Part shown: positions 1 through 64,000 of the stretch, piece by piece
How positions within the stretch are numbered: position 1 is the first letter of the stretch
How the letters are laid out: every line of letters starts with the position of its first letter
Source of the DNA: Rhodoferax sp.
Lineage (GTDB): Bacteria > Pseudomonadota > Gammaproteobacteria > Burkholderiales > Burkholderiaceae_C
Assembly (NCBI RefSeq): GCF_012927445.1
Contig: NZ_JABBPD010000007.1
Coordinates: 186,001-250,000, forward strand
DNA length: 64,000 bases
Direction: 5' to 3'
Program-made: the position numbers and the translations under genes
The notes under the pieces: model-generated
What the model saw: only the letters and a program-made list of their open reading frames with translations
What the model was told of the DNA's origin: nothing
Databases searched by the model: none

Positions 1-173
1 CACCAGAAGCGGCGCTGAAAGTCGCGCAACTCCGGCTCCAGCGTCATGCCGCACTTGGGGCAGTTACCGGGATGGTCCTGGCGCACCTCCGGGTGCATCG
101 GACAGGTGTAGACCGTGCCAGCCGCAGCGACCGGCGGCGGGGACTCAGCGGGTGGGGCTGGTTCGGCGGGCAT
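1..173 (-). CDS. Heavy-metal (copper) P-type ATPase or YHS/heavy-metal-binding-domain protein, N-terminal part only (runs off window start)
   Basis: Reverse translation gives MPAEPAPP...[39 protein letters not shown]; the CPMHPEV...CPKCGM motif is typical of the heavy-metal-binding domain in Cu P-type ATPases. Confidence 0.75.
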
Positions 174-200
174 GATGCACAGCCGTGGGGCGGCGGCCAG

Positions 201-650
201 TCAGGTCAGCGCGGCGCACACCCGCTGCAGCCGCTCACGCGCTTCCTGAGCCACCTTGGCCACCTCCGGGTTGTCGGTCATTTGCAGCATCGCGATCGGG
301 TCGATGAAGCCGACCGTCACCTGGCCGTCGGCATCCTGGCGCACCGCCACATTGCACGGCAGCAGCAGGCCGATGTCGGGCTCGGCCGTCAGCGCGCGAT
401 GCGCCAGCGGGGGGTTGCAGGCACCCAGGATGCGGTGCGCCGGCACATCGAGGCCCAACTTGTTTTTCATGGTGGCCTGCACGTCGATCTCGGTCAAAAT
501 GCCGAAACCTTCCGTCTTCAGTGCGGCACTCACCCGCTCGACAGACGCGGCGAAGTCGGTCTTGCCGAGCTGGGCGTGAAAGCCATAGGACGGGGTCCCG
601 CGCTTCGCATCGGCCTCGCGTGGGTGGGTCGTTGGGGCGTTAGGGTTCAT
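201..650 (-). CDS. DUF302 domain-containing protein
   Basis: 149 aa ORF; sequence pattern of the DUF302 family (GFGILTEIDVQATMKNKLG...ILGACNPPLAHRAL...LLPCNVAVRQ). Confidence 0.85.
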   Translation of the reverse strand: MNPNAPTTHPREADAKRGTPSYGFHAQLGKTDFAASVERVSAALKTEGFGILTEIDVQATMKNKLGLDVPAHRILGACNPPLAHRALTAEPDIGLLLPCNVAVRQDADGQVTVGFIDPIAMLQMTDNPEVAKVAQEARERLQRVCAALT

Positions 651-751
651 GGGTATTTCCTTTCAGGATGGTTAAGGGAGGGTCTGACGCAGGCACCACG
701 TCATGGAGGAGTTGGCCGTTTTATATTTCACTGAGTCTCGTGAGCCCCGCC

Positions 752-1192
752 TTATTTGGCCGGCTCGGCGGGCATCTGGTCCATCATCATTTTCATCATG
801 GTCTGCATCATCTCCATGCGCTTCTCCATCATCTGCTGACGCGCCCCCATGTCACCGGTCATGCCCGGCATGTCCTTCATTTCTTTCATGTCTTTCATAT
901 CGCCCATGCAAGGCATGGACATGCCCCCCATCATGTCCATGCCGTCCTGCATGGTTTTCTTGCGTTCGGCCATCAGCTTGCTGCGTTCTTGCGGGGTCTT
1001 GGCGTTCATCATTTTTTCGTGCATGTCGCGCATGGTCTTCATCTGCGCATCCATCCTGCCCATGGAGTCGGGTGCGGCCAGGCAACTGGCCGATGCAGCG
1101 CCCATCGGCCTTGGCGGCGCGGTGTTGCAGGCGACCAAGGCGCTGGCGGCGGTGACAGCAAAGGCAAGGGGAATGAATCGAAAATGGGTCAT
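752..1192 (-). CDS. Methionine-rich lipoprotein, probably periplasmic metal binding
   Basis: 146 aa ORF with lipobox-like signal (ALVAC) and about 34 Met by eye count. Confidence 0.7.
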   Translation of the reverse strand: MTHFRFIPLAFAVTAASALVACNTAPPRPMGAASASCLAAPDSMGRMDAQMKTMRDMHEKMMNAKTPQERSKLMAERKKTMQDGMDMMGGMSMPCMGDMKDMKEMKDMPGMTGDMGARQQMMEKRMEMMQTMMKMMMDQMPAEPAK

Positions 1193-1272
1193 GACAGTCT
1201 CCTGTGGGGTTAGCTAATGTTGGGCGTCAATTTACGCCTACTTCATGTTGATGTCTATGTCGCAGCAGGCAC

Positions 1273-1899
1273 TTAGCGGCTTGCCTGCGAGACTTCCGTC
1301 AGCTTGCCCTTCACAAGCTTGAAGTGGAACCTGGCGCTTACCGCTTGGGACCACAGGTCTTTGTCTTTCAACTCGCGTTGGAACGTCGGCACCTCCACGG
1401 TCACGGTGGCGGCATAGGTGCCATCACCCAGAAGCGCGCTGTTGGCTGAATAGTGCAGGCCGCTGTTGCCCCACATGGGCGGCAAAGGCAACGCGACAGT
1501 CTTGCCAGTTTCCTGGTGTGTCGCGGCAAAGTGGATGTTGGCGTAGGGAATGCGCGTCTTGGTTTTGGGGTCGGTCAGCTTTAACTCGACGTGGTAGCGC
1601 TCATCGGTATCAGGCACATGGGCGTCCCACAGGGGTGGATTGCCCATCTGCATCCACATCGGTTCGGAACCTTCCAGTTCCAATTGGAAAATCATGTTGC
1701 CGGTCGCAACACGGCCGATTAGAACCGCTTTTTTCAAAGGGTCGGCCGCAGCGGCCAGCCGTTTTATCTTGGGTTCAGCAAGTTGTGCCGCCGCGCTTTG
1801 CTGACTATGTGGTTGGCTTGGCGCAGGGATTTGGGCCCAGGAACCGGCACAGGCGGCCGCCAGAGCGAAGGTCAAGGCGGTGTAACGAAGAGGTGACAT
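1273..1899 (-). CDS. Periplasmic iron-transport-like protein (p19/Tp34-type)
   Basis: Signal peptide followed by MIFQLELEGSEPMWMQMGNPPLWDAHVPDTDERYHVELKL...IPYANIHF; Tp34/p19-like pattern. Confidence 0.5.
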   Translation of the reverse strand: MSPLRYTALTFALAAACAGSWAQIPAPSQPHSQQSAAAQLAEPKIKRLAAAADPLKKAVLIGRVATGNMIFQLELEGSEPMWMQMGNPPLWDAHVPDTDERYHVELKLTDPKTKTRIPYANIHFAATHQETGKTVALPLPPMWGNSGLHYSANSALLGDGTYAATVTVEVPTFQRELKDKDLWSQAVSARFHFKLVKGKLTEVSQASR

Positions 1900-2022
1900 G
1901 GTGAACTCCCAGTATGAAAGTCAGGGTGAAAGAACAAGGATTGGGCAAAAAGGATCGGACGCAAAACGCAGGCCCCCGGCTGCACGGATCAATCCGCGCA
2001 GCAGCACGTCAGTTCGAACGGG

Positions 2023-2454
2023 CTAAAGGGTCAGCCGCAGAAAGCGGATGAAGAGGGGTGGTTGCGACCCATCTGGATCACCGGGATCGGGGCGTTGAGA
2101 TGCGCGATCCGCCAGCAATGGCGCCACCGGCGGAAGCGATACCCGCACAAGGGCGACATCCAGGTGCGCAGGCGCATCCGCGGATGGTTTGACCACGCCC
2201 ATTTGCTCGGCCGCACAGAAATTCTGACAAGCCTTCTTCTCGGGTGATGAATCGTGCTCGTCGTCCATGACGTCCAGCCCAGAGACCGACATGGACGTGA
2301 CGCCGGTATCCTGGTGATTGAGGTGACCATGCCGGGCATGATCTTCTTGCACCAGACAGGCGTTGGCAAAGCCCGTGCCCAAAGCCAGCATCCAGACGAA
2401 CAGCATCACAAGGGCTGTGAATCGTATTCTGCGATGGCTCAAGAAAGGCTTCAT
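2023..2454 (-). CDS. Small exported/membrane protein, possible CopL-like metal-responsive protein
   Basis: 143 aa ORF with N-terminal hydrophobic segment, His-rich stretch and Cys pair; genomic context with copper genes. Confidence 0.4.
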   Translation of the reverse strand: MKPFLSHRRIRFTALVMLFVWMLALGTGFANACLVQEDHARHGHLNHQDTGVTSMSVSGLDVMDDEHDSSPEKKACQNFCAAEQMGVVKPSADAPAHLDVALVRVSLPPVAPLLADRASQRPDPGDPDGSQPPLFIRFLRLTL

Positions 2455-2610
2455 GATGGGGCGGCAGCCTAAAGCTAGACCGCATCCTTTAAATTAATCC
2501 AAAGGCGAAATTAACTCAGATCAGAATCTTTGGCAACCTTTTCCGTCATGGGTATTCACCTTGCGACGTCCGGGATGCACCAAAATACGGGAACAGCCAC
2601 CCTACTGCCC

Positions 2611-4701
2611 ATGAACAAAACATCTGCCCCACCGTCTGACCCCACGATCACCCAGGTATTGGGCGCCTGCCCGCACGACTGTCCGGACACCTGCTCGATG
2701 CTGACCACGGTGGTGGGCGGCATCGCCATCAAGGTGCAGGGCAACCCGGCCCATCCGCACACCGATGGCGCCTTGTGCACCAAGGTGTCGCGTTATACCG
2801 AGCGCAGCTACCACCCGGAGCGTCTGCTGCATCCGCTCAAACGCGTCGGCCCCAAGGGCGCGGGCCAGTTCGAGCGCGTGAGTTGGGAGGTCGCGCTGCA
2901 CGACATCGCCACCCGTCTGAAAACCATTGCCAGCCGCGGGCCGGACGCGGCGCAAGCCATCCTGCCCTACAGCTACGCCGGCACCATGGGGCTGGTGCAA
3001 GGCGACAGTATGTCGGCCCGCTTCTTCCATTGGTTGGGCGCCTCCTTGCTGGACCGCACCATCTGCTCGACCGCCGGGGGCGAGGGCTTGACCCAGACCC
3101 TGGGCGGCAAGGTCGGCATGCGGGTGGAGTTTTTTGCCGAAGCCAAACTGATCCTGATCTGGGGCAGCAACTCGATTACCAGCAACCTGCACTTCTGGCG
3201 CTATGCCCAGGTGGCCAAGCGCAATGGCGCCAAACTGGTCTGCATCGACCCGCGTTTGAGCGAAACCGCTGACAAATGCCACGAACACCTGGCCTTGCTG
3301 CCCGGCACCGACGGTGCCCTGGCGCTGGCGCTGATGCACGAGCTCATCACCCACGACTGGCTCGACCACGACTACCTGGCGCAGTACACGCTGGGCTGGG
3401 AGGGGCTGCGCAGCAGGGCTCTCCAATGGTCGCCCGAACGCGCCGCCTTGGTGTGCGGCCTGCTGCCGCAACAGATCCGCGCCCTGGCCCAGGACTACGG
3501 CGCCTGTGCGGCCAGCCGCGCGCCGGCGGCGATCCGCATGAACTACGGCTTGCAGCGCGTGCATGGCGGCGGCAACGCGGTGCGCCTGATTGCATCCTTG
3601 CCGGCGCTGATCGGCGCCTGGCGCCAGCGGGCTGGCGGGGTTCTGCTTTCCAGTTCAGGCCAATTTCCGGTAAACAAAGCTGCGCTGCAGCGGCCCGATC
3701 TGCTGGCCGGCCAAACGCCGCGCACGATCAACATGAGCACGATTGGCGACGACCTGCTGCGCCCGGCCAGCGCTGAATTCGGGCCAGCGATCGAGGCGCT
3801 GATCGTCTACAACAGCAACCCGGTGGCGATTGCCCCGGACTCGGCCAAGGTGGTGCAGGGCTTTGCCCGCGAAGACCTCTTCACCGTGGTGCTAGAGCAT
3901 TTTCAGACCGACACCGCCGACTACGCTGACTACCTGCTGCCAGCCACTACGCAGCTGGAGCATTGGGATGTGCATTCGAGTTACGGCCACACCGATGCCT
4001 TGCTGAATCGCCCGGCGATAACGCCGCTGGGTGAGGCCAAACCCAACACGCAAATTTTCCGGGAACTGGCCGCCCACATGGGCTTCACCGATCACTGCTT
4101 TGCCGATGACGACCAGGCGCTGTGCCGCCTGGCCTATGGCGAGGCGGTGGATTTTGACGTGCTGCTGGACAAGGGTTTTGCCACGCTGGATCTGGCACCG
4201 GCGCCGTTTGCCCACGGCAACTTTCCGACGCCCTCCGGCAAATGCGAGTTCTTCAGCGCGCGGCTGGCGGCGCAGGGGCTGGATGGCTTGCCCGACCATG
4301 TGCCGAACCATGAAGCGTTCAATTCATCCCCGCTCTATCCGCTGGCGATGATCTCGCCGCCGGCGCGCAATTTCCTGAATTCCAGTTTCGTCAACGTGAA
4401 GAGTTTGCGCGAGCTCGAAGGCGAGCCGCTGCTGGAAATGCACGCGACGGACGCTGCCGCGCGTGGCCTGCAAAGTGGCGACGGAGTGCGTGTTTTCAAC
4501 CAGCGCGGCGTTTATCGCTGCAAGGTAGCCATTTCCAAACGCGCCCGTCCCGGCGTGGTCAACGGGCTGGGCGTCTGGTGGCGCAAGCTCGGCCTGGATG
4601 GCACCAACGTGAACCAGGTCACCAGCCAAAAGCTGACCGACCTGGGCCGTGGCCCTACGTTTTACGATTGCCTGGTGCAGGTCGAGCAAGACACGCTTTA
4701 A
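2611..4701 (+). CDS. Molybdopterin oxidoreductase family protein
   Basis: ACPHDCPDTCSML Fe-S motif, PYSYAGTMGLVQGDSMSARFF, WGSNSITSNLHFW; start set at ATG 2611 inside ORF 2530-4701. Confidence 0.88.
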   Translation: MNKTSAPPSDPTITQVLGACPHDCPDTCSMLTTVVGGIAIKVQGNPAHPHTDGALCTKVSRYTERSYHPERLLHPLKRVGPKGAGQFERVSWEVALHDIATRLKTIASRGPDAAQAILPYSYAGTMGLVQGDSMSARFFHWLGASLLDRTICSTAGGEGLTQTLGGKVGMRVEFFAEAKLILIWGSNSITSNLHFWRYAQVAKRNGAKLVCIDPRLSETADKCHEHLALLPGTDGALALALMHELITHDWLDHDYLAQYTLGWEGLRSRALQWSPERAALVCGLLPQQIRALAQDYGACAASRAPAAIRMNYGLQRVHGGGNAVRLIASLPALIGAWRQRAGGVLLSSSGQFPVNKAALQRPDLLAGQTPRTINMSTIGDDLLRPASAEFGPAIEALIVYNSNPVAIAPDSAKVVQGFAREDLFTVVLEHFQTDTADYADYLLPATTQLEHWDVHSSYGHTDALLNRPAITPLGEAKPNTQIFRELAAHMGFTDHCFADDDQALCRLAYGEAVDFDVLLDKGFATLDLAPAPFAHGNFPTPSGKCEFFSARLAAQGLDGLPDHVPNHEAFNSSPLYPLAMISPPARNFLNSSFVNVKSLRELEGEPLLEMHATDAAARGLQSGDGVRVFNQRGVYRCKVAISKRARPGVVNGLGVWWRKLGLDGTNVNQVTSQKLTDLGRGPTFYDCLVQVEQDTL

Positions 4702-4706
4702 GCGTC

Positions 4707-5168
4707 TTACGCGCCAAAGCTCTCCGGCATCTGCACCGCCACCACCTCGCCGCGCGCGGTAGCGACACCGTCGACCAGCACCGTGGCTTCCACGATCACC
4801 TTGCGGCCCTTGATCTCCTTCACCCGGCCCCGAATTTCAAGCGTGCTCGCGATGGGGGTCGGTTTCAGGTAGTCGACGTGCAACGAACCGGTGACGAAGC
4901 GAAACGCAGGCAGCGTGTCCATGTCGCGGCCCTCGGCGCGGTACATGGCGGCCGCGGCCGTGCCGGTGCTGTGGCAGTCGATCAAGGAAGCAATCAAACC
5001 ACCGTAGGTAAAGCCGGGCACGGCCGTGTGCTGGGGCAGCGGCGTGAAGCGCGTGACGGTCTCCTCGCCATCCCAAAAAGTCTTGATCTGGTGGCCGTGC
5101 GCGTTCAGCCGGCCGCAGCCGTAACAATGCGCCAGATTTTCCGGGTAGTAGTCTTGAAAAGCTTTCAT
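4707..5168 (-). CDS. PaaI/hotdog-fold thioesterase
   Basis: MKAFQDYYPENLAHCYGCGRLNAHGHQIKTFWDG...GFTYGGLIASLIDCHSTGTA; hotdog thioesterase signature. Confidence 0.8.
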   Translation of the reverse strand: MKAFQDYYPENLAHCYGCGRLNAHGHQIKTFWDGEETVTRFTPLPQHTAVPGFTYGGLIASLIDCHSTGTAAAAMYRAEGRDMDTLPAFRFVTGSLHVDYLKPTPIASTLEIRGRVKEIKGRKVIVEATVLVDGVATARGEVVAVQMPESFGA

Positions 5169-5235
5169 GGATTCTTTCAGGGTTAAAAATGTGGAGCGCC
5201 TTTGTTGCGCGACCCGGTGGGACGGGCCCAAGCAA

Positions 5236-6042
5236 TCAGGACACAACCCAGCCAGCCGCTCTGGCCAGCATCAATGCCGCCACCCCCAAGCTGAACCAGG
5301 CAAACGCCTGTTGCAGACGGGCGGCGTTGAGCTTGCCGGCCAGCTGGCGTCCCAGCAGCAAGGCCAACACGGCGCCCAAGGCGAACGGCAGCGCCACCGC
5401 CCAGGGCAGCGAGCCGTGCCAGGCCGCGGCGGAAACCCCGCTCAGGGAAACCAGGGCAATCACCGCCAGCGACGTCACCTGAACACTGCGCATGTCCAGA
5501 TCGGTGTACCGCGTCAGCGCCGGGACGATGACAAAACCGCCACCGACGCCGAGCAAGCCGCTGAGCAGTCCCGAGATCAGGCCGGTGCCAGCCAGCGCGC
5601 GGGCGCACGGCAGCGTCCAGGTCAGGCGTTGATCCGCATGGCTCACATGGCAGGGCACGGCCACCGGGCTTTGTCGGCTCGGCGGCGGGCGTTTGAGCAT
5701 GCGCCACGCGGTGTAAATCAGCACCAGGGCGAAGGCGGCCAGCAACGGCCGGTTCGGCAGCCGCTGTGCCATGAAGACGCCCAGCGGCGCCACCAGCATG
5801 CCGGCCACCCCGATCAAGCCGGCGGCGCGGTAGCGCACGATGCGCTGGCGCAGTCCCAGCGTCGCACCTAAAGCGGCGGCCAGGCCGACCGCCACCAAAC
5901 CCACCGGCGCCGCTTGTTGCACCGGCAGGTGCAGGCCAAATACCAGCAGCGGGATCGCCAGTACGCCGCCGCCGGCGCCGGTCAGGGCCAGCATGGCGCC
6001 AATGATGGCACCGAGTGCAATCGCCAGGGTCATGGGTTCCAT
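5236..6042 (-). CDS. Sulfite exporter TauE/SafE family protein
   Basis: Hydrophobic protein starting MEPMTLAIALGAIIGAMLALTGAGGGVLAIPLLVF...GLLSGLLGVGGGFVIVPAL. Confidence 0.85.
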   Translation of the reverse strand: MEPMTLAIALGAIIGAMLALTGAGGGVLAIPLLVFGLHLPVQQAAPVGLVAVGLAAALGATLGLRQRIVRYRAAGLIGVAGMLVAPLGVFMAQRLPNRPLLAAFALVLIYTAWRMLKRPPPSRQSPVAVPCHVSHADQRLTWTLPCARALAGTGLISGLLSGLLGVGGGFVIVPALTRYTDLDMRSVQVTSLAVIALVSLSGVSAAAWHGSLPWAVALPFALGAVLALLLGRQLAGKLNAARLQQAFAWFSLGVAALMLARAAGWVVS

Positions 6043-6052
6043 CGGTGGGCGC

Positions 6053-6913
6053 TCAGAGGACGTTGATTGGAATCTTGAGGTAGCGCACGCCGTTGTCTTC
6101 CGGCGGCGGCAGTTGGCCCGCCCGCACATTGACCTGCACGGAAGGCAACAGCAGCCGCGGCATTGCCAGGATTTTGTCGCGCGCCGTGCGCATGCTGACA
6201 AACTCGGCTTGCGTGATGCCGTCATGCACATGGATGTTTTTTTCGCGCTCCTGCCGCACGGTGGTGACCCATGCCGGTGCGCGTCCCGCCGGGGGATAGT
6301 CGTGGCACAGATGGAGTTGTGTCTCGGGCGCGAGGGCCAGCACCTTGTGGATTGAGCGGTACAGGGTGGCGGCGTCGCCGCCGGGAAAGTCGCAGCGTGC
6401 CGAGCCGTAGTCGGGCATGAACAGCGTGTCGCCGATAAACGCATGCTGGCCCACCACGTAGGTCAGACAGGCCGGGGTGTGGCCCGGCGTGTGCATGACG
6501 CGGACGTCGAGGGCCCCGATTTGGAACAACTCACCGTCCTCAAACAGGTGATCAAACTCAGCGCCTTCGGTGTTCATGTCCGGGGCATTGAAGAGCTTCT
6601 TGAATACCGCCTGGACGTCGCAAATATGGCGCCCGATGCCCATTTTTCCACCCAGTTGCGCCTTGAGATAAGGCGCGGCCGACAAGTGATCGGCGTGGGC
6701 GTGCGTCTCCAGCAGCCATGCCACCGTCAGCCCCGCTTGCCGGACATGCTCGATGACTTTGTCAGCGCTGGCGTGTGAAGTACGACCCGACTTCGGATCG
6801 TAGTCCAGCACACTGTCGATGATGGCCGCACGGCGCGTCACCGGGTCGGACACGATGTGCGTGACAGTGGCCGTGTCGAGATCAAAGAAGGATTGGATGG
6901 TGGGTTCTTGCAT
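6053..6913 (-). CDS. MBL-fold metallo-hydrolase (persulfide dioxygenase/Blh-like)
   Basis: ETHAHADHLSAAPYLK, HTPGHTPACLTYV, GDTLFMPDYGSARCDFPGGDA motifs. Confidence 0.85.
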   Translation of the reverse strand: MQEPTIQSFFDLDTATVTHIVSDPVTRRAAIIDSVLDYDPKSGRTSHASADKVIEHVRQAGLTVAWLLETHAHADHLSAAPYLKAQLGGKMGIGRHICDVQAVFKKLFNAPDMNTEGAEFDHLFEDGELFQIGALDVRVMHTPGHTPACLTYVVGQHAFIGDTLFMPDYGSARCDFPGGDAATLYRSIHKVLALAPETQLHLCHDYPPAGRAPAWVTTVRQEREKNIHVHDGITQAEFVSMRTARDKILAMPRLLLPSVQVNVRAGQLPPPEDNGVRYLKIPINVL

Positions 6914-6938
6914 GGGGTGGTTCGGCGGGCGGCTCGTG

Positions 6939-7319
6939 TTAGCCGAAGGTCGGCACGCTGGGTTTCACGACCGGTTTGCCGGCACCCGACCAGGCGTCAA
7001 ACCCGCCGCTGATGGACTGGACCTGCAGATAGCCCATCTCATGCAGCGCGCAGGCCGCCAGTGCGGCGCGGCCGCTGGTCTTGCAGTACAACACGATCTT
7101 GAGGTCGCGCGAGCTGAGTTCCGGGGCGTTGCTGAGCTTGAATTCCAGCATGCCACGCGAGGCATGAATGGCGCCGGGCAGGTGGCCCGCGCCGTACTCG
7201 TCGGCCTCGCGCACGTCGAGCAACACATCGGCCTCACGAATGGCCTGGTCGGCATCCGCAAGAGAGACTTCCTGAATGCGTGACTTGGCAGCGGTAACGA
7301 GGTCGTGAACAGTTTTCAT
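6939..7319 (-). CDS. Rhodanese-like domain protein
   Basis: LLDVREADEYGAGHLPGAIHASRG...IVLYCKTSGRAALAA; CxxxxR active-site loop. Confidence 0.88.
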   Translation of the reverse strand: MKTVHDLVTAAKSRIQEVSLADADQAIREADVLLDVREADEYGAGHLPGAIHASRGMLEFKLSNAPELSSRDLKIVLYCKTSGRAALAACALHEMGYLQVQSISGGFDAWSGAGKPVVKPSVPTFG

Positions 7320-7441
7320 CGGAGCTTCTTTCTGATTCAGGTTAAAACAATAGCCACCACACGGGTGGTTTGCCGGCTATATTTTCGGTTTTTGGCGCAG
7401 GCACGATCACCACTTGACCCGGGCATTCATGGGGTGGGCGC

Positions 7442-8206
7442 TTAAGCGACCCAACCCCATTTTTTGAAAATCGCTGCACCAGCGGGGGATGCTAAGAAAT
7501 CAACGAATTCCTGGGCTGTGGCTTTCGTCTTGCCCAGCGTCGTCAAGACAACCCCCGTATCACGGAAAACGGCATACTCAGGTTCAATGCGAACAACATC
7601 CGCCAAGCTGGGGTTGGCTACTTGCCAAATATTCCAAATGAGCCACACGTCTATCTCGGGCTTGTCAATCCATTGCTGACGCGCTTCAGCGCTGTTTTTG
7701 GCGTAACCCACAATATTTTTACGCATGTTCTTGACGGTATTGATGTTGCCCTTGCGCCCGGCCATATCTTCCCAAACACCGTTTTGCCCTGCGCCGTTGA
7801 CCACTAAAATTTTCACGCCCGGCTTAAGCAAGCTGTTAACACCGGTGATTTTTTGGGGGTTGCCTGGTCGGACCAGAATGGACAGGGGTCTGAGGTACAA
7901 GGGCTGTACCTCCGTATGTGAGATGCTGCCGCCCAAGGCTTGAACAAAGTCGGTCATCATGGTTTCTGAACCACTGTAGATGATGTCAGCATCATTTTTT
8001 GCCTTGTCCACCCATTGCGGTGTAGGGCCAGCCGTGACTTCAATCTTGACCCCCGTTTTCTTTTCAAACGCAGCGGCAGCCTCTTTCATGGCCGGCGCTG
8101 GACCGCCCGGACCATAGACGCGCAATGCGTCTTGTGCGTGTGCTGTGGTGATGGCGGCAAAAGCGCAGATCAAAACAGGAAAAATAGCTTTCGAAAATAA
8201 TTTCAT
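7442..8206 (-). CDS. Extracellular substrate-binding protein (ModA/PBP type II-like)
   Basis: Signal peptide + LRVYGPGGPAPAMKEAAAAFEKKTGVKIEVTAGPTPQW...DADIIYSGSETMMTDFV. Confidence 0.75.
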   Translation of the reverse strand: MKLFSKAIFPVLICAFAAITTAHAQDALRVYGPGGPAPAMKEAAAAFEKKTGVKIEVTAGPTPQWVDKAKNDADIIYSGSETMMTDFVQALGGSISHTEVQPLYLRPLSILVRPGNPQKITGVNSLLKPGVKILVVNGAGQNGVWEDMAGRKGNINTVKNMRKNIVGYAKNSAEARQQWIDKPEIDVWLIWNIWQVANPSLADVVRIEPEYAVFRDTGVVLTTLGKTKATAQEFVDFLASPAGAAIFKKWGWVA

Positions 8207-8309
8207 GGTTTCACTTTTTCAGTCAATGACTGATGTTTACAAGATGTATACGACCCGTCTTGATGGTCAAAAGAGACCCCCGGCGGAAAGCAAAGGGTCG
8301 ACAAATTAA

Positions 8310-8954
8310 TTACAGCGATTTGGTCGAGTAGTACCAGTCCGTCGTGTCGTAGCCTTCAGTGAGGCGCTTGTCGGCGGCCGCTGCGGTCTTGGGTGGTGGC
8401 ACGATCACGGGGCAGCCTGGCGTCCAGTTTTCAGGTGTGGCTACGCCGTTGGCATCAGACGTCTGCATGGCGGTCAGCAGGCGCACGAACTCGTCAATAC
8501 TGCGGCCATTGCTCATGGGGTAGTACACCATGGCACGCAAAATACCTTTGGGGTCAATGAAGAACGTTGCGCGCACGGCCTGCGTGTCGGCGGCGCCCGG
8601 GTGGATCATGCCGTAGGCGCGGGCCACATCCATCTTGATGTCTTCAATGATCGGGAATGGAATGTCAACGCCAAATTTTTCCTTGATATTGCGCGTCCAT
8701 GCCAAGTGTGAAAACAGGCTGTCAATCGACAGGCCGAGCAACTCGCAACCCATCTCGGTGAACTTGGGTGCGGCCTTGGCAAACCCGATGAACTCCGTGG
8801 TGCAGACGGGTGTGAAATCGGCGGGATGCGAGAAAAGAATCAGCCACTTTCCCTTGTAGTCGGCGAGCGTGCGGTCGCCATGCGTGGTCTTGACATTGAA
8901 GTCAGGCGCCTGCTCGTTGAGATGGGGGAAGCTGACTTGTTGAACATTTTCCAT
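8310..8954 (-). CDS. Peroxiredoxin (AhpC/Prx6-like)
   Basis: ILFSHPADFTPVCTTEFIGFAK active-site motif; FPIIEDIKMDVARAYGMIHPG. Confidence 0.93.
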   Translation of the reverse strand: MENVQQVSFPHLNEQAPDFNVKTTHGDRTLADYKGKWLILFSHPADFTPVCTTEFIGFAKAAPKFTEMGCELLGLSIDSLFSHLAWTRNIKEKFGVDIPFPIIEDIKMDVARAYGMIHPGAADTQAVRATFFIDPKGILRAMVYYPMSNGRSIDEFVRLLTAMQTSDANGVATPENWTPGCPVIVPPPKTAAAADKRLTEGYDTTDWYYSTKSL

Positions 8955-9071
8955 AACTAACTCCTTGGGTAAAACTCATTTAACTGAGACTGTCACTTTC
9001 GACACCTGAATATTAAGCGCTTGCTTATATTTAATCCAATGCATTGCGGTAATCCTCACGATAGCTAATGC

Positions 9072-10001
9072 TTATCGACTTTCTAAAATTGATTGCGATG
9101 GATCAACAGCGTGCACAGCGGCGTCCTGTAGCGGGGCTGAAACCGCCTGCTGCAAAAAGCCAATGACCTGCGGCAGATGTTCCTCCATGGCCTGACCGGA
9201 ATCGTGCCCGCCCTTCATTGCAATGCGGCGCACCTGCCCCGGTCGCCCCGCCGCCAGCAGGCGTCGGGCGTCGTCGAAGGGCACGGTCGCATCGTCTGTC
9301 CCGTGCACCAGCAGCACCGGGCAATGCGCCCGTGCCATGCTGTGCAGCGGGGCAATGTCGTCAAAGCGCGCGCCAATGACGCGCTGCACATGGCGCAGCA
9401 CGTACCAGCCCAGCACCGGGTAAGGGATGCGGGCGGCCCCCAGAAAACGACGCATGACCTCACGCGGATGCGCAAAGGCGCTCAGGCTAACCACCGCGCG
9501 CAGGTCGGGGCGCCGTGTCGCGCTGAGCAACGCCGCCCCGGCACCCACGGAGTGGCCGATCACGGCCAGGCGGCGGCCATCCACGCAGGACTGCCGTTGC
9601 AGCCAGTCCATGCCGGCTTCAATGTCTTCGGCAAAGCGGGGCAAGGAGGTGAAGGCTTCGCCATCACTGTCGCCATGGCAACGGGCATCGACCAGCAGCA
9701 CGGCAAAGCCTGCCGCGTGCAGCGGCGCGGCGGCGGGCAACATCAGGCTGGCATTGGCGCCCCACCCGTGCATGACCACCACTGCCGGGGCCGGGGCCCC
9801 ACCGGGCGCAGGGACAAACCAGGCAAACAACGTTTTTCCGCCCGCCGAAGGCAGCCGCACGGACTGCGCCACCAGCCCCCATGCCGCCGGGCTGTCCTGA
9901 TGCGGGAGCCGCGGCGCGCGCAGCCCGCGCAAGATCAGGGCATGCACCCCGGCGCGACCAGCCCATACACCGGCCAAGGCCAGCGCGCCTGCCAGCAGCA
10001 T
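9072..10001 (-). CDS. Alpha/beta hydrolase
   Basis: VVMHGWGANASLML...AVIGHSVGAGAALLSA (GHSVG nucleophile elbow)...LLVHGTDDATVPFDDARRL. Confidence 0.85.
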   Translation of the reverse strand: MLLAGALALAGVWAGRAGVHALILRGLRAPRLPHQDSPAAWGLVAQSVRLPSAGGKTLFAWFVPAPGGAPAPAVVVMHGWGANASLMLPAAAPLHAAGFAVLLVDARCHGDSDGEAFTSLPRFAEDIEAGMDWLQRQSCVDGRRLAVIGHSVGAGAALLSATRRPDLRAVVSLSAFAHPREVMRRFLGAARIPYPVLGWYVLRHVQRVIGARFDDIAPLHSMARAHCPVLLVHGTDDATVPFDDARRLLAAGRPGQVRRIAMKGGHDSGQAMEEHLPQVIGFLQQAVSAPLQDAAVHAVDPSQSILESR

Positions 10002-10492
10002 CAGGGCGCCAGTCCCAGCGCCTGGCGCAACTCGGCCTCAGTCTGGGCGTAGCGCACCTGGGTAACCTGGCCGTCTTTGAGCGTCAGCACGGTGGCCGCG
10101 CCAGGACGACGCGGCAGATCAGCCACGGCAGCCGCCTCGCGCGCCAGCCCGATCGGGAACGGCAGCTCGCGCAGTTTTGGCAGCGCAAACATGCGCGTGA
10201 CGATGCTCGGCATGGCGCTGATGTCGGCAATATAAATCGCCTGCAACCGGTCCAGCACCCCGGCGCTTTGTCCCTTGAAAACCTGATTGACAAAATCACT
10301 CGGCGCTTTTTCGGCCGTAAATACCAGCATTTGGGTCGACGCATTGAGTGCAACAGGTTTGCCATGCTGGTCTTCAAGGACCCGCGCTGGCATCGGGTTA
10401 CCAGGGACCAACGGTGCCGCGCCAGCCCACAAGGGGACGCACGCGGCTGCGCACCACAGGGCGCGGCGCAATTGAAAGGCGAATGGTTTCAT
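10001..10492 (-). CDS. Exported hypothetical protein with thioredoxin-like pattern
   Basis: Signal peptide; ARVLEDQHGKPVALNASTQMLVFTAEKAPSDFVN; stop overlaps start of the downstream hydrolase. Confidence 0.6.
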   Translation of the reverse strand: MKPFAFQLRRALWCAAACVPLWAGAAPLVPGNPMPARVLEDQHGKPVALNASTQMLVFTAEKAPSDFVNQVFKGQSAGVLDRLQAIYIADISAMPSIVTRMFALPKLRELPFPIGLAREAAAVADLPRRPGAATVLTLKDGQVTQVRYAQTEAELRQALGLAP

Positions 10493-10511
10493 GTGATCTG
10501 ACTTTCGTGAC

Positions 10512-10934
10512 TCAGGCCGTACAACTGTGGCTGCCATCGGTGTTGACCAGATGATTGGCCATCTGGGAAAAAGTTTCAATCAGACGGGCGCGAAACGCGA
10601 CGTCCGCCACCTGCTCGGTCAGCGCCTGCGTCATGCACAGCATCCACTCGTCGCGCACCACCGAACCGACTGCGTAGGGGGCGTGGCGCATGCGCAATCG
10701 CGGATGCCCCTTTTTTTCGATGTAGAGAGACGGCCCGCCAAACCAGCCCGACAGAAATTCGAACAGACTCTGGGCACTGCCGTTGAGGCTTTCCGGGTGC
10801 ATTTGACGCACGGTGTAGGCCTCGGGCAGCTCATCCATCAACGCATAAAAGCGCTGCACCAGGCGCTGCACGCCGGCCTCGCCGCCCAGCGTGTCATAAA
10901 GGGTTGTGGTTGCTTCAGCAGCAGTTTGTGGCAT
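10512..10934 (-). CDS. Group II truncated hemoglobin-like globin
   Basis: TLYDTLGGEAGVQRLVQRFYALMDELPEAYTVRQMHP...LFEFLSGWFGGPSLYIEKKGHPRLRMRHAPY. Confidence 0.88.
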   Translation of the reverse strand: MPQTAAEATTTLYDTLGGEAGVQRLVQRFYALMDELPEAYTVRQMHPESLNGSAQSLFEFLSGWFGGPSLYIEKKGHPRLRMRHAPYAVGSVVRDEWMLCMTQALTEQVADVAFRARLIETFSQMANHLVNTDGSHSCTA

Positions 10935-10943
10935 AGCCCATCC

Positions 10944-12380
10944 TTATCTAGGAACCAAGAAAACCGATTTTTCCGTCAAGTGACCCGCCGAGTCCAGCGC
11001 GTCAATCTGAAACTGCATCGCATGCGAACCCGGAGCCGCCACATCCGCCGGCGCCTGCACCCGCACCGGCACCACCCGCGCCTCGGTCGAGGCCACCATC
11101 ACCACGTCTTCCGACGTCACCACCAGGCCTGGCAGACCAGACACGGTGATTTTGTAGTGTTGCGGCGCCTCGGTGGCGTTCATCACCTGCAGACGGTACA
11201 CGTTCTCGATCTTGCCACCGGCCACTTCGCGCGCCATGACGCCGCGGTCGCGCACCACATTCACCTTGAACGGTGTACGCAGTGCCAGACTAACCAACAT
11301 GGCCATGACGATGGTAGCCAGAATAGCGGTGTAGACCAAGACCCGCGGCCGCAGCACATGGCGCAAGGTCTGCGCCTGGGTCCAGTGCTGCTGCATGGCG
11401 TTCTCTGTCGTGTACTTGATCAGGCCGCGGGCGTAGCCCATTTTGTCCATCACGGTGTCGCACACATCGACGCAGGCGCCGCAGCCAATGCACTCGTACT
11501 GCAGGCCTTTGCGGATGTCAATGCCGGTGGGGCAGACCTGGACGCACAGACTGCAGTCGACGCAGGCGCCCAGATTCAGCGTGGTGATATCGGCCTTGCG
11601 GGAGCGGGCGCCGCGGGGCTCGCCGCGCTCCTCGTCATAGGTGACGATCAAGGTGTCTTTGTCAAACATGGCGCTTTGAAAGCGCGCGTACGGGCACATG
11701 TGTTTGCACACCTGCTCGCGCATGAAACCGGCGTTGCCGTAGGTGGCAAAGCCGTAGAAGAAGGTCCAGAACACTTCCCACGAGCTCATGCTCATCTGCA
11801 GAAACTCCAGGCCCAGGTCTTTGATCGGGGTGAAGTAGCCGACAAAGGTGAAGCCGGTCCACAGCGCCACCGCCAGCCAGACCAGGTGTTTGGCGGTTTT
11901 GCGCCCCACTTTGTCGAGCGACAGCGGCTTGGCGTCGCGGCGCATGCGGGCCGAGCGGTCGCCTTCAAACTTCTTCTCGATCCAGAGGAAGATTTCGGTG
12001 TAGACCGTTTGCGGGCAGGCATAACCGCACCACAGGCGGCCGGCCACGGCGGTGAAGAGAAACAGCGAGAGCGCGGAGATGACCAGAATGCCGGTCAGGT
12101 AGATGAAGTCCTGCGGGTACAGCACCAGGCCAAAGATGTAGAAGCGCCGGCTCCCCAGATCAAACAATATGGCTTGCCGTTGGCCCCATTCGAGCCATGG
12201 CAAGCCATAAAACACGAGCTGGGTCAGGAACACCATGCCCCAGCGCCAACTGGAGAACAGGCCCGAGACGCTGCGGGGGTAAATCTTCTCGTGCGAGGCG
12301 TACAGTGAAATCAACACTTCTTCCGCCTCTTGCGGCACGATGGGGATGACTTTTCTGACCTCGTGGGTTTCGTTATTCAC
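10944..12380 (-). CDS. ccoG: Cytochrome c oxidase accessory protein CcoG (copy 1)
   Basis: Two ferredoxin motifs CVDCSLCVQVCP and CIGCGACVDVCDTVMDKMGY; multiple TM segments; GRLWCGYACPQTVYTEIF. Confidence 0.93.
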   Translation of the reverse strand: MNNETHEVRKVIPIVPQEAEEVLISLYASHEKIYPRSVSGLFSSWRWGMVFLTQLVFYGLPWLEWGQRQAILFDLGSRRFYIFGLVLYPQDFIYLTGILVISALSLFLFTAVAGRLWCGYACPQTVYTEIFLWIEKKFEGDRSARMRRDAKPLSLDKVGRKTAKHLVWLAVALWTGFTFVGYFTPIKDLGLEFLQMSMSSWEVFWTFFYGFATYGNAGFMREQVCKHMCPYARFQSAMFDKDTLIVTYDEERGEPRGARSRKADITTLNLGACVDCSLCVQVCPTGIDIRKGLQYECIGCGACVDVCDTVMDKMGYARGLIKYTTENAMQQHWTQAQTLRHVLRPRVLVYTAILATIVMAMLVSLALRTPFKVNVVRDRGVMAREVAGGKIENVYRLQVMNATEAPQHYKITVSGLPGLVVTSEDVVMVASTEARVVPVRVQAPADVAAPGSHAMQFQIDALDSAGHLTEKSVFLVPR

Positions 12381-13076
12381 GTGGTTTCCTTCAATTGATC
12401 GGTTTCACTGGCGTGGGGCTGCTGCAGGTGGCCCAGCACGGGCGGGTCGGGCAGCGCCGCTATTTGCGCTAAAAATTCATCGCGGGTCAGCCCGGCAAAC
12501 AAGGGATGCCAGCGCCGCTGCTCCAGCACCGTGCTGACGGCGCGGGCGCGCTGCTCATGGCCGGCGAACAGCAGAGTCTCGTCGGGCAGGTTGAAGACGC
12601 GTTGCGTCACGCTGTCCCACAAGGCCTCGGGCGCGGCCGGACTGGGCTGGTGCGGCCGGACGGGGCTGGTGCGGGCAGGCCTGCACGGCCAGCAGGCCAC
12701 CGCAAAACAGCCGGTCGCGCCAGGCAAAGCTCAGGCAGGTGGCAGTGTGGCCGGGCGTGGCCAGCACGCGCACCAGCTCATGGCCGAACGGCAGCACGTC
12801 GCCATCGGCGGCGCTGCGTGCCAAGCCTTCGGCATGGCCTTGCAGCAGCGGGGCCTCCAGCCGGGCCAGCAGCGCTTGTTCCTGCGGTTGCAAATGGTCG
12901 TGCTGGTGGGTGCGCAGCACCCAGCGCAAGCGCAACTCGCGTTCGGCCAGCAGCGCTGTCAGGACGAGCAGATCGGCCCCGCGCAGGTCAATCAACACGG
13001 CCTCACGCGTGTCGAGGTCGGCCAGCAAATAGGTGAGCTCACCACTGGCTTCGTCGTGAAGGATGCGGAAATACAT
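12377..13076 (-). pseudogene. MBL-fold hydrolase interrupted by a frameshift (19-bp tandem duplication)
   Basis: N-terminal frame 12555-13076 (RTHQHDHLQPQ, LATPGHTATCLSF) and C-terminal frame 12377-12727 (EALWDSVTQRVFNLPDETLLFAGHEQ) are the two halves of one protein in different frames. Confidence 0.75.
12637..12674. repeat. 19-bp imperfect tandem duplication (2 copies, 1 mismatch) in the MBL gene
   Basis: ccggactgggctggtgcgg (12637-12655) followed directly by ccggacggggctggtgcgg (12656-12674). Confidence 0.9.
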
Positions 13077-13077
13077 A

Positions 13078-13395
13078 TCAAACTCCCCAGCGCAGCCAGG
13101 CCGCCACGATCAGCCCCAACGAACAAGACCAGCCCGAGAACAGCCGGCGCCAAAGCCAGTGGCGTGGCACGAAGCCGACCCCGTGCACGAATCCAGCGCT
13201 CATGGCACAGAACAGGGCCATCGCCAAGCCATGGTCGACCGTCCCATTGGCGCGCGCAAATACCAACGGATAAATGCTTCCCCCCAGCATGATGACCAGC
13301 GCCGCGATCAGGCTGGGCAGATGAATGGCCGCCCGGTCTGGCACGGTTGGCGCAACCCCTTCATGCACAGCCGATGACATCACCGGCGTCACCAT
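13078..13395 (-). CDS. Small membrane protein, YbgE-like cyd-operon protein
   Basis: 105 aa, several hydrophobic segments; position after cydX; start overlaps the cydX stop (ATGGTGA). Confidence 0.5.
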   Translation of the reverse strand: MVTPVMSSAVHEGVAPTVPDRAAIHLPSLIAALVIMLGGSIYPLVFARANGTVDHGLAMALFCAMSAGFVHGVGFVPRHWLWRRLFSGWSCSLGLIVAAWLRWGV

Positions 13396-13511
13396 GGATC
13401 GTCCCCTTTACGCGCCTGTGCGCGGGCCGCCTCATTCTCGCCCCACATGGCGTTAAGAATGGCCAGCAAGACGGCAAAGCCGACTCCCAGTATCCAGGCG
13501 AAATACCACAT
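13389..13511 (-). CDS. cydX: Cytochrome bd oxidase small subunit CydX/CbdX (40 aa; absent from the supplied ORF track)
   Basis: Reverse translation: MWYFAWILGVGFAVLLAILNAMWGENEAARAQARKGDDPW*; MWYFAWILG is the CydX N-terminal signature. Confidence 0.95.
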   Translation of the reverse strand: MWYFAWILGVGFAVLLAILNAMWGENEAARAQARKGDDPW

Positions 13512-13534
13512 TTTCTTCTCCTTTATGTTAATGT

Positions 13535-14164
13535 TCAGGCGGCGCTTGCGTCGTCTTCACCGATCAGCAGTCGGCTATCAGAGAGGTATTTGTGCGGCGG
13601 CACTTCCAGGTTGCTTGGTGCCGGTTTGTTTTTGAAGACGCGGCCCGCCAGGTCAAACGTGGAGCCGTGGCAGGGGCAGAAGAAGCCGCCCTGCCAGTCG
13701 CCACCCATGCTCGGGTTGCTGGAGCCGGCCGGCACTTTGCTGGGCGAGCAGCCGAGGTGGGTGCAGATGCCCACCGCGACAAATACTTCGGGCTTGATGG
13801 AACGGTGTTCGTTGCGCGCGTAGTCAGGCTGCTGATTGACTTTTGACGCCGGGTCGACCAACTGGCTGTCCAATGCGGACAACGCAGCCAGCATCTCCGG
13901 CGTGCGGCGCATCAGCCACACCGGCTTGCCACGCCATTCCACCATCTTGAGTTCGCCGGGCAGGATGTCTGCAATGTCGGCCTCCACGCTCGCGCCCATG
14001 GCACGGGCGCGTTCGCTGGGCGCAAAGCTGGTAACAAACGGGACCGCTGTCGCTACCGCGGCCACGCCTGCGGTGGCGGCGGTGATCAGGACCCACTTGC
14101 GACGCTCGGCATCGTGTTCATGGGTAGGGTCGGCAAGGGAGGTAAAGGCAGGGCAAGTCGTCAT
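13535..14164 (-). CDS. Rieske [2Fe-2S] protein, PetA-like (ubiquinol-cytochrome c reductase iron-sulfur subunit family)
   Basis: CTHLGCSP...FFCPCHGSTFD Rieske box pair; N-terminal TM after RRKWVLITAATAG. Confidence 0.92.
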   Translation of the reverse strand: MTTCPAFTSLADPTHEHDAERRKWVLITAATAGVAAVATAVPFVTSFAPSERARAMGASVEADIADILPGELKMVEWRGKPVWLMRRTPEMLAALSALDSQLVDPASKVNQQPDYARNEHRSIKPEVFVAVGICTHLGCSPSKVPAGSSNPSMGGDWQGGFFCPCHGSTFDLAGRVFKNKPAPSNLEVPPHKYLSDSRLLIGEDDASAA

Positions 14165-14198
14165 GACATTCTCTTGGTTGGCAAGCTAAAAGGGAGGG

Positions 14199-15335
14199 TC
14201 AGTACGCGGCATGCTCGTGTTCCTTGATGAAAGCGGCGGTTACTTTGCCGCGCATGACGCGGTAGGCCCAGGACGTGTAGAGCACGATCAGCGGCATGAA
14301 AATCAGCGTCGCCCAAAACATGATGCCCAGGCTCAGGTGGCTGGAGACACTGTCCCACACCGTCAGGCTGGCGGCCGGCATGGAGCTCGACGGCATGATG
14401 AAGGGGAACATGGAAGCGCCCGCCGTGCCTATCACGCCCACCAGGGCCAGCGACGAAGCCACAAAAGCGCTCAGCGTGTGACGCGCCAGCAGCAAGCCAG
14501 CCGCCAGCAGGGCACCTGCCACACCCAGGGCGGGCAGCAGCCAGATCAAGGGCTGGCGGCCATAGTTGGCCATCCAGGCGCCGGCCTCGCGCACCACCGT
14601 CTTGCTCAGCGGGTCTGGCAGCGCGGCGGGATCGATGACCGAGGAAATGCGGTAGCCGTCAATGCTTTGCAGCCACACGCCCGCCGCCACAAAAGCCAGC
14701 ACCATGATGATCGCCGCCCCGATGGCACCCTTGATCGCCCGCGCCTGAATCACGCCTTCGGTACGGTGCGCCAGATAGGTGCCGCCGTGCATCGTGATCA
14801 TGGCGCTGCTCACCACGCCGGCCAGCAGGGCAAACGGGTTGAGCAACTGCCAGAAACTGCCGGTGTAGGTGGAGACCAGGTAGTTGTCGAACTGAAACGG
14901 CACACCCTGCAGCAGGTTGCCAAAGGCCACGCCAAAGATCAACGGCGGCACCGCGCCGCCGATGAACAGGCCCCAGTCCCAGGTGCTGCGCCAAGTGGCG
15001 TTGTGAATTTTGCTGCGATAGTCAAACCCAACCGGGCGGAAGAACAGCGCCCACAGCACCACCAGCATGGCCCAGTAAAAACCGCTGAACGCCGTGGCAT
15101 AGACGAGCGGCCAGGCCGCAAAGATGGCACCACCACCGGTGATGAACCAGACCTGGTTGCCTTCCCAGTGCGGCCCCACGGTGTTGATCACCACGCGGCG
15201 CTCCAGGTCGCTCTTGCCGACAAAGGGCAGCAGCGTGCCCACGCCCATGTCGTGGCCGTCCATGATGGCAAAGCCCACCAGCAGCACGCCCACCAGCAGC
15301 CACCAGATGATCTTGAGAGTTGAGTAGTCAAGCAT
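14199..15335 (-). CDS. cydB: Cytochrome bd ubiquinol oxidase subunit II
   Basis: MLDYSTLKIIWWLLVGVLLVGFAIMDGHDMGVGTLLPFVG; GPHWEGNQVWFITGGGAIFAAWP. Confidence 0.97.
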   Translation of the reverse strand: MLDYSTLKIIWWLLVGVLLVGFAIMDGHDMGVGTLLPFVGKSDLERRVVINTVGPHWEGNQVWFITGGGAIFAAWPLVYATAFSGFYWAMLVVLWALFFRPVGFDYRSKIHNATWRSTWDWGLFIGGAVPPLIFGVAFGNLLQGVPFQFDNYLVSTYTGSFWQLLNPFALLAGVVSSAMITMHGGTYLAHRTEGVIQARAIKGAIGAAIIMVLAFVAAGVWLQSIDGYRISSVIDPAALPDPLSKTVVREAGAWMANYGRQPLIWLLPALGVAGALLAAGLLLARHTLSAFVASSLALVGVIGTAGASMFPFIMPSSSMPAASLTVWDSVSSHLSLGIMFWATLIFMPLIVLYTSWAYRVMRGKVTAAFIKEHEHAAY

Positions 15336-15357
15336 GTGTTTTTCCTCTTGTGTTCAA

Positions 15358-16914
15358 TCAGGCGTGGGCGGGTTCCAGGTCATAGCGGCCGGTACCCAAA
15401 CTGCCGGGCCCCATGCGCGCAAACTTGACCATCAGAAACATCTCCACCACCAACAGCACGGTGTAGAAACCAATATAGCCGGCAAGCGAGCCATACAGGC
15501 TGTTGACGCTCAGCGTGGACACGCTCATATGGGTCGGCAGCACGCCGTAAATCGTCCAGGGCTGGCGTCCGTACTCGGCCACAAACCAGCCCAGCTCACA
15601 CGCAATCCAGGGCGCGGGCAGCATCCATAACGCCCACTTGAGCAGCCATGATTTTTGCATGTTGACGGATTTGAGCGTGTTCCAGAAGGCCAGCCCAAAC
15701 AGCAGCAGCATCGCAAAACCCAGACCGACCATGATGCGGAAAGCCCAGAACATCGGCGTCACGCGCGGCACGGTGTCGTTCACCGCGCGCTCAATGATCG
15801 CGGGCGTGGCCTGGTTCACATCAGCCACATATTTTTTGAGCAGCAGACCAAAACCAAGGTCGGCCTTGTGACCCTCGAACACCTTTTTCGCCACCGAATC
15901 ATCGCGATGGGCACGCAGGGCTTCGAGTGCGTTCACGGCCACAATACCACGCAGAATACGTTCACGGTTCTTGGTCTTGATCTCGTGGATGCCGGGAATT
16001 TCTTTGCTGATGGAGCGCGTGCCGATCAGGCCCATGAGCCACGGAATCTCGATTTCCCAGTCGTTCTTTTGTTCGGCTTCGTTGATGTCGGCCACCAGCG
16101 TCAGGCCAGCCGGTGCCGGTTTGGTCTCCCACATGGCTTCCATGGCCGCCAGCTTGGTCTGCTGGGCCTCGCCCACGGTGTAGCCAGATTCGTCCCCCAG
16201 CACAATCACGCTCAGCACCGACGCCAGGCCAAAGGCGGCGGCGACGCGAAAGCTGCGTTTTGCAAATTCAACATCGCGCCTTTTGAGCAAATACCAGCTG
16301 GAGATGGATAGCACAAACATGGCGCCCGTCACGTAGCCGGCCGACACCGTGTGCACGAACTTGGCCTGTGCGTCGGGGTTGAACACCACAGCCCAGAAGT
16401 CGACCATTTCCATGCGCATGGTCAGGTAACTGAACTCGGAGCCCACGGGGTTTTGCATCCAGCCATTGGCAATCAAGATCCACAGTGCGCTGAGGTTGGT
16501 GCCGATCGACATGAGGACCGTTACCATCAAGTGCTGCGTTCGGCTCAAGCGATCCCAGCCGAAGAAAAACAGCCCGATCATGGTCGATTCGAGAAAGAAG
16601 GCCATCAGCCCTTCAATCGCCAACGGCGCGCCAAAAATGTCGCCTACATAGTGCGAGTAATAGGCCCAGTTGGTACCAAACTGGAACTCCAGCGTGATGC
16701 CGGTGGTCACGCCCAAGGCAAAGTTAATGCCGAACAGCTTGCCCCAGAAGCGCGTCATGTCCTTCCAGACCACGTTGCCCGTCATGACATAAACGCTCTC
16801 CATGATGACCAGCAGCCACACCATGCCAATGGTCAGTGGCACAAACAGAAAGTGGTACAGGGCCGTGGCGGCAAACTGCAGCCGTGACAGGTTGACCAGT
16901 TCTTCAGAAATCAT
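15358..16914 (-). CDS. cydA: Cytochrome bd ubiquinol oxidase subunit I
   Basis: [35 protein letters not shown]...[19 protein letters not shown]. coli CydA-like. Confidence 0.97.
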
Positions 16915-17102
16915 TGCGGTAGTCCTTTGGCCGGGATGGGGGCGCTCTGCAAAAACTGCGCGGCCACGCTGTTTGTGTCCACCGTCACACGTTGTTCCCG
17001 CACAAAACCCCACCACAGCGCCACCAGCACGGCGAGCTTGATCACCAGCACCACAGCCAGTTTTCTAACGAGGGTTTTGTCCAGAGGTTTCATGACAGTC
17101 AT
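16911..17102 (-). CDS. cydP: Putative cytochrome oxidase small subunit CydP
   Basis: 63 aa single-TM protein ([33 protein letters not shown]) directly upstream of cydA with ATGA overlap. Confidence 0.75.
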
Positions 17103-17222
17103 TACGCTTATCCCTACTGTATATCAAGAACCGCGCCACAACGGCGCCCGTTTGAATCCCGTTTTAATTCAAGGACTTACGTTTTCAAGCGGCCTCTGTC
17201 GCCTGTTTTTCAGGGGAATTAC

Positions 17223-17267
17223 TGCCACAATTGGCAAAAGCTGCCATTTTTGGCATAAGCTGACATT
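17223..17267. promoter_or_regulatory. Array of alternating TGCCA/TGGCA half-sites in the cydP-regulator intergenic region
   Basis: TGCCA 17223, TGGCA 17232, TGCCA 17242, TGGCA 17251, TGACA 17261; includes the direct repeat TTGGCAaAAGCTGcCATT/TTGGCAtAAGCTGaCATT. Confidence 0.55.
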
Positions 17268-17286
17268 CCTCACACAAGGAGCCCCT

Positions 17287-18636
17287 GTGAAGCCATTGCC
17301 CGAACTCATGTCGTATTTGGAAGGATTGAGCGAGCCGCACATCCTGTTTGACACGCAGTACCGCATCCTGGCCGCCAACGCCGCTTACCGGCGTCAGTTC
17401 AGCCCCGAGCGCAGCGTGGTCGGGCGCACCTGCTACGAGGTCTCGCATCGTTTTAACGTGCCGTGCGACCAGGCGGGCGAATCGTGCCCCTTGCTCAAGG
17501 CGCGCGAATCCGGCCAGCGCGAGCGGGTGCTGCATCTGCACCACACGCCCAAGGGCGAGGCCTACGTCAATATTGAACTGGCGCCGCTGCTGGATGCGAC
17601 TGGCCAGCAGGCCTTCTACATTGAAAAAATGGAGGCGCTGCGTGTGGCGCAGGGCCAGTCGGCCGCACAAGGCCTGATTGGCCGGGCGCCCGCCTTCCAG
17701 CACATGCTGGCGCTGGTGGCCCGTGTCGCGCCGTCGCAGGCGACGGTCTTGTTGCTGGGGGAATCGGGCACCGGCAAAGAGTTGGTGGCCCGTGCCGTGC
17801 ACGAGACCAGTCCACGCGCCCACCGCGCCCTGGTGGCGGTGGACTGCGCCAGTCTGCCGGAAAACCTGTTTGAGTCCGAGCTGTTTGGCCACGAACGCGG
17901 CGCCTTCACCGGCGCCAACACCGCCCGCGGTGGGCTGGTGGAGGCGGCCAGCGGCGGCACGCTGTTTCTGGACGAAGTGGGCGATATTCCGCTGGTGATG
18001 CAGGTGAAGCTGCTGCGCCTGCTGGAGACCGGCACCTACCGCCGCGTCGGCAGCACCGAGCAGCGCCATGCCGATATTCGCGTGGTGTCAGCGACCCACC
18101 GCGACCTCGACCGGATGGTGGCGGCGGGAACCTTTCGGGAAGACTTGTACTACCGGCTGAGCACCTTTCCGATCCACCTGCCGTCCTTGCGCGAGCGCCG
18201 TGACGATATTGGGCTGCTGGCGGCGGCCCTGCTGGAGCGGGTGGCGCCGCAACGCAAGCTGCAGATCAGCGAACCGGCGCTGCGCCTGCTGCAAGAGCAG
18301 GACTACCCCGGCAATGTGCGTGAACTGCGCAACCTGCTGGAACGCACGGCGCTGCTGTGTGACGGCGACACGCTGGAAGCCGGCCATGTGCAGCAGGCGC
18401 TGCGGTCCGGCCGGCGCCCGGCCGCTGCGCCGCCACGCAATCTGCCAGCGCCCGATCGCGCCACCGCCGCCAGCGATACCGCGGACATCCCTCCGGTGCC
18501 CGGCGCCCTCAAGACGCTGGAGCGCGCAGCGCTGCAGCAATTGGTCAGCGGCCACCAGGGCAGCCGGGCCGCGCTGGCCGCCCAACTGGGCATCAGCGAG
18601 CGCTCGCTGTACCGCAAGCTGAAGGCACTGCAATGA
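17287..18636 (+). CDS. PAS domain-containing sigma-54-dependent transcriptional regulator
   Basis: [18 protein letters not shown] Walker [12 protein letters not shown] sigma-54 contact loop, C-terminal Fis-type HTH ([20 protein letters not shown]). GTG start. Confidence 0.93.
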
Positions 18637-18642
18637 GTGCAA

Positions 18643-18705
18643 TTCACTATAAATTTTATAGCTGCTTACGCAATAAAGATAAGGGATAGCGCCCTATTTC
18701 TTATA
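18643..18705 (-). repeat. Dispersed repeat copy (reverse orientation)
   Basis: Reverse complement ggcgctatcccttatctttattgcgtaagcagctataaaatttatag aligns with the family. Confidence 0.65.
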
Positions 18706-18722
18706 AAAACAGCCAAGCCAGC

Positions 18723-19544
18723 CTAGTCCACCGCGCGCCGCTCGGAGCGGCTCAGCGTCCACGTCAATCCGATGCCGGCGCTGGTGCCCTGCGATTGCAG
18801 GAAGAGCGGACTGGCGCGGTTGGCGCCACCGTCATAACGCTCGTAGCGGACAAACGCAAACACGCGCACATCCGGCGTCAGGTCTTAGGAGGTGGCCAAG
18901 CCCAAGCGGGTCGCAATCAGGCCGGCCTGCGCCTCGTAAGCCGGGCGGGTGGTGTTGGCAAATTCCGGCGCCACGCCGTAAAAATAGCTGTTCAGCCGGC
19001 GGTCACCAAAGACCAGGCTGCCACTGGCAGAACCGCGCCAGCCGGCGTGGACATCACGGCTTTCATAGACCAGCTCAGGCTCGAACGACGCGCCTTGGGG
19101 ATGCACGCCACGCTTGAGTTCCAGCACGGCGCGCACCGGCAACTCCAGCCGCAGCTGGCTGCCAGGGGTTGGCCGGGCCAGGATCAGCTTCAGGCGCGGA
19201 CCAAATTCGACCAGGGTGCCCAGGTCCGGCATGCCGCGGCGCGCGGCAATGTCTTCGGAGTTGGCCGGCAAGGAGGCGGCAAACCCGATATCGAACTCAT
19301 AGTCATCCGACCGCAATACGCGGGCGCTGATGCTGCTGCGGTCAATGCGCAGCACCTCGCCGCGGTACATGGCATAGGGCAGGATCAGGGCGCGGGACGA
19401 ACGCTCGGTTGACGCCGGGTAAGCGGGCATGGACACGACACCGCCGGCCACGCCGACCTCCCACAACGGCAGGCCGCCGTCCTGCGCCTGGGCGCTCAGT
19501 GCGGCGGCCCAAAAAACAGCACCAATCAGGGCAGACAATTTCAT
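18723..19544 (-). pseudogene. MipA/OmpV family outer-membrane protein with an in-frame TAA stop
   Basis: Starts MKLSALIGAVFWAAALSAQAQDGGLPLWEVGVAGGVV; TAA at 18885-18887, then the same frame continues DLTPDVRVFAFVRYERYDGGANRASPLFLQSQGTSAGIGLTWTLSRSERRAVD*. Confidence 0.8.
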
Positions 19545-19588
19545 GGCGATTCCTGATCCGCCCCTTGGCAGCGTGCGGACTTCACTGC

Positions 19589-20929
19589 TCAGGTGGGCAA
19601 TTGCCGCGCCACCATCTCCACCACGCTGTCGATCTTGGTGTTCCACTGGTCCGCTTCGGCGCCAGCCATGAAGTTCAGGCGGCAACTGGCGCAAGAAACG
19701 ACGACGGTGTCGGCCCCGGTGGCCTCGATCTGTTCGCGCTTGATGGCCCAGGCCTTGTGGCGCAGGCCTTCGGCGCGGTTCAGCAGGAAGACGCCGGCGC
19801 CACCGCCGCAGCACCAGTTCTTCTCGGCCGTGGGCGTGGTCTCAATCAGGTTCATGCCCAGCGCCTGGAGCGCGGCGCGCGGCTCGTCCATCACCCCGCC
19901 ATGGCGGGCGAGCTTGCAGGCGTCGTGGTAGGTGATCTTGCGGTTGGCTTCTTCCCCCTTTGCCGGCAACAGCTGCAGGCGCCCGCTGCTGATTTCGCGG
20001 CCGATGTATTCAGAGACCGCCAGCACCTCAAACGGCAGCGGCTGCCCGTCAGCCAGTCGGCCCTCCCAGCGCAGCGCCGGGTAGGCGTGGCCGCACTCGG
20101 GCAGGATGACCGTTTTGGCGCCAATGACGAGCGCCTCGTCAATCAGGCGTTGCGTGGCGGCATGCTGCAGCGCCTCGCTGCCCGAAAGCAGGCCGAAATT
20201 GGCCGCCTCGAAACCGGCGCTGCGCAGCGTCCAGCGCACGCCCAGATGGTTGAGGATGCGCGCCGTGGCGGCGAGCGCGTCCTGGTACAGCAGCACGTCG
20301 ATCACGGTGCTCACCAGCATCACGTCGGCCTTCGGTTCGTCCAGCGGCAGCGCAATGCCCTGGCCGCGCAGCACGTCCAGCGTCTGCTTGAGTTCCGTCG
20401 GGCCGACGCCGAACACCGTGCCGCGGCCGGCTTGCTCCTGCGCCACTGCCTGCAATTCGAGCGGCGCCAAGCCGGCCTCAAACAACGCTTCCCGCATGAC
20501 ATTGACGCCGCGTGCCGTGTTGACGCCCATCGGGCAGATCATGCTGCAGCGGCCGCATTCGGTGCAGGAGTCGTAGACCAGTTCCTGCCATTCCTTCAGG
20601 TCGTCCACCGTGATGTCGGGCGTGAACAAACGCTTCAAAGGCGCGAAGGCCGAGGTCTCGCGCGCATGCACCCGGCGCAGCAGATCGAGCTTGCGGCTCG
20701 GGCTGTACTTGGGGTCCTGCGTGCTCTGGTAAAAATGGCAGGCTTCCGAGCAGTAGCCGCAGTTGACGCAGGCTTCAAGGTCGAGCGCCAAGCCGCGGTC
20801 GGTCTTGGCGCGCATGACGGCTTTGGCCTTCGTCACCCGCTCAGCATCGGTCAGCGCCGTGGGCTGCGCCATCTCGGGCAGGTGGTGAATGGCGTCCAGA
20901 AAGCCGTGAAAAATGTCCATGTTAATCAT
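19589..20929 (-). CDS. (Fe-S)-binding heterodisulfide reductase-like protein (DsrK/HdrD-like)
   Basis: CVNCGYCSEACHFY, CTECGRCSMICPMG ferredoxin motifs and CCG-domain motifs NWCCGGGAGVF/SCASCRLNF. Confidence 0.85.
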   Translation of the reverse strand: MINMDIFHGFLDAIHHLPEMAQPTALTDAERVTKAKAVMRAKTDRGLALDLEACVNCGYCSEACHFYQSTQDPKYSPSRKLDLLRRVHARETSAFAPLKRLFTPDITVDDLKEWQELVYDSCTECGRCSMICPMGVNTARGVNVMREALFEAGLAPLELQAVAQEQAGRGTVFGVGPTELKQTLDVLRGQGIALPLDEPKADVMLVSTVIDVLLYQDALAATARILNHLGVRWTLRSAGFEAANFGLLSGSEALQHAATQRLIDEALVIGAKTVILPECGHAYPALRWEGRLADGQPLPFEVLAVSEYIGREISSGRLQLLPAKGEEANRKITYHDACKLARHGGVMDEPRAALQALGMNLIETTPTAEKNWCCGGGAGVFLLNRAEGLRHKAWAIKREQIEATGADTVVVSCASCRLNFMAGAEADQWNTKIDSVVEMVARQLPT

Positions 20930-21606
20930 GAGCGCACCCCGCGACGACCGAAGAAAGTGGCCAGTTGCATGCGCGCCGGCAGCACCCAAAAGGCATGCAT
21001 CAGCTTGCCAAACGGAAACCACACCAGCAGCAGTTCCAGCGTCAGCAAGTGCACCGCCAGCGGACCGCGATAAATCGCATGGTCACGCGCCAGGATGGTG
21101 GCGGACGGGTCGCCAATCACCGCCATGCCGGTGATGAAGGGCAGAAAGGTGACGGTCCAGGTGATCCAGTCGTCGGCGTTCGAGATTTTCTTCAGCACCG
21201 GGTCGGTCAGGCGAAACATCATGGCCAGCAGCAGCGAGACGATGGTGGCACCGGCGGCCAGGTACATCACCAGGTCCGGCAACGCCGGCCACGACAGGCC
21301 GACCAGACGATGGACAAAGGCAATGTGCGGCGCGTAGCCCAGCAGCACGAGTGCCAGCCCGATGTGAAACACATAGGGATTGAAGGTGACCAGCGTGGCG
21401 CTGGGGTGAAAGCCGCCGCTTGGCACCATGCGGGTGAAGGCCGCGCTGAGGGCGGCCCCGGTGCCGAAGGCCTGGCGCGCCGGCGCACCGGGCGCGGGCA
21501 AGACCGGCAGGCGCCACAGGGCAAAGAGGCGCCAGCAAACGCCTACGACGAAGATCACAAGCGACACGATCAGCAAGGGACCGCGTACCCAGTCAAGGAA
21601 ATCCAT
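20926..21606 (-). CDS. Respiratory nitrate reductase gamma/DsrM-like membrane cytochrome b subunit
   Basis: Hydrophobic 226 aa protein with conserved His residues; ATGA overlap with the Fe-S protein. Confidence 0.75.
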   Translation of the reverse strand: MDFLDWVRGPLLIVSLVIFVVGVCWRLFALWRLPVLPAPGAPARQAFGTGAALSAAFTRMVPSGGFHPSATLVTFNPYVFHIGLALVLLGYAPHIAFVHRLVGLSWPALPDLVMYLAAGATIVSLLLAMMFRLTDPVLKKISNADDWITWTVTFLPFITGMAVIGDPSATILARDHAIYRGPLAVHLLTLELLLVWFPFGKLMHAFWVLPARMQLATFFGRRGVRS

Positions 21607-21771
21607 GAGACACCTTTTTCAAAATTCAACGTTGAACACTACGGCGCATCTTGCGGCCGTCCATTGCTGTTCGTCAAGCCGGGGCCACGCGACGGGCGGT
21701 GCGGAGGCGGTACGGCAGGCAGCCCCGGCCGCATTCGACCTGATGGCAAAAGTGGCCGCACATTTGGGATA

Positions 21772-23169
21772 TCAGTGCTCGGCGTGCAGCTTGGCGTGAA
21801 TGCGCCGCGTCGTGTACCAGACCGCCCACAGCACCAGCGGCACCAGCGCGCCGGCCGCCATTTCCGGGTTCAGCGGCACGCCCGCCGCCTTGAGCGCCTT
21901 GCCGCCATAGAGCAGCAGGCTGATGACGTAATACGAGATGGCGGCGATCGACAGCCCTTCCACCGTGCTTTGCAGACGCAGCTGCAGCTCCTGCCCGCGT
22001 GTCAGCTTTTCCAGCAGTTGCTGGTTTTGCACTTCGGTGGCAATGTCGACCCGTGTGCGCAGCAGCGCGCTGGTGCGCGACACCCGTTCCGACAGCGAGG
22101 CCAGCCGCTGCGCCGTCGCCGCCACCGTGGCCATGGCCGGCGACAGGCGCCGCTGCATGAACTCGCCAATGGTCTGGGTGCCGGAGATCGCTTTCTCGCG
22201 CAGCTCGGTGATGCGCTGGCCGACCAGCGTGTCGTAGGCCCGCGTCGCCGAGAAGCGGTAGATGTGCTCGGCCGTGGCGCGCTCGACCCGGGCCGCCAGC
22301 GAGACCAGCGTGTCGAGCAAGTCCTGATCGGAGGCAGTCTTGTGTTCCAGCCGCGCCGTGATGCCGGCCAGCGCGTCTTCGGCCTCGGCCAGCATCGGCC
22401 CGAGTTGCTTGGCCACCGGCAGGCCACGCAGCGCCATCAAACGGTAGGTTTCCAGCTCCAGCAGGCGCTGCGAGATGCGCCCGGTGCGGGTCTCGCTGGT
22501 GCCGGGCGGCGCCACCACCAGCATGCGCTCAAAACCGTCGGCGCCGATGCGGAACTCGGTTAGCGCCCACGAGTGGCCCTGGGCCTGCCCTGGCGTCAGC
22601 AGCGGGTTCGGCACATGGCCCAGCTGCGAAGCCACCACGGTGCGGCCGCCAAACCAGGCTTGCGCCTGCGCCATCAGGGCCCGCTGGTCGGTCAAATCGC
22701 CGTGCAGCATGGCCATCTGGATGGCGGCCACGGTACGTCCGGGAATGCTGCGCAGCCAGTCCGGCGCCACCACCAGGGCCGACAACAAATCCGGCTCTTC
22801 GGCCCCGAGCAGCGCCCCGGCGGGCAGCGCCTGCACGATGGAGTAACGCGTGAACTCGGTGTGCCGCTCCCACTTGACGGTGTAACCCTCAAAACGCAGC
22901 CGCAAAAAATTGCCGTGTAAACGGTCCAGCGGCAGCTCCTGCTGGCCGGGCAGGCGGCGCAGATGGGCGCATTCCTGCTCGCGCGTGACGCCCGCATTCA
23001 GCACCGCCACGTAGATGATGAGCGCCGGCAGGCGCACCCGCGCCGACGGCCGCGCATGCACCTCGTTGTGCAGCGTGACCCGCAGCGGATCATCCGGCGG
23101 CAGCAGGGAGGTCAGGGGCGCAAGAGCGGTTGGAGCGGACCGGGGGTCCAGTGGGGCGGTAGGTTGCAT
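21772..23169 (-). CDS. DUF3422 family membrane protein
   Basis: LHNEVHARPSARVRLPALIIYVAVLN...LPLDRLHGNFLRLRFEGYTVKWERHTEFTRYS; C-terminal TM. Confidence 0.85.
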   Translation of the reverse strand: MQPTAPLDPRSAPTALAPLTSLLPPDDPLRVTLHNEVHARPSARVRLPALIIYVAVLNAGVTREQECAHLRRLPGQQELPLDRLHGNFLRLRFEGYTVKWERHTEFTRYSIVQALPAGALLGAEEPDLLSALVVAPDWLRSIPGRTVAAIQMAMLHGDLTDQRALMAQAQAWFGGRTVVASQLGHVPNPLLTPGQAQGHSWALTEFRIGADGFERMLVVAPPGTSETRTGRISQRLLELETYRLMALRGLPVAKQLGPMLAEAEDALAGITARLEHKTASDQDLLDTLVSLAARVERATAEHIYRFSATRAYDTLVGQRITELREKAISGTQTIGEFMQRRLSPAMATVAATAQRLASLSERVSRTSALLRTRVDIATEVQNQQLLEKLTRGQELQLRLQSTVEGLSIAAISYYVISLLLYGGKALKAAGVPLNPEMAAGALVPLVLWAVWYTTRRIHAKLHAEH

Positions 23170-23206
23170 GCGGGCTATTTTGCCGTCAATCAGCACGGGG
23201 GCAGGT

Positions 23207-23857
23207 TCAGGCCAGTTCCGACACGTAGTCCGCCACCATCGGCCGCAGCCGTGGCGGTTTGTGTTTGCTCACTGTCCCGATGTTGATGCAGCACACCGCC
23301 TGTTCGTACTCGTGCAGGCCGAACAGGGTGCGCAGAGGCGGCGAGGCCAGCGCCTGGCCGCTGGTCAGGCCGGTGCCGAAACCGGCGGCATGGGCCGACA
23401 GCACGATGTTCTGAATCGCGCAGCCAAAGGACACCAGCCGCTCGGCATCGCTCACCTCCGCTTCACCCGCCTCGGGGTGTTGGGCACCCTGCGCCGGTGC
23501 ACTGTCTTTCGGCGCGTTCGGGTCGGTCAGTCGCGCAATAGCCAGCATCAGAAACGGGGCGCGGTGCGCCTTCTCGCGCGCGCTGTCGATTTGTGCCGGG
23601 GTGGCGTTCGGGTCGCGCGCCAGCAGCGCCAGCCCAAACACCTCGGCCAGCTGCTCACGCCGGGCGGCCGGCACGATGACGAAGCGCCAGGGCAGCAACT
23701 GGCCGTGGTCCGGCGCGGCGGCCGCGGTGCCCAGAATGTCCTGCAGTTGTTGTGGCGAGGGGCCGGGCGCCAGCAGCCGCCGGGGCGAGACGTTTTGGCG
23801 CGAGTGGATCAGCGCGTTGGCAAATTCCGATAACTCTTTGCCAGTCGGGATGTCCAT
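23207..23857 (-). CDS. Nitroreductase family protein
   Basis: ALIHSRQNVSPRRLLAPGPSPQQLQDILGTAAAAPDHGQLLPWRFVIV. Confidence 0.85.
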   Translation of the reverse strand: MDIPTGKELSEFANALIHSRQNVSPRRLLAPGPSPQQLQDILGTAAAAPDHGQLLPWRFVIVPAARREQLAEVFGLALLARDPNATPAQIDSAREKAHRAPFLMLAIARLTDPNAPKDSAPAQGAQHPEAGEAEVSDAERLVSFGCAIQNIVLSAHAAGFGTGLTSGQALASPPLRTLFGLHEYEQAVCCINIGTVSKHKPPRLRPMVADYVSELA

Positions 23858-23941
23858 CAGGCGTTCCTTGGTTGAGTGCAGCAAGCGCGCGGTTTTGACA
23901 GCCGCGCAGTACGGCAAGTTTGCCCTACTGCGCCAGGTCGT

Positions 23942-24010
23942 GCCAGCAAGACCGTCGAACTGGCGGGAATCTCCCGCCAGACGCTGCGGGAGAAAATTTC
24001 GATCCGTTGA
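23942..24010 (+). pseudogene. Possible remnant of a Fis-type HTH C-terminus
   Basis: Translation ASKTVELAGISRQTLREKISIR* resembles the C-terminal HTH of Fis/NtrC proteins; no plausible upstream gene body. Confidence 0.35.
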
Positions 24011-24021
24011 ACAACGAACGT

Positions 24022-24558
24022 TTAACGAATCTTGTCGATGGAAAACCTTTTTTCATTCACCTGCGGCGTGATCAGGGCGTAGCCGCGGTTTTGCCAGTGC
24101 ATCAGCTCGGTGATGGCCGAGGGTGTTACCTCTACAAAATCATGCAGGTCATTGGCGGTGTATTGGTAGTCCTGCATCGCCAGACCGCACACCTTGAACT
24201 TCACGCCCATGCCCGCGTAGTAGCGCATGCGTTGCACCACCTCGGTGTACTGCGCTTCGTTCTTGCGTGCCAGCGTCACAATCTCGGTGCCGTGCAGCAG
24301 CACGATGACGCTCATGTCTTCCGGAAACATGCTGTAGGGGGCCTCGGTCAGCGGGTTGACCAGGCTGCGCAACCAGTAGAGCGCAGACCCCAGTTTGGCC
24401 GGATCGTCCAGGTAGATATCCACCAGCGCTTTGGGATTCTGGTAAGGCGTCTGGATGAATTTCGCCTGCGCCATGGCGGGCGGGCTGGCCAGGCCACACA
24501 GCAGCGCGGCCGTTGTGCACAGGCGACCAAGAAACCAACGGGGGGTGAGGCGTCGCAC
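24022..24558 (-). CDS. DsrE family protein with signal peptide
   Basis: Signal peptide; DMSVIVLLHGTEIVTLARKNEAQY...RMRYYAGMGVKFKVCGLAMQDYQY. Confidence 0.75.
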   Translation of the reverse strand: MRRLTPRWFLGRLCTTAALLCGLASPPAMAQAKFIQTPYQNPKALVDIYLDDPAKLGSALYWLRSLVNPLTEAPYSMFPEDMSVIVLLHGTEIVTLARKNEAQYTEVVQRMRYYAGMGVKFKVCGLAMQDYQYTANDLHDFVEVTPSAITELMHWQNRGYALITPQVNEKRFSIDKIR

Positions 24559-24729
24559 GGCATTCTCCTTCGGAATAAAACTTGGCTGCTGGTGTCGGCC
24601 TTTCAGCCCGGCTTTTTCAGGTTATTGTTAGCTGGCAAGGCAATTTCTGCAAGGCCGGGGATTCCCGGGTTGTGAGCGAAAATAGTGCGACTTGCCGTCC
24701 GTGCCTGACAACTGTTGACTGGAGCCACG

Positions 24730-25260
24730 ATGAATTGCCTGACCACTGCCTGGAGCGCCCACGAGCCCGAGTTACGCGGCTGGCTGCGGCGTCGGCTGGA
24801 CAATCCGGCGGAGGCCGATGACCTGCTGCAGGACTTGTTTCTCAAAGCCCTGAGCCAGGGCGAGCAGTTTTGTTCCGTGCAAAACGCGCGCGCCTGGCTG
24901 TTCGAGGTGGCCCGCAACACGCTGGCCGATCGCCTGCGGGTGACGCGCGACACCCTGGCCTTGCCCGAGGACTTGCCGGCACCGGCGGACGAGCTCGATA
25001 CGGTGGACACCCTGACCGCCTGCCTGACGCGCGTGCTCAGCGAGTTGAGTGCCGAAGACCGCGAGGCCATCACGCTGTGCGATCTGCAGGGCCTGTCGCA
25101 AGCCGAGTTTGCCCAGCGCCGCGGCCTGAGCCTGAGCGGCGCCAAGTCCCGCGTGCAGCGGGCGCGGCAACGCCTGCGCGAGCGCATGACGCAGGGCTGC
25201 CAGGTGCAGCTGAGCGAGTCCGGCCAGGTGAGCGACTTCGTGCCGCGCCCGTCCACCTGA
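24730..25260 (+). CDS. ECF/SigZ-like RNA polymerase sigma factor
   Basis: AEADDLLQDLFLKAL region 2; AITLCDLQGLSQAEFAQRRGLSLSGAKSRVQRARQRLRERM region 4. Confidence 0.88.
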   Translation: MNCLTTAWSAHEPELRGWLRRRLDNPAEADDLLQDLFLKALSQGEQFCSVQNARAWLFEVARNTLADRLRVTRDTLALPEDLPAPADELDTVDTLTACLTRVLSELSAEDREAITLCDLQGLSQAEFAQRRGLSLSGAKSRVQRARQRLRERMTQGCQVQLSESGQVSDFVPRPST

Positions 25261-25263
25261 AGA

Positions 25264-25312
25264 TGCTATGTTTTTAATAGCTATCTGCGTAGGATCGACG
25301 GGGGCTTGCGGT
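25264..25312 (-). repeat. Dispersed repeat copy (reverse orientation)
   Basis: Reverse complement gcaagcccccgtcgatcctacgcagatagctattaaaaacatagca aligns with the family. Confidence 0.7.
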
Positions 25313-25374
25313 CGATTTGATATATATTTCTATAAAAACTGCGTCTTTCGGCGTGCTGGTTCGTCTTCTTGGGT

Positions 25375-26421
25375 ATGAATTCCAAAACTCTTACGCTGAA
25401 AAACTGGCCGGCGCGCCAGCCCCTGGCCTTCCTGCTGCTGGCGCTCGTGGCCTGGCTGGCGCTGTACCAAACGCTGATGCCGGCCTCGGAGGCGCTGGTG
25501 GCGGCTTTGCCGGTGGACCGCAGCAGCCACTTGGGCGGGGCCTTGCAGTTTTTCTTGTACGACACGCCCAAGGTGCTGTTGCTGCTGACCGGCGTGGTGT
25601 TCGTCATGGGCATGATCAACAGCTACTTCACGCCGGAGCGCACCCGCGCCTTGCTGGCCGGTCGCAGCGAGGGCGTGGCCAATGTGATGGCGGCGTCCTT
25701 GGGCATCGTGACCCCGTTTTGCTCGTGCTCGGCGGTGCCGCTGTTCATCGGTTTTGTGCAGGCCGGCGTGCCGCTGGGGGTGACGTTTTCGTTCCTGATC
25801 TCGGCGCCGATGGTCAACGAGGTGGCGCTCACCTTGCTGTTCGGCCTGTTTGGCTGGAAAGTGGCGCTGCTGTACCTCGGCCTGGGCCTGTCGGTGGCGA
25901 TCGTGGCCGGCTGGATCATTGGCCGCCTGAAGATGGAAGCCTACCTGGAAGACTGGGTGCGCGACATGCCCCGGACCTCGGCCGCGTTTGAAGCGACCGG
26001 CCTGACGCTGGCGGACCGGCTGCAAGGCGGCTTCAATGCCGTGCGCGAGATTGTGGGCAAGGTCTGGCCCTACATCCTGGGCGGGATTGCCTTGGGCGCC
26101 TTGATCCACGGCTATGTGCCGGAAGATTTCATGGCCAGCTTCATGGGCCGCGACGCCTGGTGGTCGGTGCCGCTGGCCGTCATCATTGGCGTGCCGATGT
26201 ACACCAACGCCGCCGGCATCATTCCGATCGTGCAGGCGCTGCTGGCCAAGGGCGCGGCCCTGGGCACGGTGCTGGCGTTCATGATGAGCGTGATTGCCTT
26301 GTCGCTGCCCGAGATGATCATCTTGCGCAAGGTGTTAAAAATCAGGCTGATTGCCACGTTTGTCGGCGTCGTGGCGAGCGGCATTTTGCTGGTCGGCTAT
26401 GTCTTCAACGCCGTGCTGTAA
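25375..26421 (+). CDS. Permease (ArsP/DUF318-like), copy 1
   Basis: TPFCSCSAVPLFIGFVQAGVPLGVTFSFLISAPMVNEVAL and GVPMYTNAAGIIPIVQALLAKGAALGTVLAFMM. Confidence 0.88.
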   Translation: MNSKTLTLKNWPARQPLAFLLLALVAWLALYQTLMPASEALVAALPVDRSSHLGGALQFFLYDTPKVLLLLTGVVFVMGMINSYFTPERTRALLAGRSEGVANVMAASLGIVTPFCSCSAVPLFIGFVQAGVPLGVTFSFLISAPMVNEVALTLLFGLFGWKVALLYLGLGLSVAIVAGWIIGRLKMEAYLEDWVRDMPRTSAAFEATGLTLADRLQGGFNAVREIVGKVWPYILGGIALGALIHGYVPEDFMASFMGRDAWWSVPLAVIIGVPMYTNAAGIIPIVQALLAKGAALGTVLAFMMSVIALSLPEMIILRKVLKIRLIATFVGVVASGILLVGYVFNAVL

Positions 26422-26464
26422 CGCGGCGCCCCTTTCATTTTTTACTTTCTCAGCAGGAACCCTC

Positions 26465-26701
26465 ATGGACATCAAAGTACTCGGCACCGGTTGCACCAAC
26501 TGCAAAAACACCGTTGCCCTCATCGAGCAGGTGGCCCAGGCCAAAGGCGTCACCATTCAGCTGCAAAAGGTGGAAGAGCTGCGCGACATCATGGGCTATG
26601 GCGTCATGAGCACGCCCGGCGTCGTCATCAACGGCAAAGTGGTGCACGCCGGCGGTGTGCCCAGCCGCGACAAGATTGAACAGTGGTTCACCGCGCAATG
26701 A
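26465..26701 (+). CDS. Thioredoxin-family redox-disulfide protein, copy 1
   Basis: MDIKVLGTGCTNCKNTVALIEQ (CTNC) ...MSTPGVVINGKVVHAG. Confidence 0.9.
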   Translation: MDIKVLGTGCTNCKNTVALIEQVAQAKGVTIQLQKVEELRDIMGYGVMSTPGVVINGKVVHAGGVPSRDKIEQWFTAQ

Positions 26702-27702
26702 GTGACGACCACGACCACGACCACGACCACGATCACGGCCATGCGCATGCGCACAGCCACGCCCCGGCCAACTTCAACCGCGCTTTTGCCATCGGCATTG
26801 TGCTCAACATCGTCTTTGTGGCGATTGAGGCGTTTTACGGCTGGCGCATCAACTCGCTCGCTTTGCTGGCCGATGCCGGTCACAACCTGAGTGACGTGGC
26901 CGGCCTGGTGCTGGCGTGGGGCGGCGCACTGGCCGGTCGCTTGCGACCGGATGCGCGGCACACCTACGGCTGGCAGCGGGCCTCGATCCTGGCGGCGTTC
27001 CTCAATGCGCTGCTGCTGTTGGTGGCGATGGGGTCGCTGGTGTGGGAAGCGGTGCATCGGCTGGCTTCGCCGCAGCCCATGGAGGGGCTGACCATCATGG
27101 CCGTGGCGGCGGTCGGCATCGTGGTCAACACCGCCACCGCGCTGCTCTTCATGCGCGGGCGGGAACAGGACTTGAACATCCGTGGCGCCTTCCTGCACAT
27201 GGCGGCTGACGCCCTGGTGTCGGCCGGTGTCATGGTGGCGGGTGGTCTGGCCTTGTGGCTGGGCTGGAACTGGCTGGACCCGGTGATGAGCCTGTTGATT
27301 GCCGTTGTCATCGTGATCGGCACTTGGGATCTGTTCCGGCAGTCGCTGCACCTGCTGTTCGACGGAGTGCCCGACAGCGTGAATCCGCAAGCGGTGTACG
27401 ACTTTCTGGCGGCACTGCCCGGCGTGGCGCGCGTGCATGATCTGCACATCTGGGCGACGGGCACGTCGCAAGTGGCCCTGACTGCGCATCTGGTGATGCC
27501 GCACGGGCATGCCGACGATGTTTTTCTGAAGCACGCGACCGATCAGTTGCACGCCCGCTTCGAGATCACGCATGTGACGTTGCAGGTGATGCAGGAGGCC
27601 TTCACCACGCCGTGTGCCGCACCACCGGACCTTGACGCCAGCGCCCGGCTGGCGGTTGAAATAACCGATGCGCACCCGGCGCACCATGGCCATGCCCACT
27701 GA
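26698..27702 (+). CDS. Cation diffusion facilitator transporter with His/Asp-rich N-terminus
   Basis: MSDDHDHDHDHDHGHAHAHSHAP...LLADAGHNLSDVAGLVLAWGGALAGRLRPDARHTYGWQR. Confidence 0.92.
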   Translation: MSDDHDHDHDHDHGHAHAHSHAPANFNRAFAIGIVLNIVFVAIEAFYGWRINSLALLADAGHNLSDVAGLVLAWGGALAGRLRPDARHTYGWQRASILAAFLNALLLLVAMGSLVWEAVHRLASPQPMEGLTIMAVAAVGIVVNTATALLFMRGREQDLNIRGAFLHMAADALVSAGVMVAGGLALWLGWNWLDPVMSLLIAVVIVIGTWDLFRQSLHLLFDGVPDSVNPQAVYDFLAALPGVARVHDLHIWATGTSQVALTAHLVMPHGHADDVFLKHATDQLHARFEITHVTLQVMQEAFTTPCAAPPDLDASARLAVEITDAHPAHHGHAH

Positions 27703-29008
27703 GGCATCCCCCGTCACCTTGCCGCTCAACAGTTCGGCGGAAGCCCTGAACCGGGGCTGTTTTTGTCGCACCCTGAACCAGACCCGTTTGCAGGCGCACA
27801 TTGAGGGCGATCCGAGCCTTCACGGGCTACTGCACAACATCGCGCAGACGCGGCCGCACCTGTTCTCGTCCACGGTGGTGTTTCTCTCCAGCGCGATGGA
27901 ACAACAGATCACGGCCACCGTGGCGGCGATCGAGCGCGTCGCTGCGCTGCCGGCCTATCGGGCCCAGGCCTTGGCGCGCGCGCCGGCCATCGCGCAGCAG
28001 GCATTGGGTCCGCTCGGTGCCTGCATGGGTTATGACTTTCATCTGGAAGCCGGCGGCCCCAAGCTGATCGAGATCAACACCAACGCCGGCGGTGCCTTGC
28101 TCAATGCCGCGCTGGCACGCGCGCAACAGACCTGTTGCGCGGCGATGGACTGGGCCTTCACGCCCAATGCCCGCCTTGACTCGTTGGAGCAGACGTTTTT
28201 TGACATGTTCCTGGCCGAATGGCGCCGCCAGCGCGGCAACCCGCCGCTGGGCTCGGTCGTCATCGTGGACGACGATCCGGCTGCGCAATACCTGGCGCCG
28301 GAGTTTGAGATGTTCCGGCAACTGTTTCAGCGCCAGGGCGTGGCCGCCAGCATTGCCGACCCGAGCGAACTGGTGTGGCGAGACGGCCGGCTGTGGCACC
28401 GGGACGCGCCGGTGGACTTGGTCTACAACCGCCTGACCGATTTTTATCTGGCGGAACCGGCGCACCAGGCTTTGCAAAGCGCCTATGCGGCCGGTGCCGT
28501 GGTCCTGACACCCGACCCGCACGCCCATGCCATGTACGCCGACAAACGCAACCTCATCGCCCTCAGCGAGGACGAGTTGCTGGCCGCCTGGGGCGTTTCA
28601 GCCGCCGACCGCTGCCTGCTCGCGGCGGGCGTGCCGCAGACCCGGCTGGTGACGCCGGAGCGTGCCGATGCGTTGTGGGCGCAGCGCCGCCAGCTCTTTT
28701 TCAAGCCGGTGGCCGGCTTTGGCGCCAAGGCCGCTTACCGCGGCGACAAGCTGACGCGCCGGGTCTGGGGCGAGATTCTGGCCGGCGACTTTGTGGCGCA
28801 GGCGCTGGTGCCGCCGAGCGAACGCCTGATTGAAGTCGACGGTGTCCAGGCCGATCTCAAGTTCGATATTCGCGCCTACACCTACGCCGGCCAGGTGCAA
28901 CTGCTGGCGGCCCGCATGTACACGGGGCAGACGACCAACTTCCGCACGCAAGGCGGCGGCTTTGCCCCGGTGATCGTGGTGCCGCCCGACCGAGTGGCTC
29001 ATGTGTGA
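27686..29008 (+). CDS. Glutathione synthase/ATP-grasp-like protein
   Basis: GPKLIEINTNAGGALLN, LFFKPVAGFGAKAAYRGDKLTRRVWGEILAGDFVAQALVPPSER, VDGVQADLKFDIRAYTYAGQVQLLAARMYTGQTTNFRTQGGGFAPV. Confidence 0.65.
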   Translation: MAMPTEASPVTLPLNSSAEALNRGCFCRTLNQTRLQAHIEGDPSLHGLLHNIAQTRPHLFSSTVVFLSSAMEQQITATVAAIERVAALPAYRAQALARAPAIAQQALGPLGACMGYDFHLEAGGPKLIEINTNAGGALLNAALARAQQTCCAAMDWAFTPNARLDSLEQTFFDMFLAEWRRQRGNPPLGSVVIVDDDPAAQYLAPEFEMFRQLFQRQGVAASIADPSELVWRDGRLWHRDAPVDLVYNRLTDFYLAEPAHQALQSAYAAGAVVLTPDPHAHAMYADKRNLIALSEDELLAAWGVSAADRCLLAAGVPQTRLVTPERADALWAQRRQLFFKPVAGFGAKAAYRGDKLTRRVWGEILAGDFVAQALVPPSERLIEVDGVQADLKFDIRAYTYAGQVQLLAARMYTGQTTNFRTQGGGFAPVIVVPPDRVAHV

Positions 29009-29113
29009 AGTGTTCGACGGCAGGGCCCCGAATTTTGACAACCATCAACAAGACCGAAAGCTCAGCCGCGTTCTCCAGTCCAAAAAATCACTGGAAATGC
29101 TGTAATAGTCACC

Positions 29114-29365
29114 ATGAATACGCCACTACACCATTTCTCAGAGCTTTTTGCCCAATTGGGCCTGCCAGCCGATGAGCAGGAAATTCGGCAATTTATTGCG
29201 ACGCACACGCCGCTGGCCGAAAACATCGCGCTCGCGGATGCGCCCTTCTGGACCAAGCCCCAGGCCGCCTTCCTGCGCGAAGAAATTCTCAAGGATGCCG
29301 ACTGGGCGGAGCTGGTTGACCAGCTGAATGTGGCGCTTCGAGCGGCACCCTCCAAAGGCCTCTGA
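29114..29365 (+). CDS. DUF2789 family protein
   Basis: MNTPLHHFSELFAQLGLPADEQEIRQFIATHTPLAENIALADAPFWTKPQAAFLREEI. Confidence 0.85.
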   Translation: MNTPLHHFSELFAQLGLPADEQEIRQFIATHTPLAENIALADAPFWTKPQAAFLREEILKDADWAELVDQLNVALRAAPSKGL

Positions 29366-29381
29366 GCGGACGCGCCGGCGG

Positions 29382-29618
29382 TCAGGCGGTCAGCCACTGC
29401 CGGACTTCGGCCTGGGTCGGAATGCGGCCGCTGCTGACCAGCTTGTCGTTGATCACCAACCCGGGCGTGGACAACAGGTCATAGGTCATGATGGTTTTCA
29501 TGTCGGTGACTTTGATGAACTCGGCCTCCAGGCCGGCGCTGGCGGCGGCCTCGCGCGCCACGGCTTCCAGCTTTTTGCAATTGGCGCAGCCGGAACCCAG
29601 AATCTTGACGGTCAACAT
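29382..29618 (-). CDS. Thioredoxin-family redox-disulfide protein, copy 2
   Basis: MLTVKILGSGCANCKKLEAVARE (CANC)...LLSTPGLVINDKLVSSGRIP. Confidence 0.9.
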   Translation of the reverse strand: MLTVKILGSGCANCKKLEAVAREAAASAGLEAEFIKVTDMKTIMTYDLLSTPGLVINDKLVSSGRIPTQAEVRQWLTA

Positions 29619-29647
29619 ACTGTTTCTCCTTAGGAATCACCAGGGTT

Positions 29648-31096
29648 TCACGTCGCCTGCGTGGCGCGCTGTTGCCGACGCTGCAACCAGGCGAGGGCGA
29701 CGGTGAGCGTCGCGGCAAAGGCGGCCAGGCCCAACATCAGCCAGAGCAGGCTGACCCCATCCACCCACATGCCGTACAGCAGTCCGGCGCTGATGCTGAA
29801 CATCGCCACCCCGCCAACATAAGTCAGGGTTTTGCGGCGGCCAATGACGGCGGCCACCATCAGGATGCTTTGCAGGCTCAACTCCGGGTCGGCCATCAGG
29901 TAGGCCAGCAGCGGGCCGCGGTGCATGCCGAGGTCCAGAAACATGCGTGCCACCGGCACTTCCACCAGCGTGGGAAAGTACATGAACACACCAAAGACGA
30001 CGGCCACCGCATTGGCCAGCAGGTTGTTCTTGCCGGCCAGCGCCTGAATCCATTCCGGCTGGATCAGCTGCCGGATAACACCGACCACAAACACCCCCAC
30101 CACCAGCAACAAAAAGATCTGTTTCACAAAGCGCCAGGATTCCCACAACCAGGCCTGCCAGTCATTGGCGTTCAGACGCCGGGCATAGTGCAGCACCGCC
30201 CACAGGGCCAGCGCGACGGCAAACAGGCGGCCGGTCAGGGCCAATTCCAGCCCGTCGGCACGCGGGGTGAAACGCAACGCCGCCACGGCCAGGGTGGCGG
30301 CGGCCAGCCCCAGGGTGGTCCAGGTCCAGCGGTTCGCGCCTTCGACGATGTTCTCCAGGCCCTTGTAGGCGGTCGCACCCATCAGCAACAACAGCACGAT
30401 CAGCAACGAGCCCTGCACGCTCACGCCCTCCTCCCCCTTGGCCGCATCGAATGGCACCCAGTGGAGCAGCGTGGCTTGCCAGGCCTCCATCCAGGGCAAT
30501 GGCAGGTGCACGGTGGCCAGCGTGGCAGTCAGCGGCCACAGCTTTAGCGTGCCGGCGATCAGCAAGGCCACCAGCGCCAGCAGCACGCCGGTGGCGGCGG
30601 GGCCGACGCTGGCCTGATTGGCAAACAAGGCATCGGTTTGCGCGTCGTGGCGGGCGTCATCGCGCCAAAACAGCAGCGCCATCAACAAGCCAATGCCGAT
30701 GCCAAAAAACAGGCTCAGTACAAACCGCGCAAAGGCGAACTCGACCCCCAGGATGCTGCCGGTGTAGGCCAGCGCCAGGATGTTGCCCGCAGGCGCAAAG
30801 AACAAAAAAGTGATGGCCGGACCGAGGCCCGCGCCCTTGCGGTAAATGCCCGCGAACAGCGGCACGATGGTGCAGGAGCAGACCGCCAGCAGCGAGCCTG
30901 CGGCGGCGGCGGCCGGATACGACACCTGGCGCGGCGTGCTGCGCCCCAGCCAACGGGTGATGCTGGCCTTGGGGATCAGCGCCGCCATGGCGCCGGCGAT
31001 GAAAAACGCCGGCAGCAGGCACAACAGCACATGGGCCGCCAGGTAGGCGGCCAGGTTGCCCAAGCCACCGTTCAACAACTGCAAGACCAAACTCAT
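29648..31096 (-). CDS. Permease (ArsP/DUF318-like), copy 2
   Basis: CSCTIVPLFAGIYRKGAGLGPAITFLFFAPAGNILALAYTGSILG; many TM segments. Confidence 0.88.
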   Translation of the reverse strand: MSLVLQLLNGGLGNLAAYLAAHVLLCLLPAFFIAGAMAALIPKASITRWLGRSTPRQVSYPAAAAAGSLLAVCSCTIVPLFAGIYRKGAGLGPAITFLFFAPAGNILALAYTGSILGVEFAFARFVLSLFFGIGIGLLMALLFWRDDARHDAQTDALFANQASVGPAATGVLLALVALLIAGTLKLWPLTATLATVHLPLPWMEAWQATLLHWVPFDAAKGEEGVSVQGSLLIVLLLLMGATAYKGLENIVEGANRWTWTTLGLAAATLAVAALRFTPRADGLELALTGRLFAVALALWAVLHYARRLNANDWQAWLWESWRFVKQIFLLLVVGVFVVGVIRQLIQPEWIQALAGKNNLLANAVAVVFGVFMYFPTLVEVPVARMFLDLGMHRGPLLAYLMADPELSLQSILMVAAVIGRRKTLTYVGGVAMFSISAGLLYGMWVDGVSLLWLMLGLAAFAATLTVALAWLQRRQQRATQAT

Positions 31097-31154
31097 GGGC
31101 CAATCGCTCCGGGAGACGTTGGCCGCATCATCTTCTCGCCCAAGGGTTCATGTC

Positions 31155-31168
31155 TTGAGTAGTATCAA
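31155..31168. promoter_or_regulatory. FNR/Anr-like box
   Basis: TTGAGTAGTATCAA, one mismatch to TTGATNNNNATCAA, in the divergent region between permease copy 2 and the GGDEF/EAL gene. Confidence 0.5.
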
Positions 31169-31248
31169 GTCATGCTGATTGAAGATAATCGCCTTCAACG
31201 CATTGGCCAATCCGCTATCTTTACCTGGCAACTGATTAATCAAGCCCC

Positions 31249-34200
31249 ATGAACTTTCGTATCCTTCAGTTGCAGTCACTCAAGACCAGAGTGACCTTTT
31301 TCACGCTGGCCATTTTTCTGATCGGCCTCTGGTCGCTGGCGTTCTATGCCAGCCGGATGCTGCGGGAAGATATGCAGCGCCTGTTGGGCGAACAGCAATT
31401 CTCGGCGGTTTCTATTTTGGCCGCCGAGGTCAATCAAGAGCTGGAAGACCGGTTGAAAGCGCTGGAAACCGTCGCCGGCAGCATGACCCCGGCCATGCTG
31501 GGCCATGCACCTGCCATGCAGGCGCTATTGACACAAAACGCCGTTTTTCAGGCGTTCTTCAGCGGCGGCATTTTCGTCGTCCAACGGGATGGCACGGCGA
31601 TGGCCTCGCTGCCGCTTTCAACCGAACGGGTCGGTGTCAATTTCATGGACCGCGATTACATCGCCACCGCACTCCAGGATGGGAAATCGACGCTGAGCAA
31701 ACCGGCCCTCGGCAAAGTGCTTCAGACGCCGGTTTTCGCCATGGCGACCCCCATTCGCGATCCTCAGGGCAAGGTCATTGGCGCCTTGGCGGGTGTGGTT
31801 GACCTGAGCAAACCCAATTTTCTGGACCGGATTACCAACAGCAACTACGGGAAGTCGGGCGTCTACCTGATTGCGGCGCCTCAGCACAATCTGTTTGTCA
31901 CCGCCTCTGACAAAAGCCGCATCATGCGGGCGCTGCCTGCGCCTGGCCTTAACCCGATGCACGACAAATACGCCAAGGGTTACGAGGGTTACGGCACGCT
32001 GGTCAATTTCCGTGGCGAGGAGGAGTTAACGGCGGCCAAAGGCATTCCGGTGGCCGGCTGGTTCATGGGTATAGCGCTACCGGCCGCCGAAGCCTTTGCC
32101 CCGATTCGGGCCATGCAGCAGCGCATGCTGTGGGCTACGTTTCTCCTGTCGCTGCTGGCGGGGGGGCTGACCTGGTGGCTGTTACGGCGCCAGCTCTCAC
32201 CGATGCTGGCGGCCGTCAAAACGCTGGCCACGCTGTCGAATTCAAAGCAGCCCCCGTCACCCTTGCCCATCGCCACGCAAGACGAAATCGGCGAACTGAT
32301 TGGGGGCTTTAATCGTCTGCTGGAAACCCTGGGGCAACGGGAGGCCGTACTGAGACAAATCCTTGATACCTCCAGCGTGGCAATTTTTCTGGTCGATAAA
32401 ACAGGGCGCATCGTGCAAGCCAACCAGTGCATGGCCGAGATGTTTGGATGGTCGCTGGATGCACTGGAAGGGCGTGAGTACGTCGCCCTGGTCCACCCCG
32501 CGGAACGCGAGCTAGGTCGGCAGAAGATGCTGGCATTGCTGGCCAGCGCCGTCACCTCGGTGGATTTGGAGCGACTTTATTGGCGGGCTGACCAATCTGA
32601 ATTCTGCGGCCACCTGACGGGCCGGCGTTTCTACGACGCCAACGGTGAGGCGCAGGGTTTGGTGGGCGTCATTGCGGATATCACACAGCGCAAACAGGCC
32701 GAAGAAAAACTGCACCTCGCCGCCAGCGTCTTCACCCATGCCCGTGAGGGCATCATGATTACCACCGCGGACGGCACGATCATCGACGTCAACGACGCCT
32801 TCAGCCGCATCACCGGCTACAGCCGTGATGAAGTCCAGGGCAATAATCCGCGCATCTTGAGCTCCGGTCGTCATTTGACAGAGTTTTATGCCGCCATGTG
32901 GGGCGCTCTGATAGAGAAAGGCCACTGGTATGGCGAAATCTGGAACCGGCGCAAAAACGGCGAGGTCTACGTCGAGATGCAAACCATCAGCGCCGTGCGC
33001 GATGCCCAGGATAACGCTCTGCAGTATGTGGCGCTGTCCACCGACATCACCGCGCTCAAGGCGTACCAAAGTCAGCTGGAGCATATTGCGCACTATGACG
33101 CGCTAACCAGCCTGCCCAACCGCGTGTTGCTGGGGGATCGCTTGCACCAGGCCATCGCGCAGACCCAGCGCCGTGGGCAGCGGCTGGCGGTCGCCTATCT
33201 TGACCTGGATGGTTTCAAGGCCATCAATGACCGCCATGGCCATGAGGCCGGTGACCAGTTGCTGATCGCCTTGGCCGCCCGCATGAAGGAGTCGCTGCGC
33301 GAAGGCGACACGCTGGCCCGAATGGGCGGCGACGAGTTTGTCGCGGTGCTGCTCGACTTGTCGGAGGTGGCCGACAGTGTGCCGATGCTGAACCGCTTGT
33401 TGGCCGCGGCGGCGCAACCGGTGCATTTTGGCGAGGCCGTGCTGCAGGTTTCGGCCAGTCTGGGGGTCACTTTCTTCCCGCAGGCAGAAGACGCCGATGC
33501 GGATCAATTGTTGCGCCAGGCCGACCAGGCCATGTACCAGGCCAAACAGGCGGGCAGGAACCGTTACCACGTCTTTGATGCTGAGCAGGACCGCAGCGTG
33601 CGCGGTCATCACGAAAGCGTGGAGCGTATTCGCAAGGGGCTCACCGAGCATGAATTCGTGCTGTATTACCAGCCCAAGGTGAACATGCGCAAAGGCACCG
33701 TCATTGGTGTCGAGGCCCTGATTCGCTGGCAACATCCGGACAAAGGCCTGCTGGCCCCGGCGATGTTCCTGCCGGTCATTGAGACTCATCCGCTGGCGAT
33801 TGAACTGGGCGAGTGGGTGATCGACACCGCCCTGCGCCAGATGACGCAATGGCAGGCGGACGGACTGGCTATTCCGGTCAGCGTCAATATCGGCGCCCGT
33901 CAGTTGCAGCAGACCGACTTCGTCGAACGTCTGCGCCAGATTCTGGTGGCGCACCCCAAGGTCAGACCGGGTGACCTTGAACTGGAGGTGCTGGAAACGA
34001 GCGCACTGGAAGATCTGGTGCACGTCTCCCAAGTTATTCAGGCCTGCCGGGAAATCGGGGTCACATTTGCATTGGACGACTTTGGCACGGGCTATTCTTC
34101 ACTGACCTATCTGAAGCGTCTGCCGGTGACCCAGCTCAAGATCGATCAGAGTTTTGTGCGCGACATGCTGGACGATCCGGATGATCTGGCTATTCTGGAG

Positions 34201-34755
34201 GGGGTGATTGGCCTGGCCAGCGCTTTTCGCCGTCAGGTCATTGCCGAAGGGGTAGAGACCGTGGAACACGGAACGATGCTGCTGCAACTGGGCTGCGATT
34301 TCGCCCAGGGTTATGGTATTGCCCGCCCCATGCCGGTCAGTGAGTTGCCCGGTTGGACCCAGGCCTGGCGCACCGATCCGGCCTGGGTCAACCAGCCTTG
34401 CGTCAGCCGCGACGATTTACCCCTGTTGTTTGCCAGCGCTGAACACCGCGCCTGGATTTTGGCCATCGACGCGTGCCTCAAAGGGACGTGTGAAACACGG
34501 CCGCCACTGGATATCCATCAGTGCCGTTTCGGCGCATGGATGGCAAACGAGGGGCTGGCCCGCCATGCTGCCCAGCCGACCTTTACCGCCATCGATTCGC
34601 TGCACCGGCAGGCGCATACGCTGGCGGCCGAATTACTGGAACTGCAAGCTCAAGGCAAGAATCTGGAGGCGCTGCAGAGATTGGGTGAGCTCCATGGTCT
34701 GCGAGACGCTTTGCTTGCGCAACTCCAGGCGCTGGTTCAGCTGGGCCGACGGTAG
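31249..34755 (+). CDS. Cache-PAS-GGDEF-EAL protein with C-terminal CZB (zinc-binding) domain
   Basis: N-terminal TM/sensor, PAS motifs, RMGGDEFVAVL, VEALIRWQHPDKG, DDFGTGYSSLTYLKRLPV; C-term HRAWILAIDACLKG...HQCRFGAWMANEG. Confidence 0.92.
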   Translation: MNFRILQLQSLKTRVTFFTLAIFLIGLWSLAFYASRMLREDMQRLLGEQQFSAVSILAAEVNQELEDRLKALETVAGSMTPAMLGHAPAMQALLTQNAVFQAFFSGGIFVVQRDGTAMASLPLSTERVGVNFMDRDYIATALQDGKSTLSKPALGKVLQTPVFAMATPIRDPQGKVIGALAGVVDLSKPNFLDRITNSNYGKSGVYLIAAPQHNLFVTASDKSRIMRALPAPGLNPMHDKYAKGYEGYGTLVNFRGEEELTAAKGIPVAGWFMGIALPAAEAFAPIRAMQQRMLWATFLLSLLAGGLTWWLLRRQLSPMLAAVKTLATLSNSKQPPSPLPIATQDEIGELIGGFNRLLETLGQREAVLRQILDTSSVAIFLVDKTGRIVQANQCMAEMFGWSLDALEGREYVALVHPAERELGRQKMLALLASAVTSVDLERLYWRADQSEFCGHLTGRRFYDANGEAQGLVGVIADITQRKQAEEKLHLAASVFTHAREGIMITTADGTIIDVNDAFSRITGYSRDEVQGNNPRILSSGRHLTEFYAAMWGALIEKGHWYGEIWNRRKNGEVYVEMQTISAVRDAQDNALQYVALSTDITALKAYQSQLEHIAHYDALTSLPNRVLLGDRLHQAIAQTQRRGQRLAVAYLDLDGFKAINDRHGHEAGDQLLIALAARMKESLREGDTLARMGGDEFVAVLLDLSEVADSVPMLNRLLAAAAQPVHFGEAVLQVSASLGVTFFPQAEDADADQLLRQADQAMYQAKQAGRNRYHVFDAEQDRSVRGHHESVERIRKGLTEHEFVLYYQPKVNMRKGTVIGVEALIRWQHPDKGLLAPAMFLPVIETHPLAIELGEWVIDTALRQMTQWQADGLAIPVSVNIGARQLQQTDFVERLRQILVAHPKVRPGDLELEVLETSALEDLVHVSQVIQACREIGVTFALDDFGTGYSSLTYLKRLPVTQLKIDQSFVRDMLDDPDDLAILEGVIGLASAFRRQVIAEGVETVEHGTMLLQLGCDFAQGYGIARPMPVSELPGWTQAWRTDPAWVNQPCVSRDDLPLLFASAEHRAWILAIDACLKGTCETRPPLDIHQCRFGAWMANEGLARHAAQPTFTAIDSLHRQAHTLAAELLELQAQGKNLEALQRLGELHGLRDALLAQLQALVQLGRR

Positions 34756-34798
34756 GCGTAGACTGAGCTGATAACCCTTTAGTTGCCCAGGAAACCTC

Positions 34799-36052
34799 AT
34801 GGAAGATCCTCATTTAGCGCTTCGTTTTGCCGTGGCCATTGGACTCGGTGTGCTGCTGGGGCTTGAACGTGAGCGCACCAAAAGCGAGGACGGCGGCGCC
34901 GGCGTGCGCACCTTTGCACTCATCTCGCTCAGCGGCGCCATCGCGGGCTATCTGGGCGAGAACCTGGGGCTGGATTGGCTGGCGGTGGCGATGTTCTTCG
35001 CCATCACCGTACTCATCGTCGGGATGTATGTGGTGACGGCGCAGCGCGGTGATACCGGCATTACCACCGAGGTGTCGGCGTTGCTGGCTTTTCTGCTGGG
35101 CCTGCTTTGTGCCCACGGCCAACTGCAGCTGGCGAGCTGGGTGGCGGTGGCGATGGCCTTGCTGCTAGCACTGAAAGACTGGCTGCATCAGCTCGCCAGC
35201 CGCATCAACGCCACGGACGTTGAGGCCACCCTCAAGTTCAGCATTGTCACGCTCATCATCTTGCCGCTGGTGCCAGATATCAACTACGGGCCGCCGCCGC
35301 TGGACGTGATCAACCCCTACAAGATCTGGCTGATGGTGGTGTTGATCTCGGCCCTTAACTTCAGCAGTTACCTGCTGATCAAGATCGTTGGCGTCGAGCA
35401 TGGCGTCGGCCTGACAGGGCTGCTGGGCGGGTTGGCCTCCAGCACGGCGGTCACCCTCGGGTTTTCACAACGCAGCCGACAAGCGGGCGAGGATGCCTCG
35501 TCGCTGGCGCTAGGCATCGTGCTCGCCTGGACGGTGATGTTTTTCCGCGTCGCCATCATGACGGCGCTGATCAGCTGGGAACTTGGTCGCCAGATCGCCT
35601 TCCCGATTGGGCTTTTGTGCGTGGCGAGCTTGGGCGCATGTTATTGGTTGTGGCAGCGCAATAAACGCCGCGAGCGCGGTGAGGTGAAGCCCGGCAGCAA
35701 TCCTTTTGCGCTGGATGAGGCCATCAAGTTTGGCTTGTTGTTTGGCGTGGTGTTGCTGGTCTCCAGGGCGGCGCAAGTCTATCTCGGAGAAGCGGGCTTG
35801 TACCTTGCCGCTGCCGTCGCAGGCTTGACCGACGTTGATGCCATCACGCTCGCCATGGTCAACCTGGCCCAGAGCGATGCCCGAAATTTGCAGGTCGCAG
35901 CGCGCGCCATTGTCATTGCCGTCATGGCCAACACCTTGACCAAGAGCGTCATGGCGGTTGGCCTGGGCTCACCCGAACTGCGTCGTATCACGCTGCCGAT
36001 TGCGGTGCTGCTGATGATCACGGGCACCGCGGGCGTGTTGCTGCTGGTATGA
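34799..36052 (+). CDS. MgtC/SapB + DUF4010 family membrane protein
   Basis: RFAVAIGLGVLLGLERERTKSEDGGAGVRTFALISLSGAIAGYLG; 12+ hydrophobic segments. Confidence 0.85.
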   Translation: MEDPHLALRFAVAIGLGVLLGLERERTKSEDGGAGVRTFALISLSGAIAGYLGENLGLDWLAVAMFFAITVLIVGMYVVTAQRGDTGITTEVSALLAFLLGLLCAHGQLQLASWVAVAMALLLALKDWLHQLASRINATDVEATLKFSIVTLIILPLVPDINYGPPPLDVINPYKIWLMVVLISALNFSSYLLIKIVGVEHGVGLTGLLGGLASSTAVTLGFSQRSRQAGEDASSLALGIVLAWTVMFFRVAIMTALISWELGRQIAFPIGLLCVASLGACYWLWQRNKRRERGEVKPGSNPFALDEAIKFGLLFGVVLLVSRAAQVYLGEAGLYLAAAVAGLTDVDAITLAMVNLAQSDARNLQVAARAIVIAVMANTLTKSVMAVGLGSPELRRITLPIAVLLMITGTAGVLLLV

Positions 36053-36594
36053 AAAAAAGCACGCCTCCCGTCCACCAGATCGAGTTGCGCATCGTCGAGC
36101 TCTCGGAGTTGTTCAATTCGATGGACCCGACGCCGTTTCATCACCGCGACCTTGATATTGATGCGCAAGAGTTCCTGGAAAGTTGGGCGCTGGAGTTTCC
36201 GCAGGGCAGTCACTTTCGGATCATTGTCCACATCGAAAAGATGCCGAAGGAAGACCCGGCACCGCTGGTCGCCGAGGCGATTCACAACTATTTTCAATAC
36301 AAAGTCGTGCTGCTGAAACGCAATCTGCGCGTGCTGCTGCAGGAGGGACGCACCAGCCTGTTGATCGGGCTGTGCTTTCTGGCGCTGTGTCTGTTGGGCG
36401 CTGATGCGCTGGCCGGTTTTTCGAACAACACTTTTCTCCGGGTCTTGAAGGAAAGCCTGCTCATTGGGGGCTGGGTCGCCATGTGGCGGCCGATGCAGAT
36501 TTTTCTGTACGACTGGTGGCCGATGGTGCGGCGCGGCCGGATCTACAGCAACCTGGGACGCGCCAGCGTGCATGTGGCACCGTGGAAAGACTAG
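36049..36594 (+). CDS. Conserved hypothetical protein with two TM segments
   Basis: 181 aa; ATGA overlap with the upstream DUF4010 gene; MDPTPFHHRDLDIDAQEFLESWALEFP. Confidence 0.7.
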   Translation: MKKSTPPVHQIELRIVELSELFNSMDPTPFHHRDLDIDAQEFLESWALEFPQGSHFRIIVHIEKMPKEDPAPLVAEAIHNYFQYKVVLLKRNLRVLLQEGRTSLLIGLCFLALCLLGADALAGFSNNTFLRVLKESLLIGGWVAMWRPMQIFLYDWWPMVRRGRIYSNLGRASVHVAPWKD

Positions 36595-36596
36595 GG

Positions 36597-37259
36597 GTGC
36601 AGCCCTCCGGAACCGCCGCATCCCGCAGCAAACGCTGCATCTGCGCGATCTGCCTGCGACCGCAAAGCACCTGCATTTGCCATTGGATTACACCAACGGA
36701 ACATGCGGTTGAGGTGGTGGTTTTGCAGCATCCGCTGGAGGTGGCAAATGCCAAAGGCAGCGCGCGGTTGTTGCATCTGAGTCTGCCGCACAGCCGGCTG
36801 GTGACAGGCGAAGTGTTTGTCGAGCAGGCGCTGCAAGCCCTGTTGACGGCCCCACTGCAACCGCAGGCCGCAACGCACAACCCGAAGCAGGCGATTCTGC
36901 TGTATCCGGAGACACCGGAAGATCCGGCGCGAGGCCTGTCGGCGTCGCCTGTTTTAGCGCCGGCCTTGTTGCGCGATCCCTCGCAATTGCGCCTGATCGT
37001 GCTGGATGGCACCTGGCGCAAAAGCCGCAAGATGCTTTACCTCAACCCGCTGCTGCAACACCTCCCGCGTCTGCCGCTGCGCGACATGCCCGCTTCGCAC
37101 TACCTGATCCGCAAAGCGCATCGCCCCGATCAACTGTCCACGCTGGAGGCGACCTGCGCGGCGTTGATGCAGCTGGAGGGACGCGCCGCACCGTTTCAGC
37201 CCTTGCTGACGGCGTTTGATGGCTTTGTGGCGCAGCAGTTGGGCTATCGGGACCAATAG
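36597..37259 (+). CDS. DTW domain protein (tRNA-uridine aminocarboxypropyltransferase-like)
   Basis: CICAICLRPQSTCICHWI, LVILDGTWRKSRKMLYLNP (LDGTW). Confidence 0.85.
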   Translation: MQPSGTAASRSKRCICAICLRPQSTCICHWITPTEHAVEVVVLQHPLEVANAKGSARLLHLSLPHSRLVTGEVFVEQALQALLTAPLQPQAATHNPKQAILLYPETPEDPARGLSASPVLAPALLRDPSQLRLIVLDGTWRKSRKMLYLNPLLQHLPRLPLRDMPASHYLIRKAHRPDQLSTLEATCAALMQLEGRAAPFQPLLTAFDGFVAQQLGYRDQ

Positions 37260-37283
37260 TCTGGCGGATGCTTGCGAAAAGCT

Positions 37284-38732
37284 TTAGCGCGGTACTAAAA
37301 ACACCGATTTTTCAATGAGGTGTCCGGGCGAGTCCAGCGCGTCAATTTCGAACTGCATGACGTGTGAGCCTGGGGTGGCGGCATCAAACGGCAGTTGCAC
37401 CCGCACCGGCAACCAGCGCGCCTCGGTGGCTTCCACGGTGACGACATTTTCGGAACTCAGCACCAGACCGGGCAGACCCGTCGCGGTGATTTTGTACCGG
37501 TGGGTCGATTCGGTCGCGTTCATCACCTGGAGTCGATACACATTTTCGATCGTGCCGCCCGCCACAATGCGCGTCATGACGCCCCGATCGCGCACCACAT
37601 CGACCTTGAACGGCGTGCGCAACGACAGACTGACCACCATGGCCAGCACCATGGTGCCCAGCACGGCGGCATAAATCAGCACGCGCGGCCTGAGCACATG
37701 ACGCAGGGTTTTGGCTTGGCTCCAGTGCTGGCTCATGGCGTTTTCAGTGGTGTACCGGATCAGCCCGCGTTCGTAGCCCATTTTGTCCATGACCGTGTCG
37801 CAGACATCGACGCAGGCACCGCAGCCAATGCAATCGTGCTGCAGACCGTTGCGAATATCGATACCGGTCGGACAGACTTGAACACACAGGGTGCAGTCCA
37901 CACAGGCGCCCAGGCTTAACGTGGAGAGTTCATCCTTGCGTGACCGGTTACCCCGTGGTTCACCGCGTTCCTTGTCGTAGGTGACGATCAGGGTGTCGTT
38001 GTCAAACATGACGCTTTGAAATTGCGCATACGGGCACATGTGTTTGCAAATCTGTTCACGCATGAACCCCGCATTGCCGTAGGTGGCAAAGCCGTAGAAA
38101 AAAGTCCAGAAGACTTCCCATGAATTCACGCTCATCTGCAAAAACTCGCCACCCAGTTCCTGGATCGGCGTGAAATAGCCGACAAAGGTAAAACCAGTCC
38201 ACAGCGCCACGGCCAGCCACAGCAAATGTTTGGTACTTTTGCGCAGCACCTTGTTCGCGGACATCGGCTGCGCATCACGGCGCATGCGGGCCGAGCGCTC
38301 CCCTTCGACCTTCTTTTCGATCCAGAGAAAAATCTCGGTGTAGACCGTTTGCGGACAGGCATAACCGCACCACAAACGGCCGGCCACCGCGGTGAACAGA
38401 AACAGCGACAGGGCGGAGATCACCAGAATACCGGCGAGATAAATAAAATCTTGCGGGTACAGCACCAAGCCAAAGATGTAGAAACGCCGGGTGCCGAGAT
38501 CGAACAGCACCGCTTGGCGCTGCCCCCACTCGAGCCACGGCATGCCATAAAACACCAGCTGGGTCAGGAACACCATGCCCCAGCGCCAGCGCGCGAACAG
38601 ACCGGAGACACTGCGCGGATAGATCTTCTTGTCGCTCGCATAAAGAGAGAGCAAAGCCTCGTCGCCTTCAAATGCCTGGCCAATGGGTATGTACCCCTCT
38701 TGCGGGAGGATGGGGATGACTTTGCGGGTCAT
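37284..38732 (-). CDS. ccoG: Cytochrome c oxidase accessory protein CcoG (copy 2)
   Basis: CVDCTLCVQVCPTGIDIRNGLQHDCIGCGACVDVCDTVMDKMGYERGL; near-identical layout to copy 1. Confidence 0.93.
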   Translation of the reverse strand: MTRKVIPILPQEGYIPIGQAFEGDEALLSLYASDKKIYPRSVSGLFARWRWGMVFLTQLVFYGMPWLEWGQRQAVLFDLGTRRFYIFGLVLYPQDFIYLAGILVISALSLFLFTAVAGRLWCGYACPQTVYTEIFLWIEKKVEGERSARMRRDAQPMSANKVLRKSTKHLLWLAVALWTGFTFVGYFTPIQELGGEFLQMSVNSWEVFWTFFYGFATYGNAGFMREQICKHMCPYAQFQSVMFDNDTLIVTYDKERGEPRGNRSRKDELSTLSLGACVDCTLCVQVCPTGIDIRNGLQHDCIGCGACVDVCDTVMDKMGYERGLIRYTTENAMSQHWSQAKTLRHVLRPRVLIYAAVLGTMVLAMVVSLSLRTPFKVDVVRDRGVMTRIVAGGTIENVYRLQVMNATESTHRYKITATGLPGLVLSSENVVTVEATEARWLPVRVQLPFDAATPGSHVMQFEIDALDSPGHLIEKSVFLVPR

Positions 38733-38828
38733 CGTTTCATTCTTGTTCAAAGGCGATCTTTCTGAGAGTCGGTTTTTGAAATGCATACGAAATAGCACCG
38801 CGATAAGGTGGGCTTTCAATCAGATAGT

Positions 38829-38840
38829 CCGACCGGTCGG
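38829..38840. promoter_or_regulatory. Perfect 12-bp palindrome CCGACCGGTCGG, candidate operator
   Basis: Self-complementary sequence in the ccoG copy 2/marR divergent intergenic region. Confidence 0.4.
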
Positions 38841-38945
38841 TGATGACATTCGTCGCCATCACTTGTTGCGCCTTGGCAGATCTGTCTGCTCGTGGTGTGA
38901 GAGCCTATTTGCGCCCGGGTGGGGCGATTGAGCGGGCTCCGAATG

Positions 38946-38960
38946 TATCACAATATGATA
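38946..38960. promoter_or_regulatory. Inverted repeat TATCA-CAATA-TGATA, candidate MarR operator
   Basis: Perfect 5-bp arms just upstream of the MarR-family ORF. Confidence 0.45.
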
Positions 38961-38970
38961 TATATTTATA

Positions 38971-39462
38971 ATGGAACCTCTCAATAACCCTTTGCCCATG
39001 ATCCCATTGCCTACCGCCCCTTTAAAGAAATCGCAATACGAAGCGCTCTCGGAGTTTCGTTATCAATTGCGACGCTTTCTCCATTTCAGTGAGACGGCGG
39101 CCAAGGAGGCCGGACTGACGCCTTTGCAATATCTCTTGATGTTGCACGTGCGCGGTTTCCCCGGCCGTGATTGGGCCACGGTGAATGAGCTGTCCGATCG
39201 TCTGCAAATGCAGCACCATGGCGTGGTCGCGCTGCTGACGCGCTGTGAAGAGGCCGGCTTGGTGCTGCGCCAGAAAAGCAAGACCGATCGGCGCATGGTC
39301 GAGGTCCATCTGCAGGCCAAAGGCGCGGCGCAACTGGAACGTCTGGCCGCGCTGCACGATGCGGAGTTGCGCTCGTTGGGCGATACGTTTCAGGTGGCGC
39401 GCATCACCGCGTTCAATGATGCGGATGCGGATGCGCAGTGCAAGCCCGGGCGAGACGCATGA
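38971..39462 (+). CDS. MarR family transcriptional regulator
   Basis: ATVNELSDRLQMQHHGVVALLTRCEEAGLVLRQKSKTDRRMVEVHLQAKG. Confidence 0.88.
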   Translation: MEPLNNPLPMIPLPTAPLKKSQYEALSEFRYQLRRFLHFSETAAKEAGLTPLQYLLMLHVRGFPGRDWATVNELSDRLQMQHHGVVALLTRCEEAGLVLRQKSKTDRRMVEVHLQAKGAAQLERLAALHDAELRSLGDTFQVARITAFNDADADAQCKPGRDA

Positions 39463-39472
39463 GGCGTTTTCC

Positions 39473-40837
39473 ATGAACACCCTTGAGCTACTTTGCGCCG
39501 GAAAACTGGCCGGAACCCAGCGCCTGAAATTAGCGTGTGGACTGGCAGAATTTCCGCGTGAGATTTTTGATCTCGCCGATACCCTGGAAATCCTCGACCT
39601 GTCCGGCAATGCGCTGTCCACATTACCGGATGACCTGCCCAGGTTGCACCGGTTACGCATCCTGTTTTGTTCCGACAATCAATTCACCGCATTGCCGGCC
39701 GTGCTCGGGCAATGTGCGCAACTCGCCATGGTGGGCTTCAAGGCCAACCAGATCCGGACCGTCTCCGGCGCAGCACTGCCCCTCGCGTTGCGCTGGCTGA
39801 TCCTTACCGACAACCAGATCGAAGAACTGCCGGCCGACATCGGGCGTTGCGCCCAGTTGCAAAAACTCATGCTGGCCGGTAACCGCTTGCCGGCCTTGCC
39901 GCCCGCGATGGCGGCCTGCACCCAACTGGAGTTATTGCGCATTTCGGCCAACCAGCTGACCGAACTCCCTGCTTGGCTGCTCACGCTGCCCAAACTGTCC
40001 TGGCTGGCCTATGCGGGGAATCCGTTTTGCGAGAACAGGGAGGTGACGGCTTTCAGCGCGCCGCCCCTGACCAGCATCCATTGGGACCAGTTAACGCTGC
40101 AGCATCAACTGGGTGAAGGCGCATCCGGCGTGATCCACCAGGCGCAGTGGCGGCGCCGCGCGGGTGCGCAACAAGTGGCGGTCAAGCTTTTCAAGGGTGA
40201 GGTCACCAGCGATGGTTTGCCGCAAAGCGAAATGAGGGCCTGCATCAGCGCTGGCACACACGCGCACCTGATCCCGATCCTCGGCCAAGTGCATGATCAC
40301 CCGGCCGGTGTGAGTGGCATGGTCATGTCTTTGATTGACCCGGCCTTTCGCAATTTGGCCGGACCGCCCAGCCTGGATTCCTGTACCCGCGATATCTACG
40401 CCGCGGACACCACGTTTGAGTTAACGACGGTGATGCGCATGGCGCTCGGCATCGCGTCGGCGGCGCGGCATCTGCACGCACAAGGCCTGATGCATGGCGA
40501 TTTGTACGCTCACAATATCTTGCACGCGGGTCAAGGCCGGGCTTTGCTGGGTGATTTTGGCGCCGCTTCTTTTCTGGCACCGCAGGACCGGCAACAGGCC
40601 ATTGCGCTTCAACGTCTTGAAGTGCGTGCCTTTGCCTGTCTGCTGGAAGAGTTGCTGGAGCGCTGTAGCGCCGTGGCTGACGCACGCCTCACGATGGAGG
40701 CGCTGGTCAAATTGAAAACAGCTTGTATGCAAGAACTAACGAGCGAACGCCCATTATTTGACGCGGTCGAACAGGTTCTGATGAAGCTGGCGCGATCTCA
40801 TCAAGAACGGCAATCTGAATCAGCGACCGCTTCGTAA
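39473..40837 (+). CDS. Leucine-rich-repeat serine/threonine protein kinase
   Basis: About 6-7 LRR units (LEILDLSGNALSTLPDDL, LRWLILTDNQIEELPADI); GEGASGVIHQAQW...VAVKLFKG, HGDLYAHNIL catalytic loop, GDFGAA. Confidence 0.9.
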   Translation: MNTLELLCAGKLAGTQRLKLACGLAEFPREIFDLADTLEILDLSGNALSTLPDDLPRLHRLRILFCSDNQFTALPAVLGQCAQLAMVGFKANQIRTVSGAALPLALRWLILTDNQIEELPADIGRCAQLQKLMLAGNRLPALPPAMAACTQLELLRISANQLTELPAWLLTLPKLSWLAYAGNPFCENREVTAFSAPPLTSIHWDQLTLQHQLGEGASGVIHQAQWRRRAGAQQVAVKLFKGEVTSDGLPQSEMRACISAGTHAHLIPILGQVHDHPAGVSGMVMSLIDPAFRNLAGPPSLDSCTRDIYAADTTFELTTVMRMALGIASAARHLHAQGLMHGDLYAHNILHAGQGRALLGDFGAASFLAPQDRQQAIALQRLEVRAFACLLEELLERCSAVADARLTMEALVKLKTACMQELTSERPLFDAVEQVLMKLARSHQERQSESATAS

Positions 40838-40867
40838 AGCGGCGCTTTTCAGGTGCGACAGAACTGA

Positions 40868-41215
40868 TTATTCGACGTCGTTGGGCAGTGGCGCACTGCG
40901 GCGGGGATCGTGTTTGGACAAGGCCGTGTCGACCGCACGTTTCAACTTGCTGACGGCGCCCTGGATCGCCTGATGGGCCGTGCCGGACTGGTCTTTCACG
41001 ATGACCGGTTCGCGTCCTACCAGTCTGGCTTCCAGCGTGCAATGAATCTCGTTCGGACTGGTCTTGACATGGCTGTTGACATCGGAGAGATGTGCCTCTA
41101 CCCGCGTGATTTGGTCGCGAAAACGGCCGAGTGCATCCGTCACCACTGTCTTCAAGTGGTCGGCCATCAGGTGGTCTCCGTCGATGTTCGGGTCGGTGTT
41201 CAACAAAATTTGCAT
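40868..41215 (-). CDS. HPF/RaiA family ribosome-associated protein
   Basis: MQILLNTDPNIDGDHLMADHLKTVVTDALGRFRDQITRVEAHLSDVN...CTLEARLVGREPVIV. Confidence 0.8.
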   Translation of the reverse strand: MQILLNTDPNIDGDHLMADHLKTVVTDALGRFRDQITRVEAHLSDVNSHVKTSPNEIHCTLEARLVGREPVIVKDQSGTAHQAIQGAVSKLKRAVDTALSKHDPRRSAPLPNDVE

Positions 41216-41359
41216 AAGATTTCTCCGGGATAGTCTGAGCGCGCTATACAAGCGCGTACGGGCGGCAGTGATGACTGGCAATTTGCGTCAGTCACCGTTG
41301 AACAATTATGCGCCGATGTGCGCCGTCCCTGGCAAGACCTTGTCGTCCATAAGGAGCCG

Positions 41360-42109
41360 TCAGAGGGCGGGCTGGTTCACCCGTTTGGACAGTTCCTCGG
41401 CGCTCTCTTTGCGCTCGCTGTAACGGTCGACCAGGTAGGGTGCCAGGTCCCGCGTCAGCAGGGTGAACTTGACCAGTTCCTCCATCACGTCCACCACCCG
41501 GTCAAAGTAGGCGGACGGTTTCATGCGCCCGGCCTCATCAAACTCCAGGAAGGCCTTGGCGACCGAGGACTGATTCGGGATGGTCAGCATGCGCATCCAG
41601 CGACCCAGCACGCGCAACTGGTTGACGGCATTGAAAGATTGCGAACCACCACAGACCTGCATCACGGCCAGCGTCTTGCCCTGGGTGGGTCGCACGGCGC
41701 CCACGGACAGGGGAATCCAGTCGATCTGGCTTTTCATGATGCCGGTCATGGCACCATGCCGCTCAGGGGAGCACCACACCATGCCTTCCGCCCATTGGGC
41801 CAGCGCCCGTAACTCCGCCACTTTAGGGTGATTCTCCGGCGCGTCGTCGGGCAGCGGCAGGCCACTGGGGTTGAAGATTTTGACCTCACCGCCCATGGCT
41901 GTCAGCAAGCGAGCGGCCTCCTCGGTCAGCAAGCGGCTGAACGAGCGCTCGCGCAGTGAGCCATACAGCAGCAGGAAGCGGGGCGCATGAGCAGCAGTTT
42001 CTGCCGGGCGCAGCCGATTGAGATCAGGGACGTTAAATAACGCGGCGTTGAGTTGCGGCAAGTCAGACAACAGGGTGGACAGGGCGTCAGACACGTTGGC
42101 CCTTCTCAT
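41360..42109 (-). CDS. arsH: Arsenical resistance protein ArsH (NADPH-dependent FMN reductase)
   Basis: [26 protein letters not shown]...[23 protein letters not shown]...[17 protein letters not shown]. Confidence 0.93.
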
Positions 42110-42509
42110 TGATAACCGCTTCGCCGTCTTCCTTGGTGAAAGCGCCCAATTGCGGCTGCGGCAAGAGGTCCAGCACCGCCTCAGACGGGCGACACAGACG
42201 CGTGCCCAGCAGGGTAACCACAATCGGGCGATTGATCAGAATCGGGTGCGCCAGCATGGCGTCGATCAGGGCGTCATCGCTCCATGTCGGATTGCCCAAA
42301 TCCAGTTCCTGGTAGATCGTTTCCTTGGCACGCATCACCTCGCGCACCGGCATCCCCATGGATGCAATCAGCGCCACCAACTCGGTGCGGCTGGGCGGTG
42401 TTTCCAGGTAAGGAATGACGTGGGGCTCGGCGCCCGTGTTGCGAATCAGCGCCAGTGTGTTGCGCGAGGTGCCGCATTGGGGGTTGTGATAAATCGTGAT
42501 GGGGTTCAT
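42087..42509 (-). CDS. arsC: Arsenate reductase, glutaredoxin/ArsC type
   Basis: [41 protein letters not shown]...[10 protein letters not shown]. Confidence 0.95.
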
Positions 42510-42538
42510 GGTGTTTTTTCTTTCAAAGGCGCCGCCGT

Positions 42539-43606
42539 TCAGCCGCGCTCGTACCAGCCCTTGGAGTTGTTGACGATATAAACCACCAGCAGCATCACCG
42601 GCACTTCAATCAACACGCCCACCACCGTCGCCAATGCGGCACCGGAGTTGAAGCCAAACAGGCTGATGGCGGCGGCGACCGCCAGCTCGAAGAAGTTGGA
42701 GGCGCCAATCAGCGCCGACGGGCAGGCAATGTTGTGCTTTTCACCCACGGCGCGGTTGAGCCAGTAGGCCAGGGCCGAGTTGAAAAACACCTGGATCAAA
42801 ATCGGCACCGCCAGCAAGGCAATCACCAGCGGCTGCTTCAAAATCGCTTCACCCTGAAAGGCGAACAACAACACCAGCGTGGCCAGCAAGGCCGCGATCG
42901 ACCAGGGGCCGATCTTGTGCATGGCGGCGTCAAAGGCGGCGTGTCCCTTGGCCATCAAGGCCTTGCGCCACACTTGCGCCAGCAGCACCGGAATCACGAT
43001 GTACAAGCCCACTGAGATCAGCAGCGTGGCCCACGGCACGGTGATGGCCGAGATGCCGAGCAAAAAGGCCACCAGCGGCGCGAAGGCGATCACCATGATG
43101 CTGTCGTTCAGCGCCACTTGCGACAGCGTGAACAAGGGGTCGCCGCCGGTCAGCCGGCTCCAGACAAACACCATGGCGGTGCAGGGTGCGGCGGCCAGCA
43201 GGATCAGGCCGGCGATATAGCTATCCAACTGGTCGGCCGGCAGCAGCGGTGCAAACAAATGGCGGATGAACAGCCAGCCGAGAAACGCCATGGTGAACGG
43301 CTTGACCAACCAGTTGACGAACAGCGTGACGCCAATGCCCTTCACATGCTGGCGCACCTCGTGCAGCGCGCCAAAATCGACCTTGACCAGCATCGGAATG
43401 ATCATGACCCAGATCAGCACGCCGACCGGCAGGTTGACGTTGGCCACTTCCATGCGGCCAATGGCCTGGAACAGGTCGGGCAGCAGTTGGCCGAGCCCGA
43501 TGCCGACTACGATGCACAGAAACACCCACACCGTCAGGTAGCGCTCGAACACGCTCATCGGCGCGCCTGCTGCCTGCTTGGCAGTCATTTCACATTGAAC
43601 ACTCAT
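42539..43606 (-). CDS. ACR3 family arsenite efflux transporter
   Basis: YLTVWVFLCIVVGIGLGQLLPDLFQ...AAPCTAMVFVWSRLTGGDPLFTLSQVALNDSIM. Confidence 0.95.
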   Translation of the reverse strand: MSVQCEMTAKQAAGAPMSVFERYLTVWVFLCIVVGIGLGQLLPDLFQAIGRMEVANVNLPVGVLIWVMIIPMLVKVDFGALHEVRQHVKGIGVTLFVNWLVKPFTMAFLGWLFIRHLFAPLLPADQLDSYIAGLILLAAAPCTAMVFVWSRLTGGDPLFTLSQVALNDSIMVIAFAPLVAFLLGISAITVPWATLLISVGLYIVIPVLLAQVWRKALMAKGHAAFDAAMHKIGPWSIAALLATLVLLFAFQGEAILKQPLVIALLAVPILIQVFFNSALAYWLNRAVGEKHNIACPSALIGASNFFELAVAAAISLFGFNSGAALATVVGVLIEVPVMLLVVYIVNNSKGWYERG

Positions 43607-43610
43607 GGCG

Positions 43611-44111
43611 TTATGCCTGGTCCAAGTCGCGGGCCGAGCTTTGCAGCAAGGTCTTTTCCAGCTTCGCGGCGGGCAGGCTGGTCAGCAATTCCAGCCGTCG
43701 CTTGAGCGCGTGCAGCGTCAAGCGAAAGGCTTCCAGCTTCTGCGCCTCTGTGCCATGGCCGGCCGAGGGGTCGGGGTAGCCCCAGTGCGCGGTGGCCGGC
43801 TGGCCGGGCCAGTAGGGGCAGACCTCGCCGGCCGCGTTGTCGCAGACGGTGATCACCAGGTCCATGTGCGGCGCTTGCGGAGTGGCAAATTCATCCCAGG
43901 TCTTGCTGCGCAGACCGGCCGTGGCCATGCCGGCGTTTTGCAGTACCTGCAAACCCAGCGGGTTGGGCTGCTGGTTGTCGCGCGGGTGGCTGCCGGCTGA
44001 ATAGGCCTTGAAACGCCCGTGGCCGATGTGGTTGAGGATGGCTTCGGCCAGGATGCTGCGCGCTGAGTTGTGGGTACACAAGAACAGGACGTTGAGAACT
44101 TTGTCTGTCAT
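43611..44111 (-). CDS. arsC: Arsenate reductase, LMW-phosphatase type
   Basis: VLNVLFLCTHNSARSILAEAILNHIGHGRFKAYSAGSHP; C-x5-R-S active site. Confidence 0.93.
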   Translation of the reverse strand: MTDKVLNVLFLCTHNSARSILAEAILNHIGHGRFKAYSAGSHPRDNQQPNPLGLQVLQNAGMATAGLRSKTWDEFATPQAPHMDLVITVCDNAAGEVCPYWPGQPATAHWGYPDPSAGHGTEAQKLEAFRLTLHALKRRLELLTSLPAAKLEKTLLQSSARDLDQA

Positions 44112-44112
44112 G

Positions 44113-45912
44113 TCAGATTTCCTTGGAGGTGAAGGTGGTTGCAGTCGAATGACCAGCCAGCTGCATGAGGCGGTCCACGCCAATCGGCTCCTCTTTCAGG
44201 AGTGGAACCAAGGCGTAGCGGCGGGCGTGCCGGGTGGCCACCGACGCGATCTCCACCCGTTCGTTGTGGGCGCGCTGGCGCAATAACGGGGCAGTAATCG
44301 GTGCGCTGAGCGAGGCCGCTGCCACGCTGTTGTTGATGATCCAGGCCCAGGGTGCAATGCCGGCGCGCTGCAGGTCGGCCTGCAGGTTGGCGGCTTCCAG
44401 CACCGGCGTGGTTTCCGCCAGCGTCACCAGCAGCACCTTGGTTTGTTTCGGGTCTTGCAGTTGCATCATCGGCGTGGTGAAGTGCAGGCCGGTGCCTTTC
44501 ATCTGGCGTGCGATGTCGCGGTGGTAGGCGCCGGTGGCGTCCAGCAGCAACAGGGTGTGGCCGGTGGGCGCGGTGTCCATCACGACAAACTTTTTACCGG
44601 CCTCGCGAATCACGCGCGCGAAGGCCTGGAACACGGCAATCTCTTCGGTGCAGGGTGAGCGCAGGTCTTCTTCCAGCAAGGCGCGGCCGGCCGCGTCCAG
44701 CTTGGCGCCTTTGCTGACCAGCACCTGCTCGCGGTAGCGCTCAGTCACTTCATGCGGATCGATGCGGCTCACCGTCAGGTGTTCCAGCGTGCCGTGCAGG
44801 GTGTCGACTAGGTGCGCAGCCGGGTCCGAGGTGGTCAGGTGAACCGGCCATCCACGATGCGCCAGCTGCACCGCCACTGCCGCCGCCAGCGTGGTTTTGC
44901 CGACGCCGCCCTTGCCCATCAGCATGACCAGACCGTGGCCGTCGGCAGCTATCTCATCGACCAGTTGCGACAGGCTGGGCGCGTCGAGCGGGGTCGGCTC
45001 CGGCGTGACGGCGGCTTGGAGCGGTGCATTGCTGGTCAGCAATTGGCGCAGGGCGTCCAGCCCCACCAAGTCGAACGCTTTGAGCGCGATCTGGTCCGTC
45101 GGCAGGGTTTGCAGCAGGACCGGCATGCCGGCCAGCGCGGCCAGTTCTCGCTGGCAGATGGCGGCCGCCAACGGATCTTGATCGACCTCGGTCGGCGGAA
45201 ACACGCCGTTGATCACCAGAAACTGTTTGGACAGGCCAATCGCGGCGAGTTCGACATGGGTGCGCGCCGCCTCGCGCAAGGTGGCTTGCTGGGCACGCGC
45301 CACCAGCACCAGGCGGGTTCGCTCGGGGTCGGCCAGCGCATCCACCGCCGCCTTGTACTGGGCGCGCTGCTTCTCCAGCCCGGCCAGCGGACCGAGACAC
45401 GAAGCATCGCCCTTGCCCTCGTCCAGAAATCCGCTCCAGGCGCCCGGCAGTTGCAACAGCCGGATCGTGTGGCCGGTGGGCGCGGTGTCGAAAATGATGT
45501 GCTCAAAATCGTGCGTCAACGCGGCGTCGGTCAGCAGGGCGGTGAACTCGTCAAAGGCGGCGATCTCGGTGGTGCAGGCGCCGGACAGTTGCTCCTCGAT
45601 GCCTTTCACCACCGCCTCCGGCAGCACCCCGCGCACCGGCCCGACGATGCGGTCGCGGTAGGCTTGCGCCGCGGCTTGGGGATCAATCTCCAGCGCCGAC
45701 AGGTTGGCGACGGCCGGGATGGCGGTGATCTGGTTGCCGATCGTGATGCCAAAGACCTGCCCGACGTTGGAGGCCGGATCGGTGCTGACCAGCAGCACGC
45801 GCTTGTTGGCCGCCGCCAGCTGGACCGCGGTGGCGCAGGCGATCGAGGTCTTGCCGACGCCGCCCTTGCCGGTGAAGAACAGAAAACGGGGCGGTTGTTC
45901 GAGAAACTGCAT
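44113..45912 (-). CDS. arsA: Arsenical pump-driving ATPase, two-domain
   Basis: Two P-loops FFTGKGGVGKTSIACATA and LMGKGGVGKTTLAAAVA; DTAPTGHTIRLLQLPG and DTAPTGHTLLLLDATG. Confidence 0.95.
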   Translation of the reverse strand: MQFLEQPPRFLFFTGKGGVGKTSIACATAVQLAAANKRVLLVSTDPASNVGQVFGITIGNQITAIPAVANLSALEIDPQAAAQAYRDRIVGPVRGVLPEAVVKGIEEQLSGACTTEIAAFDEFTALLTDAALTHDFEHIIFDTAPTGHTIRLLQLPGAWSGFLDEGKGDASCLGPLAGLEKQRAQYKAAVDALADPERTRLVLVARAQQATLREAARTHVELAAIGLSKQFLVINGVFPPTEVDQDPLAAAICQRELAALAGMPVLLQTLPTDQIALKAFDLVGLDALRQLLTSNAPLQAAVTPEPTPLDAPSLSQLVDEIAADGHGLVMLMGKGGVGKTTLAAAVAVQLAHRGWPVHLTTSDPAAHLVDTLHGTLEHLTVSRIDPHEVTERYREQVLVSKGAKLDAAGRALLEEDLRSPCTEEIAVFQAFARVIREAGKKFVVMDTAPTGHTLLLLDATGAYHRDIARQMKGTGLHFTTPMMQLQDPKQTKVLLVTLAETTPVLEAANLQADLQRAGIAPWAWIINNSVAAASLSAPITAPLLRQRAHNERVEIASVATRHARRYALVPLLKEEPIGVDRLMQLAGHSTATTFTSKEI

Positions 45913-45981
45913 GGGGTGATCTCCTGGGGCAAACATCGACAGGTGGGGTTTAACCGCAACGTCCGCTGAGGCGCTGGCGCT

Positions 45982-46338
45982 TCAGGCTGGCGTCGGAATG
46001 GCGGACGCGGTCTGGCAGCTGAGCGGCGGACAAAGTTCGGCGCATTGCTCCGGATGGCCGGCGCAACATTCTTCGGTCAAATAAGCGATCAAGTCGTGCA
46101 TCAGCGCCAGGTTGGCGCGGTAGCGCTGAAAGCGCCCTTCTTGCACCACGGCGACCAGTTGCGCATGGGTCAGCGCCTTCAGGTGAAACGACAGATTGGT
46201 CGGCGGCACTGCCAGCGTGCTGGAAATTTCACCGGCGACCAGACCCTCCGGCCCGACTTTGACCAGCAGCCGGTAGATGTCCAAACGCACGCCGGAGGAG
46301 AGCGATTCAAAAACGGCAAGGGCTGACAATTTATCCAT
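45982..46338 (-). CDS. arsR: ArsR family transcriptional regulator
   Basis: FESLSSGVRLDIYRLLVKVGPEGLVAGEISSTLAVPPTNLSFHLKALTHAQLVAVVQEGRFQRYR. Confidence 0.9.
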   Translation of the reverse strand: MDKLSALAVFESLSSGVRLDIYRLLVKVGPEGLVAGEISSTLAVPPTNLSFHLKALTHAQLVAVVQEGRFQRYRANLALMHDLIAYLTEECCAGHPEQCAELCPPLSCQTASAIPTPA

Positions 46339-46402
46339 GTTTTGATTATACAACTTCTATTGAAATGTCATGGAAATAACGGGTTCTGACTAATGTTTAT
46401 AC

Positions 46403-46459
46403 AAAATTGGCCGCTAGCCCCCGTCCACTATGCGCAAGTAGCTATTAATTAAATAGCAA
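46403..46459 (+). repeat. Dispersed repeat copy upstream of arsR
   Basis: aaaattggccgctagcccccgtccactatgcgcaagtagctattaattaaatagcaa. Confidence 0.85.
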
Positions 46460-46468
46460 TACAGAAAC

Positions 46469-46696
46469 TCAAACGGCAGCGGCTTGGACACAAGCGGGGC
46501 AAATGCAGGCCTTGCGGCGCAACTGCTCCGGGACGCGCGCCAGCAAATCGGCGCCGAAGCTGGCCTCGTTGCACCAGCACGGCGGCTGTTTGATGCCGGT
46601 GGCGCGTTCGACTTGTCCGGCGCACTGGTTGGATTGGCCGCACAGTGGGCAGCAGGTGGGATCGATCGGGGAGGTAACTGGCATGGCGGGCTCCAT
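46469..46696 (-). CDS. Cysteine-rich CWC family protein
   Basis: CCPLCGQSNQCAG...PPCWCNEASF...CICPACV. Confidence 0.85.
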   Translation of the reverse strand: MEPAMPVTSPIDPTCCPLCGQSNQCAGQVERATGIKQPPCWCNEASFGADLLARVPEQLRRKACICPACVQAAAV

Positions 46697-46761
46697 CGCC
46701 GGAAATTTCGGCAGGGCTGCAGTGTAGGCCGGTGCGGCGCTGCCGATAAACTCGCGCTCAT

Positions 46762-47499
46762 ATGGATGCGACCCACACTATTCGTGACGCCGTGCTGCAC
46801 GTCGGCCAGCTGCGCCAAATCGCCGCCGCGACGCCCGGGCTGGCGCGCGCCGTGAGCGACATCAAGCAGTTGCAGGCGCGCCGCTTTGCCGGCACTTACG
46901 CCGATCTGCTGGACACGGACCGCTACCGCGCCGCCGCCCGCTTTTTTCTGGAGGAGTTGTACAGCGCCAAAGACTACTCCGGGCGCGATGCCCAATTTGC
47001 CCGCATTGCCGGCACGCTGGAGCGCCTCTTTCCGCAGCAGGTAGTGCAGACCGCCGTCGCGCTGGCACAGGTGCATCGGCTGTCCGAAGAGCTGGATCTG
47101 GCGATGGCGCAACAGGTCACCCAACATCCCGACACGAACGAGGTGACGCGCTACCTCGCCGCCTGGCGGGTGGTTGACCGGCGCGCCGACCGCTACGCCC
47201 AGTTGACCACCGTCCTTCGCATCGGCCAAGAACTGGACCGTCTGACACGCACCCCCGGCCTGCGCCTGATGCTCAAGATGATGCGCCGACCGGCCAACCT
47301 GGCGGGACTGGGCGCGTTGCAGCAATTTCTGGAAGCAGGCTTTGACACCTTTGCCGCCATGGGCCGCCAGGGCGAGGGCGCCCAGCATTTTCTGGAGATC
47401 GTGCAGGCCCGTGAAACCCGGCTGATTGACCTGCTGTTTGATGGCAGCGCTGTCGCCTGTGAGACCGAACTGACCCAGCTATTGGGACAAGCCCGCTAA
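46762..47499 (+). CDS. Conserved hypothetical FFLEELY-motif protein
   Basis: AAARFFLEELYSAKDYSGRDAQFARIAGTLERLFP; homologous pattern recalled from other betaproteobacteria. Confidence 0.65.
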   Translation: MDATHTIRDAVLHVGQLRQIAAATPGLARAVSDIKQLQARRFAGTYADLLDTDRYRAAARFFLEELYSAKDYSGRDAQFARIAGTLERLFPQQVVQTAVALAQVHRLSEELDLAMAQQVTQHPDTNEVTRYLAAWRVVDRRADRYAQLTTVLRIGQELDRLTRTPGLRLMLKMMRRPANLAGLGALQQFLEAGFDTFAAMGRQGEGAQHFLEIVQARETRLIDLLFDGSAVACETELTQLLGQAR

Positions 47500-47588
47500 C
47501 GGCAGCCGGTCATCCTGCTTCAAAATGAGGTCAACGGAGACCCGCATGAAAAAATCAGCTTTGAAATACCACCGCCAGGACCGCGCGC

Positions 47589-48524
47589 ATGTCTGAGCAA
47601 GCCCTGCCGCGCCCCCTGCTGCCCGCCGACATCAGCGTGTTCGAGCGCGGCTGGCTGTCGTCCAACAACATCCTGATCAGCGGCCGCGCGGGCACCGCCC
47701 TCATTGACAGCGGCTACGGCGACCATGCCGGGCAAACGCTGGCCCTGGTCGAGGCAGCGCTTCAGGGCCGCCCGCTCGATCTGCTGCTCAACACCCACTT
47801 GCACAGCGACCACTGCGGCGGCAACGCGGCGCTGCAGCACGCCTACCCGGCGCTCCAGACCCACATTCCGCCCGGCCTGGCGCCGCACGTCCGTCACTGG
47901 GACCCGCACGCGCTGACCTATACGCCGACCGGGCAGACTTGCCCGCCGTTTGGCTTCGATGCCGTGCTGCTGCCGGGGACGGACATCCAGCTCGGCGACA
48001 GGCCGTGGCAGGTGCACGCAGCACCCGGGCACGACCCGCACTCGGTGATCTTGTTTGAGCCGGCCTCCCGTGTGTTGGTCTCGGCCGATGCCTTGTGGGA
48101 GCGCGGTTTCGGGGTGGTGTTCCCCGAACTGGAAGGCGTGGCGGCGTTTGACGAGGTTGGCCAAACCATCGACCTGATTGAGTCGCTGGCGCCCGCGATC
48201 GTGATTCCAGGGCACGGCCCTGCTTTCACGGGCGTGGCGGCCGCCATTGGCCGCGCCCGTGACCGGCTGGACAGCTTTGTGCAGCATCCGGAAAAGCACA
48301 TCCAGTACGGCGCCAAAGTCCTGCTCAAGTTCAAGCTGCTCGAAGTCCAGAACATTGAGCTGGCCGCCTTGCTGGCCTGGGCGCAGGCCACCCCGTACTT
48401 CGCGTTGATTTACAACACGCATTTTTCAGCACAGGAATTTGCGCCGTGGGTCGAGCAGTTGATTGGCGATCTGGTGCGCTCCGGCGCGGCGACGCGCGAT
48501 GGGGTGATGGTTCGAAATGCCTGA
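47589..48524 (+). CDS. MBL-fold metallo-hydrolase
   Basis: LLNTHLHSDHCGGNAALQ, HAAPGHDPHSVILF, VIPGHGPAFTG motifs. Confidence 0.88.
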   Translation: MSEQALPRPLLPADISVFERGWLSSNNILISGRAGTALIDSGYGDHAGQTLALVEAALQGRPLDLLLNTHLHSDHCGGNAALQHAYPALQTHIPPGLAPHVRHWDPHALTYTPTGQTCPPFGFDAVLLPGTDIQLGDRPWQVHAAPGHDPHSVILFEPASRVLVSADALWERGFGVVFPELEGVAAFDEVGQTIDLIESLAPAIVIPGHGPAFTGVAAAIGRARDRLDSFVQHPEKHIQYGAKVLLKFKLLEVQNIELAALLAWAQATPYFALIYNTHFSAQEFAPWVEQLIGDLVRSGAATRDGVMVRNA

Positions 48525-48538
48525 CGGCAAGCACCACC

Positions 48539-49981
48539 CTAAGCGCCAGGCCCGCAATCCATACAACGATTGATCACGTCCGGACCGATGTGCAGCTTGT
48601 GGTTGAGATCCCGCAGGGCCGTGCGCAAGCCTTCTTCAATGACCGGATGGTAGAACGGCATGTCCAGCATGGCGGAGACGGTCATGCGCTGTTGCGCCGC
48701 CCAGGCCAGCAGATGGCCGATATGCTCGGCGGCGGGGCCGAACATTTCTGCCCCCAGGAACAAGCCGCTGCCGTGCTCGGCATAGACCTTCAAAATCCCT
48801 TGGTTGCGCAGCATGACCCGACTGCGTCCCTGGTCCTCGAACGACACCAGTCCCACCGCGAACCGACCCTTGAAGTGCTCGTTGAGCTGTTCCAGGTTGA
48901 GCCCCACCGACGCCACTTGCGGATCGGTGAAGACGACCGCCAGCTGGGTGCGGCGCAAGCCGGATCGGATGTCGGGATACCGTCCGGCATTCTCGCCGGC
49001 GATGCGCCCCTGATCGGCCGCTTCGTGCAGCAGGGGCACGTCGTTGCTGGCGTCGCCGGCCATAAAGATCGCGCTGTTGCCGCACTGCAGCGTGAAGCGG
49101 TCAAACAGGGGAACGCCGCGCTTATTTAACTGCAGTCCGGTGTTTTTCAACGCCAGTCCGGCAAGATCAGGCGCTCGTCCGGTCGCCGCCAAGACATAGT
49201 CGAACGGCTCGGTTTGCCAGGCGCCCGCGCGATCCAGGTAATGGACTTCGACCCCGGTGGCGGTTTCTTTCACTGACTTCACCTGCGCCGACGCCGCCAG
49301 ATAAAACTCTTCATTGAAGGCCTGGTTGGCGTAGTCGCGAATTTCCGGGTCGCGAATGCCGGCAATACCACCGCCGACGCCGAACATCTTGACCTTGACG
49401 CCCAGGCGGCTCATGGCCTGGCCCAGTTCCATCCCCAGCGGCCCCGGCCCGAACACCGCCAGACTGGTCGGCAACGTGGGCAATTCGAAGACGTTTTCAT
49501 TGGTCAGCAAATGGGTGCGCAATCCTTGCAACACTGGCGGCAGAACGGGAATGCTGCCGGTGGCAAGCACGATGCGCTGGGCATGAATCAGCTGGCCCTG
49601 CGCCGTCACCAAGGTATGGGCATCCTGAAATTTCACCTTGGCCGTCAAACGATCGCCCGGCGCAATGGATTCAATCGTCTCCAGCACGAATCCGACAAAA
49701 CGGGTGCGTTCGCGCTGCACGCGCGCCATCACCGCCGCGCCGTCGATCGTGACCTCTTTCACCTGCACCCCGAACGGCGCGACATGGCGCGCTTGGTGCG
49801 CTGCTTCCGCTGCGGCAATCAGCAATTTGCTCGGCATGCAACCCACGCGGGCGCAAGTCGTGCCGTAGCTTCCACCTTCGATCAGCAAGACGGAATCAGT
49901 GAGGGCGCGGGCCGCCCGGTAGGCCCCCATGCCGGCGGTACCGGCACCCACAATGGCGACATTGACTTGAATCGGTGTCAT
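48539..49981 (-). CDS. Dihydrolipoyl dehydrogenase-like pyridine nucleotide-disulfide oxidoreductase
   Basis: VNVAIVGAGTAGMGAYRAARA; GTTCARVGCMPSKLLI redox-active CxxxxC; MFGPAAEHIGHLLAWA. Confidence 0.9.
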   Translation of the reverse strand: MTPIQVNVAIVGAGTAGMGAYRAARALTDSVLLIEGGSYGTTCARVGCMPSKLLIAAAEAAHQARHVAPFGVQVKEVTIDGAAVMARVQRERTRFVGFVLETIESIAPGDRLTAKVKFQDAHTLVTAQGQLIHAQRIVLATGSIPVLPPVLQGLRTHLLTNENVFELPTLPTSLAVFGPGPLGMELGQAMSRLGVKVKMFGVGGGIAGIRDPEIRDYANQAFNEEFYLAASAQVKSVKETATGVEVHYLDRAGAWQTEPFDYVLAATGRAPDLAGLALKNTGLQLNKRGVPLFDRFTLQCGNSAIFMAGDASNDVPLLHEAADQGRIAGENAGRYPDIRSGLRRTQLAVVFTDPQVASVGLNLEQLNEHFKGRFAVGLVSFEDQGRSRVMLRNQGILKVYAEHGSGLFLGAEMFGPAAEHIGHLLAWAAQQRMTVSAMLDMPFYHPVIEEGLRTALRDLNHKLHIGPDVINRCMDCGPGA

Positions 49982-50072
49982 GGCAACTTGCTCCCCTTGT
50001 AATGCTGGCAGTTTTCAATGCCAGCGTTGCTTAGGCCTGCCGCAGGGCAGGCTTGAGGCCGTTTTTGAAACC

Positions 50073-50807
50073 TTACTTGGCCAACCAGAGGGCCAGCTCG
50101 TCGGCACCACCGACGTGTTCGCCATCGATATACACCTGGGGTGTGGTGCCGCGTCCGGTCACCGCTTGCAGCGAGCTGTAGCTGATGCCGTGGCGGCCCA
50201 GTTCGATCTCTTCAAAACGATAGCCCTTGTCGTTGAGCATCTTGCGGGCACGGGCGCAGTGGGGGCAGCCGGGTTTGCCAAAGAATGTGACGCGTGGCGG
50301 GGGACTGGCCTTGGGGCTGATGTAGTTCAACATGGTGTCGGCGTCCGAGACCTTGAAAGGATCGCCCGGTTCTTCCGGTTCGATGAACATTTTTTCAATC
50401 AAGCCATCCTTCACCAGCATGGAATAGCGCCAGCTGCGTTTGCCCAGGCCAATCTCCGATTTGTCCACCAGCAGGCCCATGCCTGCGCTGAATTCACCGT
50501 TGCCATCGGGCAGGAAATCGATGCTGTCGGCGTTCTGCTCGGCCTTCCAGGTTGCCATCACGAAGGGGTCATTGACGGCCAGGCAAACCACGCTGTCCAC
50601 CCCATTGGCTTTGAGTACGCCCGCCAGTTCGTTGTACCGCGGCAAATGCCTGCTGGAGCAGGTCGGCGTGAAGGCCCCTGGTAGCGCGAACAGCACCACC
50701 GTTTTACCGTTGAAAACGGCGTCGCTGTTGACTTTCTGCCACTCGCCATTGACCCGAATCGGGAACGTGACGTTGGGAACTTTTTGACCTTCTCGTGATT
50801 GCAGCAT
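50073..50807 (-). CDS. Peroxiredoxin-glutaredoxin hybrid protein
   Basis: VVLFALPGAFTPTCSSRHLP Prx site, then VTFFGKPGCPHCARARKMLNDKGY (CPHC) Grx domain in the same ORF. Confidence 0.92.
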   Translation of the reverse strand: MLQSREGQKVPNVTFPIRVNGEWQKVNSDAVFNGKTVVLFALPGAFTPTCSSRHLPRYNELAGVLKANGVDSVVCLAVNDPFVMATWKAEQNADSIDFLPDGNGEFSAGMGLLVDKSEIGLGKRSWRYSMLVKDGLIEKMFIEPEEPGDPFKVSDADTMLNYISPKASPPPRVTFFGKPGCPHCARARKMLNDKGYRFEEIELGRHGISYSSLQAVTGRGTTPQVYIDGEHVGGADELALWLAK

Positions 50808-51146
50808 GGTGGTTTCTCTGGTTCGTGATGTGGCTTTTGAAGGTTCAATATACGCCTCGCAGGCGTGAGTGTTCTGATCGAAAAACATTGGCCTTGCAGA
50901 ACGTGAGAGCTAATTGCCTGGAAAATTATTGCTGGTTTCTGCGTGCTGCGAAGGTTCGATGTGGGCAGCGAAGCCGCCATTTATTAATCCGTAAATGTCA
51001 CAGCAGGATTGGGTTTTTAGGGTCAACAGCTTGATTACGTAGAGAACCCAATAAGTGTCAAGCGCATTGGCAACACGCGGTTTAGACTGATTGCAGTCTT
51101 TCTACTTTTCAAACTGAGGCAACCCCATCCGCCCAGTACGTTCAGA

Positions 51147-51995
51147 CTACGGCGTAGGATTGTCACTCGCAAAGGCATAGCCGGACTTGCTTTGCTTGGC
51201 CCGGTACATTGCCGCGTCGGCACTCATGATCAAGGCCTCTACAGTGGTGCCATCTCTCGGATAGATCGAGATGCCAATACTGGTGTCGACCTTCAGTTCA
51301 CCGACGCTGACATCACACGGCATTTGAACTGCCTGGATGATTTTTTTCGCAATGATGGCTGCATCTTGATCTTCGTTTATTTCCATGAGCAGATACAAAA
51401 ATTCGTCGCCGCCATGGCGGCAGATCGTATCGTCGTTGCGTGTAGTTTCACTTAGTCGCTTGGCAATCGTCAGCAGAACAGCATCGCCCGCGGCGTGGCC
51501 ATAGGAATCATTGATCGTTTTGAATTTATCAAGGTCCAAGAACATCACGGCCAAAGTCCAGCCGTGCCGTTTGGCTTGTTCTATTCCATGTTCCAGTCGA
51601 TCATTAAATAGTACGCGATTTGGTAAACCGGTTAAAGCATCATGGAGAGATGCATGAAGGGTTTCCTTTTGCTGGTCCATGACCTTGGCCAGCTCCTGTT
51701 CCATGAGGTGGCGTTCCTTTACCTCTTTTTCCAAAGCTCGATTCACCTGCGACAGTTTTTCCGACGCGTCTTGCACTTTGATTTCAACGGCTTCGCTTCT
51801 TTCAAGGGCCGTCTCCACTTCAGGCAGGCGGTTCCGATTCAAAAACTCTTCATTAAGGACCAAGTTGACCGACGCCAGTTCATCTGCAGACTCTTTGACC
51901 ATGCCTTTGACAAGCTCGCTGTCTTTGAGCACTTGAGTCAAAGACTTGGCTGCTTGGGTGCCGTCAGACAATCTGGAAGTAGGTTTCTTTTTCAT
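51147..51995 (-). CDS. GGDEF domain protein (diguanylate cyclase)
   Basis: SLHDALTGLPNRVLFNDRLEHGIEQAKR...CRHGGDEFLYLLMEI; intact GGDEF. Confidence 0.9.
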   Translation of the reverse strand: MKKKPTSRLSDGTQAAKSLTQVLKDSELVKGMVKESADELASVNLVLNEEFLNRNRLPEVETALERSEAVEIKVQDASEKLSQVNRALEKEVKERHLMEQELAKVMDQQKETLHASLHDALTGLPNRVLFNDRLEHGIEQAKRHGWTLAVMFLDLDKFKTINDSYGHAAGDAVLLTIAKRLSETTRNDDTICRHGGDEFLYLLMEINEDQDAAIIAKKIIQAVQMPCDVSVGELKVDTSIGISIYPRDGTTVEALIMSADAAMYRAKQSKSGYAFASDNPTP

Positions 51996-52369
51996 GGTGA
52001 GGTGCTTTTTAGCAGTGCAATACGTCGTGTTTCGCGTCCATTTATCTAATTCTGGCCTAAACAGAAGAAATGGTCTGTGTGGCAGCGTCCATTTAGCCGT
52101 CCAAAGCAGTCGATTGCACTCCACTTTGACCGCTGCATGCTGCATAACACTCGCATGTCCGCTCTTCAAGTTTGGCACGATCTATCACCGTGATGGTGCC
52201 ACGGCCTTGGTTATACGTCCAATATCCCAAGTCGCGCAAATGGACTTCCAGCAAGCAGCCATTGGTGAACACCCGAAAACGCTGCCAAGTCGACTTTCAG
52301 GACAAGTTGGACTTTGTTGGTTTCTCTAAGTAATTCCGCCCAACAGCTTAGTTAAACCCCTGGCCCATG

Positions 52370-52397
52370 AAAAACGGCACCCGAAGGTGCCGTTTTT
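52370..52397. terminator. Strong hairpin/bidirectional terminator, left copy
   Basis: AAAAACGGCACC-CGAA-GGTGCCGTTTTT, 12-bp perfect stem. Confidence 0.85.
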
Positions 52398-52469
52398 ACT
52401 GTGGGTTAGTGCCAAATCGGCCGCTAGCCCTCGTAAACGCTGCGCAAGAAGCTATTAATTAAATAGCAA
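52370..52469 (+). repeat. Direct repeat DR-L (hairpin + dispersed repeat) bounding the defence island
   Basis: 100 bp aligned to 59269-59368 with about 8 mismatches by eye. Confidence 0.92.
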
Positions 52470-52473
52470 AAAA

Positions 52474-55182
52474 TTAAACCAGCAAGGGGTCAATTGCATC
52501 CCACTGTTTGTCTTTGACCATAACGAATTTACAGGTTCCGCCAGACAACTGCTGCCACAGCCCGCCAATCAGTCGATCGTCTGCCGCGTCGGTCCAGCGG
52601 TCGGCGCCCTTGTATTCCACGATCAGGAATGTGTTGTCATTGAGCTTGCAGACAAAGTCCGGGTAGAAGCGCCCGGTGGCTTTTTGCAGAAAGAACGACG
52701 CACCTTCACGGCGTGCCAAATTGCGCACCCAGTATTGCAACCGCCCCTTCTGTGCCTGAATGTCCAGCCACACCGCGCATTCGAATTCTTCCTTGCTGTC
52801 GAAGTCACCCATGCGGCTGTAGAAGTGCTCGCGAAACGGGTGCAGTCCAAAACGGTTGTCATAGTCGCGGCCGGGCGCGTAGGCTTCGGGCCGGAAGTCG
52901 TAGGGAAACTCATCTGTCACCGTTACTCGCTCCTTATTCCCATCGCCAAACAAGGTTTTCTGGTAAGCGCGATTCACTGCGTCGCGGCGCAGTTCGCGAA
53001 TGCGTGCTTCCAGCAGGTTGCGCATCAAAAACTTCTGCAGATTCGCGCGGCCCAAGTCAAAGTGCGGCTGCGCCAGCAAGTCAGACAACCAACCCGCCAC
53101 AAACGCCAGTTTGCTCGCATGGGTCAGCGTCGGCTCGGGCACATTGCTGCACAGCCAGCTGGCCAGCTTGACCGTGTCCCAATGCTCGGGCGTATAGGCC
53201 AGCCCCAAATCGCGCTGCAGATTGGGCATAAAGAGGGGCATCATTCGACCGCTGGCCTCATCCACGTCAATTACACCACCCTCGGCCACTTTGAGCGCTG
53301 CACCCAATGTCACCAGGTTGTCAGGCGTCGGTTTTGCATCCAGCGTGGACAGCTCCCACGGGTAGTCCAGCACCTCCGGGTCGTCAAACAGTTGCAACTC
53401 ACCCTGCAGCCGCAAAGCCAGTTGCGGCACCAGCAACGTTTTGCCCTCTTCCGCAGGCGTACGGAAAAACGCAATGGCGGTGGTGCGACTTTCCTCGGCG
53501 GCGGCTTCAATCGCCGCCTTGGCCAGCGGCGTGCTCACCGTCTGAATCAAAGCCGCAGTTTCATCCAAAGTCAGCGGCGCGCGAATCGTCAGCGTGCTGG
53601 TCTTCTTGTCGAAGTCCACCTTGTCGTCCAGCGTGTTGCGCATCTCTTTGGGGACAACCTTCAGATCTGGCTTTTCGTGCAGCACGATCACCACCGGCTG
53701 CACCACCACGCGGCCGCCCAGGCCTTCCAGATCAAACATCTGCTGTTCTTGCCGGGCAGCCGTCACGAACTCGGCCACGTCCTTGCGGTCAAATCCCGCG
53801 CCCTGCACCAGCCGGTCGCGCAGGGCGCTGGCTGTGTCGGCAAAACTGCGCGACACCACCAGTGCGTAAGACTGGTTCAACTCTTTGGTAGCCCGGTGTT
53901 GCGCGCCTGGTTGCCTCAGCACGCGCCCCAGCAACTGCTCCACGGCCGTGGCCGAATGCAGCGACGCCATGCTCACCAGAATGTAGGCAAACGGGCAGTC
54001 CCAGCCCTCGGCCAGCGCTTTTTGCGTGATGACGAACTTCACCGGGCATAGCGGGTCGCTGATGCCCAGCTTGTACGCCGCATCAATCGCCTCCAGCCCC
54101 TTTTCCTCACTGGTCGCCACCACGATTTCATTCAAAGGAATGCCGTGGTTGGTTAATAGCTCCTGGCGCACCCGTTCAAAGTCAAGCGTGTCCAGGCCCG
54201 TGCGGCGCGGCTCGGATTGAATCAGCACAATGGGTCGCAAATACGGCGCGCCCCCGCGTTGCTCGTCGTCAGCCAGTTTTTGCAAGGCATTGCGCCGGGC
54301 GATGCCATCGCTCAGGCATTGCTGCCAGTTGGGCTCGGTCTCCAGCACCACGGGCAGTTTGATCATTTGCTCGGCCTTGAGCTGGGAGGCGCTTACGCTG
54401 TGCAGCACATTGCTGGGCGTGTGCACCATGTCGGGCGTAGCGGTTAGCTCCATGATGCCGCTGGGCGAGAAGCGCGCCAGCGTGTCAAACGCCAACTCAG
54501 TGCGGCTGTTGTGCGCCTCGTCCACCACCACAAACGGCCGACGCAGGCGCAGCACATTGGCCAGCGAATACGCAATCGTGTCGCCGTCCTTCAACAATCT
54601 ATCGCGCTGAGCGAGGGAAAGATTTTCAAAGTGATGCATCAGCGCACCGCTCGATTCATACACCTTGCGGCTTTCCTCGTCCTCCACCTGAAAAGCCTGC
54701 CGCGTGGCCACGATGACCACCGTGGATGTGTCCAGCGTGGCACGCGTCAACGCCTTGGCCTCCGCCAAGTCCAGCACCGTCACCGGCCCGGCTTCTCGCA
54801 GCGCCGCATGCAGCGGGTGCTTGAGGTCTTTCAAGCCGCGTACTGTCTGGTCGCGGATTGTTTTGCTGGGCACCAGCCACAACACTACGCTGTGCGGCAC
54901 CCGCAGCAAATGGGTGTTGACCAGCGCCACGCTTTTGGCCGCCAGCCAGGTCTTGCCGCCGCCGGTGGGCACGCGCAGGCAGAAGTAGGGCATGTCGGGC
55001 GCAAAGTCCTTCAAGGGGTGATAGGGCAGACCTTGCCCCCACAGCTCGTCGGTAACGGCGGTGAACGCCAGCGAGGCACGGCCGTGCTGGTGGCAGGCCT
55101 TGAAGTAGGCCTCGACGCTGTCGAGCACACCGCCGCCGCTGGCCGGGTCTTGCTGGTATTTTTTGGGGGTGAAATGGGTCAT
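52474..55182 (-). CDS. Type III-like restriction endonuclease subunit (DEAD/DEAH helicase + PD-(D/E)xK nuclease)
   Basis: LRVPTGGGKTWLAAKS Walker A, FVVVDEAHNS DEAH, C-terminal FYPDFVCKLNDNTFLIVEYKG nuclease motif. Confidence 0.9.
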   Translation of the reverse strand: MTHFTPKKYQQDPASGGGVLDSVEAYFKACHQHGRASLAFTAVTDELWGQGLPYHPLKDFAPDMPYFCLRVPTGGGKTWLAAKSVALVNTHLLRVPHSVVLWLVPSKTIRDQTVRGLKDLKHPLHAALREAGPVTVLDLAEAKALTRATLDTSTVVIVATRQAFQVEDEESRKVYESSGALMHHFENLSLAQRDRLLKDGDTIAYSLANVLRLRRPFVVVDEAHNSRTELAFDTLARFSPSGIMELTATPDMVHTPSNVLHSVSASQLKAEQMIKLPVVLETEPNWQQCLSDGIARRNALQKLADDEQRGGAPYLRPIVLIQSEPRRTGLDTLDFERVRQELLTNHGIPLNEIVVATSEEKGLEAIDAAYKLGISDPLCPVKFVITQKALAEGWDCPFAYILVSMASLHSATAVEQLLGRVLRQPGAQHRATKELNQSYALVVSRSFADTASALRDRLVQGAGFDRKDVAEFVTAARQEQQMFDLEGLGGRVVVQPVVIVLHEKPDLKVVPKEMRNTLDDKVDFDKKTSTLTIRAPLTLDETAALIQTVSTPLAKAAIEAAAEESRTTAIAFFRTPAEEGKTLLVPQLALRLQGELQLFDDPEVLDYPWELSTLDAKPTPDNLVTLGAALKVAEGGVIDVDEASGRMMPLFMPNLQRDLGLAYTPEHWDTVKLASWLCSNVPEPTLTHASKLAFVAGWLSDLLAQPHFDLGRANLQKFLMRNLLEARIRELRRDAVNRAYQKTLFGDGNKERVTVTDEFPYDFRPEAYAPGRDYDNRFGLHPFREHFYSRMGDFDSKEEFECAVWLDIQAQKGRLQYWVRNLARREGASFFLQKATGRFYPDFVCKLNDNTFLIVEYKGADRWTDAADDRLIGGLWQQLSGGTCKFVMVKDKQWDAIDPLLV

Positions 55183-55185
55183 GGC

Positions 55186-56793
55186 TTACACCTCCAGCGC
55201 ATAAGGCGTCTGCTTGAACACAATTTGCTCGCGTTGCAGGCGCGGCGCGCCCAGGCGGCAGGCAGCCGCGTAGATGGTCTTGGGGCCGTCGAACGGCGGC
55301 AGGATGCCGAACACCGGCCCGGTCAACACGTTGCCACCGCCCACCGACTTGTCCTTCAGGATGCCGTTGTAGAGCAGATAAATGCCCCGGCCCTCATGCA
55401 CGCCCAGCAGCGGCGAATCGGCGTTGCCGGTGTAGCCGCTGCCGGTCTCGGCAAACCAGACGAACTCGGCCAGTTGCGCATAACGCACGTCCTCGCGGAT
55501 CTGGCCTTGTGGGGTAAACAGGGGCTCTGCAGAAAGCGTACAGAACTGGAAGCCGTCGCCGTCTGGAGACAGGCCCGCCACGGCCTCATTTTTGGCGTTG
55601 GTGTAGCCCTGGCTCACGCGCTTCACGCGCTCGGCGGTGACGTTGGTGGCGATGTTTTCGTCCATTTCCACCAGAATGAAACGGCGTGTGCCGCCGTCGA
55701 CGGCGTTTTGTTTGAGCACCGCATGGGCTGTTGTTCCGGAACCGGCAAAGCTGTCGAGGATCAGGCTGTCTGGCTCGGTGGAGAGTTCAATAATGCGTTG
55801 GAGAAAACGAACAGGTTTTGGCGTGCTGAACAAATCGCTCACAGCAGTTTCATGAAATATTGCTTTCAGTTCACTTTTTGCTTGGCGGTTATGTCCTGTC
55901 TCTTCTAAATCGGTCCACAGACTTGATGGGGGTAACGCCTCCATATCCACAAGGTAGGTTCTTCTGCGGATACTTTTTCCATTTTCGGTAAAACGGATTT
56001 CAGTAGTCGCCAATTTGGACTCAATGGTTTCTTTCGACCAGCGCCAACCGTTTGCTGGTGGATGGATCACATTCCCGTTTGGGGCCACCAAGTCAAAGGT
56101 CAGATTTGGACGTGGCTTCGGGGAGTTGAGCGGATTTCCATCAAACCATGGGCCTCGTGGATCGTTATCGGGATTCTTAAAGTGAGAGCGTTTGTTCGTG
56201 TGATCCCCGGCCTTATTTGGCCGCCAGTCTGAGGATCGGGAGTAAATGACAAGGGGATTGTGGTCTGTAGAAAACTGCTTTGCATCGTTGTTGCTGTTGT
56301 CTGATGAACGCCAGATAACAGAGGCGACAAAATTCCCCGCCCCAAAAATCTCGTCCAGCAGTAGGCGTAGGTTTGCCACCTCGTTGTCGTCAATCGACAC
56401 AAAAATCGCCCCGTCCTCGCGTAGAAACTGGCGAAGCAGCACCAGACGCGGGTACATCATGCACAGCCAGCGGTCGTGCCGGTCCAGCGTTTCGCCTTCC
56501 TTGCCGACCAGCGCGCCCAGCCATTTACGAATCTCGGGGCTGTTGACGTTGTCGTTGTAGGCCCAGCCTTCGTTGCCGGTGTTGTACGGCGGGTCGATGT
56601 AAATGCATTTCACCTTTCCGCCGTAGCGTGGCAACAGAGCCTTCAAGGCATGTAGGTTGTCGCCCTGGACGATCAAATTGCCGCTGGCGGGATCGCCGCA
56701 TGACAACTCGGGCACGGGCTCCAGCAGGCGAAAAGGCACGTCCTTGTGGTGTTTAACAACGGCGTCTTTGCCGATCCAGTTGAGCGTAGGCAT
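55186..56793 (-). CDS. Type III-like DNA methyltransferase (Mod)
   Basis: CIYIDPPYNTGNEGWAYNDN (DPPY motif IV) before LILDSFAGSGTTAHAVL (motif I): beta-class order. Confidence 0.93.
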   Translation of the reverse strand: MPTLNWIGKDAVVKHHKDVPFRLLEPVPELSCGDPASGNLIVQGDNLHALKALLPRYGGKVKCIYIDPPYNTGNEGWAYNDNVNSPEIRKWLGALVGKEGETLDRHDRWLCMMYPRLVLLRQFLREDGAIFVSIDDNEVANLRLLLDEIFGAGNFVASVIWRSSDNSNNDAKQFSTDHNPLVIYSRSSDWRPNKAGDHTNKRSHFKNPDNDPRGPWFDGNPLNSPKPRPNLTFDLVAPNGNVIHPPANGWRWSKETIESKLATTEIRFTENGKSIRRRTYLVDMEALPPSSLWTDLEETGHNRQAKSELKAIFHETAVSDLFSTPKPVRFLQRIIELSTEPDSLILDSFAGSGTTAHAVLKQNAVDGGTRRFILVEMDENIATNVTAERVKRVSQGYTNAKNEAVAGLSPDGDGFQFCTLSAEPLFTPQGQIREDVRYAQLAEFVWFAETGSGYTGNADSPLLGVHEGRGIYLLYNGILKDKSVGGGNVLTGPVFGILPPFDGPKTIYAAACRLGAPRLQREQIVFKQTPYALEV

Positions 56794-56818
56794 GTGTGAA
56801 TTCGTGAGCGGCGAGCGA

Positions 56819-56879
56819 TTGCCAAAGTGGCAAGCGATGCGTTACTTGTGACAAATAGGCGAATCATATAGATCGATTC
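56819..56879. promoter_or_regulatory. Inverted repeats in the mod/XRE divergent promoter region
   Basis: TTGCCA-AAG-TGGCAA (56819-56833) and GAATC-N9-GATTC (56861-56879). Confidence 0.5.
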
Positions 56880-56927
56880 ACCAAATGGGCTTTGCCAAGG
56901 AGTCACATTTGAAAGAAAAATTCGCCC

Positions 56928-57290
56928 ATGCACATTGGCCAAGTCATTCGTTCGCTTAGAGAAGAAAAAGGGTGGTCCCAGGAAAAACTGGCACTGGATG
57001 CGGGCATGGGGACGAGTCATGTATCTCGTATCGAGCGTGGTGAGCGCCGATTGTCGACAAGTCGCCTGGATGCGTTGGCCGCCGCACTGGGTACGTCACC
57101 TGCTGCTATGTTTGCCATGTTGGAAGGTTTGCAGCTTCCGCTGGCCGCACCCGACAAAGACGGCGACTTGACGCTGGATTACTCGCCTGAGGCTGTGGAG
57201 TTGCGCAAGACTTTTCGAAAACTAACGTTGCCAAGTCGTCGCTTGGTCGTGGACTTCGCACAGATGCTGGCTAAACAAACGTCTGCCTGA
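56928..57290 (+). CDS. XRE family transcriptional regulator
   Basis: IGQVIRSLREEKGWSQEKLALDAGMGTSHVSRIERGERRLSTSRLDALAAAL HTH_3 pattern. Confidence 0.9.
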   Translation: MHIGQVIRSLREEKGWSQEKLALDAGMGTSHVSRIERGERRLSTSRLDALAAALGTSPAAMFAMLEGLQLPLAAPDKDGDLTLDYSPEAVELRKTFRKLTLPSRRLVVDFAQMLAKQTSA

Positions 57291-57375
57291 TGCGTACTGA
57301 GCGCCCGGTAACGCTATGACTGCACTTGCATGTCGTCATATAGCACTATACGGCTCGTGGCGATTTTTGGAACTA

Positions 57376-57431
57376 AATAGGTCCCTTGCCCCCGTAGAAT
57401 ATGCGTAAGTAGCTATTAATTAAATAGCAAC
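57376..57431 (+). repeat. Dispersed repeat copy, internal to the island (no hairpin)
   Basis: aataggtcccttgcccccgtagaatatgcgtaagtagctattaattaaatagcaac. Confidence 0.8.
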
Positions 57432-57472
57432 TTTGTGAGTGCCAAATTCCTGGCTGGTAGCAAGAAGCGGAC

Positions 57473-57503
57473 ATAAAACTTGATAAAACTTGATTTTTAA
57501 GTT
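57473..57503. promoter_or_regulatory. 10-bp tandem repeat plus inverted repeat upstream of XRE-ImmA
   Basis: ATAAAACTTG x2 (57473-57492) overlapping AACTT-GATTTTT-AAGTT (57487-57503). Confidence 0.5.
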
Positions 57504-57527
57504 ATTTCCACAGAAAATACACCGGCT

Positions 57528-58661
57528 ATGCACAAAGTTATCCACAGCGAATCCATCAAAGCAGCTCTGGCCTCACGGGGGTGGAGCCAGGAGCAGCTGG
57601 CAACGGCCATTGGCGAGTCGCCCCAAGTGGTGTCCCACTGGCTGCAGGGCAAGCACTTTCCTCGCCCTGAAAAGTTGCTGAAACTGGCCACCACCCTCAT
57701 GTTGGGCTTTGACCAGTTGGTGATGCCTGACGCCAACCGACCCATCATTGCCTTTCGTAAAAAGGCCGGTTCAAAGACCACGGACGAACATATCGTCAAG
57801 GCGCAGGCGATGGCCGCGTTGCTCAAGCCCTTGGTGGACTATTTGCCAGAGAGGCGGGCGTTGCACATGTCGTTGCCCTCGCCGTCGACCGATTACGTTC
57901 CGCTGCAAAACGCGGTGGCAGAAGTTAGGGCCAAGCTGGGCATTGGCGCCCAGGCGGTGCTGGGCTATGAGCACCTGATCAAGGAGTTCAAGGACAACGA
58001 CGCATTGCTGGTGCCCACACTCTGGGGTGAAAAGAAGAACCACAAGAATGCGTTGCATATCTTTTTGCCAGACAAGAAAGTCACGTTCGTGTATCTGAAC
58101 CTGGACACGCATCTGGAAGATTTCAAGTTCTGGATGGCGCACGAGTTGGCGCATGTTTACACCCCCGAGCTGGCCGGAACGAACGAGGGCGAGGATTTTG
58201 CCGATGCCTTTGCTGGCGCGCTGTTGTTTCCACAAGCTTGCGCGGAGGCGGCTTATGCGCAGGCGACTCGGGTAAACGGGGTGCAAGCGGTGTTAAAGAC
58301 TTTGCTTGAACATGCCCACACGCATTCCATCTCGCTTTTCACGGTATTCCGTCAGGTGCAGAACTTCGCTCAGGCGAAGGGATTGCAGCTCTTGCAATTG
58401 TCAGATGTTCAAGTTCACGCTGTCCGCAGCAACCAGCACAATGGCTTGGTGAGCGAAGCGCTTTTTAAACCTTTGCCGCCGAGTGCGGAAGCGTTGATTG
58501 CGGTCACAGCGAATTTGTTTTGTTCAGGTTTTTTTGTGGCACTGAAGACGATGCTGGTTGAGCGGGAAACAGGCCCTGGCTACCTACAGCAGGTCATGGA
58601 TATCGGACTGCAGGATGCCACGGCGCTGCACCTGGCACTTGTCGGCGAGATATCCCATTGA
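57528..58661 (+). CDS. XRE HTH + ImmA/IrrE metallopeptidase protein (putative antitoxin/regulator)
   Basis: N-term SRGWSQEQLATAIGESPQVVSHWLQGKHFPRPEKL; FWMAHELAHVYTPELAGTNEGEDFADAFAGALLFP with HExxH. Confidence 0.9.
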   Translation: MHKVIHSESIKAALASRGWSQEQLATAIGESPQVVSHWLQGKHFPRPEKLLKLATTLMLGFDQLVMPDANRPIIAFRKKAGSKTTDEHIVKAQAMAALLKPLVDYLPERRALHMSLPSPSTDYVPLQNAVAEVRAKLGIGAQAVLGYEHLIKEFKDNDALLVPTLWGEKKNHKNALHIFLPDKKVTFVYLNLDTHLEDFKFWMAHELAHVYTPELAGTNEGEDFADAFAGALLFPQACAEAAYAQATRVNGVQAVLKTLLEHAHTHSISLFTVFRQVQNFAQAKGLQLLQLSDVQVHAVRSNQHNGLVSEALFKPLPPSAEALIAVTANLFCSGFFVALKTMLVERETGPGYLQQVMDIGLQDATALHLALVGEISH

Positions 58662-59254
58662 CGCTGGTTCTGCTCGATACCAACGCCTATCTGAGGCTGG
58701 CCAAGCGCGTGCGGCCACTGTTGGGCAAGAAGTTTGGGCAAAAGGACTACGTATTGACCATTCTGCGAGACGTAGAAGACGAGGTGCAGCGCAGCCCACG
58801 GCTGCGACACGACTATCCCTGGTTTGATGCGGCCACCTTGGCGACCGAACGTCTCGCTCATACCCCACGCCTGAACGCCCAAGAAAAGGCCACACTGGCG
58901 GCGGCTGCGAGTGTGCTGCATGGGCTGGTCCAGATGGACCCGGCCCGATTCATGACACAGCGACGTTCTCCGCCGTCTTATACCGATTGCCGTGTGCTGG
59001 CGTTCGGACAGATTCGCCCGGCCATCGTTGTGACCGATGACCTCGGTATGCACGAATTGGCCAGCATGGTCGGCATTGATGACATCTGGCATGGACCTGA
59101 GCTGTTGAAGAAGATGCTGAGTGCCAAGCTCATTGAAAACGAACTGGTTCGTGAAATTTATGCCGCTTTGGAAGTTAACAATGATCTGACCGGGACATGG
59201 GTGCAAGCTAAACACAGCACCTTTGTCAAAATTTTCGGCAAAGTCATGGATTGA
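58658..59254 (+). CDS. PIN-domain protein (putative toxin ribonuclease)
   Basis: TLVLLDTNAYLRLAKRVRP N-terminal Asp; SPPSYTDCRVLAFGQIRPAIVVTDDLGMHELA; TTG start overlapping the upstream TGA. Confidence 0.8.
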   Translation: MTLVLLDTNAYLRLAKRVRPLLGKKFGQKDYVLTILRDVEDEVQRSPRLRHDYPWFDAATLATERLAHTPRLNAQEKATLAAAASVLHGLVQMDPARFMTQRRSPPSYTDCRVLAFGQIRPAIVVTDDLGMHELASMVGIDDIWHGPELLKKMLSAKLIENELVREIYAALEVNNDLTGTWVQAKHSTFVKIFGKVMD

Positions 59255-59268
59255 TTGCTATGTTACAA

Positions 59269-59296
59269 AAAAACGGCACCCGAAGGTGCCGTTTTT
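59269..59296. terminator. Strong hairpin/bidirectional terminator, right copy
   Basis: AAAAACGGCACC-CGAA-GGTGCCGTTTTT, identical to 52370-52397. Confidence 0.85.
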
Positions 59297-59371
59297 ACTG
59301 TGGGTTAGTGCCAAATCAGCCGCTAACCCCCGTCAAAGCTGCGCAAGCAGCTATTGATTAAGTAGCAAGCC
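59269..59371 (+). repeat. Direct repeat DR-R bounding the defence island
   Basis: Same order of hairpin and dispersed repeat as 52370-52469. Confidence 0.92.
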
Positions 59372-61606
59372 TCAGAGGGCCGCCACCGCTGCTGCCACTG
59401 CCGCCGCCTTCACCTTCAAGCGCCAGGCGTGCAACAAAGGCTCGGTGTAACCGCTCGGTTGTGCCAGGCCCTTGAACACCAGATCACAAGCCGCCTTGTA
59501 CGCCATCGAGGTCTCAAAGTTGCCGGCCATATTTTGGTACAGCGGGTCGCCCGCGTTCTGCTTGTCCACCACGGCGGCCATGCGCTCAAAGGTTTCCTTC
59601 ACTTGCGCTTCGGTCACCACGCCGTGGTGCAACCAGTTCGCCATGTGCTGGCTGCTGATGCGCAGGGTGGCGCGGTCTTCCATCAGGCCGATGTTGTGGA
59701 TGTCAGGCACCTTGGAGCAGCCGACGCCCTGGTCGATCCAGCGCACCACGTAGCCGAGGATGCCTTGTGCGTTGTTGTCGAGTTCCTGCTGTTTCTCCAC
59801 GTCCGACCAGTTGGGGGTGGCGGTCACGGGAATGGTCAACAGACCGGTCAGCAGGGTATCGCGTTGCTTGTTGTAGTCGATTTTTTCCAGTTCTTTCTGG
59901 ATGTCGCTCACCAGCACCTGGTGGTAGTGCAGCGCGTGCAGCGTGGCACCGGTCGGGCTGGGCACCCAGGCGGTGTTGGCACCGGCCAGCGGGTGTGCAA
60001 TTTTCTGCTTCAGCATGTCTTTCATCAGGTCAGGCATGGCCCACATGCCCTTGCCGATTTGTGCCTTGCCGCGCAGGCCGCAGCTCAGGCCAACCAGCAC
60101 GTTGTTGCGCTCGTAGGCCGCAATCCAGGCGCTGCTTTTCATGTCGCCCTTGCGGATCATGGGGCCGGCTTGCATGGCGCTGTGCATCTCGTCGCCAGTG
60201 CGGTCGAGGAAGCCGGTGTTGATGAAGGCGACGCGGCTGCTGGCAGCGGCAATACAGGCCTTCAGATTGACGCTGGTGCGGCGCTCTTCGTCCATGATGC
60301 CGAGCTTGACGGTGCTGTCTTCCAGGCCGAGCATTTTTTCCACGCGGGTGAACAGTTCCGCCGCAAACGCGACTTCGACCGGGCCGTGCATCTTGGGTTT
60401 GACGATGTAAACCGAGCCCTTGCGCGAGTTGCGGATGGCGTCCTTGGCGGTGCGCTGCAGGTCGTGCATGGCAATGGTGGTGGTGACCACCGCGTCCAGA
60501 ATACCTTCCGGGATTTCGCGCGTGACGCCGGCTTTGTCGGTGTACAGGATGGCCGGATTGGTCATCAGGTGGCCGACGTTGCGCACGAACATGAGCGAGC
60601 GGCCATGCAGCGTGACGGGCTTGCCCTTGCCGGCGGCGGGGGTGTAGACGCGGTCGGCGTTCAGGCCGCGGGTGAACACTTTGTCGCCCTTGCTGACTTC
60701 TTCGGTCAGCGTGCCTTGCAGGATGCCGAGCCAGTTGCTATAGGCCAGCACTTTGTCGTCGGCGTCGACCACGGCGACCGAGTCTTCCAGATCGAGAATG
60801 GTGGAGAGGGCGGCTTCCAGCACCAGATCGCTAACGCCGGCCGGGTCGCTGGCGCCGATGGCGGTGGCGCGGTTAATTTGCAGGTCCAGATGCAGGCCGT
60901 TGTGCAGGAACAGCACGCTGCTCGGCGCCTTTTCGTCGCCCTGAAAACCGATCAGCTGGGCCGGGTTGGCCAGGCTGGTGTTAGAGCCGTCAGCCAGTTT
61001 GACGGCCAGCTTGCCGTCCTTGATGCGGTAGCTGACGGAGTCGACGTGCGAACCCTTGCGCAGCGGCGCGGTGCGGTCCAGCACATGGCGGGCGTATTCG
61101 ATGACTTTGGCGCCGCGCTTCGGGTTGTAGCTCTTGTTTTTGCCGCAGCCTTTGGCTTCGGAAATGACGTCAGTGCCATAGAGCGCGTCATACAACGAAC
61201 CCCAGCGCGAATTGGCGGCGTTCAGCGCGTAGCGGGCGTTCAGCACCGGCACCACCAACTGCGGACCGGCCTGAAGGGCGAGCTCGGCGTCGACCTTGGC
61301 GGTGGTGATGCGCACCTTCTTGGGGCTCGGTACCAAGTAGCCAATTTGCTCCAGAAAAGCGCGGTAAGCGGCCATGTCCTGCACCGGGCCGGGGTGGGCG
61401 CTGTGCCAGGCGTCGAGTTCGGTTTGCAGGCGGTCACGCTCGGCCAGCAGGGCAATGTTTTTTGGCGCCAGATCGGCCACCAAGGCGTCGAAGCCCTTCC
61501 AGAACTTGGCCGGGGTCACGCCGGTGCCGGGCAGCACTTTTTTGTCGATGAATTGCAGCAGCGTGGTGGCAACTTGCAGGCGGTGCTTGGGGGTGCGTTC
61601 GGTCAT
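59372..61606 (-). CDS. glcB: Malate synthase G
   Basis: 744 aa; [26 protein letters not shown]...[20 protein letters not shown]...[17 protein letters not shown]. Confidence 0.97.
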
Positions 61607-61748
61607 GGTGGGTGGTTTCAGTAAGTGAGGAGGTGGATAAAAAAGAGGGCGACAACCGGCTAAAACAGGGGGGATGATACAAAGCTCACCGGATAAGTCC
61701 AGCCATCAGCCGCGTGAGAGAGGTTGCAACGAATCGGCTTTGGAGCGC

Positions 61749-62504
61749 TCAGACGGGGAAAAAGTCCAGCACTTCGCGCAGGCTGCTGCCGGTGCGGGTG
61801 GGCTGTGTGCCCAGTTCTTCAAACGGCAACTGGTAGCGGTTCACCCACAGGGTTTGGTAGCCGTACCAGGTGGCGCCGAGTGCGTCCCAGGCGTTGCAAC
61901 TGACAAACACAATCTGGCTGGCCGGCAGTCCGGTGGCCTGCTCGCCCAGCGCGTAGGCCTCGGGATGGGTTTTGTATTTGCGCACGGCATCGACGCTGAT
62001 GACATGGTCCAGCAGACCTTCCAGCCCGGCGGAACTGACCGCCATATTGATCATGCCGGGTTCGCCATTGCTCAAGACCCCGGTGACGATGCCACGGGCT
62101 TTGAGCTCGCTCAACACCTGCCGGTTTTCCGGGAAGGCGCTCAAGTGGCGGTATTGGTTGAGCAAACGGTCAATTTCAGTATCAAACAGGCCGCTAGCCC
62201 CCGTCGGCTGTGCGGGGACCACTATTCTATTGATAGCATAAACGAGGGCCGAGCGGGTCAGCGCCCAAAATGGCTGGTAGTGGGCGCCGTCGTTGCAGAT
62301 GGTCACCAGCCGGGTGTATTCAATCTGCTTGTCGCGCCACAACAGGCTCAAGGCCTGACCGTGGCCGGGAAACAATTGCTCGGCCAGCAGGCTCACGCTG
62401 TAGACGTCAAACAAGGTGCCGTAGGCGTCGAACAACACGGCGCGCGGCGCTGGCGGGGTCGATGCCATGGGGGTTTCGGGAACAGTCGCCCGGGATTTTT
62501 TCAT
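61749..62504 (-). CDS. Haloacid dehalogenase, type II
   Basis: RAVLFDAYGTLFDVYSV; VLSNGEPGMINMAV; YKTHPEAYALGEQATGLPASQIVFVSCNAWDALGATWYGYQTLWVNR. Confidence 0.93.
   Translation of the reverse strand: MKKSRATVPETPMASTPPAPRAVLFDAYGTLFDVYSVSLLAEQLFPGHGQALSLLWRDKQIEYTRLVTICNDGAHYQPFWALTRSALVYAINRIVVPAQPTGASGLFDTEIDRLLNQYRHLSAFPENRQVLSELKARGIVTGVLSNGEPGMINMAVSSAGLEGLLDHVISVDAVRKYKTHPEAYALGEQATGLPASQIVFVSCNAWDALGATWYGYQTLWVNRYQLPFEELGTQPTRTGSSLREVLDFFPV
62189..62242 (+). repeat. Dispersed repeat copy inside the HAD coding sequence
   Basis: ggccgctagcccccgtcggctgtgcggggaccactattctattgatagcataa. Confidence 0.75.
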
Positions 62505-62542
62505 ACGGGTACTTTATTCGATACCGGGGCCCGGATTAACGT

Positions 62543-64000
62543 TCAATCAATCGCTTGATCCCTGACCGAAAGGTCGGTAATTAAAAACAGCGTGTAGTCA
62601 CCATGCTGGCCTTGCCATTGCAGATGGGCGCGGACCGCCGCTGGCAGGGTGGCCACGGCTGTCGTTTCGACGGCCAGAAAGGCCGGTTGGCCGGCCAGGC
62701 GGGTGAGCAGCGCCGACGGTTGGGCGATTTGCTCGGCCCGGCCCCGGCTGTAAAAAGCTGCCGAGTAAGGCCGCTCGGGGTAGAAAATCAGGGCGCGCTG
62801 CTGGGTGTTGAGCGTGTCGTAGTGGGCCACCAGCCGCTGGGTCGTGTGCCAGTCTTCGGTCTGCTTCAGGTTCAGGCTGGCGACAAAGCCGGCAAACAGC
62901 ACCGCACTCAGGATCAAGCCCAGGGTCAGCAGGCGGTTGACGCGCCGCGGGTCGGCGTGCCGGCTCAGCCATCCCGCGCCCAACAAGGCCAGTGGCGGCA
63001 GCGCCGGCAGCGCATAGGTCCAGAGGATATTGCCGGCGAAGGTAAAGAACAAGGCGGGTGCCAGGCTCCACAAGATCAGATAGTGCTGCAAGGGTTTGTC
63101 AGAGGCGGCAACCGACTGGGCGACAACACCCGCCGTGCGCCAGCGCCACCACGCCAGCGGGACCAGCAGCGACCAGGGCAGCATCGCGACCCCAGCATAG
63201 ACCCAGATGCTGCCCCAGGGCGCCGAGTGGGCGACGCCATAGCGGTCGCCGGTCCAGCCCGGCGTGACAAAGCGGTGCCAGTGTTCGCCGAGCAAAAAAT
63301 AATCCAGAAAACCGGGGGTGCGCAGTTCCGCCACCGCATACCAGGGGCCAACCAGCAACAGGACGGCCAGGCTGCCGCGCAGCCAGGGCAAGTGGCGCCA
63401 GACGCGCGCCCATTGCCAATTAAAGATTGTCCACAGACCGAGTGGCAAGCCGGCCAGCACCAGCACCAGCGGTCCCTTGGCCAGCAGCCCCACAGTCAGG
63501 CCGAGAAAAAACAGCCAGCCTTCGCGCCGCCGCTGGGTCGCATCGCCGTGCAGGCCGAGCCAGAAGCCGCGCATGGCCAGCGTGATGCCGACCAGCAGCG
63601 TCATGTCGGTCATCACCGCCCCGGCCGAAATCAGCATCAGACTGCTGCCGGCCAGCAAGGCAATGGCCGTCAACGCCTCCTGTTGCGAGCGTTGCCGTGC
63701 CCAGCCCCACACCAGCCAACCCACCCCCAGTGCGGCCAGAAAGTGCGGCAGGCGTGCGGCAAACTCGTTGACGCCCAACAGGCCAAAACTCAGCGCCGTG
63801 GTCCAGAACGACAGGGGCGGTTTGCCCCAGAAGGGCACGCCGGTGTCATACCAGGGGGTGACCCAGTCGCCCAGCACCCCCATCACGCGCGAGATTTCGG
63901 CATAACGGGCTTCGGTGTTGTCCATCAGCGGGTACAGCCCCAAGCTGATCAAGCGCAGGCTAAGCAAAATGGCCAAGGCCCACCAGACGGGCGCTTGAGT
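62543..64000 (-). CDS. ArnT/GT39-like glycosyltransferase (N-terminus beyond window end)
   Basis: LGLYPLMDNTEARYAEISRVMGVLGDWVTPWYDTGVPFWGKPPLSFW; many TM segments; frame stays open to 64000. Confidence 0.85.
   Translation of the reverse strand, partial: TQAPVWWALAILLSLRLISLGLYPLMDNTEARYAEISRVMGVLGDWVTPWYDTGVPFWGKPPLSFWTTALSFGLLGVNEFAARLPHFLAALGVGWLVWGWARQRSQQEALTAIALLAGSSLMLISAGAVMTDMTLLVGITLAMRGFWLGLHGDATQRRREGWLFFLGLTVGLLAKGPLVLVLAGLPLGLWTIFNWQWARVWRHLPWLRGSLAVLLLVGPWYAVAELRTPGFLDYFLLGEHWHRFVTPGWTGDRYGVAHSAPWGSIWVYAGVAMLPWSLLVPLAWWRWRTAGVVAQSVAASDKPLQHYLILWSLAPALFFTFAGNILWTYALPALPPLALLGAGWLSRHADPRRVNRLLTLGLILSAVLFAGFVASLNLKQTEDWHTTQRLVAHYDTLNTQQRALIFYPERPYSAAFYSRGRAEQIAQPSALLTRLAGQPAFLAVETTAVATLPAAVRAHLQWQGQHGDYTLFLITDLSVRDQAID

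Follow-up and report, generated by a model that had tools for sequence, protein, structure and literature searches.

The Rieske iron-sulfur gene inside the cytochrome bd operon of this window (the whole stretch of 64 kb that was analysed) is probably an alternative Rieske gene, petA2, of the FisR regulon: its product would be induced by sulfide and swap into the cytochrome bc1 complex, and the gene is here joined to the operon of a sulfide-resistant bd oxidase. A single sulfide-sensing regulator appears to switch on both the spare Rieske gene and the bd operon, and this shared regulation, a link absent from the earlier note on this DNA, would account for the co-location of petA2 and cyd. The evidence can be read directly from sequence comparison: the operon itself, a second locus with petABC, a separate PetA2 clade, the association of PetA2 with FisR, and the pattern of promoters.

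The operon reads cydP-cydA-cydB-Rieske-cydX-ybgE, with all genes tightly spaced on the minus strand:

13078..13395, minus strand: ybgE (PF09600, 80 bits)
13389..13511, minus strand: cydX (PF08173, TIGR02106)
13535..14164, minus strand: petA2, second Rieske [2Fe-2S] protein, 209 aa (TIGR01416, PF00355, PF10399)
14199..15335, minus strand: cydB, bd oxidase subunit II (TIGR00203, 509.6 bits; PF02322)
15358..16938, minus strand: cydA, bd oxidase subunit I (PF01654, 574.9 bits)
16911..17102, minus strand: cydP, putative small bd subunit (NF045611, 52.9 bits)

Profile matches thus place every gene in the order and on the strand claimed by the earlier note, and its description of the Rieske protein also holds: the CTHLGC and CPCHGS motifs are both intact, and the N-terminal transmembrane segment is recovered as a TAT/TM anchor at the cut-off of PF10399. 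No cytochrome b or cytochrome c1 gene is present at the window locus, again as described. The coordinates given for the Rieske gene, 13389–14164, do span it but also take in cydX, the Rieske gene alone occupying 13535–14164. A genuine Rieske protein with no local partner genes was, as had been judged, worth explaining.

The earlier note had also considered that the arrangement might be unique to one assembly. Our survey of loci gave seven clear cases in which a Rieske gene separates cydB from cydX (the window, L012, L017, L058, L067, L129, and L132), and a one-off assembly artefact is ruled out by this recurrence. L056 probably has the same cydB-Rieske arrangement, its contig holding the cydB end only. 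In L058, one additional gene (5470–5925; its protein judged by eye only) separates cydB from the Rieske gene, and in L067 an extra gene follows ybgE (6938–7462), the protein of which matches MrpORP/NifX/NifB models; the extra genes of these two loci are possibly linked to metal clusters. At L023 (3326–6600, plus strand), the position between FisR and petA2 is occupied by a CydAB pair only about 30% identical to that of the window, as though another bd-type oxidase had moved in there.

A whole-genome search located a second bc1-type Rieske gene on contig C5 (L008), in a complete petA-petB-petC cluster. This makes the cyd-linked copy a second PetA (PetA2) and excludes the possibility raised earlier, that the genome has no other petA and that a petBC elsewhere depends on the window Rieske protein. 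The source genome also carries a cbb3 oxidase (TIGR00780) and two further heme-copper family genes, and therefore at least one cytochrome c oxidase for bc1 to feed. PetA2 matches TIGR01416 as a whole protein (210 bits, with a cut-off of 97.4), retains KPAP in the Pro loop and PSERA in the hinge in addition to its two ligand motifs, and has as its PDB relatives bc1 Rieske subunits (E to 1e-62).

Sorted by neighborhood, the Rieske relatives comprise 79 genes with petBC versus 36 distinct genes without (PetA2), and neither petB nor petC was found near any of these 36. In the tree, a supported branch (SH-aLRT 96) separates all sampled petABC-linked PetA from PetA2, which includes proteins from Zoogloea and other betaproteobacteria; the cyd-linked copies are scattered over the PetA2 part and form no clade of their own. 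Of the 92 columns invariant in PetA1, 63 are kept by PetA2 at ≥90%, including the ligands, the hinge, and the Pro loop. PetA2 departs from PetA1 chiefly in the loop that separates the two ligand loops and at one Pro-loop residue. Near the cluster, several positions that are invariant elsewhere are changed (K144V, Q150N, D184S/T), so that docking could be altered. Exactly one petB was counted in each of the 18 PetA2 genomes checked, dN/dS against relatives is 0.10–0.14, and the cyd-linked copies are likewise under purifying selection. The single petB, the 63 retained columns, the low dN/dS, and six PetA2 genomes without CydA (see below) point to an alternative subunit for the sole bc1 complex, and we infer that PetA2 most likely exchanges there with the housekeeping PetA.

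Two other fates of the protein bear on the same evidence. Were PetA2 not part of bc1 but a free periplasmic electron carrier, anchored in the membrane and serving sulfide oxidation, its constant separation from petBC and its frequent proximity to SQR or PDO-like genes would follow naturally; this is decidedly improbable, however, for a protein that keeps the bc1 Rieske hinge, Pro loop, and ligand environment, always co-occurs with petB, and is followed by no conserved new redox partner gene. Even less probable is that petA2 has no role of its own and is a neutral duplicate or a hitchhiker in a stress island. The loose gene order among relatives and a broken MBL gene next to it in the source genome would suit such a history, but its dN/dS does not, nor does an old separate clade that reaches Zoogloea and other betaproteobacteria and is repeatedly retained beside FisR. 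An orphan petA of another setting was seen on an mcr-5 plasmid of Cupriavidus gilardii (L146; NZ_CP098737.1, 6004–6609), where it adjoins cueR and a heavy-metal ATPase gene and is possibly a copper-linked spare Rieske gene.

The conserved partner of PetA2 is a divergent FisR and not bd, most PetA2 genes adjoining FisR without cyd. In the window this regulator is encoded as follows:

17287..18636, plus strand: FisR-type PAS-sigma54-Fis activator, divergent to the cyd operon (PF08448, PF00158, PF02954)

The PAS_4, sigma54-activation (AAA+), and Fis HTH domains are all present, and Cys49, Cys60, and Cys67 are invariant in 25/25 orthologues, with spacing equal to that of Cys53, Cys64, and Cys71, which we take to be the cysteines of Cupriavidus FisR. 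The named comparator for the assignment was the nearest named homologue, on the megaplasmid of C. metallidurans, which is 52% identical, keeps the cysteines, and stands divergent to genes read as persulfide dioxygenase (PDO) and SQR, a layout that recurs in genome G117 (L164). On these features the assignment as FisR is strong, and the window protein would presumably sense sulfane sulfur as characterized FisR does. In the Cupriavidus protein, reactive sulfur is sensed through disulfide/tetrasulfide links among the three conserved cysteines (PMC9774590). FisR of A. baumannii is without these cysteines and still responds to sulfide (PMC7315123), and therefore the cysteines alone do not prove the signal of the window regulator.

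FisR lies within 7 kb of 24/36 distinct PetA2 genes versus 0/79 petABC genes; for the other 12 of the 36 it was not found within this distance. In a family sample of 151 genomes, with relatedness ignored, the regulator is strongly associated both with PetA2 (12/15 versus 16/136 genomes) and with close bd-I CydA (12/14 versus 16/137 genomes). Furthermore, cydPABX without PetA2 is also flanked by FisR (L147–L153), and genome G052 has FisR-cyd and FisR-petA2 as two separate loci.

Between FisR and cydP, two elements complete the picture:

17123..17138, minus strand: predicted sigma54 −24/−12 promoter TGGCGCGGTTCTTGAT, reading into cydP, at a conserved position
17223..17265, no strand assigned: tandem TGCCA/TGGCA dyads, probable FisR upstream activating sites, aligned with both R. 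ferrireducens FisR-type promoters

The dyads sit between FisR and the promoter. A sigma54 −24/−12 motif facing away from FisR was found in 38/46 regions upstream of FisR, the window included, with petA2, cyd, ccoG, or PDO downstream; the controls gave 68/4000 segments (1.7%) and 3/78 petABC upstream regions. The window element (TTGAT and TGGCGCG) is off consensus. When only the window was scanned, 89 matches came up in 64 kb, among which TGGCGCGGTTCTTGAT does not stand out; such a scan is uninformative, and the promoter claim therefore rests on positional conservation. We predict that cydPAB-petA2-cydX-ybgE is transcribed from this FisR/sigma54 promoter.

The history of the operon is clearest in the closest relative, Rhodoferax ferrireducens OTU1. 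Its cydPABX-ybgE genes encode CydP, CydA, CydB, and CydX 93–96% identical to those of the window, with YbgE at 70%, and in this operon there is no Rieske gene between cydB and cydX. The PetA2 of R. ferrireducens, 87% identical to that of the window, is encoded about 7.7 kb downstream of cyd, beside a FisR of its own and with the promoter TGGCACGGTTCTTGAA; upstream of cydP stands the near-identical TGGCACGGTTCTTGAT, in the same place as the window promoter. The promoter region of the window and the two of R. ferrireducens align over their full length. The best reading of the window arrangement is that two FisR units merged into one, either by insertion of petA2 into cyd or by loss of the material between the two units.

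These comparisons also bear on the reading that PetA2 is a working partner of bd, whether as an additional subunit, as a factor in assembly, or as a route for electrons into CydAB, the latter two of which the earlier note had put forward. The seven clear loci do place PetA2 between cydB and cydX, within the transcription unit, and the cyd-linked copies are under purifying selection. Against this, CydA of any type is absent from six PetA2 genomes, PetA2 mostly does not adjoin cyd, a petABC is present elsewhere in the genome, each PetA2 genome checked offers exactly one cytochrome b for PetA2 to join, and the cyd-linked copies form no clade. A bd-I subunit or accessory protein is expected only together with cydAB, and PetA2 is not so confined. 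We reject a role as bd partner, which seems barely probable at all, on the PetA2 genomes lacking CydA and on the Rieske-free operon of R. ferrireducens.

Downstream of the cyd operon, the window holds further genes of sulfur and respiratory metabolism:

5236..6120, minus strand: TauE-like gene, after the persulfide dioxygenase gene
6053..6913, minus strand: persulfide dioxygenase (ETHE1/Blh dioxygenase domain; NF040641 dioxygenase part, 394.5 bits)
6939..7319, minus strand: rhodanese, before the persulfide dioxygenase gene
10512..10934, minus strand: truncated globin (PF01152), at 10/36 PetA2 loci
10944..12380, minus strand: ccoG, cbb3 oxidase accessory protein (TIGR02745, 519.8 bits), at 13/36 PetA2 loci
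12377..13076, minus strand: MBL-fold (GloB/persulfide-dioxygenase-like) gene, frame broken here and intact in relatives

The reading frame of the MBL-fold gene is broken by about 19 bases that R. ferrireducens lacks and that resemble a short tandem duplication; the gene may be a young pseudogene or the break a sequence error. The persulfide dioxygenase shares 62% identity with the FisR-adjacent PDO of C. metallidurans. Together with genes for a peroxiredoxin, a periplasmic binding protein, a rhodanese, and a TauE-like protein, its gene forms a run (5236–8954, minus strand) a few kb downstream of cyd on the same strand. SQR of the source genome is on another contig. Among relatives, SQR, PDO-like MBL, globin, and CcoG genes recur beside PetA2, and a sulfide response is the simplest theme common to the PetA2/FisR neighborhoods. 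There are two ccoG genes in the window (10944–12380 and 37287–38750). At L158, L160, L162, and L166, FisR adjoins ccoG without petA2 or cyd, and a sigma54-type promoter points toward ccoG in three of these four loci (L158, L160, and L162); the pattern suggests that a second CcoG is itself a FisR target.

It is conceivable, though unlikely, that PetA2 does enter bc1 and that its regulator answers through the PAS domain to a signal other than sulfane sulfur, such as low oxygen, NO, or the quinone redox state. The regulator has a PAS_4 domain, CcoG, globin, and bd are typical of low-oxygen and NO responses too, and the second Rieske protein of Mesorhizobium loti is induced by low oxygen (PMC6256036). 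Against this, the exact three-cysteine arrangement is invariant, the same type of regulator and promoter is found at the PDO and SQR genes of both C. metallidurans and G117, and SQR and PDO-like genes recur beside PetA2.

As a member of the FisR (sulfane-sulfur-sensing, sigma54-dependent) regulon of Burkholderiales, petA2 would be expressed as follows: an increase in sulfide or persulfide would cause FisR to activate the sigma54 promoter, which in the source genome would yield a single cydPAB-petA2-cydX-ybgE transcript, from which the sulfide-resistant bd oxidase would be made together with a second Rieske protein; PetA2 would then replace the housekeeping PetA in bc1, and quinol oxidation would be kept or tuned during sulfide oxidation. 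Bd oxidase is insensitive to sulfide (PMC4815019), and cydAB is induced by sulfide in A. baumannii (PMC7315123). Functional redundancy is reported for the second Rieske proteins of Rubrivivax and Rhodospirillum, whereas the second Rieske protein of M. loti did not replace the first in nodulation (PMC6256036). More tentatively, and as something possible rather than probable, a single FisR switch may, in response to sulfide, rebuild the respiratory chain at two points simultaneously, with bd bypassing the heme-copper oxidases and a sulfide/persulfide-adapted Rieske protein entering bc1, the two units having been joined in this lineage.

The components are of known kinds, and their combination was not found in the searchable literature: within the literature searched, subscription papers being outside reach, no paper ties Rieske genes to FisR or cyd operons. 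Orphan Rieske genes became known some two decades ago, and we know of no general reason for their retention. The conserved link to FisR would provide a specific one, a sulfide-conditioned bc1. It would widen a regulon noted for enzymes of sulfide oxidation to include remodelling of the respiratory chain, and predicts that in many Burkholderiales sulfide induces bd-I, low oxygen not being the only inducer.

Among known systems, the closest to PetA2 is the exchangeable second Rieske protein (also PetA2) of Rubrivivax gelatinosus, reportedly the subject of Ouchane et al. 2005 (Mol Microbiol 57:261). Compared by description, both are a second PetA whose gene lies apart from petABC, and both come from betaproteobacteria that have a single bc1 complex. 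To our knowledge, the R. gelatinosus protein has no link to FisR or sulfide and no position in a cyd operon. The regulatory half resembles the FisR-pdo-sqr sulfide oxidation system that is said to have been described by Li et al. in 2017: as in Cupriavidus and Acinetobacter, there is a divergent sigma54 activator of equal architecture, a sigma54 promoter, and PDO/SQR in the wider neighborhood, and the three regulatory cysteines of the window FisR are of the Cupriavidus type. Unlike in that system, the window targets include cydPABX-ybgE and a Rieske gene, neither of which is reported in FisR operons by the papers found. The Rieske pair of M. loti likewise combines one constitutive and one conditional copy in a single bacterium, although its second copy is expressed under low oxygen and the accessible part of the source describes no FisR or cyd link (PMC6256036). 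Finally, the window operon has the same genes in the same order as the standard bd-I cydABX-ybgE operon, and differs from it in the Rieske gene between cydB and cydX and in a promoter that is, by appearance, FisR/sigma54-dependent.
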